Positions 1 through 64,000 of a stretch of DNA of 64,000 nucleotides are shown here, in pieces (position 1 is the first letter of the stretch; every line of letters starts with the position of its first letter). Below the pieces are notes generated by a model, which worked only from the letters and a program-made list of their open reading frames with translations, was not told the origin of the DNA and searched no databases. The stretch spans positions 1 through 64,000 of the forward strand of contig JACPIS010000021.1 of the NCBI GenBank assembly GCA_016187925.1. Reading direction: 5' to 3'. The position numbers and the translations under genes are program-made. The stretch is from Opitutia bacterium. Lineage in GTDB: Bacteria > Verrucomicrobiota > Verrucomicrobiia > Opitutales > Opitutaceae.

Positions 1-617
<617 letters not shown>

Positions 618-659
618 GTCCGATGAGCCCGAGACCCTCCAGTCTCAGCTAAAACTTCG

Positions 660-692
660 AGGCGCCTTCCCCGACGGGAAGGCGCCTTTTTT
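660..692 (+). terminator. Rho-independent terminator after groEL
   Basis: aggcgccttcc-ccgacg-ggaaggcgcct followed by tttttt: perfect 11-bp stem plus T-tract. Confidence 0.9.
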
Positions 693-723
693 CGAACAAC
701 TTCAATGAGCTAAGTTTAGATTT

Positions 724-1530
724 ATGTCTAAAGGCCTAGGCGAAACTCGACGCTACATCGAGTGTTCGATTTTCGTGCTGGTGTGGATGGCGGCTGGCTC
801 GCTTTTCAAACTCGGTGGTTCAGGGTATTTGTTGCTGGGTGTGCCCCTGGTTGTCGCCTTTCAGCTGCTGATAGCCCGTCGTCCCCTCCGCCAACTCTGG
901 GCGCGCGATCCTGGGTCTTTTCGGATGGACTTTAAGACGCTCTTGATGGCGTTGACGTTGATTAGCGTGCCAGTTTTGGCGCTCTTTTTTCAAGTCCGGC
1001 AGTATGGATCTATGCTTGTGGTGATCGCTGTTGGAGCGATTCCTTGTGCATTCGCGTTGCGTCACCAGCACGTTGCGAAGCTACGTCACGCGTTTCCAAG
1101 CTTCGGAATGGCAATAGTGGTCGGATGTGCGGTGTTCGCCTCATTCGCGATCTGGGATGGTCGCTCACCGGGTATGGGCCTGGCGAAACTGCCCATCTTC
1201 TTTACCGACGTAGTCTGCCTCACGCTCGCGGGGTTTGTCGTCGAAGAGGTCGTTTTCCGTGGAGCCCTTGATAGTCACTTAGTCCCTGCTCAAGGCACTA
1301 GTTTCCAACCATGGGTTTCGGCTATTTTTGTATCATTCCTATGGGGGATATGGCATTTGCCATTAACCTTTCTCTACCCGTCTCGAGAGGTAGGTTTCTT
1401 AGCGTTGGCAATCTTCATAAATATTCTTTGGGGCGTTCCGCTTTCATTCTGCTGGCGGAAAAGTGGCACGTTGCTGCTGCCAAGTGTGGTCCACGCCCTT
1501 TGTGATAGCTATCGCAACGCCCTCATGTAG
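724..1530 (+). CDS. CPBP family intramembrane glutamic endopeptidase (CAAX protease/Rce1-like)
   Basis: Multi-TM protein with FVVEEVVFRGAL (EExxxR) and SFLWGIWHLP motifs. Confidence 0.8.
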   Translation: MSKGLGETRRYIECSIFVLVWMAAGSLFKLGGSGYLLLGVPLVVAFQLLIARRPLRQLWARDPGSFRMDFKTLLMALTLISVPVLALFFQVRQYGSMLVVIAVGAIPCAFALRHQHVAKLRHAFPSFGMAIVVGCAVFASFAIWDGRSPGMGLAKLPIFFTDVVCLTLAGFVVEEVVFRGALDSHLVPAQGTSFQPWVSAIFVSFLWGIWHLPLTFLYPSREVGFLALAIFINILWGVPLSFCWRKSGTLLLPSVVHALCDSYRNALM

Positions 1531-1858
1531 GGCCGGAAAAGGGGGCAGGCTCAGGGTAGCCGTCGTGATCGGGGCCGAAAAAGGGGAGAGGCCGAAAATG
1601 GGGTCATACTTTTGCCATTAGCCGATTGAAAAACCGATCACTCTCCCGTCTTGCTTTGAGTCGAGACTGCCTTGGCCGACTGTCTCGGCTCGTCGGGACG
1701 ACTCACCCTACCTGTGGGCTGAAGGGGGCAGGTCGCGGATGTGGATGTCAGATTCACGCCGGACCCGAACGAATCGATTCTTGCGAGAAAGGGGCCGCGG
1801 AGTGGGGTGCCATCATGAAGCCGAGCGTTATCGCGGTTGATCCCGAGATCATGAGCGG

Positions 1859-2212
1859 GGGAAACTGAAAACGGGTCAGGCCGCGGATGTTGATGTCCCA
1901 GCCGCGTTGGGCCAGGTCGGATCGACCCGGACAGTCGAAGCGCGGAACCGGGAGTTGGCGGAGCGGACCGATCTCGTCACAGAGCGCACCGAGGGGGCAC
2001 AGAGTCCACCGAGTCGAACCCCCGTGCTCTCTCGGTTTCTTCTTTCGTGTCGTTCGTGTGTTTTGTGGTGGCCACTGGCTCGTCGGAACCAGCCGACTTG
2101 CCCTGCCTTGGGGTCTCATCCGTGTCCCTTCGTGCAATCCGTGGTCAAAAATGTTTGGAGGCGAATCGTCCGATCTTGGTCGAGGCGCGGGGTCACTTCG
2201 GCAGGGCGTCCA
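1859..2212. repeat. Dispersed direct repeat, copy 1 (about 350 bp)
   Basis: gaaactgaaaacgggtcaggccgcggatgttgatgtcccagccgcgttgggccaggtcggatcgacc...cgatcttggtcgaggcgcggggtcacttcggcagggcgtcca; matches 6828-7170 nearly throughout. Confidence 0.9.
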
Positions 2213-2529
2213 GCGTGCACGCGCCGGTCTTCCGGTCTATGTTCTTCGGGCTCCAGTCGCAGTCTGCGGTGCTCGGTCGTCTGACTCCCGGTCGTCTTCG
2301 CCGCCCGAAAAAACCAGCGCAAGGCCTCGCGCACTGGGCCCGTGCGCAAGCGCTCCTGTTTTTCGACATACTGCTTGGCCAGCAAGACGGTGGCCGGAGC
2401 ATGCTGCGTTTTGCAGTGTTTCAGAAAAGTGATGACCTCACGGGTGTAGGCCACCTCGCCAGCGCTGCTCAGGCCGGCCTTCGCCAAAGCCTGCTTCCAA
2501 TCGGGAAATGATACGGGCCGGTTGTCCAT
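2212..2529 (-). pseudogene. Truncated integron-type tyrosine recombinase (IntI-like), N-terminal SAM-like domain only
   Basis: MDNRPVSFPDWKQALAKAGLSSAGEVAYTREVITFLKHCKTQHAPATVLLAKQYVEKQERLRTGPVREALRWFFRAAKTT resembles the N-terminal domain of integron integrases; the catalytic domain is absent and the ORF runs into repeat copy 1. Divergent from the cassette array, as expected for intI. Confidence 0.6.
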
Positions 2530-2702
2530 CACGCGGCCCGTGTGTCCAGTCGAGTTGAGCTTTACGCCGGTAAAAATCAACGCGCAAAAAACTCAACCGG
2601 CAAAAATCGAGTGTTGATTTCCAGCGGCTTATCGAGCCTCATTCGCTCGCGGGCCACAATGTTGTTATCATCAACTCAGTTGAGCTGAATATACTGATCG
2701 CC
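2530..2702. promoter_or_regulatory. Putative attI/Pc region between integrase remnant and first cassette
   Basis: Lies between the divergent integrase start and core GATCGCC (2696-2702). Contains direct AGTTGAGCT repeats (2553-2561, 2678-2686), palindrome TCAACT-C-AGTTGA (2671-2683), and TATACT (2690-2695) abutting the core. Confidence 0.45.
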
Positions 2703-2714
2703 GGAAGAAAGCAG

Positions 2715-3152
2715 ATGCCAGCGCACGCCTCCAGAATTCCCGAACTTCGTCCGCTATCGGAGCAAGAGCGCACGCTGCTTCGCTGGATGGTCGAGCAAAA
2801 TTCGGGTGTCGGTTCGGACTTATTGGCACAGCTTGATCACGCGACGGTCGCCGCTCGGTGCGGTTGTGGATGTGCGAGCATCGATCTCGCCGTCGATGGC
2901 GCTGAAGAAGACAAGAAAGAGCCCATGGATTTGATCGGGGATTACGCGTGGAGGACGAAAGCCGGCAATTTGTGCGGTGCCTATTTGTTCACGCGTCGAG
3001 GTCATCTCGCCGGTCTTGATCTGTGGAGCATCGATGGCGCAGAGACGCCGTCCGCACTGCCAGCGATTGAATCGCTCTCCGCGTTTGCTCACGTTCAGAA
3101 GGGCGATCCAGCCGGCACAGACAACTCCGGGGCTGCGCCCCGTCGTGTCTGA
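2715..3152 (+). CDS. Cassette 1 hypothetical protein (145 aa)
   Basis: Single ORF of cassette 1; ends inside attC1. CGCGCASIDLAVDG and GHLAGLDLWSIDGAE segments. Confidence 0.75.
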   Translation: MPAHASRIPELRPLSEQERTLLRWMVEQNSGVGSDLLAQLDHATVAARCGCGCASIDLAVDGAEEDKKEPMDLIGDYAWRTKAGNLCGAYLFTRRGHLAGLDLWSIDGAETPSALPAIESLSAFAHVQKGDPAGTDNSGAAPRRV

Positions 3153-3167
3153 CCTCAATCGTTCGGC
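3102..3167 (+). repeat. attC1 recombination site (66 bp)
   Basis: R'' GGCGATC ... R' GTTCGGC; stem CAGACA-A-CTCCGGGGC / GCCCCGTCG-TGTCTG with an unpaired A and two mismatches. Confidence 0.8.
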
Positions 3168-3174
3168 AAAAGAT

Positions 3175-3591
3175 ATGCCCAAATCTCCAAAGCCAAAGTT
3201 CTGGTCGGGTGCGAGTCTACGCATACATGATGCGCCCGAACTGCACGACGAGATCAGCGCACGACTTGGCCCGCCATCAGCGTCCCACAAGAAAGGAGAG
3301 CTGCGTTCACCGACATCCAAGCGTCCATGGCCAAACGATATTTGGATGAAGGATTCCCCGTTGCCAGAAAGACGAGACATTGGTGAGCACCTTGCGTGGA
3401 TTGCGAAGTTCGCGCGACCACACTCTGCATATTTGCGACGGCTTATTCGCCGCGGCGCACGCATAGATATTTATCTGAGTTACCGCTGCGACCATGATCA
3501 TTGCGGCATTGGCCTTGCCCCGGAGCATCTGGAGATTTTTACCCGCCTCGGGATTCGCATGGAAGTTTCCATTCTGACGGATGACCTCTAG
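3175..3591 (+). CDS. Cassette 2 protein, DUF4279-like
   Basis: MPKSPKPKFWSGASLRIHD...DIWMKDSPLPERRDIGEHLAWIAKFARPHSAYLRRLIRRGARIDIYLSY...GIGLAPEHLEIFTRLGIRMEVSIL; layout resembles DUF4279 proteins. Confidence 0.65.
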   Translation: MPKSPKPKFWSGASLRIHDAPELHDEISARLGPPSASHKKGELRSPTSKRPWPNDIWMKDSPLPERRDIGEHLAWIAKFARPHSAYLRRLIRRGARIDIYLSYRCDHDHCGIGLAPEHLEIFTRLGIRMEVSILTDDL

Positions 3592-3606
3592 CGAAGAAGC
3601 AAGGAG

Positions 3607-3673
3607 GCCGAACAAGCGGCCAGAGCCAATGGCGGTGCTGCGCACCGCCATGGCTCATCACTGAACGTTCGGC
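3607..3673 (+). repeat. attC2 recombination site (67 bp)
   Basis: R'' GCCGAAC ... R' GTTCGGC perfect inverted; GAGCCA-A-TGGCGGTGC / TGC / GCACCGCCA-TGGCTC with one extrahelical A. Confidence 0.9.
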
Positions 3674-3693
3674 GGAAAATAGGAACCCTCCCC

Positions 3694-4146
3694 ATGTCTA
3701 TCGCATTATTCGTATCGGTCCTCCTGAACCTGATCGTCGCAGGTCTTGTTCTCTACTTTAAGGAGAGCATCAAGGCCGTCGTCGATTATCGGAAGAAGAA
3801 GGCGCTTGCCGACTATCAGATGGATTTGGAGGAGCTTGCCGCGAGAAGAAGGAAAGCGCAGTTGGTGGCTGAGTTGTTTTCCCGTCGCTTTAACAAGCCG
3901 GACGAAGTGTATGAATTCGAAAAGCTGAATTGGGAGCTGGCGCTAGTTTTGCCGAAAGATTTGGTCTGCCTGATCACGACGAAGCTCGTAGAGAAGAACG
4001 ACAAGTTTTCAGCGATGGAAGTTCTCGTCGCGATCCGCGAGCGCCTCGGCATTAAGGATGGGCTCGAGGCGCAGAATATCGCCTACACGAAATTAGGAGA
4101 GAGCCGAACCAAACCGCCAGAGAACAACGCGCGGGATGTGACCTAA
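3694..4146 (+). CDS. Cassette 3 hypothetical protein with N-terminal TM helix (150 aa)
   Basis: MSIALFVSVLLNLIVAGLVLYFKESIK...; ORF enters attC3 (RTKPPENNARDVT). Confidence 0.7.
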   Translation: MSIALFVSVLLNLIVAGLVLYFKESIKAVVDYRKKKALADYQMDLEELAARRRKAQLVAELFSRRFNKPDEVYEFEKLNWELALVLPKDLVCLITTKLVEKNDKFSAMEVLVAIRERLGIKDGLEAQNIAYTKLGESRTKPPENNARDVT

Positions 4147-4237
4147 ATCGTATGTGCCTTCTCCGCTCAGCATTTTCCGTAGCTCAAAAGGGCTCACTCC
4201 ACGCTCGCCCGCGCGTGTCTCATCGGTAGCGATCGGC
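4103..4237 (+). repeat. attC3 recombination site (135 bp, long class)
   Basis: R'' GCCGAAC ... R' GATCGGC; CGCGCGGG / CCCGCGCG stem with long apical region; near-identical to attC4. Confidence 0.8.
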
Positions 4238-4242
4238 GGAAG

Positions 4243-4557
4243 ATGAAAGCAGGCACAAGAGTTCAATTGCAGACCTTTGATGGCATGGCCGCTTCAAAGA
4301 AGAAGGTGCTAGCAGCCGAAGACTATTGGCGTTTGGTTGGCCGGGCCGGCGCCGTTGTAGATTCGCCGGAAGAGAGGAGCGCTTTCCCGGATGCTGGTCC
4401 TGACGCTCGTGTGTGCGTTCGCTTTGACGACGATCTGAAGGCATTGGGCCTCGAAGCTCACAATCGAATCCCGAATAGTTTGTGGGTCCGAACATCCGAT
4501 CTCAGTTCGCAGAAGAGAGCCGATCCAGACCGCCAGAGAACAACGCGCGGGATGTGA
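4243..4557 (+). CDS. Cassette 4 hypothetical protein (104 aa)
   Basis: MKAGTRVQLQTFDGMAASKKKVLAAEDYWRLVGRAGAVV...; ORF ends inside attC4. Confidence 0.65.
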   Translation: MKAGTRVQLQTFDGMAASKKKVLAAEDYWRLVGRAGAVVDSPEERSAFPDAGPDARVCVRFDDDLKALGLEAHNRIPNSLWVRTSDLSSQKRADPDRQRTTRGM

Positions 4558-4653
4558 CCTAAATCGTATGCTCCATCTCCGCTCAGCATTTTCCGCAGTT
4601 CAAAAGGGCTCACTCCACGCTCGCCCGCGCGTGTCTCATCGGTGACGATCGGC
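4519..4653 (+). repeat. attC4 recombination site (135 bp, long class)
   Basis: R'' GCCGATC ... R' GATCGGC; near-duplicate of attC3. Confidence 0.85.
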
Positions 4654-4662
4654 GGAAGAAAG

Positions 4663-5070
4663 ATGAAGATCTCGAAGATTGTTTACTGGTTGGCGCTTGC
4701 CTGTCTCGGCTACTACACGGTCCGCAGCGTCATCGTTGGCGGTTCCGGAATGATCGTCGGTCGTGTGCTCGCCATCGCGCTCTGGTCATTCCTCACATGG
4801 ATGCTGTTCCGCCGGCCGAAGGCATGGGGCTTGGGTGTCGGCATCTTCATGCTTCTTACCGTCGCCATTCAGCTTGGACTTTGGCGGCTGGCAGTGACTA
4901 GCCCGAAGAAAGAGGAGCTAGGTTTGGACGATAGCTGGCTTTCATTCGGATCGTCGGTTTCCCCGCTGATCCTCGGCGGCATATTTAGCATCAGCCTCCG
5001 TTGGCTGGCTCCCCAAGAGGCCGATCCAGCCGGCACAGACAACGACCGGGCTGCGCCCGGTCGTGTCTGA
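4663..5070 (+). CDS. Cassette 5 hypothetical multi-TM membrane protein
   Basis: MKISKIVYWLALACLGYYTVRSVIVGG...; starts 10 bp after R' and ends inside attC5. Confidence 0.7.
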   Translation: MKISKIVYWLALACLGYYTVRSVIVGGSGMIVGRVLAIALWSFLTWMLFRRPKAWGLGVGIFMLLTVAIQLGLWRLAVTSPKKEELGLDDSWLSFGSSVSPLILGGIFSISLRWLAPQEADPAGTDNDRAAPGRV

Positions 5071-5085
5071 CCTCAGTCGATCGGC
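5020..5085 (+). repeat. attC5 recombination site (66 bp)
   Basis: R'' GCCGATC ... R' GATCGGC; CAGACA-A-CGACCGGGC / TGC / GCCCGGTCG-TGTCTG with one extrahelical A. Confidence 0.9.
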
Positions 5086-5090
5086 GGAAG

Positions 5091-5567
5091 ATGAATTGCA
5101 TTCCGATACTCATCGTAGCCCTTGCCGCGCTTCCTGCGTGCTCAAAGAAAGAAGCACCGACCGAGGCGGTGGTCAGAAATGAGGATCCTCCATTTTTCGT
5201 TAATCCCAAGTTCACTGGCGGTCCATCGGTGATGACGGCCGCTCGCAAAATTTTCCCAGAAAGTAGTCAGATCGACCTGCGGGACTTTTGGACGAGCGCC
5301 GATGGCACCCACGAATTCGTGGTTTTCTTCGTAGGTCGGGAAATCAAAGGAGGGTTTGAGGGCATGTATTGGCGCTATCTGGCATTCGCTAAGAAGAAGA
5401 GCGACCGAGATTGGGCTAGTGCTCGAATTTTCGACTTACCCGATAATCGCTTCGGGCCGCTTGATCGTTCGCTGGCGTGGCTTGAGCAGAATGCGAAAGA
5501 GCTGAAAGCGCCGATCCAGATGTCAGAGCCAACGTCCGGGCTGGCGCCCGGACGTGGCTCACCATAG
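5091..5567 (+). CDS. Cassette 6 hypothetical lipoprotein
   Basis: MNCIPILIVALAALPACSKKEAPTE... lipobox-like LPAC; ORF ends inside attC6. Confidence 0.7.
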   Translation: MNCIPILIVALAALPACSKKEAPTEAVVRNEDPPFFVNPKFTGGPSVMTAARKIFPESSQIDLRDFWTSADGTHEFVVFFVGREIKGGFEGMYWRYLAFAKKKSDRDWASARIFDLPDNRFGPLDRSLAWLEQNAKELKAPIQMSEPTSGLAPGRGSP

Positions 5568-5576
5568 ACGATCGGC
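5510..5576 (+). repeat. attC6 recombination site (67 bp)
   Basis: R'' GCCGATC ... R' GATCGGC; GAGCCA-A-CGTCCGGGC / TGGC / GCCCGGACG-TGGCTC. Confidence 0.9.
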
Positions 5577-5585
5577 GGAAGAAAG

Positions 5586-5927
5586 ATGAAGATGCTGCGC
5601 TCACTCGTAGGAGATCAGTTCGCGAAGGAGGTCCATCTGGATCGCCCTCCGCGGACCATTGGTGAGCGCGTGTTTCGCTTCTCGGTCTATTTTTTCATCG
5701 TGAGCAGTATCCTTGGCGGATTGGCCGAGTTTGCAGGTGTCGATAAGAAGATTGGCGAAAGCATGGGATTCCTGATGTGGCCTTTCTCGGTGCTGTTCAT
5801 GTTTTCGTTCATTTACATGCTGGCCTTCGCCTATGTTCGGTATGTCCGTCCTCAGAAAGTCCGGCGGTCTAGTGATTCGTCCGTAAGCGGAGAGCCGATC
5901 CAGTCAGCCACAGACCAACGCCCTTGA
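5586..5927 (+). CDS. Cassette 7 hypothetical membrane protein (113 aa)
   Basis: Two predicted TM segments; preceded by GATCGGC-GGAAGAAAG-ATG. Confidence 0.7.
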   Translation: MKMLRSLVGDQFAKEVHLDRPPRTIGERVFRFSVYFFIVSSILGGLAEFAGVDKKIGESMGFLMWPFSVLFMFSFIYMLAFAYVRYVRPQKVRRSSDSSVSGEPIQSATDQRP

Positions 5928-6002
5928 TCTCACCTGAATCGCTGATGATATCTTCGCTCAACATGGCCCAGTTATTCAAAAGAGACGGCTCGCCCGCCCG
6001 GC
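5894..6002 (+). repeat. attC7, truncated long-class site
   Basis: R'' GCCGATC (5894-5900), then sequence collinear with attC3/4 interior (ACCTgAATCG...ATCTtCGCTCA...AGTTatTCAAAAG...GCTCGCCCG) ending abruptly at repeat copy 2, with no R' core. Confidence 0.7.
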
Positions 6003-6165
6003 GGAAACTGAAAACGGGTCAGGCCGCGGATGTTGATGTTCCAGCCGCGTTGGGCCAGGTCGGATCGACCCGGACAGTCGAAGCGCGGAACCGGGAGTTG
6101 GCGGAGCGGACCGATCTCGTCACAGAGCGTACCGAGATGGCGCAGTGTCCACCGAGATCATCCTC
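6002..6165. repeat. Dispersed direct repeat, copy 2 (partial, about 160 bp)
   Basis: ggaaactgaaaacgggtcaggccgcggatgttgatgttccagccgcgttgggccagg...cgatctcgtcacagagcgtaccgag as in copy 1, then divergence. Confidence 0.9.
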
Positions 6166-6266
6166 TGTGTGCTCCGTGCCCCTCCTGACTTTCTCCGTGA
6201 CGAGCTACGCCTCTGCCATCCGGGTTCATCCGGGCGGACGCGGCGAGGGCGCCGCGTCTCCAAGGT

Positions 6267-6566
6267 CTATTCGTGCCGGCCGGTCCAGTAGAGTGGGTGC
6301 CGCTTGCTGTGGCTGATGGACAGAATTTCCAATTCTTCGCCGGCGATCTTTTCCCAATAGTAGAAAGCGTAGGGGAAGCGGCGGAGCAGCCCTCGGCGGA
6401 CATCTTGATCGATCACCCGCCAGCGATGGGGAAATTGCCGCAGGTCGGCGACCGCTTCGTCCACCGCAGCGATGAAATCCGCGCCCAGGCCCGGGCGCTG
6501 GTTTTCGTGGTAACAGGCGGCCTCGGAGAATTCCCGCTCCGCTTCGGGATGCAGGACAACCCTCAT
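6267..6566 (-). CDS. RelE/ParE family toxin
   Basis: MRVVLHPEAEREFSEAACYHENQRPGLGADFIAAVDEAVADLRQFPHRWRVIDQDVRRGLLRRFPYAFYYW...ILSISHSKRHPLYW, classic ParE/RelE layout. Confidence 0.9.
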   Translation of the reverse strand: MRVVLHPEAEREFSEAACYHENQRPGLGADFIAAVDEAVADLRQFPHRWRVIDQDVRRGLLRRFPYAFYYWEKIAGEELEILSISHSKRHPLYWTGRHE

Positions 6567-6793
6567 CGTGCCGGGTTCAGCGCGGCCCGGGCGGCGGCTT
6601 GCGCCTGCTCGTAGGGACGGCTGACCACTTGGCCCGTGGTGGATTGCTTTTTGCGTTCAAGCGCGACTTGCAGCGCCGGATCCTCCCGCTCGGCTTTGAG
6701 CATAAAGGCGGAAACCTCGGCGAAGCCCTCCGGGGGCAGGCCCTTGATTTCGGCGATGATCTCGGCGGCTTTCATGGCGGGAACATCATCCAC
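6563..6793 (-). CDS. Cognate antitoxin of the ParE/RelE module
   Basis: 76 aa ORF overlapping the toxin start by 4 bp, same strand, upstream. Confidence 0.75.
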   Translation of the reverse strand: MDDVPAMKAAEIIAEIKGLPPEGFAEVSAFMLKAEREDPALQVALERKKQSTTGQVVSRPYEQAQAAARAALNPAR

Positions 6794-6827
6794 CGCGCCC
6801 GGAAAATCAACCCCGCTTTGGGCCCAG

Positions 6828-7170
6828 AAAACAGGTCAGGCCGCGGATGGTGATGTCCCGGGCGCGTTGAGCCCGGTCGGATCGACCCGGACAGTCGAAG
6901 CGCGGAACCGGGAGTTGGCGGAGCGGACCGATCTCGTCACAGAGCGCACCGAGGGGCACAGAGTCCACCGAGTCGAACCCCCGTGCGCTCTCGGTTTCTA
7001 CTTTCGTGTCGTTCGTGTGTTTTGTGGTGGCCACTGGCTCGTCGGAACCAGCCGACTTGCCCTGCCTTGGGGTTTCATCCGTGTCCCTCCGTGCAATCCG
7101 CGGGCAAGAAGATTTGAGGCGAATCGTCCGATCTTGGTCGAGGAGCGGGGTCACTTCGGCAGGGCGTCCA
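6828..7170. repeat. Dispersed direct repeat, copy 3 (about 343 bp)
   Basis: Collinear with copy 1 including terminal ggggtcacttcggcagggcgtcca. Confidence 0.9.
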
Positions 7171-7726
7171 TCGCTTCGCGCCAGAATTCGCGGAACTTCC
7201 GCAGGCGGTCCTTCTTTTCCTGATCGAGGTTGGGGTCGTTGAGCTGCAGGTCGAGGCACTCCATCAGGCGCGGGTCCGTCGCCTTGAGGTCGTCCTTCAG
7301 CGTGCGGAGCAGGTCTTCGACCGGCTCCCGCAGGTTTGGCGGCACTTTGCCGAACAGCCCCGTGGCCGACGTGCCGCCCTTGCCCGGCCCGAAGAGGCCG
7401 TTGCCCGTCGCGTCGATCATCTGCTCGATGGCGTGCAGTTTTTCCATGAAGCCGAGGATCGCGTCGGCGCTGCACTCGCCGAGTTGCAAACCGTGCTTGA
7501 GCTCTTGGAACGCGTTGACGACTCCGACGGCGGCCTGCCCCACGCCCACGGCGCGGCGGGCCGATTCCTCCACGGCCTTCTTCGTTTGCTCGGCGGATTT
7601 TTTGCTGTCGGGCGCGCAGGCGAACATCGCCACGACCAAGGCGATCAGCGCGATGACGATGGCCAGTTCGACCAGACCAAAGCCGCGGTTGGAGGCCAGG
7701 CGGCGGGAAACGGTGGGAGTTTTCAT
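7151..7726 (-). CDS. Hypothetical protein with type IV pilin-like N-terminus
   Basis: MKTPTVSRRLASNRGFGLVELAIVIALIALVVAMFACAP: GFGLVELAIVIALIAL resembles a prepilin peptide. Confidence 0.6.
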   Translation of the reverse strand: MKTPTVSRRLASNRGFGLVELAIVIALIALVVAMFACAPDSKKSAEQTKKAVEESARRAVGVGQAAVGVVNAFQELKHGLQLGECSADAILGFMEKLHAIEQMIDATGNGLFGPGKGGTSATGLFGKVPPNLREPVEDLLRTLKDDLKATDPRLMECLDLQLNDPNLDQEKKDRLRKFREFWREAMDALPK

Positions 7727-7734
7727 GTCGTGGT

Positions 7735-8838
7735 TCAGGGGAGAGAAATGTCCGCCCAGACGCAGGCGTGGTCGGAGGCTTCGTTCTGCGGGCCGGTGAC
7801 CTGCGAGAAGTGCGCCTCGTTTTTCACCAGCATGCCGCGGCGCTCGATGCCGACGGCCTGGATGGCGGCGAAGACCGGGTCGGACACGAGCAGGTAGTCG
7901 AGCTGCTGCTTGCCGCTGTGGTAGGTCCAGCGCGGCTGGTTCGCAAAACCGGCCCAATCGAACACGTCGTGCAGGCGCGGCACGGCGAGCAGCGGCTTCA
8001 GCGAGGCGTTCTTCGGGTCGGCGTTGAAGTCGCCCGCGACCACCACCCAGTCCTTCTTCAGATCGTAGCGGGCGAGGATCTCGCGCACGCGCGTCGTCTG
8101 CTTGAGGCGGCGGGCGTCGTTGCCCTGCGGCGTGCCGTAGCCCTGGCTCTTGAAGTGGTTGGCGAGCCACCAGAGCGTCTTGTTGCCGGGCAGGGCGATC
8201 TCGTACTCGGGGCAGTCGCGGCTGAAGATCGTGTGCGCATGGCCGGCCTTGTCCTTGTAACTGTCGTCCACGTGGCTGCGCACCGAGCGGATTTCGTGGC
8301 GGCTGTAGAGCCCGACGTCGATGCCGCGCGGGTCGTTGCCGTCGACGAGCAGCGTGTGCGGGAAATCGCCATGCTGCGGCTTGAGCACCTGGTCGTTGAA
8401 ACGCTCCAGCGCCGGCCGGCTCTCGGCCTCGACCACGCCGAGGAGGTCGGCCTGCACGGCGGCGATGACACGGCCGGTGTTGCGCGTCGCCTCGTCGTCC
8501 ACGCTCTCGCTCGTGAGTTCGACCCAGCCGATCCAGTCGCCGCGGCCCGCCACTTTCAGGCTGAGAACCTTCTGTTTGCTGACCGAGAAGAGTTTTCCCT
8601 TGGCCTGGTTCAGGTCGAACCACGGGTTGCCCTTGCCGCTGGCGAAACCGTATTTCGTGAGCAGGGCGACGATGGCCTGGCCGGTCGACCCGGTGTAGTT
8701 GTCGCGGGCGAGCAGAGTGGTGAGCTGGTCGATGTCTTCGAGGACCGGCTTGGCTTCGGCGGAAAATCCGGCGAGCTGCAGGAGCTTGGGCCGGCGGAAC
8801 AGATTGTTCAGGTTGTACGTGGCGATGCGCAGTTTCAT
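7735..8838 (-). CDS. Endonuclease/exonuclease/phosphatase family protein
   Basis: MKLRIATYNLNNLFR... NDPRGIDVGLYSRHEI ... VVVAGDFNADP ... NEASDHACVWADI. Confidence 0.85.
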   Translation of the reverse strand: MKLRIATYNLNNLFRRPKLLQLAGFSAEAKPVLEDIDQLTTLLARDNYTGSTGQAIVALLTKYGFASGKGNPWFDLNQAKGKLFSVSKQKVLSLKVAGRGDWIGWVELTSESVDDEATRNTGRVIAAVQADLLGVVEAESRPALERFNDQVLKPQHGDFPHTLLVDGNDPRGIDVGLYSRHEIRSVRSHVDDSYKDKAGHAHTIFSRDCPEYEIALPGNKTLWWLANHFKSQGYGTPQGNDARRLKQTTRVREILARYDLKKDWVVVAGDFNADPKNASLKPLLAVPRLHDVFDWAGFANQPRWTYHSGKQQLDYLLVSDPVFAAIQAVGIERRGMLVKNEAHFSQVTGPQNEASDHACVWADISLP

Positions 8839-9048
8839 GGCGTGGGGAGGGGAGGGCGCGAGTATAGCGCCTGGAGCCCCTCGACCGAGCGGGCGAATCA
8901 CCTGAAATTAGGTCGTGGGCCTTGGCTGCGGCCGTTCGCCGGGCGCTGCAGCCCCGGTGCGCTGAGCGGTTGGCCTTTTGAGTCGACGCCGTTTGACGCG
9001 CGGCTAGCGTCCGCCCGTTGCCCGGGGCCAGGGCAGAAGAAAGGCCCC

Positions 9049-10893
9049 ATGAAACCCACGATGTCTCGCGCGCTGTTCGGCGCGCTTCTTTTCAGCGTCG
9101 CGTTCGCCGCGGCATTGCCCGCCCAGGAACGTCTCACGCCGGAGCAGGCCCGCGGCCGGGCGGAGTCGCTCCGCGCGGAGATCGCGCACCACGACGAACT
9201 CTACTTCAAGCGATCCGCCCCGGAGATCAGCGATGCCGCCTACGACCGGTTGAAGCGCGAGCTTGCGGCGCTGGAGCGGGAGTATTCCGCGCTGGCCACC
9301 GGCGATGCGGCGCCGGGCGACGACCGCACGGGCGGTTTCCCCACGCTGCGGCACCGCACCCGCATGCTCGGGCTCGCCAAGACCTACACCGAGGCGGAGC
9401 TGCGCGCCTTCCTCGCGCAGGCGCGGCGGCAGGCGGGCGCCGCGGCGGTCGGCTTTGTCATCGAACCGAAGTTCGACGGTCTCGCCATCAGCGTCACCTA
9501 TGAACGCGGGCAACTCGTGCGCGCCGTCACGCGCGGCGACGGCACCGAGGGCGATGACGTGACGGCGAACTTTCTCGCGCTGTGCGCCGTGCCGCGCCGT
9601 CTGGCATCCGCGGTGGCCGTGCCGGAGGTCATCGAGCTGCGCGGGGAAGTCTTCATGACCTACGCCGAGTTCCGGCGCATCAACGCCGAGGCGGCGGCTG
9701 CGGGCGGCGAGCCGTTCGCCCATCCGCGCAATCTCGCCGCGGGCACGCTGAAGCAGCAAGCGGCCGGCAGTCCGCACCGGCAGTTGGAGGTGGTTTTCTA
9801 CGGCTGGGGCGCCGTCGAACCGGCGGCGCTCGCGCCCGCGTCGCAACAGGACTTGCACCGGCTGATCCGCGCGTGGGGCCTGCCCGGAGTGGAGGACGCC
9901 CGCCTGGGCGAAACCGACGACGCCGTCTGGCGGGCCGTGCAGGAGTTCGGCGCGAAGCGGGCCAAATGGCCGTTTCCGACCGACGGGGCGGTGGTGAAGG
10001 TCGATGCGGTCGCGCTGCGCAGCCGCTTGGGCGAGACCGGCGATGTGCCGCGCTGGGCCGTCGCCTACAAGTTTCCACCCGACCAAGCCGTCACCCGGGT
10101 GCTCGGCATCACCTTGCAGATCGGCCGCACCGGTGCGCTCACGCCGGTGGCGGAGCTCGAGCCGGTGAAGCTCGGCGGCTCCGTGATCCGGCGTGTGTCG
10201 CTGCACAATCGCGACGAGATCGCCCGGCGCGACATCCGGGTCGGCGATTTTGTCCGCATCGAGAAAGCCGGGGAGATCATTCCCGCCGTCGTCGGCGTGG
10301 ACAAAGACCGGCGTCCGTCCGGCGCGGGCCCGTTTGTGTTTCCCGTGGAATGTCCGTCCTGCCGCACGCGGCTGGCCGCGGAGGCCGGGGTGAGCGCGGT
10401 GCGCTGTCCGAACCGCGCGTGCCCGGCGCAGGTGCAGCGGCGACTCGAATACTTCGCGTCAGATGATTGCGCCGACCTGGCGGGCTTCGGCCCGGGCGTG
10501 ATTGCGAAGCTGGTCGACCAACGGCTGGTTCGCGAGCCGGCCGATCTGTTCGGACTGGAGCCGGCCCGCTTGAAGACGACGGTCGGCGAGAAAACGGCGG
10601 CCAAACTGCTCGCGGCGGCGGCGCAGGGGCGCGCCCGCGAGCATTGGCGCTTCGTCCTCGGGCTCGGGGTCGCCGGGGTGGGGCCGGCGTCGGCGAAGGC
10701 GGTGGCCCGGCGTTTTCCCGACCTCGCGGCGCTGTCGCAGGCGGCGACGGCGGACTGGCTCGATGCATCCGGGGCGAGCTCGCGCGTGCCCGGGCTCAGC
10801 GACGAGGCCGCGCGCGCCTGGGCGGAGTTTCTGGCGGTGCCCGACAATCGGGCGACTGTGGAGCGCCTGCATGCCGCGATCCATATCCGCTGA
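9049..10893 (+). CDS. ligA: NAD-dependent DNA ligase with N-terminal signal-like peptide, apparently lacking BRCT
   Basis: EPKFDGLAISVTYERG (KxDG), GDGTEGDDVTANF, Zn-finger CPSCRTRL...CPNRACPAQ, HhH region; begins MKPTMSRALFGALLFSVAFAAALPAQERL; ends at ATVERLHAAIHIR. Confidence 0.9.
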   Translation: MKPTMSRALFGALLFSVAFAAALPAQERLTPEQARGRAESLRAEIAHHDELYFKRSAPEISDAAYDRLKRELAALEREYSALATGDAAPGDDRTGGFPTLRHRTRMLGLAKTYTEAELRAFLAQARRQAGAAAVGFVIEPKFDGLAISVTYERGQLVRAVTRGDGTEGDDVTANFLALCAVPRRLASAVAVPEVIELRGEVFMTYAEFRRINAEAAAAGGEPFAHPRNLAAGTLKQQAAGSPHRQLEVVFYGWGAVEPAALAPASQQDLHRLIRAWGLPGVEDARLGETDDAVWRAVQEFGAKRAKWPFPTDGAVVKVDAVALRSRLGETGDVPRWAVAYKFPPDQAVTRVLGITLQIGRTGALTPVAELEPVKLGGSVIRRVSLHNRDEIARRDIRVGDFVRIEKAGEIIPAVVGVDKDRRPSGAGPFVFPVECPSCRTRLAAEAGVSAVRCPNRACPAQVQRRLEYFASDDCADLAGFGPGVIAKLVDQRLVREPADLFGLEPARLKTTVGEKTAAKLLAAAAQGRAREHWRFVLGLGVAGVGPASAKAVARRFPDLAALSQAATADWLDASGASSRVPGLSDEAARAWAEFLAVPDNRATVERLHAAIHIR

Positions 10894-10938
10894 CGAAGCG
10901 GGCTGGCGCTGGCGCCGGGTTTCGTTTTCTCTGGAGGC

Positions 10939-11727
10939 ATGGAAGTCGTCTTTCTCGGCACGGGCACGTCGCAGGGCGTGCCGATGATCGCCTGCAATTG
11001 CGCGGTCTGCACCTCCGCCGACGCGCGCAACCGGCGCACGCGGGCGAGCATCCATGTCGTGATGGACGGCCTGCACGTGCAGGTCGACGCCACGCCGGAA
11101 TTCCGGGTCCAGTGCCTGAGGGAGAAGATCGAGCAGCTCGACGTCTTCATCCTGACACACGGTCACGCCGATCACATCACCGGCATGGACGACCTCCGGC
11201 GCTTCTGCGACCTGATCGGCGGCCAGGCGCTGACGGTTTACACGACCGATGAAGGCAAGGCGCGCGTGTTGTCGGTTTTCCCCTACACGATCGCCGAGCG
11301 TCCGGTCTCGAAGGGCTACGCCGCTTTCAAGCTCGCCGACATGCCGCCCGCGCTCGAATTTCCGCAGGGCACCATCCGCTCCACGCTGCTGCCCCACGGC
11401 GGCATCAACACGCTCGGGCTGGTCTTCGAAGAGCGGTCGTCGGGGAAAAAGTTCGTCTATTACAACGACTGCAAGTGCGTGCCGCCCGAAGCCGTCGCGC
11501 TGGCCAAGGCCGCCGAGGTTGTCGTGCTCGACGGCCTGCGGGTCGAGCCGCACCCGTCGCACATGAACATCGCGGAAGCGTGCGCCGCCGCGACCGAGAT
11601 CGGCGCGCCGACGACCTACCTCACGCACCTCACGCACGGCGTCGACCATGAGACGTGGAGCCGTCGACTCGCCACTGAGCATCCGGGCGTGCTGCTCGCC
11701 TACGACGGCCTGCGCCTGAAGCTCTAG
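10939..11727 (+). CDS. MBL-fold metallohydrolase (PhnP-like)
   Basis: FLGTGTSQGVP...C-x-C-x2-C and LTHGHADHITGMDDLRR. Confidence 0.85.
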   Translation: MEVVFLGTGTSQGVPMIACNCAVCTSADARNRRTRASIHVVMDGLHVQVDATPEFRVQCLREKIEQLDVFILTHGHADHITGMDDLRRFCDLIGGQALTVYTTDEGKARVLSVFPYTIAERPVSKGYAAFKLADMPPALEFPQGTIRSTLLPHGGINTLGLVFEERSSGKKFVYYNDCKCVPPEAVALAKAAEVVVLDGLRVEPHPSHMNIAEACAAATEIGAPTTYLTHLTHGVDHETWSRRLATEHPGVLLAYDGLRLKL

Positions 11728-11792
11728 CCGGTCCGGATTGTTTCATTCACCGTGGGTCCGATACCGCGGAGATCGTTCCGGCTTGGTCTCGT

Positions 11793-11870
11793 TGTAGGAG
11801 CCTGCTGGCAGGCGATAGGGGACGCGCGCCGACGGATCGTGCGCTGAATCGCCTGCAAGCAGGCTCCTAC
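11793..11870. repeat. REP-like inverted repeat
   Basis: gtaggagcctgctggcaggcgat ... atcgcctgcaagcaggctcctac. Confidence 0.85.
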
Positions 11871-12076
11871 AAATATGAAAACAAGGGGAGGCAAGTTGAG
11901 ATGGCGCGGGTTCGATCCAATGCCCCGGAGATATTTACGGAGACGCGGCGCCCCCGCTGCGTTTTCACTTGGAAACCGGGATGGGGGCGTCCCGGCTCCA
12001 GTCGCTTCCTCGCGTACCAGCCTCGGTTTGCGTCATATCTAACCGAAGGAAGAAAAGTCGCTTGCTTAATTCCCAC

Positions 12077-12093
12077 TAATCTAATGTAGATTA
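12077..12093. promoter_or_regulatory. Putative operator palindrome upstream of the Rrf2 regulator
   Basis: TAATCTA-ATG-TAGATTA, perfect 7-bp arms, 16 bp before the start codon. Confidence 0.5.
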
Positions 12094-12108
12094 AGCCAGT
12101 ATCCGTAT

Positions 12109-12684
12109 ATGAAGCTCTCCAAACGCGGCGAATACGCCCTCCGCTCGCTGATCAACCTCGGCATCGCCGCCAAGGTCCAGCGACCGCTCTTGCGCGTGAC
12201 GGAGCTCGCCAAGGCGGAGGACCTGCCGGTCAAGTTTCTGGAGCAGGTGATGCAGCAGCTCCGCGAGGCCGGTTTCGTGGAGAGCGTCCGCGGCAAGCAC
12301 GGCGGCTACCGCCTCGCCCAGCCCGCGGCCAAGATCACCATCGGCGCGGTCGTGCGGCTGATCGATGGCCCGCTGGCGCCCATCGGCTGCGTCAGCCAGA
12401 CCGCCTACGAGCCGTGCAACTGCCCGGACGAGGCGCATTGCGGCCTGCGTATGCTCATGCTCGACGTGCGCAACGCCATCGCCGCCATCCTCGACCGCTA
12501 CACGCTCGCCGACGTCGTCGAGGTGACCACGCGCAAGCTGACCACCAGCGGCCTGCCGCTGCCGTTCAGCCAGCCGGCCGCGGTGCCCGCCGTCCGTCGC
12601 CCGCGCACCGCCGGCGCGCGCAAGCCTTTCACCAGTCCCACCGAAGGGGTCGTCCACCAACTTCTCGGAGATTACGCCATATGA
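12109..12684 (+). CDS. Rrf2 family transcriptional regulator (IscR/CymR-like)
   Basis: MKLSKRGEYALRSLINLG...GKHGGYRLAQP; cysteine-rich C...PCNCPDEAHC. Confidence 0.9.
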   Translation: MKLSKRGEYALRSLINLGIAAKVQRPLLRVTELAKAEDLPVKFLEQVMQQLREAGFVESVRGKHGGYRLAQPAAKITIGAVVRLIDGPLAPIGCVSQTAYEPCNCPDEAHCGLRMLMLDVRNAIAAILDRYTLADVVEVTTRKLTTSGLPLPFSQPAAVPAVRRPRTAGARKPFTSPTEGVVHQLLGDYAI

Positions 12685-12869
12685 GCAAAGTCGTTCCCCC
12701 TTCCCCCGACACCGTGCCGCCGGAGTGGCTGCGCGTCGTCCAGCAAAAGGTCGAATCCCTGCGCTTCGGCGTGGTGCAACTCGTCGTCCACGACGGGCGC
12801 GTCACGCAGATCGAGCGCACCGAGAAGACCCGGCTCGCCGGCGCCGGCGGCCGCGAAAACACCGACTGA
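12681..12869 (+). CDS. YezD/DUF2292-like small protein (62 aa)
   Basis: VQQKVESLRFGVVQLVVHDGRVTQIERTEKTRL; overlaps the regulator stop. Confidence 0.75.
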   Translation: MSKVVPPSPDTVPPEWLRVVQQKVESLRFGVVQLVVHDGRVTQIERTEKTRLAGAGGRENTD

Positions 12870-12985
12870 TTTTCCGCTCCGCCCACCGCACCCGCGGAGG
12901 CGGCCACACCGACCCAACCCAGCCCATCGCAACCGACTGACCCGACCACGGGAAGTTCCCATGACGACCATCCAGACCCACCTCC

Positions 12986-14377
12986 ATGAGGAACTCCTCA
13001 CTCTTGAAACCCGCCCCGGCGCTCGCGGCCGCACTGGCGCTCCTGTCCGTCTTCCCGCCGCTCCTCCGCGCCGCTGAGGGCGACGATCTGAAACTGCTGC
13101 GCGAGCAGCTCCACGCCCTCGAACAGAAGATCCTCGTGCTCGAACGCAAACAAGAGCTCCGCGACGATGACTCCGCCGCCGCCGCCAAGGCCGCCGCGAA
13201 GGTCACCGTCAACGACAAGGGCTTCACGCTCGCCTCGGCCGACGGCGCCAACTCGCTCCGGCTGCGCGGCCTCGTGCAGCTCGATGCGCGGACTTTCTTC
13301 AACGACAACGGCATCACCAACAATGCCTTTGTGCTGCGCCGCGCGCGGCTCATCGCCGAAGGCACGTTCGCCAAGAATTTCAACTTCCAGCTCGTGCCCG
13401 AGTTCGGTGGCAGCAGCGTCAGCCTCGTCGACGCCACGCTCGGCGTGAACGTTTCGAAGGAACTTCAGTTCAAGTTCGGCCGCCAGAAGTCGCCGGTCGG
13501 CCTCGAGCTGCTCCAGTCCGACTCGTGGACGTTCTTCAACGAGCGTTCACTTGTCACCAACCTCGTGCCCAACCGCGACGCCGGTGTGCTCGCCACGGGT
13601 GACCTGCTCGGCGGGCGCGTCAACTACTCCGTCGGCCTCTTCGGCGGCGTGGCCGATGCCGCCAGCACCACCAACACGGATTTCGACAACGAGAAGGAGG
13701 CCGTCGCGCGCGTGTTCGTCTCGCCCTTCAAGGACGCCGCCGGCTCGCCCGTGCAGGGTCTCTCCTTCGGTGTTGCGGTCAGCACCGGCCGCGCGAAGAC
13801 CGCCTCCGGCCGTACCAGCGGCTACCGGACCGACGGCCAGCAGACGTTCTTCAGCTACGCCACCACGACCATCGCCGACGGCCAGAACTGGCGCGTCGCG
13901 CCGCAATTCAACTACCGCTACGGCTCCTTCGGCGCGCTCGGCGAGTATGTCGTCTCCACGGTGAACGTCCGCCCGAGTGCGACCGGCCCGAAGCGCGAGT
14001 TGCAGAACAAAGCCTGGCAGCTCTCCGCGGGCTACGTGCTCACGGGCGAGGACTCGTCCTACAACGGCGTGGTGCCGCGCTCGAACTTCGATTTCGCCGC
14101 CGGCACCTGGGGCGCGGTCGAGGTCGCCGCGCGCTACGCCAACCTGCGCATCGATGACGGCGCCTTCCCGGTCTACGCCTCCGCCGCCAGCAACGCCAAT
14201 GAGGCCACCTCGCTCGGCCTCGGCCTGAACTGGTATCTCAGCAAGACGGTCCGCTTCACCTTCGACTTCTACCAGACGCAGTTTGGCTTCGCGCCCGGCG
14301 CTCCCGCCGTGTCCAATGCGCCGGTCCTGCGGCAGGACGAGCGCGCACTTATCACGCGTTTCCAAGTCTCATTCTAA
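12986..14377 (+). CDS. OprO/OprP-like porin
   Basis: Signal peptide, coiled-coil N-terminus, [15 protein letters not shown]...[27 protein letters not shown]...[12 protein letters not shown], terminal F. Confidence 0.85.
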
Positions 14378-14399
14378 ATTTTTCCCGCGACATTCAGTC

Positions 14400-15392
14400 A
14401 TGAAACTTTCCACCCTTTTTCTCGCGGCACTCTCTCTCGCCGCTGGCGCGCTGGCCCCGGCGAAAACCGTCGAGCTGCTCAACGTCTCCTACGATCCCAC
14501 GCGCGAACTCTACGCGGATTTCAACCGGGCGTTTGCCGCCCATTGGAAGGCGAAGACCGGCGACGACGTCGTGATCAAGCAGTCCCACGGCGGCTCCGGC
14601 AAGCAGGCCCGCGCCGTGATCGACGGCCTGCCGGCCGACGTGGTCACGCTCGCCCTCGCCGGCGACGTGAACGCGCTCTACGACATCGCCAAGATCATCC
14701 CGCGCGACTGGCAGCAGCGGTTGCCGGACAATTCCACGCCCTACACAAGCACCATCGTGTTCCTCGTGCGCAAGGGCAACCCGCGCGGCATCCGCGACTG
14801 GGACGACCTCGTGAAGCCGGGCGTCTCCGTCGTCACGCCCAACCCGAAGACCTCCGGTGGCGCGCGCTGGAACTATCTCGCCGCCTGGGCCTACGCGCTG
14901 CGCAAGCAGGGCAGCGAGGGCGCCGCGCAGCAGTTCGTCGGCGCGCTCTACCGCAACGTGCCGGTGCTCGACAGCGGCGCGCGCGGCTCCACCTCGACCT
15001 TTGTGCAGCGCGGCATCGGCGACGTGCTGCTCGCGTGGGAGAACGAGGCGTTCCTCGCGCTGAAGGAGTTCGGTGCCGACAAGTTCGAGATCGTCGTGCC
15101 GTCGCTCAGCATCCTCGCCGAGCCGCCCGTGACCGTGGTCGACAAGGTCGTCCGCAAGAAGGGCACCGAGGCCGTCGCCCGCGCCTACCTCGAATACCTT
15201 TATTCGGAGGAGGGGCAGGAGATCGCCGGCCGCAACTTCTATCGTCCGCGCAACCCGACCGTGGCCGCGAAATACGCCAGCGTGTTCCCGCAGCTCCAAC
15301 TCGTGACCATCGACGCCGACTTCGGCGGCTGGGCCAAGGCCCAGAAAATTCACTTCGCCGACGGCGGCGTCTTCGACCAGATCTACCAGTAG
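14400..15392 (+). CDS. Sulfate ABC transporter substrate-binding protein
   Basis: [17 protein letters not shown]...[26 protein letters not shown]. Confidence 0.95.
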
Positions 15393-15463
15393 CAAACTCA
15401 CCACTCACCGGCGGACGCGCCCGTCCAGCGACCCGCGCGCCCGCCTCCTCTTCCAACCCAACC

Positions 15464-16324
15464 ATGAGCACCGCTGTCGCCAGCCCTATTGCCGCCCCGT
15501 CGAGCCCATCGCGCCGCGTGCTGCCGGGCTTCGGGCTGTCGCTCGGGTTCACGCTGCTCTATCTCGGGCTCATTGTGCTGCTCCCCCTGTCGGCGGCGTT
15601 CCTCAAGACCGCGGGCATGACATTGGAGGATTTCTGGACAACGATCACGGCGCCGCGTGTGCTCGCGTCCTACCGTCTGAGTTTTGGCGCGTCGTTGCTG
15701 GCCGGAGCGGTCAACGCCGTGTTCGGCCTGCTGGTGGCGTGGGTGCTCGCGCGTTATTCGTTTCCGGGCCGGCGCATCATCGACGCGCTGGTGGATCTGC
15801 CGTTTGCGCTGCCGACCGCCGTCGCGGGCATCGCGCTCGCTGCGGTTTATGCCGAGAACGGCTGGATCGGCCGGCTGCTCCAGCCCTACGGCATCAAGGT
15901 GGCCTACACGGAGTGGGGCGTGCTCGTGGCGCTCACGTTCATCGGTCTGCCTTTTGTCGTGCGCACGCTGCAGCCGGTGATCGAGGGTCTCGAGCCGGAG
16001 CTGGAGGAGGCCGCGGCCAGCCTCGGGGCCACGCGCCTGCAGACGTTGCGCCGGGTGATTTTTCCGGAGCTGCTGCCGCCGCTCCTCACGGGGTTCTCGC
16101 TGGCGTTCGCCCGGGCGCTGGGCGAGTACGGCTCGGTCGTCTTCATCTCGGGCAACATGCCCATGCGCACGGAAATCACGCCGCTGCTCATCATCACCAA
16201 GCTCGAACAATACGACTATCGCGGCGCCACTGCGCTCGCGGTCGTGATGCTGGTGACCTCTTTCGGCGTGCTGCTGCTCATCAACACGCTCCAGAAATGG
16301 AGCAGCTGGAGGAATCGCGTCTGA
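15464..16324 (+). CDS. cysT: Sulfate ABC transporter permease CysT
   Basis: [23 protein letters not shown]...; permease motif; order Sbp-CysT-CysW-CysA. Confidence 0.93.
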
Positions 16325-16325
16325 C

Positions 16326-17195
16326 ATGGCCGGCCCCGCCACCAGTCTCGCCGCCCGTCCCGCCGCCGCCGCGCCGCGCGGCCAGTCCGACCCGGTCTGG
16401 TTGAAATGGACGCTGCTCACCGTGGCGCTGGCGTTCCTCGCGCTGTTTCTCGTGGTGCCGCTGGCGGCGGTGTTCACCGAGGCGCTGCGGCGCGGGTTCG
16501 GGGCGTATTTCACGGCGTTTGCCGACGCCGACGCGCTGGCAGCCATCAAGCTCACGTTTCTCGCCGCGGGCATCGCCGTGCCGTGCAATCTCGTGTTCGG
16601 CGTGGCCGCCTCGTGGGCGATCGCGAAGTTCAATTTCCGGGGCAAGAGCGTGCTGATCACGCTCATCGACCTGCCGTTCGCGGTGTCACCGGTCATCTCG
16701 GGCCTGATCTACGTGCTGATGTTCGGCGCGCAGGGCTGGCTCGGGCCCTGGCTGCACGAGCACGACATCGAGATCATCTTCGCCGTGCCGGGCATCGTGC
16801 TGGCGACGGTGTTCGTCACGTTTCCGTTCGTGGCGCGCGAGCTCATCCCGCTGATGCAGGCGCAGGGCAACGACGAGGAACTGGCCGCCGTGACGCTCGG
16901 CGCCAACGGCTGGCAGACGTTCTGGCACGTGACGCTGCCGAACATCCGCTGGGGTCTCTTCTACGGCGTCATCCTCTGCAACGCCCGCGCGATGGGCGAA
17001 TTCGGCGCAGTGTCGGTCGTCAGCGGCCACATCCGCGGCGAGACCAACACCATCCCGTTGCAGGTGGAGATTCTCTACAACGAATACAACTTCGTCGCGG
17101 CCTTCGCCGTCGCGTCGCTGCTGGCCCTGCTGGCGCTGGTGACGCTGGCCCTGAAGAGCCTCGTCGAATGGCGCGCGCACCGCGCCACCGAATGA
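16326..17195 (+). CDS. cysW: Sulfate ABC transporter permease CysW
   Basis: ABC permease with [36 protein letters not shown]. Confidence 0.93.
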
Positions 17196-17201
17196 TTTCC
17201 C

Positions 17202-18251
17202 ATGAGCGTTGAAGTCGACCACATCCGCAAGACCTTCGGCCGCTACACGGCTCTCGACAACGTGAGCCTCCACGTGCCCAGCGGCCGGCTCACGGCGCTG
17301 CTCGGCCCGTCCGGCTCGGGCAAGACCACGCTGTTGCGCATCATCGCGGGGCTCGAGTTCGCCGACGCGGGTTCGGGGCGGGTGAGCTTTCACGGCGAGG
17401 ACGTGACGAACACCGCGGCCGGCGAGCGGCGCGTGGGCTTTGTTTTTCAACATTACGCGCTCTTCCGGCACATGACGGTGTTCGACAACGTCGCCTTCGG
17501 CCTGAAGGTGCGCCGGCGCCGCGAGCGGCCGTCGCGTGACGAGATCCGCGACCGGGTGCACAAGCTTCTCAAGCTCGTGCAGCTCGAGGAATACGCCGGC
17601 CGGCTGCCCACGCAGCTCTCCGGCGGCCAGCGGCAGCGCGTGGCGCTGGCCCGCGCCCTCGCGGTCGAGCCGAAGGTGCTGTTGCTCGACGAACCCTTCG
17701 GCGCGCTCGACGCCAAGGTGCGCAAGGAGCTGCGCCGCTGGCTGCGCCGCCTGCACGAGGAGGTGCATCTCACGACGCTCTTCGTCACGCACGATCAGGA
17801 GGAAGCGCTCGAGATCGCCGACGAGGTGGTGATCATGAACCAGGCGCGCATCGAGCAACGTGGCACGCCGCAGGAGGTCTACGACCATCCGGCTTCGCCC
17901 TTCGTCTACGAGTTCCTCGGCCATGTGAACCGCGTGACGCTGCCCTCGGCCGGCTTCGAGGCGGCGGACAGCTTCAGCGACAATGGCGCGCGCGTGGCCT
18001 ATGTGCGGCCGCACGATGTGGCCGTGAGCCCGTACACGGCCGGCGCGGACGGCGAGGCAGCCATCGTGCGCTCCCTCCACACCGCCGGGCCGGTGGCGCG
18101 GGTCACCTGCGAGCGGACGAACCCCGCGGGCGAGTTCATCGAGGCCGAGATTCCCCGCCAGCGGCTTGACGAGCTGGAGCTGGCCGCCGGCGACATCGTG
18201 CTGCTGCGCATGCGCCGCGCCCGCCGTTTCACCGAGGATTTCGCGATCTGA
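17202..18251 (+). CDS. cysA: Sulfate ABC transporter ATP-binding protein CysA
   Basis: [38 protein letters not shown]. Confidence 0.95.
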
Positions 18252-18274
18252 AGAGGTTCTGGCCGAGGGGAGGC

Positions 18275-19063
18275 TCAGTCGCGCTTCTTCTCGGTCAACT
18301 GGTACCAACGGTAGAAGCTGATGCCGAAGGCGATCATCGCGACCGTGAATCCGATGAGCTTCATCATGGAGCCGGCGAGCAGCTGGTCGTCGGCGGGCGT
18401 GAGCCAGGTGAGGCGCGGGGCGTATTCGTAGGTGGGATAGAGGATGTCGCGCGAGAAGGTGATGTAGGCGAAGAGGGGCGTCATGCCGATCTCGACCGCG
18501 AGCAGGTAGAGCATCCGCCAGGCATGGCTGGTCGGGGGCAATTCGCGCGAGGGACTGAGCAGCGGCCACCAGTAGAGCAGGGCGGCGCCGAAGAACATGA
18601 AGTGCTCGAGGATGTGGATCTGGCGGTTCTGCAGGGCCCAGTCGTACAGCAGCGGGGCATGCCAGGAGGAGACGACGATCACGAAGATCAGCCCGCACAT
18701 GACGGGGCGGGTGAGCAGGCGAAGGACGCCATGCAGGTGCGGGTGGGCGGTGACGGGGCGGACCATCCAATCGGGCAGGCCGAGCAGGAAGAGGATGGCG
18801 GCCGGGTAGATCATCAGCTGGTGCTGCAGCATGTGCGCGCTGAGCAGGAAACGTTCGCTGATCTGGTCGAGTGGTGAACCGACAGCGAGGTAGAAGACGG
18901 CGAGCGCGCCGTAGAAACTGATCGCGTGGCGTCGCGGATAAGGTGTGCCGGGCCCGGCGAGGCGCTCGCGCAGCGGACCGGCGGCCAGGGCGTAGAGCCA
19001 GCCGAGGATGATCAACCCGCCGACGAGGAAGGGTTCGTTGTGCCAGTGGGTCCAGTCGATCAT
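18275..19063 (-). CDS. ctaG: CtaG-type cytochrome c oxidase assembly protein
   Basis: SPLDQISERFLLSAHMLQHQLMIYPAAILFLLGLP...HILEHFMFFGAALLYWWP. Confidence 0.88.
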   Translation of the reverse strand: MIDWTHWHNEPFLVGGLIILGWLYALAAGPLRERLAGPGTPYPRRHAISFYGALAVFYLAVGSPLDQISERFLLSAHMLQHQLMIYPAAILFLLGLPDWMVRPVTAHPHLHGVLRLLTRPVMCGLIFVIVVSSWHAPLLYDWALQNRQIHILEHFMFFGAALLYWWPLLSPSRELPPTSHAWRMLYLLAVEIGMTPLFAYITFSRDILYPTYEYAPRLTWLTPADDQLLAGSMMKLIGFTVAMIAFGISFYRWYQLTEKKRD

Positions 19064-19091
19064 GTGCTCGGAGATAAGGCGGTTCGCGGCT

Positions 19092-19164
19092 TGTCATTCT
19101 GAGCGAAGCGAAGAATCCACTGCGGGGCGAGCACTATGGATTCTTCGCTTCGCTCAGAATGACA
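19092..19164. repeat. Palindromic dispersed repeat (cattctgagcgaagcgaagaatcca family)
   Basis: tgtcattctgagcgaagcgaagaatcca ... tggattcttcgcttcgctcagaatgaca, perfect arms. Confidence 0.9.
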
Positions 19165-19230
19165 GATGGCCGGAGTTTCTGGAGCCCCCGCCTGTGTGTC
19201 GCCAGCGCGAGGTTTTCCCGCCGGGCGGGC

Positions 19231-19260
19231 AAACAAAAAGCCGCGACCGGAGTCGCGGCT
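19231..19260 (-). terminator. Rho-independent terminator of the cox operon
   Basis: On the minus strand agccgcgactccggtcgcggct followed by ttttgttt. Confidence 0.85.
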
Positions 19261-19284
19261 GGGGGAGGGCGCAGCGGGGTTGCT

Positions 19285-19632
19285 TCAGAAGAGGAGCAGG
19301 CCGGTCGCGGAGAGCGGCTTGCTGGCCTCGGCGCCGAAGAGGTGCAGCAGCGCCCACATGGTGCCGCTGGCAAGCACGAGACCGATGAAGAACAGGATCG
19401 TGCAAAACACCTTATCCCACCGCAGGTGCATGAAGTAGAAAATGACGAACATGAACTTCACGGCGGAGAGCAGCGCGAGGGTCGAGAAAACGAGCCAGTG
19501 GGCCAGCGGCAGGTAGACCAGCACGATCTCCACGCCCGTGATGACGCCAAGGAGCATGGCGATCTGGACGTAGATGTGCAGCTTGCTGGGCTCGGCGTGG
19601 CCGTGGGCGGGAGTGGCAGCGTGAGCGCTCAT
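19285..19632 (-). CDS. Cytochrome c oxidase subunit IV family protein
   Basis: Small 3-TM protein following COX3; KFMFVIFYFMHLRWD. Confidence 0.85.
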   Translation of the reverse strand: MSAHAATPAHGHAEPSKLHIYVQIAMLLGVITGVEIVLVYLPLAHWLVFSTLALLSAVKFMFVIFYFMHLRWDKVFCTILFFIGLVLASGTMWALLHLFGAEASKPLSATGLLLF

Positions 19633-19633
19633 G

Positions 19634-20476
19634 TTATTTGATGTATTCGATGAGATAGACGGCGGTGAAGATGACGATCCAGACGATGTCGACGAAGTGC
19701 CAGTAGAGGCCGATGGACTCGACGTCGATGGCGTTGCGCTCGCCGAAGTCGGAGCCGCCGGAGGTCTTGGCGAACCAGGCCAGCACGCCGCAGGAGACGA
19801 TCTCGCCGAGGATCGGCAGGAGGTTGTGGCTCAGGAAGGCGCCGAAGCCGGAGCCGTCCTCGAGCATGGCGAGGAAGCCGGGGACGAGAAAGATGAACGC
19901 AAAGCCCATCGCGGCGCAGACGGCCAGCACATGGACGACGGTGCGGAGAATCTCGCCGAGACCGGAGGCATCGTGGGCCTTGAAGGAGCGGACGTACATC
20001 AGGCCGAGGAGCAGCACACCGATGGCGACGTGCGTGCCGTGCGTGCCGGTGAGGGTGTAGAAGGTCGAGCCGAAGAGGCTGTTCGAGAGCGTCATCTTCT
20101 TCACGTGGACGAAGTGGGCGAACTCGAAGACCTGGCCGCCGAGGAAGATGCAGCCGAAGAACATCGTGCCGAGGAGCATGGTGCGCATGCTCTTGATCTG
20201 GCCGCGCTGGATGGCGTTCACCGCGAGGGCCATGAGGAGCGACGACATGAGCAGGATGAACGTCGAGAAGGACGTGAGCTCGATGTTGAAGACCTGCGTG
20301 GGCTCGGCGTTGCCCGGGGGCGGGTTGATGCGGTAGACGAGGTGCGTCGAGATCAGCGAGCCGAAGAACATGCAGTCCGAGGCGAGGAAGGCCCACCAAA
20401 GGAGCTTCTTGTTCGGGATGCCCGTCGAGGTCGTGTGATCGTGATGGTGATCGATGGCGGCAGCGTGACTGCTCAT
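19634..20476 (-). CDS. Cytochrome c oxidase subunit III
   Basis: NKKLLWWAFLASDCMFFGSLISTHLVY...TLTGTHGTHVAIGV...YWHFVDIVWI. Confidence 0.93.
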   Translation of the reverse strand: MSSHAAAIDHHHDHTTSTGIPNKKLLWWAFLASDCMFFGSLISTHLVYRINPPPGNAEPTQVFNIELTSFSTFILLMSSLLMALAVNAIQRGQIKSMRTMLLGTMFFGCIFLGGQVFEFAHFVHVKKMTLSNSLFGSTFYTLTGTHGTHVAIGVLLLGLMYVRSFKAHDASGLGEILRTVVHVLAVCAAMGFAFIFLVPGFLAMLEDGSGFGAFLSHNLLPILGEIVSCGVLAWFAKTSGGSDFGERNAIDVESIGLYWHFVDIVWIVIFTAVYLIEYIK

Positions 20477-20497
20477 GGGTGAAGGGAGCGATGAAGA

Positions 20498-22498
20498 TTA
20501 ATGTTCGCGGGAGACCGTCTCGTTGCCGTGGGCATCGAGATGGATGTGGTAGCCGCCGGGGCCTTCGAGCGACCAGAGGTAGCAGCACACGAAGAGGATG
20601 ACGCCGCCGGCGATGGCGAAGGGCAGGTGGGAGGCGGCGATCGTGTGGCCGAAGTACACGACCGGGGCCTTCAACTGGATGAAGTTGTAGATGCCGATGA
20701 ACAGGCCGATGCAGCCGAGGAACGGGTACCACGACTGGTCGGGCATGTGGATGCCGCCGTGGTCGGCCTCGGACTTCTTGTGCTCGGCCTGCTCCTGGGC
20801 GATTTCCTCCTGGTGGTGCTTCTCGTACCAGAAGGCGTCGCGGGCGTGGGCCGTCGGGATGACGGCGAAGTTGTACTCCGGCGGCGGAGAGGGGATGGAC
20901 CACTCGAGCGTGCGGCCGTCCCAAGGATCGCTGCCGCACTTCTCGCCCTTGAAGTAGGTGTAGATGAGGACGGCGAAGTAGGTGAAGATGCCGAGACCGA
21001 GCGTGTAGGCGCCCATGGTGGCGATGAAGTTGCCCTCGTTCCAACCCATGTTGGCGTCGTAGGTCCAGGTGCGGCGCGGCATGCCGTTCAGACCGAGGAA
21101 GTGCATCGGGAAGAACGTGACGTTGAAGCCGACGAAGATGATCCAGAAGGAGAGCTTGCCCCAGAATTCCGGCACGAGGCGGCCGAAGAACTTCGGGAAC
21201 CAGTAGTGGATGGCGGCGAGCAGCGCGAAGGTGGCGCCGCCGATCAGCACGTAGTGAAAGTGGGCGATGACGAAGTAGCTGTCCTGCTGCTGGGCGTCGG
21301 CCGGGGCGGCGGAATGCATGATGCCGGAGAAGCCGCCGAGCATGAACATCCAGATGAAGCCGAGGGCGAACATCATGGGCGTGCGGGTGACGATGCGGCC
21401 GCCCCAGAGGGTGCCGATCCAGTTGAAAATCTTCACGCCGGTCGGGACGGCGATGGCCATCGTAGCGACGGAGAAGGCCGCCGTGGCGACGTTGCCCATG
21501 CCGGTGGTGAACATGTGGTGGCTCCACACGCCGAAACCGATGAAGCCGATGGCCGCGCCCGAGAAGACGATGATCGGGTAGCCGAAGAGCGGCTTGCGCG
21601 AGAACGTCGGGAGGATCTCCGAGACGTAGCCCATCGGGGGCAGGATGAGGATGTAGACCTCGGGGTGGCCGAACACCCAGAAGAGGTGCTGCCAGAGGAC
21701 GGGCTGGCCGCCGTTGGAGACCTCGAAGAAGTTCGTGCCGAAGTTGCGGTCGAACATCACCTCGACCAGCGCGATGGCGATGGCGGGCAGCGCGAGCACG
21801 AGCAGGAAGCTCGTGACGAGCGCCATCCAGCAGAACACCGGCAGGCGCATCATGGTGAGGCCCGGGGCGCGGAGGTTGATGATCGTGACGATGAAGTTCA
21901 GCGAGGCGACGATCGAGGAGAGGCCGAGCACCTGCAGGCCCACAGTCCAGAGGTCGGTCGAGAGCTGCGGGCTGAAAGTCTTCGAGGTCAGCGGGGCGTA
22001 GCCGAACCAGCCGACGGACGGCGCGCCGCCGAAGGCCCAGTCGGGATTGATGTAGGAGAGCCAGCCGAGGTTGAGGAGGATGGCGCCGGTGACGAAGGCC
22101 CAGAGCGAGAAGGCATTCAGACGGGGGAAGGCCACGTCGCGCGCGCCGATCTGGATCGGGATGAGCAGATTGAAGAACGCGGCGTTCAACGGCATGACCC
22201 CGAGGAAGATCATCGTGGTGCCGTGCATCGTGAACAGCTGGTTGTACGTCGTCGCGTCGATGAACCGGTTGTTCGGCACGATCAGCTGGGTGCGGATCAG
22301 CAGCGCCTCGAGGCCGCCGACGAGGAAGAAGAAGATGGCAAAGCTGCCATACATCAGGCCGATCTTCTTGTGATCGACCGAGGTCAGCCAGCCGACGAGG
22401 CCGGTCTTCGTGGTCGGGCGGGGCAGGAGTTCGAACGCCTTGGTGGGGGCGGCGTGCTCTTTGCCGATATAGTCGGATTTAGCCAGTGCTTCAGCCAT
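20498..22498 (-). CDS. Cytochrome c oxidase subunit I
   Basis: WLTSVDHKKIGLMYG, WQHLFWVFGHPEVYILILPPMG, MPRRTWTYD. Confidence 0.96.
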   Translation of the reverse strand: MAEALAKSDYIGKEHAAPTKAFELLPRPTTKTGLVGWLTSVDHKKIGLMYGSFAIFFFLVGGLEALLIRTQLIVPNNRFIDATTYNQLFTMHGTTMIFLGVMPLNAAFFNLLIPIQIGARDVAFPRLNAFSLWAFVTGAILLNLGWLSYINPDWAFGGAPSVGWFGYAPLTSKTFSPQLSTDLWTVGLQVLGLSSIVASLNFIVTIINLRAPGLTMMRLPVFCWMALVTSFLLVLALPAIAIALVEVMFDRNFGTNFFEVSNGGQPVLWQHLFWVFGHPEVYILILPPMGYVSEILPTFSRKPLFGYPIIVFSGAAIGFIGFGVWSHHMFTTGMGNVATAAFSVATMAIAVPTGVKIFNWIGTLWGGRIVTRTPMMFALGFIWMFMLGGFSGIMHSAAPADAQQQDSYFVIAHFHYVLIGGATFALLAAIHYWFPKFFGRLVPEFWGKLSFWIIFVGFNVTFFPMHFLGLNGMPRRTWTYDANMGWNEGNFIATMGAYTLGLGIFTYFAVLIYTYFKGEKCGSDPWDGRTLEWSIPSPPPEYNFAVIPTAHARDAFWYEKHHQEEIAQEQAEHKKSEADHGGIHMPDQSWYPFLGCIGLFIGIYNFIQLKAPVVYFGHTIAASHLPFAIAGGVILFVCCYLWSLEGPGGYHIHLDAHGNETVSREH

Positions 22499-22549
22499 GA
22501 GGAATACAGTTGTTAAAGGTGGGCGGGGCCGCGAGAGGGGGCGGGAGGA

Positions 22550-23833
22550 TTACTTCAGGCTCTGCAGGTAGGCGACGAGGGCGTCGATCTCCTGATCGCT
22601 GAGCGTGAAGAGCGGCTTGCCGGTGGTGGCGTCGGTGTAGCCGCCGTTGAACATCTTGTTGCCGGGTTTGAAGTAGTTCGGGTCCTTGATCCACTGGTGC
22701 ATGCGCTCCGGGGAGTTCTCGAGCACGCCGGCGGCGATGGTCGAGCGGGAGCCGACGTGCGTCAGCTCGGGGCCGGTGATGCCGATGCCCTCGTGGCCGC
22801 GGACGGTGTGGCAGCTGATGCAGGTTTTCTCGGCGAAGAGCTTGCGGCCTTGGGCGATGAGGGCGGCGTCCTCGGTGGCGGCCGGCTGCTGCTTCTTCTT
22901 CCAGGCGGCGAGCGGGTCGGCGTCGAAGTCACCCGAGGCGGCCAGCGTGCTGCCGGGCGCGGTCGAGGGCAGCGAGGCGAACTCGACGCGCGGGCGCTCG
23001 GTGGCGGCGGCGATGTTGGCCGCGGTGGCGGTGCGGGCGCCGGTCTTCTGGTTGTCGAGCCACTTGACGTAGTCGCTCGGCGAGAGGGCGATGACGCGGA
23101 AGCGCATGATGGCGTGCGAATCGCCGCAATACTCCGCGCATTGTCCGTAGAAGTAGCCGGGTTTGTCGGCCTTGAACCAGATGAAGTTCGCGCGGTTGGG
23201 GATCATGTCCACCTTGCCGGCCAGTTTCGGAACCCAGAAGCTGTGGATGACGTCGATCGTGCGCAGGTGCACGCGGATCGGGACGCCGGCCGGGACAACG
23301 AGCTCGTTGCCCGTGGTGAGCGGGGCCTCGCCGCCGGTGGCGAGCTTCACGGTCTCGCCGGTGTACTCGAACTTGAACCACCACTGGTAACCGGTCGCGG
23401 TGACCTCCAGGGCGTTGGCCTTGTCGGCCTCGGGCACGTCGTGGGTGTACCAGATGTTGCGGAGGGTGGGGATGGCGATGATGACGAGCAGGGCGATGGA
23501 GGCGACGATCAGGCCCATCTCGATGAAGGGGTTGCCGTGGCCCTGGGGCGGCAGCTCGGCATGCTCGTCGGCGGAGGATTTCGCGCGGAACTTGATCTGT
23601 GCGTAGGCCAGCACGGCGCCGACCACGACGAAGATGAAGGTCGTCACATAGACCGTGACCATGAACACATCGAGCTGCGCCTTGGCGACGGGGCCGCCCG
23701 TGACGAAGGTCGACTGGGGGCCGGAGAGATTGGCCCATTTGCAGCCGGCGAAGAGGAGGGGGAGAATTCCACCGAGCAGGAAGAAGCGGGCGCGGTGGAG
23801 CAGGCGGTGGTCGGAAGAACGTGTGCGGGTCAT
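22550..23833 (-). CDS. Cytochrome c oxidase subunit II with fused C-terminal cytochrome c domain
   Basis: CuA site CAEYCGDSHAIM and heme site CISCH. Confidence 0.95.
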   Translation of the reverse strand: MTRTRSSDHRLLHRARFFLLGGILPLLFAGCKWANLSGPQSTFVTGGPVAKAQLDVFMVTVYVTTFIFVVVGAVLAYAQIKFRAKSSADEHAELPPQGHGNPFIEMGLIVASIALLVIIAIPTLRNIWYTHDVPEADKANALEVTATGYQWWFKFEYTGETVKLATGGEAPLTTGNELVVPAGVPIRVHLRTIDVIHSFWVPKLAGKVDMIPNRANFIWFKADKPGYFYGQCAEYCGDSHAIMRFRVIALSPSDYVKWLDNQKTGARTATAANIAAATERPRVEFASLPSTAPGSTLAASGDFDADPLAAWKKKQQPAATEDAALIAQGRKLFAEKTCISCHTVRGHEGIGITGPELTHVGSRSTIAAGVLENSPERMHQWIKDPNYFKPGNKMFNGGYTDATTGKPLFTLSDQEIDALVAYLQSLK

Positions 23834-24118
23834 GAGTTCAAGGGCGGCACTGCGGAGTGGGCCGGTGCCAAGTGTGAAAGGAAGCGGCGAGCGTTCGCAA
23901 AATACGGGTCATTTCAACCGCAAAAAACGCGAAAGAATCCGCAAAATTTGCGGTGCGAAAATTTTGCTTATACCCATTCCCGGGCGACCCCGGAGCTTCC
24001 CGGCGGGCCGCTGCGACCCGTGCCGGGTATTAACGGGCCGCGGCGGCGCATTAGCCCGGCGCAAACCTTGACCTGTGTCATTGCGCTGCGCGGCGGCTTG
24101 TGCGACACTCCGCGCCCC

Positions 24119-24613
24119 ATGAAATCCAAATTCCTTGTTTCCCTGCTCGCCCTCGGCGTCGTTCTCGCCGGCTGCGGCAAAAAAGAGGAGGCCGGCGCCA
24201 CCGCGACGACCGCCTCCACCGCGGCTTCCGCCATCGTCACGGTCGAGCTGACCGCCAACGACAGCATGAAGTACAACCTGAACCTCATCGAGGCCAAGCC
24301 CGGCCAGGAGATCAAGGTGATCCTGACCAACATCGGCTCGATGCCGAAGCAGGCCATGGGGCACAACTTCGTGCTGCTGCACAAAGGCACTGACCCGAAG
24401 GCGTTCGTCGACGCCGCGGTCGCCGCCGCCGCCACGGACTACGTCCCGGCGTCGATGGTCGACAAGATCATCGCCCACACGAAACTCCTCGGGCCCAAGC
24501 AGAGCGACGAGATCACCTTCAAGGCCCCCACCGAACCGGGTGAATACACGTTCCTCTGCAGCTTCCCGGCGCACTTCCTCACCGGCATGAAGGGCACTCT
24601 GGTCGTCAAGTAA
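24119..24613 (+). CDS. Azurin (lipoprotein form)
   Basis: Lipobox LAGC; NIGSMPKQAMGHNFVLL ... YTFLCSFPAHFLTGMKGTLVV. Confidence 0.93.
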   Translation: MKSKFLVSLLALGVVLAGCGKKEEAGATATTASTAASAIVTVELTANDSMKYNLNLIEAKPGQEIKVILTNIGSMPKQAMGHNFVLLHKGTDPKAFVDAAVAAAATDYVPASMVDKIIAHTKLLGPKQSDEITFKAPTEPGEYTFLCSFPAHFLTGMKGTLVVK

Positions 24614-24645
24614 GCCCAATCGCCCCGATTTTCACCCAGACCACG

Positions 24646-24671
24646 AAGCCGGGCCGCGCGCCCGGCTTTTT
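24646..24671 (+). terminator. Rho-independent terminator after azurin
   Basis: aagccggg-ccgcgcg-cccggctttttc. Confidence 0.75.
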
Positions 24672-24718
24672 CATGCTCATGCTAATGGCCGACGCACCGG
24701 CAGCCGTCACCCGCCGGT

Positions 24719-25669
24719 TCAGTTTTGCCGCGCGGGCAGAAGCTCGCGGGCGAGCTCGCGGACGATCGGCTTGAGTTCGCGCCAGGCCGGCCGGTCGGCA
24801 AATTCACGGGGCGGGAACTTGTCCGCCGGCTTGAGCACGCGCAGCACATGACCCGAGCCCTCGCCGCTGGCGAGTTCCAGCTCGGCCAGCGTTTTGGCCT
24901 GACTCAGATCGGTGATGACGAAGTGATAGACGCGCGGCGCCACTTTGGCGGCTTCCGTGTATTCGTAGGCGAAGACGCGGCCTCCTTCCAGCGGGAGCTG
25001 GTCGAAACAGTAGCGCGTGACGCTCTTCGCCGCCGGGTCGAGCTGCCCGCGGAGAATGCGCCGGACGTTGTCGCGGGCGACGGCGGCCTCTTCTTGCAGC
25101 CCGAGCGCGTGCAAGGCTTGCAGGACTTTTCGCGCGACCTGGAAGTCATCGGGGGTCAGCTTCTGGCAGATGCGCCACTTTTCCAGCGCCGCGCCGTAGC
25201 GCTCGAGGTCGTAGTTTGATTGCCCGGCGTTGTAGGCGGCGTCGCCATGTTTCGGATCCGCCCGCAGCGCCGCTTCGAACGCCCGCAAGGCCTCCTCCTT
25301 GGCGCTGGTGCCGGCCAGCAGGACGCCGAGGTTGTAGTGCGCATCGCTCAAGGCCGGATCGAGCCGCACGGAGCGCCGGTAACTGGCGATGGCCTCATCC
25401 GCGCGCCCCAAGTGGCTCTGCATCCACCCCCGGGCGTATTCGATGTGCGCATCCGCCGCGCTGCGGGCGGCGAGCGCCTCCACTTGTTCGAGCGCGTGCT
25501 GCAACTCGCCGGGCTTTTCCTGGTTGGCGATGGCCTTTGCCAGAAGGGCGTCGGCCTCCTGAGCGGCGGTTTGTGCCGGGGCCAGCGGTGCGAGCGCGAG
25601 GCAGCAAACCAAGACAAGCAGCGGACGCCACCACCGGGAGCCCATCGCGAAATGTCGTGCGCGGTTCAC
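24719..25669 (-). CDS. TPR-repeat protein
   Basis: YRRSVRLDPALSDAHYNLGVLLAGTSAKEEALRAFEAALRADPKHGDAAYNAG. Confidence 0.8.
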   Translation of the reverse strand: MNRARHFAMGSRWWRPLLVLVCCLALAPLAPAQTAAQEADALLAKAIANQEKPGELQHALEQVEALAARSAADAHIEYARGWMQSHLGRADEAIASYRRSVRLDPALSDAHYNLGVLLAGTSAKEEALRAFEAALRADPKHGDAAYNAGQSNYDLERYGAALEKWRICQKLTPDDFQVARKVLQALHALGLQEEAAVARDNVRRILRGQLDPAAKSVTRYCFDQLPLEGGRVFAYEYTEAAKVAPRVYHFVITDLSQAKTLAELELASGEGSGHVLRVLKPADKFPPREFADRPAWRELKPIVRELARELLPARQN

Positions 25670-25721
25670 GCCCGATCACTAGCGCCGCGGGCAGATTGCG
25701 GCAAGGGCGAACTCGACCCGC

Positions 25722-26156
25722 TCAGCCGGTCTTCGGCCACCATTGATAGAGGAAGAAATACACCAGCACGCCCGTCACCGACACGTAATACCAGATCGGA
25801 TAGGTGAACTTCGCCCAGCGCTTGTGCCGCGCGAAGTCGCCCTTTAGCGCCAGCAGGAACGTCCGTGGCACCAGGTAGGCGATGGCGATGGCCAGAATGA
25901 TGTGCGAGATGAGCATCACGTAGTAGATCGTCCGGATGAAACCCTCGCCGCCGAACGGCGTGTGCACGCCGCGGATGAGCACCTTGTGCGTCACGTAGCC
26001 GACGAGGAAGATGGCCGAGACGACCGCCGCGCTCATCATGGCGGCGCGATGCGCGTCGCGCCGGCCCTGCTTGATGAAGACGAAGCCGAGCGTGATGAGC
26101 ACCGTGGCGGTGGCGTTGAGCGCGGCGTTGATCGTCGGGATGTCTTGGATGGTCAT
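25722..26156 (-). CDS. DUF420 family membrane protein
   Basis: INAALNATATVLITLGFVFIKQGRRDAHRAAMMSA...HRRWAK-like KRWAKFTYPIWYYVSVTG. Confidence 0.8.
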   Translation of the reverse strand: MTIQDIPTINAALNATATVLITLGFVFIKQGRRDAHRAAMMSAAVVSAIFLVGYVTHKVLIRGVHTPFGGEGFIRTIYYVMLISHIILAIAIAYLVPRTFLLALKGDFARHKRWAKFTYPIWYYVSVTGVLVYFFLYQWWPKTG

Positions 26157-26218
26157 GAGGCAGGATTAACCACTGAATACACAGAACACACAGAGAGGGA
26201 GGAAGGAATTACCACACC

Positions 26219-26300
26219 CGTCATTCTGAGCGCAGCGAAGAATCCATAGCGGTGTTCGCTGGCGATTGCCTGGTTGGATTCGCCGCAAGCAGAATGACAA
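26219..26300. repeat. Degenerate palindromic dispersed repeat (cattctgag family)
   Basis: cgtcattctgagcgcagcgaagaatcca ... ttggattcgccgcaagcagaatgac. Confidence 0.8.
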
Positions 26301-26319
26301 ACAGGGGAGTTCACGGCTC

Positions 26320-27240
26320 CTACAGTTTGAAGATGAACCGGTCGGTCACGAGCGCGCCGAGCAGGAGCGGCAGGTAGCCGAGCGAGATGAAGAACAGCCG
26401 GCGCGCCTCGGTCTCGCGTTTCTCCGGGTTCAGGAAATTGAAGGCTGATCTCAGGATCCAGAGCCCGAGCGCGGCGGCGGCGGCGAAGTAATACCACGAG
26501 CAGTAGCCGAGCAGCGTCGGCAACCCGCTCGCCGCGGCGAGCAGCACCGTCCAGATGAAGGTGCGGCGCGAGACCTTGTTGCCCGTCGGGTCGACCACGG
26601 AGAGCATCGGCATGCCGGCGGCCGCGTAGTCCTTGCGGTAGGTCCACGCCAGCGAGAAGAAGTGCGGCATCTGCCAGGTGAAGAGGATGGCGAAGAGCGA
26701 CCAGCCGAGCGCGGGGTTGGAGCGGCCGGCGGCGGCCCAGCCGATCATCGGCGGCAACGCGCCGCTGATGGCGCCGATCTCGGTATTCCAGCGCGACCAG
26801 CGCTTGGCCGGCGTGTAGATGGCGAGGTAGGCGACGATCGTGGCCAGCGCGAGGAACGCCGACAGGCCGTTGACCAGTTTGAAGAGCAGCGCGAGGCCCG
26901 CGACGCACAGCAGCCAGCCGAGCACGAACGCCGAGCCGGGTTGCACGAGGCCGGTGGGCAGCGGGCGATCGGCCGTGCGCTTCATCTTCGCGTCGGTGTC
27001 GATCTCCATCCACATGTTCAGCGCGGCCACGCCGCCGGCGCAGAGCGCCGTGCCGACCACGACGAACACCGTGCGCTGCCAGTCCCAGATGGAGTAGGGC
27101 ACCGCCGCCATGTAGCCGACCATCGCCGTGACGACCGACAGGAAACTCAGCCGGGGCTTCGTCAGCTCGAGGTAATGCCGCCAGTTCGCCTGCGGAGCGG
27201 CGCCGGTCGTGGCGGACAACGGTTCGTCGGCGCGGGTCAT
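26320..27240 (-). CDS. ctaB: Protoheme IX farnesyltransferase
   Basis: LTKPRLSFLSVVTAMVGY, NMWMEIDTDAKMKRTADRPLP. Confidence 0.94.
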   Translation of the reverse strand: MTRADEPLSATTGAAPQANWRHYLELTKPRLSFLSVVTAMVGYMAAVPYSIWDWQRTVFVVVGTALCAGGVAALNMWMEIDTDAKMKRTADRPLPTGLVQPGSAFVLGWLLCVAGLALLFKLVNGLSAFLALATIVAYLAIYTPAKRWSRWNTEIGAISGALPPMIGWAAAGRSNPALGWSLFAILFTWQMPHFFSLAWTYRKDYAAAGMPMLSVVDPTGNKVSRRTFIWTVLLAAASGLPTLLGYCSWYYFAAAAALGLWILRSAFNFLNPEKRETEARRLFFISLGYLPLLLGALVTDRFIFKL

Positions 27241-28208
27241 GCGGATTTGGCCGCGCGGGCCTCGAGGGCGTCGCGGTGGACGAAGAAGGTGACGACGAAG
27301 ACTGCGGCGAGCGTCAGCGCGCCGACGACCACGTGGCCCGTGGTCACCACGACGCTGCGGGCGGTCCAGATGATCTCCGCGCCGAGGGTGATCTGCACGG
27401 CGATCAGGCCGATGAGCAGGAAGCTCGTAGCGCGCAGCGGCGCGGCGAGGGACTTCTCACGCCAAAGCACATGGCCGTAACCGGCAAGCGCGACGCCGAG
27501 CACGGCCGCCATCACGCGGTGGGCGAATTGCAGCGCCACGCGATAATCCCACGCGCCCGGCAGCACGGCGCCCTCGGCCGTGGAAAACGGGAAGGTCGGG
27601 ATCGCCATGCCGGCGTAGTTGTGCCGCATCGTGGCGGCGATGGTCAGTTGCACGAAGAGCAGCGCCACGCACCACCAGCCGAGCCGGCGGACGAGCGGGC
27701 CCGCGGTGCCGCCCCGGTTCTCCACCCACGGCCGCGAGACGCCCGCGGCGATGGCGAACAGCAGGCACACGAAAACCTGCGCGAGGATGCCGTGCGGGAT
27801 GCGCAGCATCTGGCCGAACGACATCTCGAAGCCCGGCACGTGCATCGCGTCGAACAGCACGCGCGTGCCGCCGAGCACGCCCTGGACGACGACGATGCCG
27901 AGCGCCCACCAGCCGAGCGAACGCAGCCACGCGCGCTGCTCCGTGCGGTGCAGCCAGACGGCGAGCACGAGGGTGATGAGCCCCATCGTCGTGCCGGACA
28001 GGCGGTGCGAGTGCTCGGCGAACATCGCGATGTCGTCGAGCCAGCCGTGCGGATTGACGGAGCCGTTGGACAGCGGCCAGTCGGCGAACGCCATGCCGGC
28101 GCCGATCGTCGTCGTGAACGCGCCGAGCGTCACGAGCACGAACACCCACGCGCTGCCGAGCGCGGCGAACCAGGCGAGGCCGGGTTGGTAGGTCGAGGTG
28201 CGGTTCAT
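27237..28208 (-). CDS. ctaA: Heme A synthase (COX15/CtaA)
   Basis: Multi-TM; FADWPLSNGSVNP, EHSHRLSGTTMG, FAHRVMAAVLG. Confidence 0.92.
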   Translation of the reverse strand: MNRTSTYQPGLAWFAALGSAWVFVLVTLGAFTTTIGAGMAFADWPLSNGSVNPHGWLDDIAMFAEHSHRLSGTTMGLITLVLAVWLHRTEQRAWLRSLGWWALGIVVVQGVLGGTRVLFDAMHVPGFEMSFGQMLRIPHGILAQVFVCLLFAIAAGVSRPWVENRGGTAGPLVRRLGWWCVALLFVQLTIAATMRHNYAGMAIPTFPFSTAEGAVLPGAWDYRVALQFAHRVMAAVLGVALAGYGHVLWREKSLAAPLRATSFLLIGLIAVQITLGAEIIWTARSVVVTTGHVVVGALTLAAVFVVTFFVHRDALEARAAKSA

Positions 28209-28305
28209 CAGGCGGGTGTGGTGACGGGAAAGTTCAGGTGATACTCGGCCACGGTGCGGCGCAAACCTTTTGACAATTTCCGCCGTTGGCAAATGGGTGT
28301 GGGGA

Positions 28306-29226
28306 ATGAAGCCCAGTTATTCGTCCGCCGCCGCGTTGGCCGCATGCGCCCTAATGGCCGGACTGATGCTGCCGGGCTGCGCGAAACAGGAGAGGGCCGC
28401 CACCGGCACCGCATCGGCGGCGCCCACCCGGCCCGGCGAGAAACGCTACCCGCTCAAGGGCGAGATCGTCGCCGTCCAGGCCGACAAGCACATCCTCGTC
28501 GTCCAGCACGAAGCGATCCCGGACTACATGCCGGCCATGACCATGGAGTTCAAAGTCGGCCGGGGTGATGTCGCCAACGCCAAGGCCGGCCAGCGCATCC
28601 GGGGCGAGCTGGTCTACTTCAACGGCGAACTTTCGCTCGAGAAAATCTGGCCTGACGACACGCAGACCGCCCGCCAGCTCGACGCCGCGGCCAAGGCGCT
28701 CGCGCAGGACACCGCCATGCGCGGCAAGGAGGCCTACCGCGAGGTCGGCGAGGTCGCACCGGATTTCACGCTGCTCGACCAGGAGGGCCGCACCATCACG
28801 GCCGGTCATTTCCGCGGCAAGCAGGTCATGCTCAACTTCATCTTCACGCGCTGCCCGATTGCCACGATGTGCCCCGCCGCCACGCAGCACATGATGGCGT
28901 TGCAAGCCGCCGCGAAACAGGCCGGCATCGCCAACGTCGAGTTCGTCTCCATCTCGCTCGACCCGGAATACGACACGCCCGGCGTGCTGAAGGAATATGC
29001 CGAGGCGCGCGGCATCGACACCGCCAACTTCACTTTTCTCACCGGCCCCGACACCGCCGTGCGCCAGCTCCTCGCGCAGCTGGGGATACTCCGCGAGTTC
29101 GAGGGCGACACCATCAAGCACACGCTCGCGACGCTGCTGCTCAACGAACAGGGCCGCATCATCCACCGCGTCGACGGCAGCACGTGGGACGTGCAGGAAT
29201 TCCTCGGCAAGATGAGGAAAGGCTGA
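28306..29226 (+). CDS. SCO1/SenC family copper chaperone with N-terminal CusF-like domain
   Basis: Lipobox GCAKQ; DYMPAMTMEFKVG; FIFTRCPIATMCPAATQHM. Confidence 0.9.
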   Translation: MKPSYSSAAALAACALMAGLMLPGCAKQERAATGTASAAPTRPGEKRYPLKGEIVAVQADKHILVVQHEAIPDYMPAMTMEFKVGRGDVANAKAGQRIRGELVYFNGELSLEKIWPDDTQTARQLDAAAKALAQDTAMRGKEAYREVGEVAPDFTLLDQEGRTITAGHFRGKQVMLNFIFTRCPIATMCPAATQHMMALQAAAKQAGIANVEFVSISLDPEYDTPGVLKEYAEARGIDTANFTFLTGPDTAVRQLLAQLGILREFEGDTIKHTLATLLLNEQGRIIHRVDGSTWDVQEFLGKMRKG

Positions 29227-29227
29227 C

Positions 29228-30148
29228 GTGACGACCCTCTGGCGCAGCCTCACGCCACCGCAGCGGCGCTCCATCGTGATCCTCACGGTCGTGGCGGCCG
29301 GGCTTTACCTCACCATGCGGTGGCTGCCGACCGGCACCAATCTCAGCCACATGGACTTTCGCGTGGCGGAGAAGGGCGCCATCGAGTTCTGCGACCCGGC
29401 CAATCCGCAGTTCATCCCGGTCGTCGCCGCGAAGTCGCCTGTCACGCTGACTCTCACCAGCGACATCGTGCCCGCCCAGCGCAAGGAGATCGGCTTCACG
29501 CTGACGCTGCGCACCGCCAGCGGGAAACCCATCGCGCCCGAGGATCTGCTCGTCACCCACACGCGGAAGCTGCACCTGCTGGTCGCCGACCCGACGCTGC
29601 AGGATTACCAGCACGTCCATCCCGAGCCGGGCAAGCGCGCCGGCGAATGGGTTTTCAAGCTGACCCCCGACCGGCCCGGCACGTACCGGGTGTTCGCCGA
29701 CTTCACGCCCGCGGCCACGGCGCGCGGGCTTTACGCCTCGGCGGATTTCAACGTGCCCGGTGAAGTGGCCCGCGTCATCCGCACCACGAACGTCACCGCG
29801 CAGATTCCCGGCTACAACTTCGAGCTGGTGATGCCCGCGCTCTTTCGCGCCGGCGTGCCCACCGACCTGAAATTCCGCATCGAGACGCCCGGCGCCGAGA
29901 AACGGCCGGTGGTGCTGCAGCCGGTGATGGGCGCGTTCGCGCATCTCGTGGCGTTCGACGAGGCGCGCAGCGGTTTCGCCCATCTCCATCCGAACGAGGT
30001 CGACCTCGCCAAGCCGCCGGACGCGCTGCACCCCGAGCTGACGTTCAAGATCACCATCCCGCAGCCCGGCCGCTACGTAATCTGGGCGCAGGTGAACCTC
30101 GACGGCCGCGAGACCTTCGTTCCGTTCTGGCTGGATGTCCTGCCGTGA
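29228..30148 (+). CDS. Membrane-anchored hypothetical protein, probable copper/oxidase-associated
   Basis: N-terminal TM; HTRKLHLLVADPTLQDYQHVHPEP; 2 bp after SCO. Confidence 0.6.
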   Translation: MTTLWRSLTPPQRRSIVILTVVAAGLYLTMRWLPTGTNLSHMDFRVAEKGAIEFCDPANPQFIPVVAAKSPVTLTLTSDIVPAQRKEIGFTLTLRTASGKPIAPEDLLVTHTRKLHLLVADPTLQDYQHVHPEPGKRAGEWVFKLTPDRPGTYRVFADFTPAATARGLYASADFNVPGEVARVIRTTNVTAQIPGYNFELVMPALFRAGVPTDLKFRIETPGAEKRPVVLQPVMGAFAHLVAFDEARSGFAHLHPNEVDLAKPPDALHPELTFKITIPQPGRYVIWAQVNLDGRETFVPFWLDVLP

Positions 30149-30157
30149 AGGCGCGCG

Positions 30158-30970
30158 TCACTTCGCCACGATGACGCAGCGGATGACGTTGCGCAGGCGG
30201 TAGTGGCCGTCGGCTTCCTTGAAAGGTGCGATGGCCTGCTTCACGGCGGCGGTGGCGGCGGGTTCGCCGGCGTGCCGCACGGCGCGCACGGCCGGTCCGG
30301 CGCTGAGCAGCCCGCGCAGCGCGGTGGCCTCGTCGGGATAATCCCACACGATTTTCGAGGTCAGCTCGGTCACAGGCGTGAAGCCGGCGCGCGCGGTGAG
30401 GTCGGCGATGATGCCCGGCGGGGCGAACGCGAAGGCCCCCGGTGCGTTGGCGGGCTGGGGCGGCAGGAGCGCGGCGAGCGCCTGCAGGCAGGCGGCGCCT
30501 TCGCAGTGCGCCGGCTCCGCCCAGGTCGTGAGGACGAGACGGCCGCCGGGCTTGAGCACGCGGTGCAGCTCGCCGAGGGCTTTGAGCGGCGCGCGGGTGT
30601 ATTGGAGGGAGTTGAAGGCCAGCACGGCGTCGAAGTGCGTGCTGCCGCCGAAAGGGAGCTCCTCGAGATCGCACTGCAGGAACATCCGCCCCGGCACGCG
30701 CCGTTGCGCGATTTCGATGAGGCGCGGCGCCGCGTCGACGCCCGTGACCTTGTAGCCACGGTTGGCCGCGAGCGCGCAAAACAATCCGCCGCCGCAGCCG
30801 GCGTCGAGCAGGCTGGCCTCGGCCGGCAGATCCAGCGCGAGCAGCGCCGTCTCATAAAGCGGTTGGGCGGCGGGTTCCTGGACATCGACCCAATCGCGGG
30901 CGCGTGCACCCCAGACCTGGCCTTGCATGGAGGCGGTGAAGGGATTGGTGGAGTTGACGAGTGACGACAT
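30158..30970 (-). CDS. Class I SAM-dependent methyltransferase
   Basis: ASLLDAGCGGGLFCALAANRGYKVTGVDAA...DAVLAFNSLQY...LKPGGRLVLTTW. Confidence 0.88.
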   Translation of the reverse strand: MSSLVNSTNPFTASMQGQVWGARARDWVDVQEPAAQPLYETALLALDLPAEASLLDAGCGGGLFCALAANRGYKVTGVDAAPRLIEIAQRRVPGRMFLQCDLEELPFGGSTHFDAVLAFNSLQYTRAPLKALGELHRVLKPGGRLVLTTWAEPAHCEGAACLQALAALLPPQPANAPGAFAFAPPGIIADLTARAGFTPVTELTSKIVWDYPDEATALRGLLSAGPAVRAVRHAGEPAATAAVKQAIAPFKEADGHYRLRNVIRCVIVAK

Positions 30971-31077
30971 TCCTCTGGGGGGAACGGTCACCTTGGAAAC
31001 CGCGCCGCGGCTCCGTCAACGGGCCGGGCCTACGCCTTTCGGCTAGGTTCGCTCCAGTCCGGGCGCAAACGGCCGAT

Positions 31078-31770
31078 TCAGACGGGTTTGCCCGACCACT
31101 CCAGCACCTCGCCTTCGCCCGTGTCGTAGTAGCGGCCGAGCTGCGAGGCGGGAAAACTCCCGAATTGTCCCGGGTGGCAGCGCAACAGGCCCTCGCGCGC
31201 GAGGCGCACGATGCTGCGCTGGTTCGTCTCGGGGTCGTGGCAAAAGTAGTGCGGCCGCGCGCGGTGGGGCCAGACGAAGCTGCCGCGCAACACGTCGCCG
31301 ATCAGCGCTTCGCCGTTGGCCAGCACGACGGAGATCGAGCCGGCGGTGTGGCCGGGCGTCGGCAGCACGCGCCCGCGCAGGCCGTAGGGTTCGAGCGATA
31401 TGCCTTCGCGGAAAGCCAGGTCGGGCTCGAACGCCTCGAAGGTCTCGTCCACGAACGGCCGGACGAGCCGCCCCAGCAAGTCCTGGGCGGCGAGCACGCC
31501 GTTCTGACCCGCGCGGACCAGCGGGACGTCTCCGATGTGCAGAGCGATTTGCGCTTCGCTGCGGCGGCGCAGCTCGGCGGCGCAACCGGCGTGGTCGCTG
31601 TGGCCGTGGGTGAGCAGGATGAGCGCGAGCTGCTTGGGCTCGACGCCGTTGGCCTTCAGGCCGGCGAGGATGCGCCCGAGGTCGCCCGGCGCGCCGGCAT
31701 CGATCAGCACCGGCCGCTCACCGAGGAGCAGGTAGCAGTTCGAAATCGCGCCTTTGATGCGGACGAGCAT
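31078..31770 (-). CDS. MBL-fold metallohydrolase
   Basis: LILLTHGHSDHAGCAAELRRR; TPGHTAGSISVVL. Confidence 0.88.
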   Translation of the reverse strand: MLVRIKGAISNCYLLLGERPVLIDAGAPGDLGRILAGLKANGVEPKQLALILLTHGHSDHAGCAAELRRRSEAQIALHIGDVPLVRAGQNGVLAAQDLLGRLVRPFVDETFEAFEPDLAFREGISLEPYGLRGRVLPTPGHTAGSISVVLANGEALIGDVLRGSFVWPHRARPHYFCHDPETNQRSIVRLAREGLLRCHPGQFGSFPASQLGRYYDTGEGEVLEWSGKPV

Positions 31771-31773
31771 CGG

Positions 31774-32259
31774 CTAGAAAGTAGGTAGGGCGGGGCGGCC
31801 CGCCCCGCCGATGTTAGGTTCCCACATGAACTCCCAATTGGCTGCGATGGACACCAACCCGGCTCTCACCGGGTTTCGCCGGATATACTGGGCCTTTTCT
31901 TCGAAACTTTCATCAGAGCGCAGGCGGTGGTCGAAAAAGTCCCGTTGCCATCTTACGCCGGTTTTTCGCGCGATGAGCGCTTTCCAAGACAGGATGGTCT
32001 TGCGAAGGGAAGCATCGTTCGGGAACGAAACGAGAAAGTGCAAGTGGTCGGGCATGAGTACCAGCAGCGAAACATGCCAGTCGAGACGGTGCTGCCGGAA
32101 CGACACGGACTCGAAGATCGTGTCGGCGGTTGTCCGGTGGCAAGGCTGATTGGCTCTGCGAGGTTGGCAGCACACGGTGACAAAGAACGTTGCTCCTGCC
32201 TCGACCCACGGAGGCATCTCATGGGGCAGATGGCGGCGCTGGGGAAGGGGGGCTTTCAT
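31774..32259 (-). mobile_element. REP-associated tyrosine transposase (RAYT, Y1_Tnp)
   Basis: VSLLVLMPDHLHFLVSF (HLH) and EEKAQYIRRNPVRAGLV; flanked by REP palindromes. Confidence 0.92.
31785..31809. repeat. REP palindrome at the RAYT 3' end
   Basis: gtagggcggggcggcccgccccgcc; overlaps the last RAYT codons. Confidence 0.85.
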
Positions 32260-32268
32260 CTAAGTCGC

Positions 32269-32289
32269 GGCGGACCGGGCCGGTCCGCC
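32269..32289. repeat. REP palindrome at the RAYT 5' end
   Basis: ggcggaccgg-g-ccggtccgcc, perfect 10-bp arms, 9 bp upstream of RAYT. Confidence 0.9.
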
Positions 32290-32326
32290 CTACCTGGGAC
32301 AATGCGGGCTGCGATTCCGTGGCTGC

Positions 32327-33097
32327 TCAGAACTTCAGGTGTTTGACCGTGAGTCCGTTGTTGATGAGCTGCTTCAGGGAATCGATGCCGATCTGCAGGT
32401 GGATCTTCACGTAGCGTTCGTCGACCTTGCGGTCGCTGGCGGCGGTCTTCACGCCCTCGGGCGTCATCGGCTGGTCGGAGACGAGCAGCAGCGCGCCGAC
32501 GACCATCTCGTTGGCGAAGCCGGTGGTGAAGATGGTGGCGGTCTCCATGTCGATGGCGATGGCGCGGATTTTTCTCAGGTATTTCTTGAACTGCTGGTCG
32601 TGCTCCCAGACGCGGCGATTCGTGGTGTAGACGGTGCCGGTCCAGTAATCCTGGCGATGGTCGCGGATGGTGGTGGAGATGGCCTTCTGCAGCGCGAAGG
32701 CGGGGAGCGCGGGCACCTCGGGCGGAAAGTAGTCGTTGCTCGTGCCCTCGCCGCGGATGGCGGCGATGGGGAGGATGAGGCTGCCGATCTTGGCGCGATG
32801 CTTGAGACCGCCGCATTTGCCGAGGAAGAGGACAGCCTTCGGGTTGATGGCCGTGAGCAGGTCCATGATCGTGGCGGCGGTGGCGCTGCCCATGCCGAAG
32901 TTGATGATGGTGATGCCGCCGGCGGTGGCGCTGGCCATCGGCTTGTCGCGGCCCATCACGGGCACGCGGTGCCAGCGGGCGAACAGTTCGACGTAACGGT
33001 CGAAGTTCGTGAGGATGATGTAGCGCCCGAAGTCCTTCAGGGCGACGCCGGTGTAGCGCGGCAGCCAGTTTTCGACGATTCGCTTCTTGGTGTCCAT
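32327..33097 (-). CDS. amn: AMP nucleosidase
   Basis: ITIINFGMGSATAATIMDLLTAINPKAVLFLGKCGGLK...AIDMETATIFTTGFAN. Confidence 0.88.
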   Translation of the reverse strand: MDTKKRIVENWLPRYTGVALKDFGRYIILTNFDRYVELFARWHRVPVMGRDKPMASATAGGITIINFGMGSATAATIMDLLTAINPKAVLFLGKCGGLKHRAKIGSLILPIAAIRGEGTSNDYFPPEVPALPAFALQKAISTTIRDHRQDYWTGTVYTTNRRVWEHDQQFKKYLRKIRAIAIDMETATIFTTGFANEMVVGALLLVSDQPMTPEGVKTAASDRKVDERYVKIHLQIGIDSLKQLINNGLTVKHLKF

Positions 33098-33175
33098 GGC
33101 AGGGTGTTTTGCCCGCAAAAAAATATCGCCGCACGGGGGCGACGCGAGGCAATTCTGGCTTTCGCCGCCGCGGGC

Positions 33176-34543
33176 CTACTTCAGCTCGCTGGCGCGGATC
33201 TCGTGCTCCCAGCGCTTGGCGTTGGCCTTGTCGTAGCAGGCGATGGTGAGCACGCGGTCGTTCCGCGGGCCGCGGAACGAGAGCACGCAGTAGTTCTGGT
33301 CGGTGACCATCGTGCCCTCGATGCGCTGCGGGTCGCCCTTGCGCGGTCCCTTGTCAGCGGGCCACGAACTGGAGGAGAACGGCGACGAAGTCAGCTCGTA
33401 GATCCACTGCGTGCCGGTGAGTTTTTTCCGGGCAAGCTCCGTGAAGTGCACGTCGCCGCTCAGGATGACCACGCCGGTGATCTTGTGCTGCCGGATGAAC
33501 TCCAGCAGGTCGGCGCGCTCGTCGGGGTAGTTGTCGAAGGTCTCGCTCGCGCCGCCGAAGTCGGTGATGACCTGTCCGCCGGTGGCGATGAATTTCCACG
33601 TGAAGTGGTTGAGTGTCTGCGCGGCGAGGAGCGACTGCTTCAGCCACTCGCGCTGCTTCGCGCCGTATTGGGTTTTCATCTCCTTCGTGGCCGAGGCATC
33701 GAGCTTGTCGTCGTCGCGGTAGGTGCGGTCGTCCATCAGGAAGAACGCGGCGTCGCCCCAGAAAAACTTGCCGTAGACGCCGGGATTGCCGGGCTCGCCC
33801 CAGCTCGGGTTGGCCCAGTAGGACTTGAAGATGTCGAGCGTCTCGTCCTTGAGTTCATAGCTCTTGTTGGCGTCGTTCGAGCCGTAGTCGTGGTCGTCCC
33901 ATGTCGCGTAGTTCGGCATCACGGCGAGCAGCTTCTGAAGGTCGGGCGTGGCGCGGTCGTGCTGGGCGCGGTACCAGAGGCCGCTGAGGGAGTCGAAGTC
34001 CGGCTCGCGGTAATACCAGTTGTCGCCGCCCCAGAGCATGAAGTCGGCGCCGCTCTCCGCCATGTGCCGGAAAATCTCCGTGCCCTTGCCGTAGGGTTCG
34101 CCGGGCCGGTCGTACTGCGGCTCGTTGAGATAGGCGCAGGAGCCGTAGATGAACTTGAAGTCGGGCGGCGGGGTGCGCCATTCCCAGAGCGGCTTGGTTT
34201 TGAAGGTGAGCGGGTAGGGGAACGGCTGCGCCCGGCCGTCGATGCTCAAGGTGTATTCGTAGGTCGCGCCCAACTCGAGCAGGCCCGGCCGAAAGTGCGA
34301 GATCTGGCCGCCCGCGGGCGTCTTGCGCAGGCCGGTCTTCTCGAGCGTCTGCTTCGTCCCGGGTTTGCCTGCGAGCCAGTAGTCGAGCGTGACCTTCTTG
34401 GCGTCCTTGGTCTCGACCCAGATCACCGCCTCGCGGTGCGCCGAGTAACCGAGCATCGGGCCCGACACAAGGGTGCCGGCGGCGTGGAGCAGGGTGGCGA
34501 GCAGCCACGGAGCCGTGAATGCAACGAGAGAACGAAGCTTCAT
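33176..34543 (-). CDS. PhoD-like alkaline phosphatase family protein
   Basis: FKFIYGSCAY..., FMLWGGDNWYYREPD, ATWDDHDYGSNDANKS. Confidence 0.88.
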   Translation of the reverse strand: MKLRSLVAFTAPWLLATLLHAAGTLVSGPMLGYSAHREAVIWVETKDAKKVTLDYWLAGKPGTKQTLEKTGLRKTPAGGQISHFRPGLLELGATYEYTLSIDGRAQPFPYPLTFKTKPLWEWRTPPPDFKFIYGSCAYLNEPQYDRPGEPYGKGTEIFRHMAESGADFMLWGGDNWYYREPDFDSLSGLWYRAQHDRATPDLQKLLAVMPNYATWDDHDYGSNDANKSYELKDETLDIFKSYWANPSWGEPGNPGVYGKFFWGDAAFFLMDDRTYRDDDKLDASATKEMKTQYGAKQREWLKQSLLAAQTLNHFTWKFIATGGQVITDFGGASETFDNYPDERADLLEFIRQHKITGVVILSGDVHFTELARKKLTGTQWIYELTSSPFSSSSWPADKGPRKGDPQRIEGTMVTDQNYCVLSFRGPRNDRVLTIACYDKANAKRWEHEIRASELK

Positions 34544-34601
34544 GCCGCCAAGAAAGCGGCCGGAGGCGCAAAGGCAATCCGGCAGCACGGGTCCGCGTCG
34601 T

Positions 34602-37100
34602 CTATGATTGCCTCTTGGAGGCTGTCGCCAGGCGCCGCGCCAGACCGGCACCGGCCAAGGCGGCCAACGCCCACCAACTCGGTGCGCCCCCGCCGCCACC
34701 ACCCGGAGCCGGAGGTGGCGGCGGGGCCGGCGTGTTGACCGTGAGCGTAGCCTTGGCGCTGGTGACGGAGCCGAGATCGTTGGTGGCGACGACAGTGTAG
34801 TCGCCGGCGTCGGAGGCGCGGACGTTGGCAAGGCTGAGCGAGCTGCTCGTGGCGCCGCTGATGGCCGTGCCGTTGAAATGCCATTGGTAGGTCGGCGCCG
34901 GCGTGCCGGTGGCGGTGACGCTGAAGGTCGTGCTGGAGCCGGCGTTCACCGTCTGGCTGGCCGGGACGGTCGTGAACGAAGGTCCAATGGCGCGCTCGCC
35001 CTTGCGCACCGTGGTGCCACTGGTCACGTAAAGCCGGCCGAGGATGTCGACGGCGATGCCTTGCGGGAAAAAGAACCGGGCGGCGCGGCCGGTGCCGTCC
35101 GACCCACCGGGTGCGTCGGCGAGACCGGCCAGCGTCGTGACGGTGCCGGCCGGGTCGCCGGTCATCCAGATTTTGCGGATGGTCTGGTTATAACTGTCCG
35201 CGACATAGAGATTGCCCCGATCGTCGGTGCCGATGGCGCGCGGTTCATGAAACCGGGCGGTCGCGAGCGTGCCGTCAGCGTAACCCTGTTCGGCTCCGGC
35301 CAGGGTAGTAACGCGGCCGGTGGGCGTGATTTTGCGAATGCGCGCAATGGCCGGGCTGAAGGGAGCCTCTGTGACATAGACATTGCCGCTGGCGTCGACC
35401 GTGACCCCGGAGGGTGCGATGAAACGGGCGCTGGTGCCGACGTCGTCTACATAACCGGCTTCGTTATTGAGGCCGGCGAGGGTGGTGGTCTCGCCGGCGG
35501 GAGAGATGCGGCGGACCGTGCTCGCGCTGGTCACGTAGAGGTAACCCATCCCATCCATGGCGATGCCACGCGGATTCCAGAACAACGCGGCGGATCCCTG
35601 GCCATCCTGATACCCGGCGGTTCCCGGCGAGCCGGCGAAAGTCGAGGTTTCGCCGGTGGGCGTGATCCGCCGGATCGTATGATTGTCGCCGTCGGTGACG
35701 AATAGCGCCCCGCCGGCACCGATGGCCACGCCGGTGGGCCGGCTGAAGCGGGCGGCGGTGCCGGTGCCGTCCGCGGATCCGGCGGTGCCGGGGGCGCCGG
35801 CGAATGTCGTGACCACGCCGGCCGGTGTGATCTTGCGGATACAGTGAGCTGACGCATCGGCGACGAACACATTGCCGTCGGCGTCGACTGCCGCCCCGGT
35901 GGGTGCGTTGAAACGGGCGGTGGAGCCGGTGCCATCGGAAATGCCTGTGGCGCGTTCGAGTGCGAGGCCGGCGAGAGTGGATACGTCGCCGGCGGGGCTG
36001 AGCTTACGGACGACGTTGTTGCCGGTGTCGGCGACGTAGAGCGTGCCGTCACGCGCGAAGGACAGGGCGAGAGGGAAGCCGAATTTCGCTGTTGCGGCGG
36101 TGCCATCGCTGCCGCCGATCAAGCCGTCCCCGGCGATCGGCGCGAGCGAGTGGTCGGCCGGCACGTAGCGAACGACCCGATAACCCGACGCGGCGATGAG
36201 CTGGCCGTTGGAATCGACGGCGAGGGCACTGACACCAGCGTGATTCACCCGCCCATTGACGTAGCTCACCACGGAGGTCTGCCACAAAGAGGTGCGGATG
36301 CCGGTAGGAGGTACGAGGTCGACGGATCCAAAGTAAGTGACGGAGTTATCCTCCCAGTTTGGCGCATGCAGATTGTAGTTCGTGGTCACATGCGTGGAAA
36401 CGTAGACATTGCCGGCGGTGTCGATAGCGATGGCGCCATAGGAGACAGGGGCTTGGGCGGAGAGGTCGCTCTTCTCGGGGAAGGAGAACCTGTCTGCGAA
36501 TGTAGAGACATTCCCAAACGGTGAGATCTTGCGGATTGTGCCGTTGCCGGCTTCGGTCACGTAGAGGTTACCGGTGGCGTCCACGGCGAGATTGAGTGGC
36601 CGGTTGAAACGGGCGAGGCTGCCGATGCCGTCGATCTTGCCCGTCACACCAGCGAGCCCGGCGAGGGTGGTGACGACTCCCGCGGGCGTGATCTTGCGGA
36701 TGGTGTGGTTGCCGGTATCGGTGACGTAAAGATTGTCGGTGGCGTCCGCGACGATGCTCTGGGGACTGTCGAAACGGGCCTCCGCGCCTGTGCCGTCTGC
36801 ACTTCCGGGCACTCCCGGTGAACCGACAAAGGTGCTGACCACGCCAGCCGGGGTCATCTTGCGGATGGTGTGATTGCCCTCGTCGACGATGAAAACGTTG
36901 CCCGTGGAATCCGTGGCCACTCCCTTCGGACTGTAGAAACGTGCGCTGGCCCCGGTGCCGTCGGCGTCGCCGATGCTCGAGACGCCGGCCAGCGTGGAGA
37001 AGACGTAGGGCGTGGCATAATCGGCGGCGGCGTGGGCGCTCTGGCTCAGCGCGAGCAGAAGGGCGAGAATACGAAACAGGGAACAGGAGACTGATTTCAT
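34602..37100 (-). CDS. Secreted NHL-repeat protein with Ig-like domain and C-terminal sorting-like tail
   Basis: Repeated ITPAGVVTTLAG...GTGAEARFDSP units; Ig block; tail PGGGGGGAPSWWALAALAGAGLARRLATASKR. Confidence 0.85.
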   Translation of the reverse strand: MKSVSCSLFRILALLLALSQSAHAAADYATPYVFSTLAGVSSIGDADGTGASARFYSPKGVATDSTGNVFIVDEGNHTIRKMTPAGVVSTFVGSPGVPGSADGTGAEARFDSPQSIVADATDNLYVTDTGNHTIRKITPAGVVTTLAGLAGVTGKIDGIGSLARFNRPLNLAVDATGNLYVTEAGNGTIRKISPFGNVSTFADRFSFPEKSDLSAQAPVSYGAIAIDTAGNVYVSTHVTTNYNLHAPNWEDNSVTYFGSVDLVPPTGIRTSLWQTSVVSYVNGRVNHAGVSALAVDSNGQLIAASGYRVVRYVPADHSLAPIAGDGLIGGSDGTAATAKFGFPLALSFARDGTLYVADTGNNVVRKLSPAGDVSTLAGLALERATGISDGTGSTARFNAPTGAAVDADGNVFVADASAHCIRKITPAGVVTTFAGAPGTAGSADGTGTAARFSRPTGVAIGAGGALFVTDGDNHTIRRITPTGETSTFAGSPGTAGYQDGQGSAALFWNPRGIAMDGMGYLYVTSASTVRRISPAGETTTLAGLNNEAGYVDDVGTSARFIAPSGVTVDASGNVYVTEAPFSPAIARIRKITPTGRVTTLAGAEQGYADGTLATARFHEPRAIGTDDRGNLYVADSYNQTIRKIWMTGDPAGTVTTLAGLADAPGGSDGTGRAARFFFPQGIAVDILGRLYVTSGTTVRKGERAIGPSFTTVPASQTVNAGSSTTFSVTATGTPAPTYQWHFNGTAISGATSSSLSLANVRASDAGDYTVVATNDLGSVTSAKATLTVNTPAPPPPPAPGGGGGGAPSWWALAALAGAGLARRLATASKRQS

Positions 37101-37179
37101 GCAAAGTGGGCCTTTGCATAGACTGACAAGCGTCCCTTCGAAGTCCGCTATCCGGCCCGCGGACTATCGGGCCGGTGCC

Positions 37180-38079
37180 TTACGCGCTCGCGAGCGTGTT
37201 GGCCGTGTTCAGGTGCTCGACGCCGGTGTATTTCTGCGACTGCTCGTCGGCGTGGTAGCTGGAGCGGATGAGCGGGCCGGATTCGATGACGCCGATGCCG
37301 AGCTCGAGGCCGAATTTTTTCCAGTGGGCGAACTCCTCCGGCGGCACCCAGCGGTCGATTTTCCAATGCTGCGGGGTGGGCTGGAGGTACTGGCCGATGG
37401 TGAGGATGTCGGTCCGGTCGCTCGCGATGTCGCGGAGGCACTGCTCGATCTCCTCCTGGCGTTCGCCGAGGCCGAGCATGATGCCGGTCTTGGTGGTGAA
37501 GCCGCGGCTCTTGGCGTGGCGGAGCACGCCGCGGGAGCGGTCATAGCGGGCCTGCACGCGCACGGGCTTCTGCAGGCGCTCGACGGTCTCGACGTTGTGG
37601 TTGAAGATGTCGGGCTTGGCGTCGAGCACGGTGTCGACGTGGGTGGTGTTGCCCTTGAAATCCGGCACGAGCACCTCGATGGCGCATTGCGGGCTGCGAT
37701 ACTTGGTGGCGCGGATGGTGGCGGCCCAGACGCTGGCGCCGCCGTCCTGCAGGTCGTCGCGCGAGACGGAGGTGATGACGCAGTGACGCAGGCCCATGCG
37801 GGCGACGGCGTCGGCCACGCGGGCGGGCTCGCCGAGGTCGACCTCGGTGGGGCGGCCGACCTGGATCGCGCAGAAGTTGCAGGAGCGCGTGCAGATGTTG
37901 CCGAGGATCATGACCGTGGCCGTGCCGCGGGACCAGCACTCGCCGATGTTCGGGCACTGCGCGCTCTGGCAGACCGTGTGGAGCTTGTTGTCCTCGACGA
38001 GGCGGCGCGTGGCCTGGTAGCCGGGGCCGGAGGGCAGCTTGGCGCGGAGCCAGTCGGGTTTGCGGTTGGTAGGCGTCAT
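37180..38079 (-). CDS. lipA: Lipoyl synthase
   Basis: RGTATVMILGNICTRSCNFCAIQVG (CxxxCxxC). Confidence 0.95.
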   Translation of the reverse strand: MTPTNRKPDWLRAKLPSGPGYQATRRLVEDNKLHTVCQSAQCPNIGECWSRGTATVMILGNICTRSCNFCAIQVGRPTEVDLGEPARVADAVARMGLRHCVITSVSRDDLQDGGASVWAATIRATKYRSPQCAIEVLVPDFKGNTTHVDTVLDAKPDIFNHNVETVERLQKPVRVQARYDRSRGVLRHAKSRGFTTKTGIMLGLGERQEEIEQCLRDIASDRTDILTIGQYLQPTPQHWKIDRWVPPEEFAHWKKFGLELGIGVIESGPLIRSSYHADEQSQKYTGVEHLNTANTLASA

Positions 38080-38105
38080 GGAGCGAATCGAAGCTGAGAA
38101 GATTT

Positions 38106-38196
38106 AACCGCTAATCCACGCTAATCTTCGCTAATTACCAGCCTAGCTTGAAGATTGCTTCGTCCGATTAGCGGAGATTAGCGCAGATTAGCGGTT
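38106..38196. repeat. Inverted repeat of CGCTAAT units with 10-bp period between lipB and lipA
   Basis: Arm 38106-38135 aaccgctaatccacgctaatcttcgctaat; arm 38167-38196 attagcggagattagcgcagattagcggtt. Confidence 0.9.
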
Positions 38197-38865
38197 TGCA
38201 AAAAACTCCGGCAACTGCCGCCAGAACTCCGCGGCCAGCACGCGCTTCACCTCCGCGATGTCCACGGGGCGGCCGAGCTCGAGGTGCATCGAGGTGACGG
38301 TGCCGTCGGCGGCGCTGATGCCGCAGGGGATGATGCCGGTGAAGGGCGTGAGGTCGGTGTTCACGTTCAGCGCGAAGCCGTGGAACGTCGTCCACTTCTT
38401 CACCGCGACGCCGATGGCGGCGATCTTGCGCGGGCCGAGCCAGATGCCGGTCTTGCCGGGGTTGCGGCCGGCGGTGAGCCCGAAGTGCGCGACGCTGTCG
38501 ATCATCACCTGCTCGAGGAAACGCAGGTAGGCATGCAGGTCCTTGCGCGCGGCGAGATTGACGATGGGGTAGCCGACGATCTGGCCGGGCCCGTGGTAGG
38601 TGATGTCGCCGCCGCGGTTGGTCTCGTGCACGGCGACGCCACGCGCGCGGAGCTGCTCTTCGTTCCACAGGAGATTCCGCTCGGCACCGCGTCGGACACC
38701 CAGCGTGAAGACCGGGTTGTGCTCGGTGAACACCAAGGCGTCGCCGACCTCGCCGGCGTTGCGGCGGGCGACGAGTTCCTCCTGCCGCCGGAGCGCGTCT
38801 GCGTAATCCGTCCGCTCCCAGTCGATGACGGGGAGGCTGGTGGCGGAGATGGTGGTGGTGGGCAT
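38188..38865 (-). CDS. lipB: Octanoyltransferase
   Basis: TNRGGDITYHGPGQIVGYPIVNL; KIAAIGVAVKKWTTFHGFALNV. Confidence 0.95.
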   Translation of the reverse strand: MPTTTISATSLPVIDWERTDYADALRRQEELVARRNAGEVGDALVFTEHNPVFTLGVRRGAERNLLWNEEQLRARGVAVHETNRGGDITYHGPGQIVGYPIVNLAARKDLHAYLRFLEQVMIDSVAHFGLTAGRNPGKTGIWLGPRKIAAIGVAVKKWTTFHGFALNVNTDLTPFTGIIPCGISAADGTVTSMHLELGRPVDIAEVKRVLAAEFWRQLPEFFANR

Positions 38866-38998
38866 CGCGGGTTAATTCAGACAGAATCCGCGTTGGTGCA
38901 ACTGTTTCGTCGCCCCGGCCGGAACCGAGGGGGTGTGGGCATTAGCGCCCACTTTCCGTTTGCCCCGGGGCGGGGGTGTTATCACTCTGCGCGGTTCC

Positions 38999-40495
38999 AT
39001 GAGCGACATCCCCCAGGACATCTCCCACGACCAGTATGCCGTGCGGCTCAAGAAGCTGCAGGACCTGCGCGCCGCGGGCTCGGATCCGTTCCGCGCCAAC
39101 TGCGAGCAGACGCACTTTTCGGGTGAGGCGCTGAAAGCCTACGTCGACGGCCAGGACTACACCGTGCCGGTGAAGGTCGCCGGCCGCCTCGTCGTCATCC
39201 GCGACATGGGCAAGAGCCAGTTCGTCAAGATCCTCGACCAGCAGGGCCAGATCCAGCTCTACGTGAAGAAGGATCTCGTGGGCGACGGGCCTTACGCGGC
39301 TTTCAAGAAGCTCGATCTCGGCGATTTCATCGGCGTCGAGGGCACCTTGTTCAAGTCCAAGAGCGGCGAGATCACCGTGCGCGTGGACAAGTTCGTGCTC
39401 GTGGCCAAGGCGCTGCGCCCGCTCCCGGAGAAGTGGCACGGCCTGACCGATCCCGAGCAGGTCTACCGCCAGCGTTACCTCGACCTCGTGGTCAACCCCG
39501 AGTCGCGCGACCGCCTGCTCAAGCGCAGCCAGATCGTCGCCAGCCTCCGCCGCACGCTCGCCGGGCGGAAGTTCATCGAGGTGGAGACGCCCGTGCTCGA
39601 GGGCGTGGCCGGCGGCGCCGCCGCGCGGCCGTTCACCACGCACCACAACGCGCTCGGCGCGGACTTCTTCCTGCGCATCGCGCTCGAGCTGCGCCTCAAG
39701 CGACTGCTCGTCGGCGGCATCGACCGCGTGTTCGAGATCGGCCGCGTCTTCCGCAACGAGGGCGTCTCGCGCAAGCACAACCCCGAGTTCACCATGCTCG
39801 AGGTCTACCAGGCCTACTCGGATTTCCGCGGCATGATGGACCTGATCAAGGCCCTCCTGCAGAACGCCTGCCGCGACGTGCTCGGCGCGACCGAGATCAA
39901 GCACGCCGCCAGCGGCCAGGTCATCAACTTCGCCGGCGACTGGCGCGAGGCGCGCTATTTCGACCTGATCGACGAGGCCGTGGGCTTCAAGCTCAGCGAA
40001 TTCCGCCCCACGCCCGACTACCGCGCCAAGGCCATCGAGGGCGCGAAGCAGCTCGGCCTCGAGATCCACGATGGCTGGGAGACCTTCGAGATCGTGAACG
40101 AGATTTTCGGCAAGAAGATCGAGCCCACGCTCATCCAACCTACCTTCGTCACGCACCTGCCCAAGGAACTCTGCCCGCTCGCCAAGCTCAACCAGCAGGA
40201 CGCCGGCCTCATCGACGTCTTCGAGCTCATCATCGGCGGCATGGAGGTCGCACCGGCCTACTCCGAGCAGAACGATCCCGCCGTGCAGCGCGAGATGTTC
40301 GAAAAGCAGGTCGGCGAGGAGACGCAGAACCTCGACAACGACTTCCTGCTCGCACTCGAGCACGGCATGCCGCCCGCCGGCGGCATGGGCGTCGGCATCG
40401 ACCGCCTCACCATCCTGCTCACCGGCGCCGAGAGCATTCGCGACGTGATCCTGTTCCCGTCACTGCGGCCGACCCCGGCCGGCGATAAGCAGTAA
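38999..40495 (+). CDS. lysS: Lysyl-tRNA synthetase (class II)
   Basis: RYLDLVVNPESRDRLLKRS; FRNEGVSRKHNPEFTMLEVYQAY; GMGVGIDRLTILLT. Confidence 0.96.
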   Translation: MSDIPQDISHDQYAVRLKKLQDLRAAGSDPFRANCEQTHFSGEALKAYVDGQDYTVPVKVAGRLVVIRDMGKSQFVKILDQQGQIQLYVKKDLVGDGPYAAFKKLDLGDFIGVEGTLFKSKSGEITVRVDKFVLVAKALRPLPEKWHGLTDPEQVYRQRYLDLVVNPESRDRLLKRSQIVASLRRTLAGRKFIEVETPVLEGVAGGAAARPFTTHHNALGADFFLRIALELRLKRLLVGGIDRVFEIGRVFRNEGVSRKHNPEFTMLEVYQAYSDFRGMMDLIKALLQNACRDVLGATEIKHAASGQVINFAGDWREARYFDLIDEAVGFKLSEFRPTPDYRAKAIEGAKQLGLEIHDGWETFEIVNEIFGKKIEPTLIQPTFVTHLPKELCPLAKLNQQDAGLIDVFELIIGGMEVAPAYSEQNDPAVQREMFEKQVGEETQNLDNDFLLALEHGMPPAGGMGVGIDRLTILLTGAESIRDVILFPSLRPTPAGDKQ

Positions 40496-40567
40496 GCTCA
40501 GGCTCCAAGCCAGAAACAGGTTGGCACCGTGAGCTTCCGGCTTATCGCTTAAAGCTTACCGCTTCCC

Positions 40568-41800
40568 ATGCCCTGGCCGATCTATCTCGCCCTCAAGCAG
40601 CTCTTCCCGACCGGGCGGGTGTCGTTCTTCCCGCTGATCTCCATCCTCGGCGTCGGGCTGGGCGTGGCACTGATGCTCGTGTCGACGAGCGTCATGGGCG
40701 GCTTCGGCCACCAGATCCAGCGGATGATCATCGACACGCAGGGCGAGATTCAGATCCGCGGCTCCGCGCCCATCGGCGCGCCGACTTCCGGCGCCGTGGC
40801 TGCGGCGCTCGCCAAGGTGCCCGAGGTGACCGCCTTCGCACCGTATGCCGCCGGCGTGGTGATGCTCGAGTACGCCAGCCGTCCGGCGTTCCCCGCCATC
40901 CAGGGTTTCGATTACGAGCGGATGAAGGCGGTCATCCCGCTCGACCGCTACATCGTCGCCGGCTCGCTCGCCGATCTCGACGACGATTCCGTCATTCTCA
41001 GCTCGATCCTCGCCGGCACGCTCGGCGTGCGGGTGGGCGACACCGTCAGTCTCTACACGCCGCTCATGCTCGAGCGCATCCGCAACAACGAGGTGCTGCT
41101 CCCGCGCGATGTGCGCGTGGCCGGCATTTTCCAGATCGGCCACCAGCAGCTCGACAGCTCCACCGTGCTCTGCTCGCTGCGCCTGATGCAGGACCTCTAT
41201 GGGCTCAACAAACTGGTCCACGGCTACAACGTCCGCCTCGAACCCGGTGCCGACCCCGACGCCGTCGCGGCGAAGCTCAACGCCGCCCTCCCGCCCGGCA
41301 CGCGCGCGCTGACGTGGTTCGAGTCGAACGCCGATTTTCAGGCCGTGCTGAGCTTCGAGCGCAACATGATCTTCTTCCTGCTCACGTTCATCATCGTCGT
41401 GGCGGCGTTCTCCATCACCAGCTCGCTGCTCGTGACGGTCGTGCGCAAGACCCGCGAGATCGGCCTGCTCGGCGCGATGGGCGGCAAGGCCCGCGATGTG
41501 GCGCTCTGCTTCTGCACGCAGGGCCTCGTCATCGGCACCGGCGGCACCGTGGCGGGGCTCGTGCTCGGGTTCGCGCTGCTGCACTTCCGCAACGATCTCG
41601 TCCAGCTCATCGCCCGGTTCACGATGGGACAGGAGACGTTTGTGAAGTTCTACCAGTTCAGCTCGCTGCCGGCGCACACGGCCCCGAAGGATGTCGTCAT
41701 CATCGTGGTCTTCTCGCTGCTCGCCTCGACGCTCGCCGGCCTGATCCCGGCCTGGCGCGCGGCCCGGCTCAAACCCGTGGAGGCGCTCAGAAGTGAGTAG
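40568..41800 (+). CDS. Lipoprotein-releasing ABC transporter permease (LolC/E family)
   Basis: FPLISILGVGLGVALMLVSTSVMGGFG; C-terminal LIPAWRAARLKPVEALRSE. Confidence 0.9.
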   Translation: MPWPIYLALKQLFPTGRVSFFPLISILGVGLGVALMLVSTSVMGGFGHQIQRMIIDTQGEIQIRGSAPIGAPTSGAVAAALAKVPEVTAFAPYAAGVVMLEYASRPAFPAIQGFDYERMKAVIPLDRYIVAGSLADLDDDSVILSSILAGTLGVRVGDTVSLYTPLMLERIRNNEVLLPRDVRVAGIFQIGHQQLDSSTVLCSLRLMQDLYGLNKLVHGYNVRLEPGADPDAVAAKLNAALPPGTRALTWFESNADFQAVLSFERNMIFFLLTFIIVVAAFSITSSLLVTVVRKTREIGLLGAMGGKARDVALCFCTQGLVIGTGGTVAGLVLGFALLHFRNDLVQLIARFTMGQETFVKFYQFSSLPAHTAPKDVVIIVVFSLLASTLAGLIPAWRAARLKPVEALRSE

Positions 41801-41810
41801 CAAAACGAAA

Positions 41811-41876
41811 GGTAGGGCGAGGCGTCCCCGCCGAGCCGCCACAAACCACGGCTCACCCGGAGGGTTCGCCCTACCC
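41811..41876. repeat. REP/BIME element (GGTAGGGCGA...GAGCCG family)
   Basis: ggtagggcgaggcgtccccgccgagccg ... cggctcacccggagggttcgccctacc. Confidence 0.85.
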
Positions 41877-41899
41877 GCAGGCCTCGCGGCAAATGCATT

Positions 41900-41950
41900 T
41901 GTAGCGGCGCTCTGTGAGCGCCGGGCCGACGGGCACAGACCGCCACTACA
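41900..41950. repeat. REP-like inverted repeat (TGTAGCGGCGGTCTGTGACC family)
   Basis: tgtagcggcgctctgtgagcgcc ... gggcacagaccgccactaca. Confidence 0.8.
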
Positions 41951-41964
41951 TTTGGAAGCGATCC

Positions 41965-42645
41965 ATGTCTGACCCGACACCAGTCCTCCACGCCCGCGGC
42001 CTGCGCAAAAACTACCGCAGCGGCGACGCCACACTCGAGGTGTTGCGCGGCGTCGATCTCGCCGTGTCGCCGGGCGAGAGCGTGAGCATCCGCGGCGAAT
42101 CCGGCTCCGGCAAAAGCACATTGCTCAACATCCTCGCCGGCCTCGACCGCCCGGACGCGGGCGAACTTTTCTGGGGCGCGGAAGCGACGCACCGGCTCGG
42201 CCTCGGCGAGCTTACCGCCCGCCGCGGCCGGTTCCTCGGCATGGTTTTCCAAGCCTACTATCTCATCCCCGAGATCGACGCCCTCGCCAACGTCCTGATG
42301 GGTGCGCGTCTGGTCGGCTCGATCGGAGCGGCCGAGCGCGACCGCGCGGCGGCGTTGCTCCAGCGCGTCGGACTGGCCGAGCGCGGACACCACCTGCCGG
42401 CGCATCTCTCCGGCGGCGAACGCCAGCGCGTGGCCGTGGCCCGGGCCCTCATGAACCGTCCCGCGGTGCTGCTGGCCGACGAGCCGACCGGCAATCTCGA
42501 CGAGCGCACCGGCGACGAAGTCATCAGTCTCCTGCTCGAAGTCTGCGCCGAGGAACAGGCCGCCCTCGCGCTCGTGACGCACAACCCGGCGCACGCAAAA
42601 AAATGCGCCCGGCAGCTCTTCCTGCACGAGGGAGTGTTCCGGTAA
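41965..42645 (+). CDS. lolD: Lipoprotein-releasing ABC transporter ATP-binding protein (LolD)
   Basis: GESGSGKSTLLNILAGLDRPDAG; LSGGERQRVAVARALMNRPAVLLADEPTGNLD. Confidence 0.9.
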   Translation: MSDPTPVLHARGLRKNYRSGDATLEVLRGVDLAVSPGESVSIRGESGSGKSTLLNILAGLDRPDAGELFWGAEATHRLGLGELTARRGRFLGMVFQAYYLIPEIDALANVLMGARLVGSIGAAERDRAAALLQRVGLAERGHHLPAHLSGGERQRVAVARALMNRPAVLLADEPTGNLDERTGDEVISLLLEVCAEEQAALALVTHNPAHAKKCARQLFLHEGVFR

Positions 42646-42704
42646 GACATGCGCTCTGGCGCGCCGGGGTCGGGGATCAATGGCACGGGCAGTCCCGCGC
42701 CCTC

Positions 42705-42732
42705 TGTCATTCTGAGCGGAGCGAAGAATCCA
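42705..42732. repeat. Single-arm copy of the cattctgag family
   Basis: tgtcattctgagcggagcgaagaatcca. Confidence 0.8.
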
Positions 42733-42845
42733 TTTCGCGAAAAACGTGGGACGGGGAATTCCTCGCTTCGGCAGGTTGACCGGCAGGAAGTCTCTTGGCC
42801 AAAAGAGTCTGGCTGTCTGACCTTCCGCCGCTACGTTTTTGCCCC

Positions 42846-43832
42846 ATGGCCAAGCCCAAGATCAAATGCGGTGTCGTCGGCGTCGGTTCGCTCGGGCAGC
42901 ACCACGCGCGCATCTATGCCTCGCTGCCCGGCGTCGAGTTCGTCGGCATCTTCGAGACGAGTGACGCCCGCGCGGCGGAGATCTGCGCCAAGCACAACTG
43001 CCGGCGCTTCGCCACGATCGAGGAGCTCGGCAAGGCCTGCGAGGCCGTCAGCGTCGTCGTGCCGACGGACAAGCATGCGCTCGTCGCGCTGCCGCTGCTG
43101 GCGCAGGGTTGCCACCTGCTGATCGAGAAGCCGCTGTGCGCGTCGTTGGAGGAGGCCGAGCAGGTGCTCGCCGCCGCGCAGAAGTCCGGCCGCATCGTGC
43201 AGGTCGGACACATCGAGCATTTCAACCCGGTGATGAGCTACCTTGAGAAGCACACCGGCCACCCGCAATACATCACCACCGAGCGCCTCGCGCCCTACCA
43301 GACGCGCGGCACGGAGGTCGGCGTCGTGCTCGACCTGATGATCCACGACATCGGCATCGTGCTCGCGCTGGTGAAGTCGCCCATCCGCAAGATCGACTCG
43401 GTGGGCATCAACGTGCTCTCCAAGACCGAGGACATCGCGAACGCGCGCATCGAGTTCGAGAACGGCTGCGTGGCCAACCTCAGCGCCTCGCGCATGAGCC
43501 TGAAGAAAAACCGCGAGATCCGCGTCTTCCAGGACAACGCCTACCTCTCGCTCGATTTCATGAACCAGAAGGGCCACCTCGTGAAGAAGAGCGACATCGT
43601 CGCCTACGGCCTGAAGCTGAAGATCGGCCTCGCGAAGGCGGGCGACGCTTCCTCGATCCCCGTGCACGAGATCCCGATCGAGAAGGGCGAACCGCTGGCC
43701 ATCGAGCTGGCGCACTTCACCGACAGCGTGCGCGCCGCGACGCAGCCCAAGGTCGGCGCCGCGCTCGGCAAGTCCGCCCTCGAGGTCGCCATCACGATCA
43801 CCGACCAGATCAAGCGGGCGCAAAAAAACTGA
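42846..43832 (+). CDS. Gfo/Idh/MocA family oxidoreductase
   Basis: KCGVVGVGSLGQHHARIYASLPGVEFVGIFE; HLLIEKPLCASLEEAEQVL. Confidence 0.88.
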   Translation: MAKPKIKCGVVGVGSLGQHHARIYASLPGVEFVGIFETSDARAAEICAKHNCRRFATIEELGKACEAVSVVVPTDKHALVALPLLAQGCHLLIEKPLCASLEEAEQVLAAAQKSGRIVQVGHIEHFNPVMSYLEKHTGHPQYITTERLAPYQTRGTEVGVVLDLMIHDIGIVLALVKSPIRKIDSVGINVLSKTEDIANARIEFENGCVANLSASRMSLKKNREIRVFQDNAYLSLDFMNQKGHLVKKSDIVAYGLKLKIGLAKAGDASSIPVHEIPIEKGEPLAIELAHFTDSVRAATQPKVGAALGKSALEVAITITDQIKRAQKN

Positions 43833-43833
43833 T

Positions 43834-43867
43834 GGCCACCACGAAACACACGAAAGACACGAAAGGG
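43834..43867. repeat. Short CACGAAA-unit dispersed repeat
   Basis: ggccaccacgaaacacacgaaagacacgaaaggg; related to 2043-2074 and its counterpart in copy 3. Confidence 0.7.
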
Positions 43868-43879
43868 ATTCTCGGTGCG

Positions 43880-43963
43880 TGTCATTCTGAGCGCAGCGAA
43901 GAATCCAAAACGAATCCTGTCCGCGGTCGTACGACTGGATTCTTCGCTGCGCTCAGAATGACA
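43880..43963. repeat. Palindromic dispersed repeat (cattctgag family)
   Basis: tgtcattctgagcgcagcgaagaatcca ... tggattcttcgctgcgctcagaatgaca. Confidence 0.9.
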
Positions 43964-43976
43964 GGAGGCGAGACCC

Positions 43977-45155
43977 ATGAGTAAGGCCGCGCCGGGTGTA
44001 GCGCTTCCTTCTCCGGCCGCCGGTGCCGTCGACCTGCTGGTCGTGGCGGCGGAGCATTCGGGCGACGCCCATGCGGCGCGGATGGTGCGCGAGCTACGGG
44101 CGAAGCACCCGGAGGTGCGCGTCTGCGCGCTGGGCGGGCCGCAGCTGGCGGCCGCGGGGGCGCAGTTGCTGCGCGACCTCACGGCGGGCTCGGCCATGGG
44201 TTTCGCGGTGCTGGCCAAGATTTCCTTTTATCGCGCGCTCATCGCTGAGATCATTCGCTGGGTGGGGCAGCACCGGCCGAAGGCGGTGTGCTTCGTGGAT
44301 TCGTCGGGCCTGAACCTGCGCATCGCGCACGGACTCTTCGCTAAAAAATTCTCGGCCAAGGCCGGCGGTCCGACGAAGACGCTCTATTACATCAGTCCGC
44401 AGGTCTGGGCGTCGCGCGCCGGCCGCCGGTTCGAGATGGCGCAGCACCTCGACGGGCTCGCGGCGATTTTCCCGTTCGAGCCGGTGGTCTATGCCGACAC
44501 GGCGCTGCCGGTGGAGTTCGTCGGCCATCCGTTCATGTCGCCGGGTTACGCGGCGCCGGTGGCGTTCGATCCGGCCGGGCCGGTGCTGCTGCTGCCGGGC
44601 AGCCGGCGGCAGGTGGTCAGCCGCGTGTTTCCCGTTTTGCTCGGCGCCTACGCGCAGTCGGGCGTAGACCGTCCGGCGGTGGCGCTTTATCCGAGCGAGG
44701 AGATCCGCGCGCTGCTCCAACGTGGGCAGGATCAGTCGCCCGTCGGCGCACGCATCGAACTGCGGCCGGTCGGCGGAGCGCCGGTGGGCGCGGCGGCCGT
44801 GTTGACCGTGAGCGGCACGATGTCGCTGGAGTGCGCGCTGGCGGGCATCCCCGGTGCGCTGACGTATCGCACCGACCCGCTGACGTATTTTCTCGGCCGC
44901 CTGCTCGTGAAGGTCGACTACATCGGCATCGCGAATCTGCTGCTGAAGGAGGCGATGTATCCCGAGTTCATCCAGGGCGCGGCGACGGCCAGGGCGCTCG
45001 CGGCGCAGTTGAGGGAGTGCCTGGGCGACCCTGCGCGCGGCGCGCGCACGCAGGCGCAGGCGGTGCGGTTGCGCGCGTTGCTGGCGCAGCCGGCGAGCGG
45101 CACCCCGGCGGATTGGCTGGCGCGGCAATTGGCGGCGGAGGCAAATCAGGGCTAA
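43977..45155 (+). CDS. lpxB: Lipid-A-disaccharide synthase
   Basis: LLVVAAEHSGDAHAARMVRELR; YYISPQVWASR; FVGHPFM; LLPGSRRQV. Confidence 0.92.
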   Translation: MSKAAPGVALPSPAAGAVDLLVVAAEHSGDAHAARMVRELRAKHPEVRVCALGGPQLAAAGAQLLRDLTAGSAMGFAVLAKISFYRALIAEIIRWVGQHRPKAVCFVDSSGLNLRIAHGLFAKKFSAKAGGPTKTLYYISPQVWASRAGRRFEMAQHLDGLAAIFPFEPVVYADTALPVEFVGHPFMSPGYAAPVAFDPAGPVLLLPGSRRQVVSRVFPVLLGAYAQSGVDRPAVALYPSEEIRALLQRGQDQSPVGARIELRPVGGAPVGAAAVLTVSGTMSLECALAGIPGALTYRTDPLTYFLGRLLVKVDYIGIANLLLKEAMYPEFIQGAATARALAAQLRECLGDPARGARTQAQAVRLRALLAQPASGTPADWLARQLAAEANQG

Positions 45156-45200
45156 ATCGGGTTGGTCAGTGCGCCGATATTGGGTCTTACTGAAACTTCT

Positions 45201-48656
<3,456 letters not shown>

Positions 48657-48670
48657 GACGTCTGGGAATC

Positions 48671-48703
48671 TGTAGCGGCGGTCTGTGACCGCCGCCGTCC
48701 CAC
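48671..48703. repeat. REP-like element (TGTAGCGGCGGTCTGTGACC family)
   Basis: tgtagcggcggtctgtgaccgccgccgtccca. Confidence 0.75.
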
Positions 48704-48730
48704 AAGAACTCGTTTCGGTCCTCCTTTGCA

Positions 48731-48818
48731 TGTCATCCTGAGCGAAGCGAAGGATCCACGTGCTCGGGCGCGATGCAGGATTCGCACGCGTGGATTCTTC
48801 GCTGCGCTCAGAATGACA
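48731..48818. repeat. Palindromic dispersed repeat (cattctgag family)
   Basis: tgtcatcctgagcgaagcgaaggatccacg ... cgtggattcttcgctgcgctcagaatgaca. Confidence 0.9.
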
Positions 48819-48922
48819 GGATACGAAGTTGGGTCTGTGGTCTGTGACCACCGACGGCAAAACTCGCCCTGCAACACTGGGATCCGGTGCTGCGCAAAAA
48901 CAACGGTGCGCATCTGATTGCC

Positions 48923-48950
48923 TCGGCTCACCGGGACGGTTCGCCCTACC
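48923..48950. repeat. REP element (GGTAGGGCGA family, reverse orientation)
   Basis: cggctcaccgggacggttcgccctacc. Confidence 0.75.
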
Positions 48951-48990
48951 TTCCAGCGGTTGCCGCGGAGAATGCCGGGCTAGCCAGCGC

Positions 48991-50046
48991 TTACCGCGGC
49001 CGGCTGTCGGAGTTGAGCGAATGGGCGACGGCGGGCCAGAGCTGCACGGTGCGCTCGGCGAGGATCGCGCGGCACTTGGCCACCTCGGCGCGGCGCATCG
49101 CGAGGTTCGACTCCGCGATCTTGGCGAGGTCGTCGAGGTTGTAGAGATAGACGTCGGCCAGCTTGGCGGCCTCGGGCTCGATGTCGCGCGGCAGCGCGAG
49201 GTCGATGAGGAAGAGCGGGCGCGCCGGCCGGCGCTTCATGGCGGCGGCGACGAGCTCGCGCGTGACGACGGCGTTCGGTGCCGAGGTGGAGCTGGCGACG
49301 ATGTCGGAGTTGGCCAGCACATCGGGCAATTCGGCGAGCGTCGCGGCCCAGCCGCCGGCTTGCGCCGCCGCTTCCTCGGCTTTCGACAGCGTGCGGCTGG
49401 CGACGGTGATGGATTTGGCCCCGCGGCTCTGGAAGGCCTGCACGGTCTTCAGGCCGATGTCGCCGGCGCCCACGACTAGGATTTTCACTGTCGCGAGGTC
49501 GCCGAAAATCTTGCCCGCGAGGTCGACGGCCACGGTGGCGATGCTGATCTGGCCCTCGCCGATGGCCGTGTTGGTGCGGATGTGCTTCGCGGCTTGGAAG
49601 GTTTTTTGGAAAACGCGGTTGAGCACCGGGCCGGTCCACTTGCGGTCGAGCGCGCGGTCGTAGGCCTGCTTGACCTGGCCGAGGATCTCGACCTCGCCCA
49701 CGATCTGCGAATCGAGCCCGGAGGCGACTTCGAACAGATGCGCGATGGCCTCGTGATTGTCGCGTTGCACGACGACGCCCTCGAGGTCCGCCGGCGCGCA
49801 GCCGGTGACCTCGCAGAGCACGCGGCGGAGCTCGTCGACGGTGGCGGGGCTGGAGGCGACGCCGTAGAGCTCGACGCGGCCGCAGGTGTTGAGCAGCGCG
49901 AACTCGCGCACACCGGGCGTCTGCTGCAGACGGCCGGCCAGCGCGGCGGCGCGGGCGTCGTCGAAGGCCAGTTTTTCGCGGACCGCGAGCGGGGCGGTGT
50001 GGTGGCTGGCGCCGAGGAGGACGAGGGAAGCGTGGGGATTTTCCAT
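48991..50046 (-). CDS. hemA: Glutamyl-tRNA reductase
   Basis: GASHHTAPLAVREKLAF; LLNTCGRVELYG; SQIVGEVEILGQVKQAYD. Confidence 0.95.
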   Translation of the reverse strand: MENPHASLVLLGASHHTAPLAVREKLAFDDARAAALAGRLQQTPGVREFALLNTCGRVELYGVASSPATVDELRRVLCEVTGCAPADLEGVVVQRDNHEAIAHLFEVASGLDSQIVGEVEILGQVKQAYDRALDRKWTGPVLNRVFQKTFQAAKHIRTNTAIGEGQISIATVAVDLAGKIFGDLATVKILVVGAGDIGLKTVQAFQSRGAKSITVASRTLSKAEEAAAQAGGWAATLAELPDVLANSDIVASSTSAPNAVVTRELVAAAMKRRPARPLFLIDLALPRDIEPEAAKLADVYLYNLDDLAKIAESNLAMRRAEVAKCRAILAERTVQLWPAVAHSLNSDSRPR

Positions 50047-50048
50047 CG

Positions 50049-50891
50049 TCAGCGCGAGGAGGGGAGCGTCATCTGGGTGTGACGGCTGGCGTTGATCGGG
50101 CCGAGCGAAAGCAGCGCGGCGGTGAACAGGGCGAGGCAGAGCCAGGCGAAGCGTCCGGAGTTGAGGTGGCGGCGCCAGCGCAGGAGCAACGTGACGAGGT
50201 ACGCGAGCCAGATGCCGACCGTGAGCGTGAGCTTCGGACCGTCGACCGAGGCGGTGTCGCGCACCCACCAGGAGGCGCCGACGCCGAGCGAGAGCGAGAG
50301 CAGGCCGACGCCGGCCAGCAGCAGGCGGAGGTTGATCTGGTCGAGCTGCACGAGGGAGGGCAGGAACCAAAACAGGCCGTCGAGGCGCTTGTGCTTGAGG
50401 TTCCAGTTTTGCAGCAGGTGCATGATCGAGGTCAGCGTCAGGATGCCGAACACACCGTAGCTGAACACCGCGAGCGCCGCATGGAACTCGATCCAGGGAT
50501 TGTGGCCGAAGATCTTCACGCCGCGCGTCACATCCCACTCGGGGATGAGCAGCGAGAAGAACGCCAGGCAGCCCGCGTAGCCGGCGGTGAACAGGCCGAG
50601 CAGGCTCACGCGGAACGCCGGGCCGACGAGAAAATAGAGCACCATCGCCGACCACGCGACGAACTGGACGATCTCGAGCTTGTTGCCCAGCGGGCAGCCG
50701 CCCACCGCCATGCCGCGCACGTAGAGGCCGGCCGTCTGGAGGAGCAGGCCGCCGGCAAGCAGGGTGTTGAGCACGGTGCGGGCGCCATCCTGCTGCCGCC
50801 GCGCCAGCGCGATGATGCCGGCGCCGAAACCGGCCAGATAAAGCACGGCGCCGATCCACAGCATCGCGCGGTCGGTGAGCAGGGAAGTCAT
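50049..50891 (-). CDS. CcsA/HemX-like cytochrome c assembly membrane protein
   Basis: Multi-TM with WIEFHAALAVFSYGVFGILTLTSIMHL; directly upstream of hemA. Confidence 0.85.
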   Translation of the reverse strand: MTSLLTDRAMLWIGAVLYLAGFGAGIIALARRQQDGARTVLNTLLAGGLLLQTAGLYVRGMAVGGCPLGNKLEIVQFVAWSAMVLYFLVGPAFRVSLLGLFTAGYAGCLAFFSLLIPEWDVTRGVKIFGHNPWIEFHAALAVFSYGVFGILTLTSIMHLLQNWNLKHKRLDGLFWFLPSLVQLDQINLRLLLAGVGLLSLSLGVGASWWVRDTASVDGPKLTLTVGIWLAYLVTLLLRWRRHLNSGRFAWLCLALFTAALLSLGPINASRHTQMTLPSSR

Positions 50892-51023
50892 GCGGCCAAG
50901 TTGGCAGCCGGGCCCGGCCGCTGCAAGCGCGCGGGGCGTTGTATAAGATTCACGGGCGCTGTGCCGGTCTCCCGCTGATTGAAGCTTGGGCGCGCCCGCC
51001 GCGGCCGGCTAGCGTGGCGGACC

Positions 51024-51617
51024 ATGAAATTTGATCCTCAGCCCGTTGTCCTCGAGGGCCGCCACGTGCGGCTGGAGCCGTTGGAGCGCCGCCACGCCGC
51101 GGCCATCCACACCGTCGGCTGCGACCCGGAACTGTGGCGCTGGATGACGATTGCGGCGCTCACCACGCCCGCCGACGTGGCGCAATGGATCGAGGACGCG
51201 CTGCGCGTGCAGGCGACCGGCGCCGAGGTGGCCTTCGCCACGGTACGGCGGAGCGACGGCCGGGTGGTGGGCTCGACACGGTTTCTCGACATCCGCCGCC
51301 CGCACCGCTCGCTGGAGATCGGCCACACCTGGCTCGCGCGCGAGGCCCAGCGCACCGCCGTCAACACCGAGGCGAAATACCTGATGCTCCGCCATGCCTT
51401 CGAGACGCTCGGCGCCGTGCGCGTGCAGTTGAAGACCGACCGCCGCAACGCGGCGTCGCGCGCCGCCATCGCCCGGCTCGGCGCGGTGGAGGAGGGCACG
51501 CTCCGGAATTATCAGACCCGCTACGACGGCTACGTGCGCGACACCGTCATGTTCAGCCTCACGGCCGCGGAGTGGCCGGGCGCGAAGACGCGGCTCGAGG
51601 GGTTTCTGCAGCGCTGA
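51024..51617 (+). CDS. GNAT family N-acetyltransferase
   Basis: LEGRHVRLEPLERRHAAAIH...IGHTWLAREAQRTAVNTEAKYLMLRHAFE. Confidence 0.88.
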   Translation: MKFDPQPVVLEGRHVRLEPLERRHAAAIHTVGCDPELWRWMTIAALTTPADVAQWIEDALRVQATGAEVAFATVRRSDGRVVGSTRFLDIRRPHRSLEIGHTWLAREAQRTAVNTEAKYLMLRHAFETLGAVRVQLKTDRRNAASRAAIARLGAVEEGTLRNYQTRYDGYVRDTVMFSLTAAEWPGAKTRLEGFLQR

Positions 51618-51698
51618 GGCGATCGGCCGGGCGCGCGCGAACGGGCTTGCTCCGTGCGGCGTCTCGGATTGTCTACACGCCACAACCCCAATCCCCCT

Positions 51699-53570
51699 AT
51701 GACAGGACTACGTTTGCGTCATTTCACGGCCATTGCCGTGCTCGGATTCGTCTCAGCCAGCCTGCTGGCCCAGCCGTCACCGCGCACCTTCACCAGCACT
51801 TTCTTCTTCGGTGACAGCCTGAGCGACTCGGGCAACACCTTCACGCTCACCGGCTCGCCGCCCGCTCCGTATTTCAACGGCCGTTTCTCCAACGGCCCGA
51901 CGTACGCCGAGTATCTGGTGCCCACGCTCCAGAAGCACACCACGGCCGCGCCGACGGTGACGACCAATCTCAACTTCGCCTTCGGCGGCGCCACCGCGGC
52001 GCCCGGCAGCCTGGTGCCGAACCTCGGTCTGCAGCTCGGCATGTTCTCCGGCCCCGCCTCCGCGGGCGGCCGCGCGCTCACGCCGAAGAGCACCGATCTG
52101 TTCGTGGTGCTCGCCGGCGCCAACGACGTCCTCAACTACCTCGGCAGCACACCGACGCCGAGCGGCGCGGGCGTGGAGGCCGCGGCGAACACCGCCGCCA
52201 ATGCCGTCAAGGGCGCCGTGTCGACCCTCCTCACCGCAGGGGCGAAGAACATCTTGGTGATGAACCTGCCCGATATCTCGAAGACGCCGCGCTTCACCAC
52301 CGGCTCCGCCGCCGCCGCCGCCTCGCTCGCGCAGAACGGCTCCTTCGCCTTCAACAGCACCCTCCGCGGCGGCCTCGGCGCCATGAACCTCGGCGCGGAC
52401 GTCCGTCTCACGCTCGTCGACCTCGGTGCCCTGCTGAACACCATCCTCGCGAACAGCTCGCGCCTCGGCTTCACGGTCACCAACCAGGAAGTGGTCGGCA
52501 TCCTCTCCTCCGGCGGCAATCCCGGCGACATCAACGGCTACGTCTTCTGGGACGGCATCCACCCCACCACCAAGACGCACGCGCTTCTCGCCAGTGCGCT
52601 CAACGAGACGCTCAACCCCGAGTTCGTGCTCGGCACGGCCGCCACGCAGAGCACCGCGCTCCTCATGGTCGCCGACCTCGCCGCCGACACCGTCGACAGC
52701 CGTCTCGATCAGATCCGCGGCAGCACGGCCCGCCACCACGCCGATGGTTTCATCGGTTACAATTACAAGGAAGGCGGCCGCGATGCCGACGGCTACATGA
52801 GCAAGTTCGACTACAAGGCCAGCGTCCTGACCGCTGGCTTTGATGTGGCGGTGACGAAGGTCGTCACGGTCGGCTTCGCTTTCAGCGCCGAGGACGTCTC
52901 GGCCAACCTCAAGCCCGCCGCCGGCTCCTTCAAGGTGAAGGGCCAGACCGGCACCGCCTTCATGCAGTGGAAAAACGACGGTCCCGTCTTCCTCGAATTG
53001 AGCGGCAGCTACGGCTCGAACGATTTCCGGAAAATCACCCGCGCCACCGCGCTGGGCGGCCTCACCACCACTGGCAGGACCGACGCCAAGGTGGTGGCCG
53101 GTTCGGCCAAGATCGGCGCCAGCTTCGACGTCGACCGCGCGCACCTCACGCCGTTCGTCGGCCTGCGCTTCGTGCACGCCGACCTCGACGGCTACACCGA
53201 GAGCGGCGTCGGCGGCCTGAACTTCTCCTATGACGACCAGTCCGCCAAGTCGTTCACCGCCCTCGTCGGCCTCAGCGCCGACTGGCGCACGCACCTCGGC
53301 GACATGCCGATCGTGATCGGCGTCTCGGGCGTCTACCAAAACGACATGGAGGACAACGGCCAGCGCATCACCGGCCGCCTCGCCGACACCTTCGCCACCA
53401 CCACCGGCATCACCGCCGGCCGCAACCTCGACAGCAGCGTCAAGGTCGGCGCCCACCTGAGCGGCTCCTTCAGCCAGCGCTGGAGCTGGACGCTCGGCGG
53501 CGGCGCCGAGATGCGCAGCGACGGCGACACCGGCCGCCAGTTCTCGTTCTCGCTCCAGACCGGGTTCTGA
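51699..53570 (+). CDS. GDSL-family esterase autotransporter
   Basis: FFFGDSLSDSGNTF; C-terminal beta-domain ending FSFSLQTGF. Confidence 0.88.
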   Translation: MTGLRLRHFTAIAVLGFVSASLLAQPSPRTFTSTFFFGDSLSDSGNTFTLTGSPPAPYFNGRFSNGPTYAEYLVPTLQKHTTAAPTVTTNLNFAFGGATAAPGSLVPNLGLQLGMFSGPASAGGRALTPKSTDLFVVLAGANDVLNYLGSTPTPSGAGVEAAANTAANAVKGAVSTLLTAGAKNILVMNLPDISKTPRFTTGSAAAAASLAQNGSFAFNSTLRGGLGAMNLGADVRLTLVDLGALLNTILANSSRLGFTVTNQEVVGILSSGGNPGDINGYVFWDGIHPTTKTHALLASALNETLNPEFVLGTAATQSTALLMVADLAADTVDSRLDQIRGSTARHHADGFIGYNYKEGGRDADGYMSKFDYKASVLTAGFDVAVTKVVTVGFAFSAEDVSANLKPAAGSFKVKGQTGTAFMQWKNDGPVFLELSGSYGSNDFRKITRATALGGLTTTGRTDAKVVAGSAKIGASFDVDRAHLTPFVGLRFVHADLDGYTESGVGGLNFSYDDQSAKSFTALVGLSADWRTHLGDMPIVIGVSGVYQNDMEDNGQRITGRLADTFATTTGITAGRNLDSSVKVGAHLSGSFSQRWSWTLGGGAEMRSDGDTGRQFSFSLQTGF

Positions 53571-53594
53571 GCCGGGCGTCCTCTCCCCAAACGA

Positions 53595-53622
53595 AGGCCG
53601 CGCAGCATGCGCGGCCTTTTTT
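53595..53622 (+). terminator. Rho-independent terminator
   Basis: aggccgcgca-gca-tgcgcggcct followed by tttttgtt. Confidence 0.85.
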
Positions 53623-53784
53623 GTTTGGGGCGCTGCTCGGACCGGCCTCAAGCCTGTCCGAATAACCGGCTGGAGGCGAGAGGCAGGCGGCGAACTTGCT
53701 CGCGCCCCGTGCCCTTCACCTCCCGGCGCGACCAAGGTCGCTGCCTACCCTGGTCGGTCCCGCGTCGGTTATTCGACCAGGCTC

Positions 53785-54690
53785 TTACCCGGCCTTCGGC
53801 TTCACCGGCACGAGGAAGTCGAACTCGCACTTCTCGCCGCCATCGCCGAAACGCTCGTCCTGGCGGTCGAGATTGGGCGCGCCCGTGTGCACGAACTTCG
53901 AGCGCGGGAGCCAGGAGCCGAACGCGTAGTTGATCGTCTCACCGAGCTTGGCCACGGGGCCGCGGTGCGTGAAGCATGCGTAGGTGGCGGCCGGGATGCG
54001 CCAGAGCGTGAGCGGTGGCTCGGCCCGGCGCGACGGGGCGACGTTGATGCCGGCGAGATATTCAAGCTCGTCGGGATGGCGGCGGTCCGCGTCGCCCGGG
54101 CAGCGCGCGGCGCCGTAGACGTATTGGTCCAGTTGGGGCTGGAGTGTCCCGATCAGCGGGCAGAATCGCCCGTAGAGGCGCGGGATGACGTCGGTGTTGT
54201 CGGCATCGGGCGACATCGGGCCGATGAAGCGCGTCGAGAGTCCGAGGAGATTGAGCGCGGGGAGCTGGATGATTTGCGGTTCCATGGTGGTTTGACGGGG
54301 AAGACGTTTGAGGCGGTGCAGCGTCAGGCGCGGGCGGGTGCGGTTCCACGCGAGCCCGCCGGTGCGGCGGAACTGGCTCGGGCTGACGGCGAAGGCGGCG
54401 CGGAAGGCGCGCGTGAACGCCTCGTGCGATTCGAATTGGTAGTCGAGCGCGAGCTCGAGGATGGAGCGGCGGGTGTCCTTCAGGTCTTCGGCGGCGGCGG
54501 TGAGCCGGCGCTTGCGGATGTAGGAGCCGAGCGAGTCGCCGGTCGCCTCCGCGAAGATCCGGTGGAAATGCCAGAGCGAAAACCCGGCACGCCGGGCGAC
54601 GGCATCGAGCGAAATCGGCTCGCGCAGGAGCCGCTCGATCAGATCGGCGGCACGGATGACGGCTTCGTGGTAGTGCGATGGCATGGTCAA
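53785..54690 (-). CDS. AraC family regulator with GyrI-like effector domain
   Basis: LDAVARRAGFSLWHFHRIFAEATGDSLGSYIRKRRLTAAAEDL; GyrI-like C-terminal half. Confidence 0.9.
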   Translation of the reverse strand: MTMPSHYHEAVIRAADLIERLLREPISLDAVARRAGFSLWHFHRIFAEATGDSLGSYIRKRRLTAAAEDLKDTRRSILELALDYQFESHEAFTRAFRAAFAVSPSQFRRTGGLAWNRTRPRLTLHRLKRLPRQTTMEPQIIQLPALNLLGLSTRFIGPMSPDADNTDVIPRLYGRFCPLIGTLQPQLDQYVYGAARCPGDADRRHPDELEYLAGINVAPSRRAEPPLTLWRIPAATYACFTHRGPVAKLGETINYAFGSWLPRSKFVHTGAPNLDRQDERFGDGGEKCEFDFLVPVKPKAG

Positions 54691-54766
54691 CGGGAGGAGA
54701 GTAGCAGACCGCGTGCGGTGGCCGCTTGACTTGTTGTGCGATTCTGCGCCGCGGCCGGCCGCAGAC

Positions 54767-55549
54767 TCAATCCCGGCGCGCGACCCAGAACCGGCAGTTG
54801 TCGGAAAATTCCTTCACGGCGCGGCGTTCGCGGGCGAGTTCGTCGCGCAGTGCATCCTCGATGTGCGTCCATCCGGTGGCGGCGAGGTCTGCGAGAATCT
54901 CGGCCCGGTCGGGCAGGTGCATGAAGGTCTGGCCGTGCTCGTGCGCGAAGTAGCGGTCGCCGAACTCGAGCAGGCGCGGGTTCTGCTCCCCGCGTTGCCA
55001 GTGCACCGCCTCCTTGGCCCACGCCGCGCGCTCGACCGGATCGGCGTCGCGGTCGTGCGAGGTGAAGATGAACTTCGCCCCCGGCCGGCAGACGCGGTGC
55101 AGCCCGCGCATCGCCGCGCGCCGGTTCTCCCGCCCGGGGATCTGCATCAGCCCGTTGAAGAGAAACAGCGCGCCGTCGTAGGACTTGTCACTTATTAAGT
55201 GACATTCCCCTAGGCGGGTCGCGTCGGCTTGCAGGAAAGTCAGCTCGCTCATCTGCAGCTCGGCGGCGAGGTTTTGCGCCTGCTCGACCATCTCGGCGGC
55301 GAAGTCGAAAGCCGTGATGTTCCGGTAACCCTCGTGCCAAAGACCGACCGCCACGCGGCCCGCGCCGCAACCGGCTTCGAGCAGCGCGGCGGATTTTTCG
55401 GGGAAGTGCCGCGTGATGAGCAGGCGCTCAGATTCCCACAGCCCGAGGAAATGCGCCGCGCGGGTGTAGTGCAGCACCGCCTCGATGGCATTGAAGTCGT
55501 CCCGGACGATGTCCGAGGAGATTTTCTCGTTGTCGCGTTCCTCGTTCAT
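54767..55549 (-). CDS. Class I SAM-dependent methyltransferase
   Basis: ALLEAGCGAGRVAVGLWHEGYRNITAFDFA...ADATRLGE...YDGALFLFNGLMQIPGREN. Confidence 0.88.
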   Translation of the reverse strand: MNEERDNEKISSDIVRDDFNAIEAVLHYTRAAHFLGLWESERLLITRHFPEKSAALLEAGCGAGRVAVGLWHEGYRNITAFDFAAEMVEQAQNLAAELQMSELTFLQADATRLGECHLISDKSYDGALFLFNGLMQIPGRENRRAAMRGLHRVCRPGAKFIFTSHDRDADPVERAAWAKEAVHWQRGEQNPRLLEFGDRYFAHEHGQTFMHLPDRAEILADLAATGWTHIEDALRDELARERRAVKEFSDNCRFWVARRD

Positions 55550-57156
55550 CGGGCAATGCGACGGGCGAGCACGGGCGGTGCGTCGGGGAACGGTGTCCGT
55601 CCCGACACGGCAGCGGCGGCCGCGAGTTGTGATTTCAGCGCGGCAGCCGGCTCGTTGACCAGCACCGCCGCGAGCGGGTCGCCATAGACGATGCGCCAAT
55701 GCCGCTGCAACAACAGGCCGATCGCGGGCGAGCCGGTGGGCAACAGGGCGACCTTGGCGCGCGAGAGATCGATGGCGGGCCCCGGCTCTTGCCCGGCATA
55801 GAGGAGCCAGTGCGCGTCCATGACCGCGGCGGGATAAACCGTGTCGAGCCGGCCGTCGAAGGACACGGGGTTGTCGGGCAGCTCCCAGAGCACCTGCTGG
55901 CCCCAGTCGAAGAAGCAGAGCGTGTTGCCCGTGAGCCCGTGCGCTCGCATGAACTCGATGGCCGCGACGGGAAAGACATCCCGCGGCACGTCGACGCGGA
56001 ACGGGTGCTGGCGCGGCGCCGCGACACTGGAGCGCAAGCACCAGCCGCCGCCGAGCAGCAGCGCTAGGGCGAGCGCGGCGCTCACGACTGGACGGGCGAG
56101 CACGGCGCGCAAATCCCGCGTGGCCGGACCGAGCCGGGAGAGAAGCGCCAGCACATGCGGTGGCAGAAAAATCACGGTCGCCAAACCGAACAGCGGTGCG
56201 TGGCGCTGGTGTTGCGTCGCCATGACCGCGAGCAAAACCCACGTCAGCATTTCCCACAGCCGGCGCGGCTGGCGCGACGCACCCCACGCGGCCAAGCCGA
56301 GGCCGATGGTGAAATAGAACGGTACATTGGCGAACGTCAGCCCCATCGGCTGCCACTCGGTGATGTTGGGGCGGGGCAGCTGCAGGGTTGCAATCGTCCA
56401 CGTCACGAGCTGCCAGCCCCAGGGATTGACGAGAAGGCAGAGCGAACTGGCAGCGGCGATTCCCAGCATGGCGCCGGTGCGTGCGCTCGGCGCGGAGCAA
56501 CGCAGCTTCTGTGCGAGCACGGGCAGGCGAGCGCCAAGCATCTCCGTGGCCACGGCGAGCAGGGTGATGAGCCAGCCGGCGAGGTAGCCGCCGTGGGTGT
56601 TGACCCAGAGGGCGAACAGCAGCGGTGGCGCGAAGCCCCACGCCGAGCGGCCGGAGAAAAACCGGCGCAGGGCCACCAGCAGCGCGACGAACGCGAGCCA
56701 GGTGAACAGTTGCGGGCGCACGGCGTAGCCGAGGGCGATGAAGTTGCCGCAGAGTGCGAGCAGGGCGAGAGCCGCCGCGCGCTGCGGGCGCTCGTTACCG
56801 GCGCCTTCGCGCCACGCCCAGCCGAGCGTGACCGTGGCGAGCCCGATCATCAGCAGCCACAGGCCGGTGCCGCCCGCGAGGCGGTGCGTCAGGCCGAGCG
56901 CGACTTCGGCCAGCACCTCGTGGTTGATCCACGGCTGGCCGGCGGCGGTCCAGGAGAGCGCGTCGGTGGTTTCGAGTCCGCGCAACTGCAGCATGCGCTG
57001 GCCATAGAGCACGTGGCCCCAGAGGTCGTTGTCGACGGTGTTGTCCGAGACGCGCAGCCAGAGGAAGGCGACGGCGGCCCAAACGCCCGCGCGGACGAGC
57101 CAGCGATTGAGCGTCGCCGGCGGAGCGGAGGCGGGAGAACTTATTTCCGGCGCCAT
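55546..57156 (-). CDS. Multi-TM membrane protein, possibly glycosyltransferase-39-like
   Basis: About 10 TM segments; DNTVDNDLWGHVLYGQRMLQLRGL near N-terminus. Confidence 0.65.
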   Translation of the reverse strand: MAPEISSPASAPPATLNRWLVRAGVWAAVAFLWLRVSDNTVDNDLWGHVLYGQRMLQLRGLETTDALSWTAAGQPWINHEVLAEVALGLTHRLAGGTGLWLLMIGLATVTLGWAWREGAGNERPQRAAALALLALCGNFIALGYAVRPQLFTWLAFVALLVALRRFFSGRSAWGFAPPLLFALWVNTHGGYLAGWLITLLAVATEMLGARLPVLAQKLRCSAPSARTGAMLGIAAASSLCLLVNPWGWQLVTWTIATLQLPRPNITEWQPMGLTFANVPFYFTIGLGLAAWGASRQPRRLWEMLTWVLLAVMATQHQRHAPLFGLATVIFLPPHVLALLSRLGPATRDLRAVLARPVVSAALALALLLGGGWCLRSSVAAPRQHPFRVDVPRDVFPVAAIEFMRAHGLTGNTLCFFDWGQQVLWELPDNPVSFDGRLDTVYPAAVMDAHWLLYAGQEPGPAIDLSRAKVALLPTGSPAIGLLLQRHWRIVYGDPLAAVLVNEPAAALKSQLAAAAAVSGRTPFPDAPPVLARRIAR

Positions 57157-58358
57157 GCGGCGATGAACATGCCGTTCGCGTTCAGCTCGTGCGGCCACAG
57201 GAAGAACTGAGTGCTGAGCGCCGAGTGCTGAGCGCTGAAGACCAGCGCGGGTTCGAAGTCGGGATGCGCGGCGGTGAACGCATCGGCGATGGCGGTCGTC
57301 TCCGCGCGGGTGAGGGTGCAGACGGCGTAGACGAGCCGGCCGCCGGGCTTGAGCGAACCGGCGGCGTGATCGAGCAGCCGCGCCTGCACAGCGGCGAGTT
57401 CGTGCACGTCGGTGGGCCGGGTCGTCCAGCGCGCGTGCGGGTTGCGCTGCCAGGTGCCGATGCCGCTGCAGGGGGCGTCGACGAGCACGCCGTCGAATTT
57501 GGTTTTCGTCGGCAGCTTGGCGTCGCCCTGCCACGGAGCCGCGCGGAAATTGAAAACTTTCGCGCGGGCGGCGCGCTCCTTCAGCTTGGCCAGCCGGCGC
57601 TCCGAGCGGTCGCTGACCCAGAGCAGGCCCTTGTTCTGCATCAGGTCGGAGAGGTGCATGCTCTTGCCGCCCTCGCCGGCGCAGGCGTCCCACCACGTCT
57701 CGCCGGGTTGCGGCGCACAGGCGAGGCCGACCAGCTGCGAGGCGAGATCTTGAATCTCGAACTCGCCGGCTTGAAACTCGGGTGTGCGGTAAAGGTCGGT
57801 CAGACCGGTGTAGGCCCGGGCTGAGAGTTGAGAGCTGAGAGCTGAGAGTGGCACTCCGAGCTCTGCCGGAGCGCAGTGCCCGAGCGAGGCGGCGACTTTT
57901 GCGGCCAGACCCTGCTTGGCGCGGATCCAGAGCGCCGGTTCGCGTTGCAGCTGGCGGAGCAGCGCGACTTCGGTCGGGTAGGGGCGCTTGCCCTCAAGCG
58001 CCCTTGGGCCGTTGGGGGCAACGGCCCCTACCTCCGGCCAGAAGATTGTCTCGGAAAACCACTCCGGCACGGCGCGGGCGGCGAGCGCCTCGGGCTTGAA
58101 CGACGCCGGGTTTTTGTCGAAGCGCGCTTGCAGGGTGCGGGCGGCCTCGAGCTGTTTCTGCAGCGAGTCTTTCGGCTCCAGCCAGCGCCACCAGCGGAAG
58201 TAGGCGAAGACGGCACGGCTGATCGCGCGGCGCTCGGCGGGGGCCGAGTAGTGGCGCGTGCGGACCAGCGACTCGCGCAGAGCCTGGTCGGCGGGCGTGC
58301 CGGCCTGGACGGTCTTCAGGATGCGGGCGGCGTGGTTGAGGATGGCGGAGCTGGGCAC
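57141..58358 (-). CDS. RsmB/NOP family class I SAM-dependent RNA methyltransferase
   Basis: WWDACAGEGGKSMHLSDLMQNKGLLWVSD; FDGVLVDAPCSGIGTWQRNPHARWTT; YAVCTLTRAE. Confidence 0.9.
   Translation of the reverse strand: MPSSAILNHAARILKTVQAGTPADQALRESLVRTRHYSAPAERRAISRAVFAYFRWWRWLEPKDSLQKQLEAARTLQARFDKNPASFKPEALAARAVPEWFSETIFWPEVGAVAPNGPRALEGKRPYPTEVALLRQLQREPALWIRAKQGLAAKVAASLGHCAPAELGVPLSALSSQLSARAYTGLTDLYRTPEFQAGEFEIQDLASQLVGLACAPQPGETWWDACAGEGGKSMHLSDLMQNKGLLWVSDRSERRLAKLKERAARAKVFNFRAAPWQGDAKLPTKTKFDGVLVDAPCSGIGTWQRNPHARWTTRPTDVHELAAVQARLLDHAAGSLKPGGRLVYAVCTLTRAETTAIADAFTAAHPDFEPALVFSAQHSALSTQFFLWPHELNANGMFIAAWRRK
57208..57240. repeat. Heptameric (7-bp period) repeat inside the rsmB-like CDS
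   Basis: gtgctga-gcgccga-gtgctga-gcgctga. Confidence 0.8.
57820..57850. repeat. Heptameric (7-bp period) repeat inside the rsmB-like CDS
   Basis: gctgaga-gttgaga-gctgaga-gctgaga. Confidence 0.8.
57977..58033. repeat. Double-hairpin REP/BIME-like element inside the rsmB-like CDS
   Basis: ggtaggggcgcttgccctcaagcgccc-ttg-ggccgttgggggcaacggcccctacc. Confidence 0.88.
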
Positions 58359-58376
58359 AGCCCGCAGCAGAGCCGC

Positions 58377-60347
58377 TCAGAGGTTCCTCTTCAAGAACGC
58401 TTCGATGCGGGTGTAGAGATCGATGCGGTGCTTCAGCTCGGCGAAGCCATGGGCTTCACCGGGGATGAACAGCGCCTCGTAGGGGACACCGGCATCCTTG
58501 AGTGCCTTGACCAGACGGCGCGACTGGTCGGTATCGGCATTGGTGTCTTCCTTGCCGTGGGCGACAAAGACAGGAACCTTGATTTTCGCGACGGAATGGA
58601 GCGGTGACATGGCCACGAATTTTTCGCGGTCCTTTTCGGGGTCACCGAGTTCGCGGCGAAACCACTCATAGCGGTAGGTATTCGAGTTGAGGTCCCGGTC
58701 TTCTTCCATGAACTCGGCCCAGTCGAATACACCCGCGATGCTGACAGCGCACTTGTAGAGCCCGGGCTCAAAGGCGGCGCCGCACATTGCGAGATAGCCG
58801 CCGAAACTCGAACCGAGGATCGCGATACGCGCCGGGTCGGCGATTTTCGCATCGATGAGGGCGTGCACGCCGTCGGTCACATCGTCGTGCATCGTGCGGA
58901 ACTCCATGCGTGGCGCCTGGCTGATGGCGGCGTCGTAGCCGGATGAGCCGCGGTAGTTTGGGCGAAAGACGAGATAGCCCCGGCTGGCGAAGAATTGGCT
59001 TTGCGCGTCGTAGCCCCAGACATCACGCACCCAGGGCCCACCGTGCGGCAGCACGACCATCGGGGCCGGCCGGCCTTCCTGGTGGCTCAGCGGCAGGGTG
59101 ACGTAGCCGTCGAGCTTCAAGCCGTCACGGGTCTGGAAAGTCATAAGGCGCACCGGTGCCATGAGGCGCTCGGGCAGCCAGGGCGCGAGGTCGGCGAGTT
59201 GGGTGAGCTTCTTGCTGCCGCGGTCGAAAAGATAGAGCGAACCGGGGTGCCGGTCGGAGGAGCCGACGACAAGCACGCGCTGGCCGTCACGGCTGCGGCT
59301 CGTGATGAGATTCACCCGTTCCGGCGGCAGCAGGCGGTCGAGAGTCTGTTGAAGGGCGGCGTCCTCGTCGCGGAACCAGACTTGCTCCGGCGCCTGGCGG
59401 GCATAGAGGAGGCCGCTGAGATCGCGATCATCGGTGGAGAACCGGATGCTACCGACGCTGAAGTCGTATTTTTCGTCGGTGTGCAGCACCGGCCCCAGCG
59501 ATCCGTCGATGGTGTTAAAACGCCGCAGCTCTCGCAGGCCCTGGCCGTTCCGGTGGCCGACAAGCAATACGGCGGGATCGGAGTCGATGGCCATCGGCGC
59601 ATCGTGCTCGACGTTGATCTGCACCGCGGTCCAGCGGTCGTCGGTCTCGTGGCGGAAGAGCTTCCGTACGCCCTTGTGGTACGCGAGCAGGTAGGCGATT
59701 TCGCCCTGCCGGTCGCGCCACCAGTGCATGACGCCGTCAATGCCGGGCGGTGGATTGAACGAGCGGACGACGTTCCGGCCGAAATCACCGAAGTTGTTGC
59801 GGAAGTTTTTCCGGAGATCGATTTCGAACAGGCCGGTGGGCTTGTGGCTGTGGCGCCATGATTGGCGCACGAGCACGAAGAGATTTTCGGGGCGCGAGCG
59901 AGGCGAGCCGAGTACATCCACGGCTTCATATTCGTTCAGCGTGGTGATCTTTTTCGGATCGTCCCGGTTCATCGCATAAAGCCCGCGTGCGAAGCGCACG
60001 TCGTGCGTGACCGTAAACACGACCCGGTCGTCGCCGGCCCAGTTGAATGAAAAAATATTGTACGTCGAATCGCCGCGCGAGCCCGTGATCGCGCGACTGG
60101 CGAGATTAAGGAAGATCAGCCCGTAGGAATCGTGCTTGGCGTCGTAAACACGCATCCCGACATGGGTGCCCGCCGGATTCAGCGCCGCACCGGCCACGGC
60201 CGCGGAACGGAAGAAGTATTCGACCGGAATATCGGCGGGGTTCGTGGGCGCGGGAAGAGCTGGTGGCTCAGTCGCCTGCAAACCGATGATCAGGGAGGGT
60301 AGGGCGAACAACCAACGAAGGGTGCGTCGCGTCAGGTCAGTGGACAT
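58377..60347 (-). CDS. S9 family peptidase (prolyl oligopeptidase-like)
   Basis: Signal peptide; PMVVLPHGGPWVRDVWGYD; IAILGSSFGGYLAMCGA; VAHGKEDTNADTDQS. Confidence 0.92.
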   Translation of the reverse strand: MSTDLTRRTLRWLFALPSLIIGLQATEPPALPAPTNPADIPVEYFFRSAAVAGAALNPAGTHVGMRVYDAKHDSYGLIFLNLASRAITGSRGDSTYNIFSFNWAGDDRVVFTVTHDVRFARGLYAMNRDDPKKITTLNEYEAVDVLGSPRSRPENLFVLVRQSWRHSHKPTGLFEIDLRKNFRNNFGDFGRNVVRSFNPPPGIDGVMHWWRDRQGEIAYLLAYHKGVRKLFRHETDDRWTAVQINVEHDAPMAIDSDPAVLLVGHRNGQGLRELRRFNTIDGSLGPVLHTDEKYDFSVGSIRFSTDDRDLSGLLYARQAPEQVWFRDEDAALQQTLDRLLPPERVNLITSRSRDGQRVLVVGSSDRHPGSLYLFDRGSKKLTQLADLAPWLPERLMAPVRLMTFQTRDGLKLDGYVTLPLSHQEGRPAPMVVLPHGGPWVRDVWGYDAQSQFFASRGYLVFRPNYRGSSGYDAAISQAPRMEFRTMHDDVTDGVHALIDAKIADPARIAILGSSFGGYLAMCGAAFEPGLYKCAVSIAGVFDWAEFMEEDRDLNSNTYRYEWFRRELGDPEKDREKFVAMSPLHSVAKIKVPVFVAHGKEDTNADTDQSRRLVKALKDAGVPYEALFIPGEAHGFAELKHRIDLYTRIEAFLKRNL

Positions 60348-60420
60348 GTGTGCTCTTTCTAGGCCCGGCCGGAGCAGAAACGAGCCGCGGTGCAGCGTCA
60401 ACCCGAGTTCTGCCGGCCGC

Positions 60421-63999
<3,579 letters not shown>

Positions 64000-64000
64000 G

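Follow-up and report, generated by a model that had tools for sequence, protein, structure and literature searches.

Is a run of small genes in an Opitutaceae chromosome an integron?

We analysed a 64,000-nucleotide stretch of DNA from an Opitutia bacterium (hereafter the window), in which seven small co-oriented ORFs are separated by repeats that resemble attC sites. The locus raises the question of whether these units are genuine recombined cassettes and, if so, what became of the integron that collected them and which core bases its integrase accepted. An earlier note, made from the letters of the window, had placed a relic chromosomal integron at 2696-6002. The cassettes do lie there, but the true start of the element had been missed, as an intI stub (2281-2529) and attI (about 2555-2696) lie outside that range. 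We conclude that the locus at 2281-6004 is an integron remnant in an Opitutaceae chromosome, from a genus near Candidatus Didemnitutus. It is made up of a divergent N-terminal intI stub, an attI, and seven cassettes with six complete attC sites and one that lacks its 3' end.

The integrase gene is reduced to its N-terminal domain

The intI stub lies on the minus strand and encodes the first 83 residues of an integron integrase of roughly 445-460 aa. Its reading frame extends to 2116, inside a local repeat. The stub is 71% identical to the full-length IntI of a genome of the same genus (G116, L007). Against TIGR02249, the integron integrase model of NCBIfam, this IntI reaches 365 bits over residues 135-443 only, and this whole region is absent from the stub. 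Other relatives of about 445-460 aa likewise lie far above the model's cut-off. Because the model matches the relatives only from residue 135, the stub represents the extra N-terminal domain without any catalytic part. With the catalytic domain and the IntI-specific patch missing and 83 N-terminal residues left, the locus is a remnant rather than a complete integron. A TIGR02249 search of the whole genome found no integron integrase above the cut-off. Since a local repeat also interrupts both ends of the element (see below), the term relic used in the earlier note is borne out.

The integrases of this group (L007, L018, L009 and the window stub) have about 130 additional residues at the N terminus, which include the conserved domain FPxWK...LRWFF. 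A fusion of about 120 aa in one integrase clade has been mentioned previously (PMC2426708). The stub domain is predicted to form four helices (pLDDT 85), and a search of solved structures with this model returned nothing significant, the top match being lambda integrase at a probability of 0.14.

The attI on the plus strand is conserved with those of Didemnitutus, Opitutus and Lacunisphaera as far as TGAATATACTG. Because it is nearly identical to the attI of intact integrons up to that point and divergent beyond it, we placed the crossover after G2696. Further, 22 distinct attI-cassette junctions were alike through ACTG and then different, with 10 reading GAT and 12 reading GTT. These junctions show that the crossover falls after the first G, as the earlier note had proposed. 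Measured from the crossover, attI in the window and at L078, L081, L092, L009 and L084 also has short boxes at three positions of about -142, -105 (in inverted orientation) and -18 to -32. The box sequences vary among integrons (GTTGAGC, GTTCGGC, CTTACGC, GTGAGGT, CTTAGG) and agree within one attI; they might be recognised by the additional N-terminal domain of the integrase.

A local repeat interrupts both ends of the element

Three copies of the local repeat, all on the plus strand, surround the remnant. The left copy (1856-2215) interrupts intI, meeting the stub at about 2215. A partial copy (5999-6156, 96% identity) interrupts the seventh attC, and the right copy (6827-7173, 95% identity) includes the 3' end of a neighbouring gene (7154-7724, minus strand). 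Long matches to the repeat occur at three places in the genome only, all of them local. Of the seven attC-like sites that had been described, six are complete and the seventh is not. The attC7 remnant (5894-6004, plus strand) retains R'', L'' and the loop, whereas L' and R' are gone; about 111 of 135 nt are kept, and the site breaks off inside the flanking repeat at about 6000-6005. It resembles an intact 135-nt attC from a second array of the same genome up to CCCGGCGG. With this intact sister site on contig C5 as the reference, the loss is limited to about the last 26 nt.

The second array is itself an integron remnant (L167, about 7950-12400 on the minus strand of C5). An attI-like end, AATAACACTG, precedes a GAT core there, and an integrase was not found at this locus. 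One of its attC sites contains a DEDD-type transposase gene, IS110-like when read by eye. In the window, two copies of the local repeat flank a ParE-like toxin gene and a small upstream partner gene (6267-6793, minus strand).

In a genome of the same genus (G096), groEL adjoins the downstream genes seen here, and no integron separates them. When the 3' end of groEL (window 1-620) was compared with this relative (L231), homology ended at 473 and restarted at 480, an interval that spans about 76 bases in the relative. The gene is normally essential, and the gap appears to reflect either a deletion or an error of assembly.

The attC sites fold and covary

The complete attC sites all lie on the plus strand: attC1 at 3102-3167 (66 nt), attC2 at 3607-3673 (67 nt), attC3 at 4103-4237 (135 nt, with a long terminal loop), attC4 at 4519-4653 (135 nt), attC5 at 5020-5085 (66 nt) and attC6 at 5510-5576 (67 nt). 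Single-strand folding gave R and L stems plus one extrahelical base at a constant place in the L'' arm. The fold was far better than that of shuffled sequences for attC2, attC5 and attC6 (z = -4.5, -4.8 and -7.3), whereas the gain over shuffled sequences was small for attC1, attC3 and attC4 (z from -1.3 to -0.2). When 25 sites, drawn from the window and from relatives, were aligned, pairing held in 92.7% of cells, and we counted 73 compensatory two-sided changes compared with 28.7 after shuffling; a slide of one base abolished the structure. A covariance model recovered all six complete sites. The scores were 74.7, 82.3, 86.4 and 82.7 bits for attC1, attC2, attC5 and attC6, and 40.7 bits (E = 4e-9) and 44.2 bits (E = 4e-10) for attC3 and attC4, both of which were outside the training set. 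The sites are thus accepted as attC by folding and by a covariance model, the latter among the checks that the earlier note had suggested, and its refuting outcome, rejection of every site, did not occur. Across the family, an extrahelical A occupied the same position in 431 of 435 sites.

The locus therefore has an attI with a defined crossover and sites with attC boxes, an extrahelical base and a variable terminal structure, the seventh truncated. A search of the window against Rfam gave no match. Pfam, NCBIfam and PADLOC matched only DUF4279 in ORF 2 and the ParE-like gene outside the array, and a promoter scan across the array gave no signal above chance.

Each cassette carries a core that matches its own R'' box

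We read the 5' cores directly as GATCGCC at 2696, GTTCGGC at 3161 and 3667, and GATCGGC at 4231, 4647, 5079 and 5570. The R'' boxes are GGCGATC at 3102, GCCGAAC at 3607 and 4103, and GCCGATC at 4519, 5020, 5510 and 5894. This reading confirmed the earlier observation that each 5' core is the reverse complement of the R'' box of its own cassette (7/7), compared with 4/6 for R'' and the next core. When labels were permuted at their ratio of 1:2:4, the full match was one arrangement in 105, which for the window array alone is suggestive evidence, short of overwhelming. The strongest local evidence comes from attC3 and attC4. These sites are 93% identical across 149 nt, yet their R'' boxes differ (GAAC vs GATC), and the difference tracks their own 5' cores, located some 290 to 440 bases away.

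For a family-wide comparison, an initial loose hairpin scan was dropped because it was noisy in GC-rich DNA. We used instead a profile finder built in two halves, which masked the second core base together with its partner in R'' (478 matches vs 1 in a reversed-sequence control at score 22). The survey set comprised 435 non-redundant sites in 92 Opitutaceae-type arrays, a few of these loci being named relatives outside Opitutaceae; the genomes are mostly metagenome assemblies in which arrays often stop at contig ends. An exact match between R'' and the cassette's own core was found in 282 of 342 cassettes (102 expected and a maximum of 128 upon shuffling within arrays), and R'' matched the core of the following cassette in 74. 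The core and R'' triplets were concordant in 315 of 325 cassettes, compared with 257 after shuffling. About 18% of the cassettes had no exact seven-base match to their own core, likely because of missed sites or mutation.

These results support the earlier claim that core variants move with the cassette. Since it is already established that crossover occurs between G and TT and that the core bases past the crossover derive from the cassette itself (PMC3518468), this argument is good evidence without being new. Taken together, folding, the covariance model, the attI junctions and family-wide core/R'' matching support genuine recombined cassettes over a chance run of repeats, and a matched core/R'' pair offers a simple sequence test for such cassettes.

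GAT looks like a second cleavage triplet in Opitutaceae integrons

The three bases at the cut have been described as the sole conserved sequence of attC sites (PMC5371416), and the integron core as GTTRRRY, with GNT or GAT mentioned for secondary sites only (PMC3518468, PMC10127599, PMC8024014). The window departs from GTTRRRY / RYYYAAC: five of seven 5' cores begin with GAT, and the two GTTCGGC cores break RRRY at the first R. The earlier note had not flagged GAT at these five cores against the supposedly conserved GTT. In the survey, 339 of the 435 cores were GTT and 81, about a fifth, were GAT. GAT occurred in 13 of the 25 genera with sites and in 42 of 88 cassettes of the window's own genus. 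A scan blind to the second base found GAT in 55 of 224 GAT or GTT cores from Opitutaceae and in 0 of 46 from outside (Fisher p = 1e-5); at the laxest threshold, two GAT matches appeared outside Opitutaceae, the same number as in the reversed control. In the literature, where our coverage was incomplete, GAT did not turn up as a regular attC core, which is absence of evidence only.

Classic tyrosine recombinases require matching bases in the overlap, and GAT and GTT could by that logic form separate compatibility classes, each recombining within itself and possibly served by its own integrase. GAT is indeed commoner in some attC subtypes, the long subtype having 37 GAT and 19 GTT cores. However, within arrays GAT cassettes neighboured one another 24 times against 21.7 +/- 2.5 expected, which is random mixing with GTT, and a single conserved attI type carries either triplet. 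On the neighbour statistics we rejected separate classes, which we consider improbable.

It is slightly less probable still that GAT is decayed GTT, a non-working triplet that arose by mutation in dead arrays and whose match to R'' was inherited. Two points would fit decay: the array in the window is a relic whose integrase has lost its catalytic part, and GTT has been described as the main triplet of IntI1 in cells (PMC8024014). In contrast, GAT also stands next to attI itself, where the newest cassette lies, and some of these junctions adjoin full-length integrases (L081, L089, L092). The triplet also stays paired: where a GAT core had AAC or ATC in R'', it was ATC in 59 of 61. Further, decay would also yield GCT and GGT, which are rare (2 each among the 435).

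We favour a working GAT triplet over both alternatives. From its position and its neighbours, we infer that the family's integrases recombine GAT, which looks like a natural second cleavage triplet in Opitutaceae integrons. These integrases probably cut and join GAT as readily as GTT, with the signature G-A/T-T, and the second base would be a neutral, cassette-borne allele that marks insertions.

The cassettes have no conserved gene order

Cassette 1 (2697-3161) contains ORF 1 (2715-3152, 145 aa), cassette 2 (3162-3667) ORF 2 (3178-3591, 137 aa, DUF4279), cassette 3 (3668-4231) an ORF at 3694-4146 (150 aa), and cassette 4 (4232-4647) an ORF at 4243-4557 (104 aa). Cassette 5 (4648-5079) encodes a membrane protein (4663-5070, 135 aa), cassette 6 (5080-5570) a protein with a lipoprotein-like start (5091-5567, 158 aa), and the 3'-truncated cassette 7 (5571-6004) a protein of 113 aa (5586-5927); all are on the plus strand. 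Six of the seven ORFs run into their own attC, and unrelated proteins thus share C-terminal tails such as ADPAGTDN (window 2715-5927). In all arrays, A and G dominate the six bases that follow the core (most commonly GGAAGA), and an ATG most often starts 5-10 bases past the core, as though each cassette came with a ribosome-binding site of its own.

A search for the same cassettes elsewhere, as the earlier note had advised, found relatives of ORF 1 in eight family genomes; in at least two of these, G034 and G080, which belong to other genera, they are cassettes beside attC. The mobility of the cassettes is thus seen both in the own core/R'' pair of all seven and in the different neighbourhoods of the cassette 1 relatives. 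ORF 2 had no relatives in 149 other family genomes, and the remaining ORFs matched the fetched arrays through attC-encoded tails only. There is therefore no fixed gene order to conserve, and the fetched arrays held no shared order of the seven ORFs; a fixed order in relatives was the outcome that the earlier note had named as pointing to an operon. An ordinary operon whose genes are separated by recurring hairpins (terminators or REP-like elements, for instance) would account for seven small co-oriented ORFs with short spacers, but the attI junctions and the survey of arrays across the family already refute it and leave it almost no probability: attI and an integrase stub are present, the hairpins are asymmetric with a fixed extrahelical base, cores match R'', and cassette relatives occur in other contexts.

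A model for the origin of the remnant

In our model, an integrase related to those intact in sister species would have inserted circular cassettes at attI. The folded bottom strand would have been cut after the first core base; a bottom-strand substrate is suggested by the structure, as in other integrons. With the crossover at this base, each cassette arrived with the final six bases of its core and the R'' that matches them. Given the distribution of the triplets, the integrases of the family probably accept both GTT and GAT, with GAT as a cassette-borne allele interchangeable at attI and between attC sites. Most of intI and the 3' end of cassette 7 were probably lost later, in a rearrangement through the local repeat; the truncations themselves are plain. 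The whole locus is very probably best explained as a sedentary integron remnant with own-core cassettes, a repeat-driven truncation, and acceptance of both triplets.

The new part is the variant core triplet, and the element is otherwise of a known kind. A cut-site base that freely takes two values offers a natural way to study what the integrase recognises there and whether a match between the exchanged bases is required. Further, attC finders tuned to GTT may under-score a good part of verrucomicrobial cassettes.

Comparison with known systems

Like sedentary chromosomal integrons, such as that of Vibrio cholerae, the locus has a divergent intI, an attI, promoterless small ORFs with attC, and a crossover after the first core base. 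It differs in that intI is a stub, that the native relatives of the integrase carry an extra N-terminal domain of about 100 aa, and that GAT and GTT cores occur together. Like a CALIN (Cury et al., described in PMC8618304, PMC9024848), it has at least two attC sites, six of them complete, and no recognisable integrase nearby, as the Pfam and NCBIfam profiles miss the stub. Unlike a CALIN, it still has attI together with 83 codons from the start of intI, and its origin as a true integron is therefore directly visible. Finally, the secondary (GNT) sites of IntI1 share GAT-type triplets and a relaxed second base (PMC3518468, PMC10127599); IntI1 is reported to place a lax constraint on the second base of the triplet and to cut GAT in such sites (PMC10127599). 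Those sites are rare, low-frequency off-targets, whereas GAT here belongs to proper attC cores with an ATC-paired R'', makes up about a fifth of the sites, and is found at attI too.
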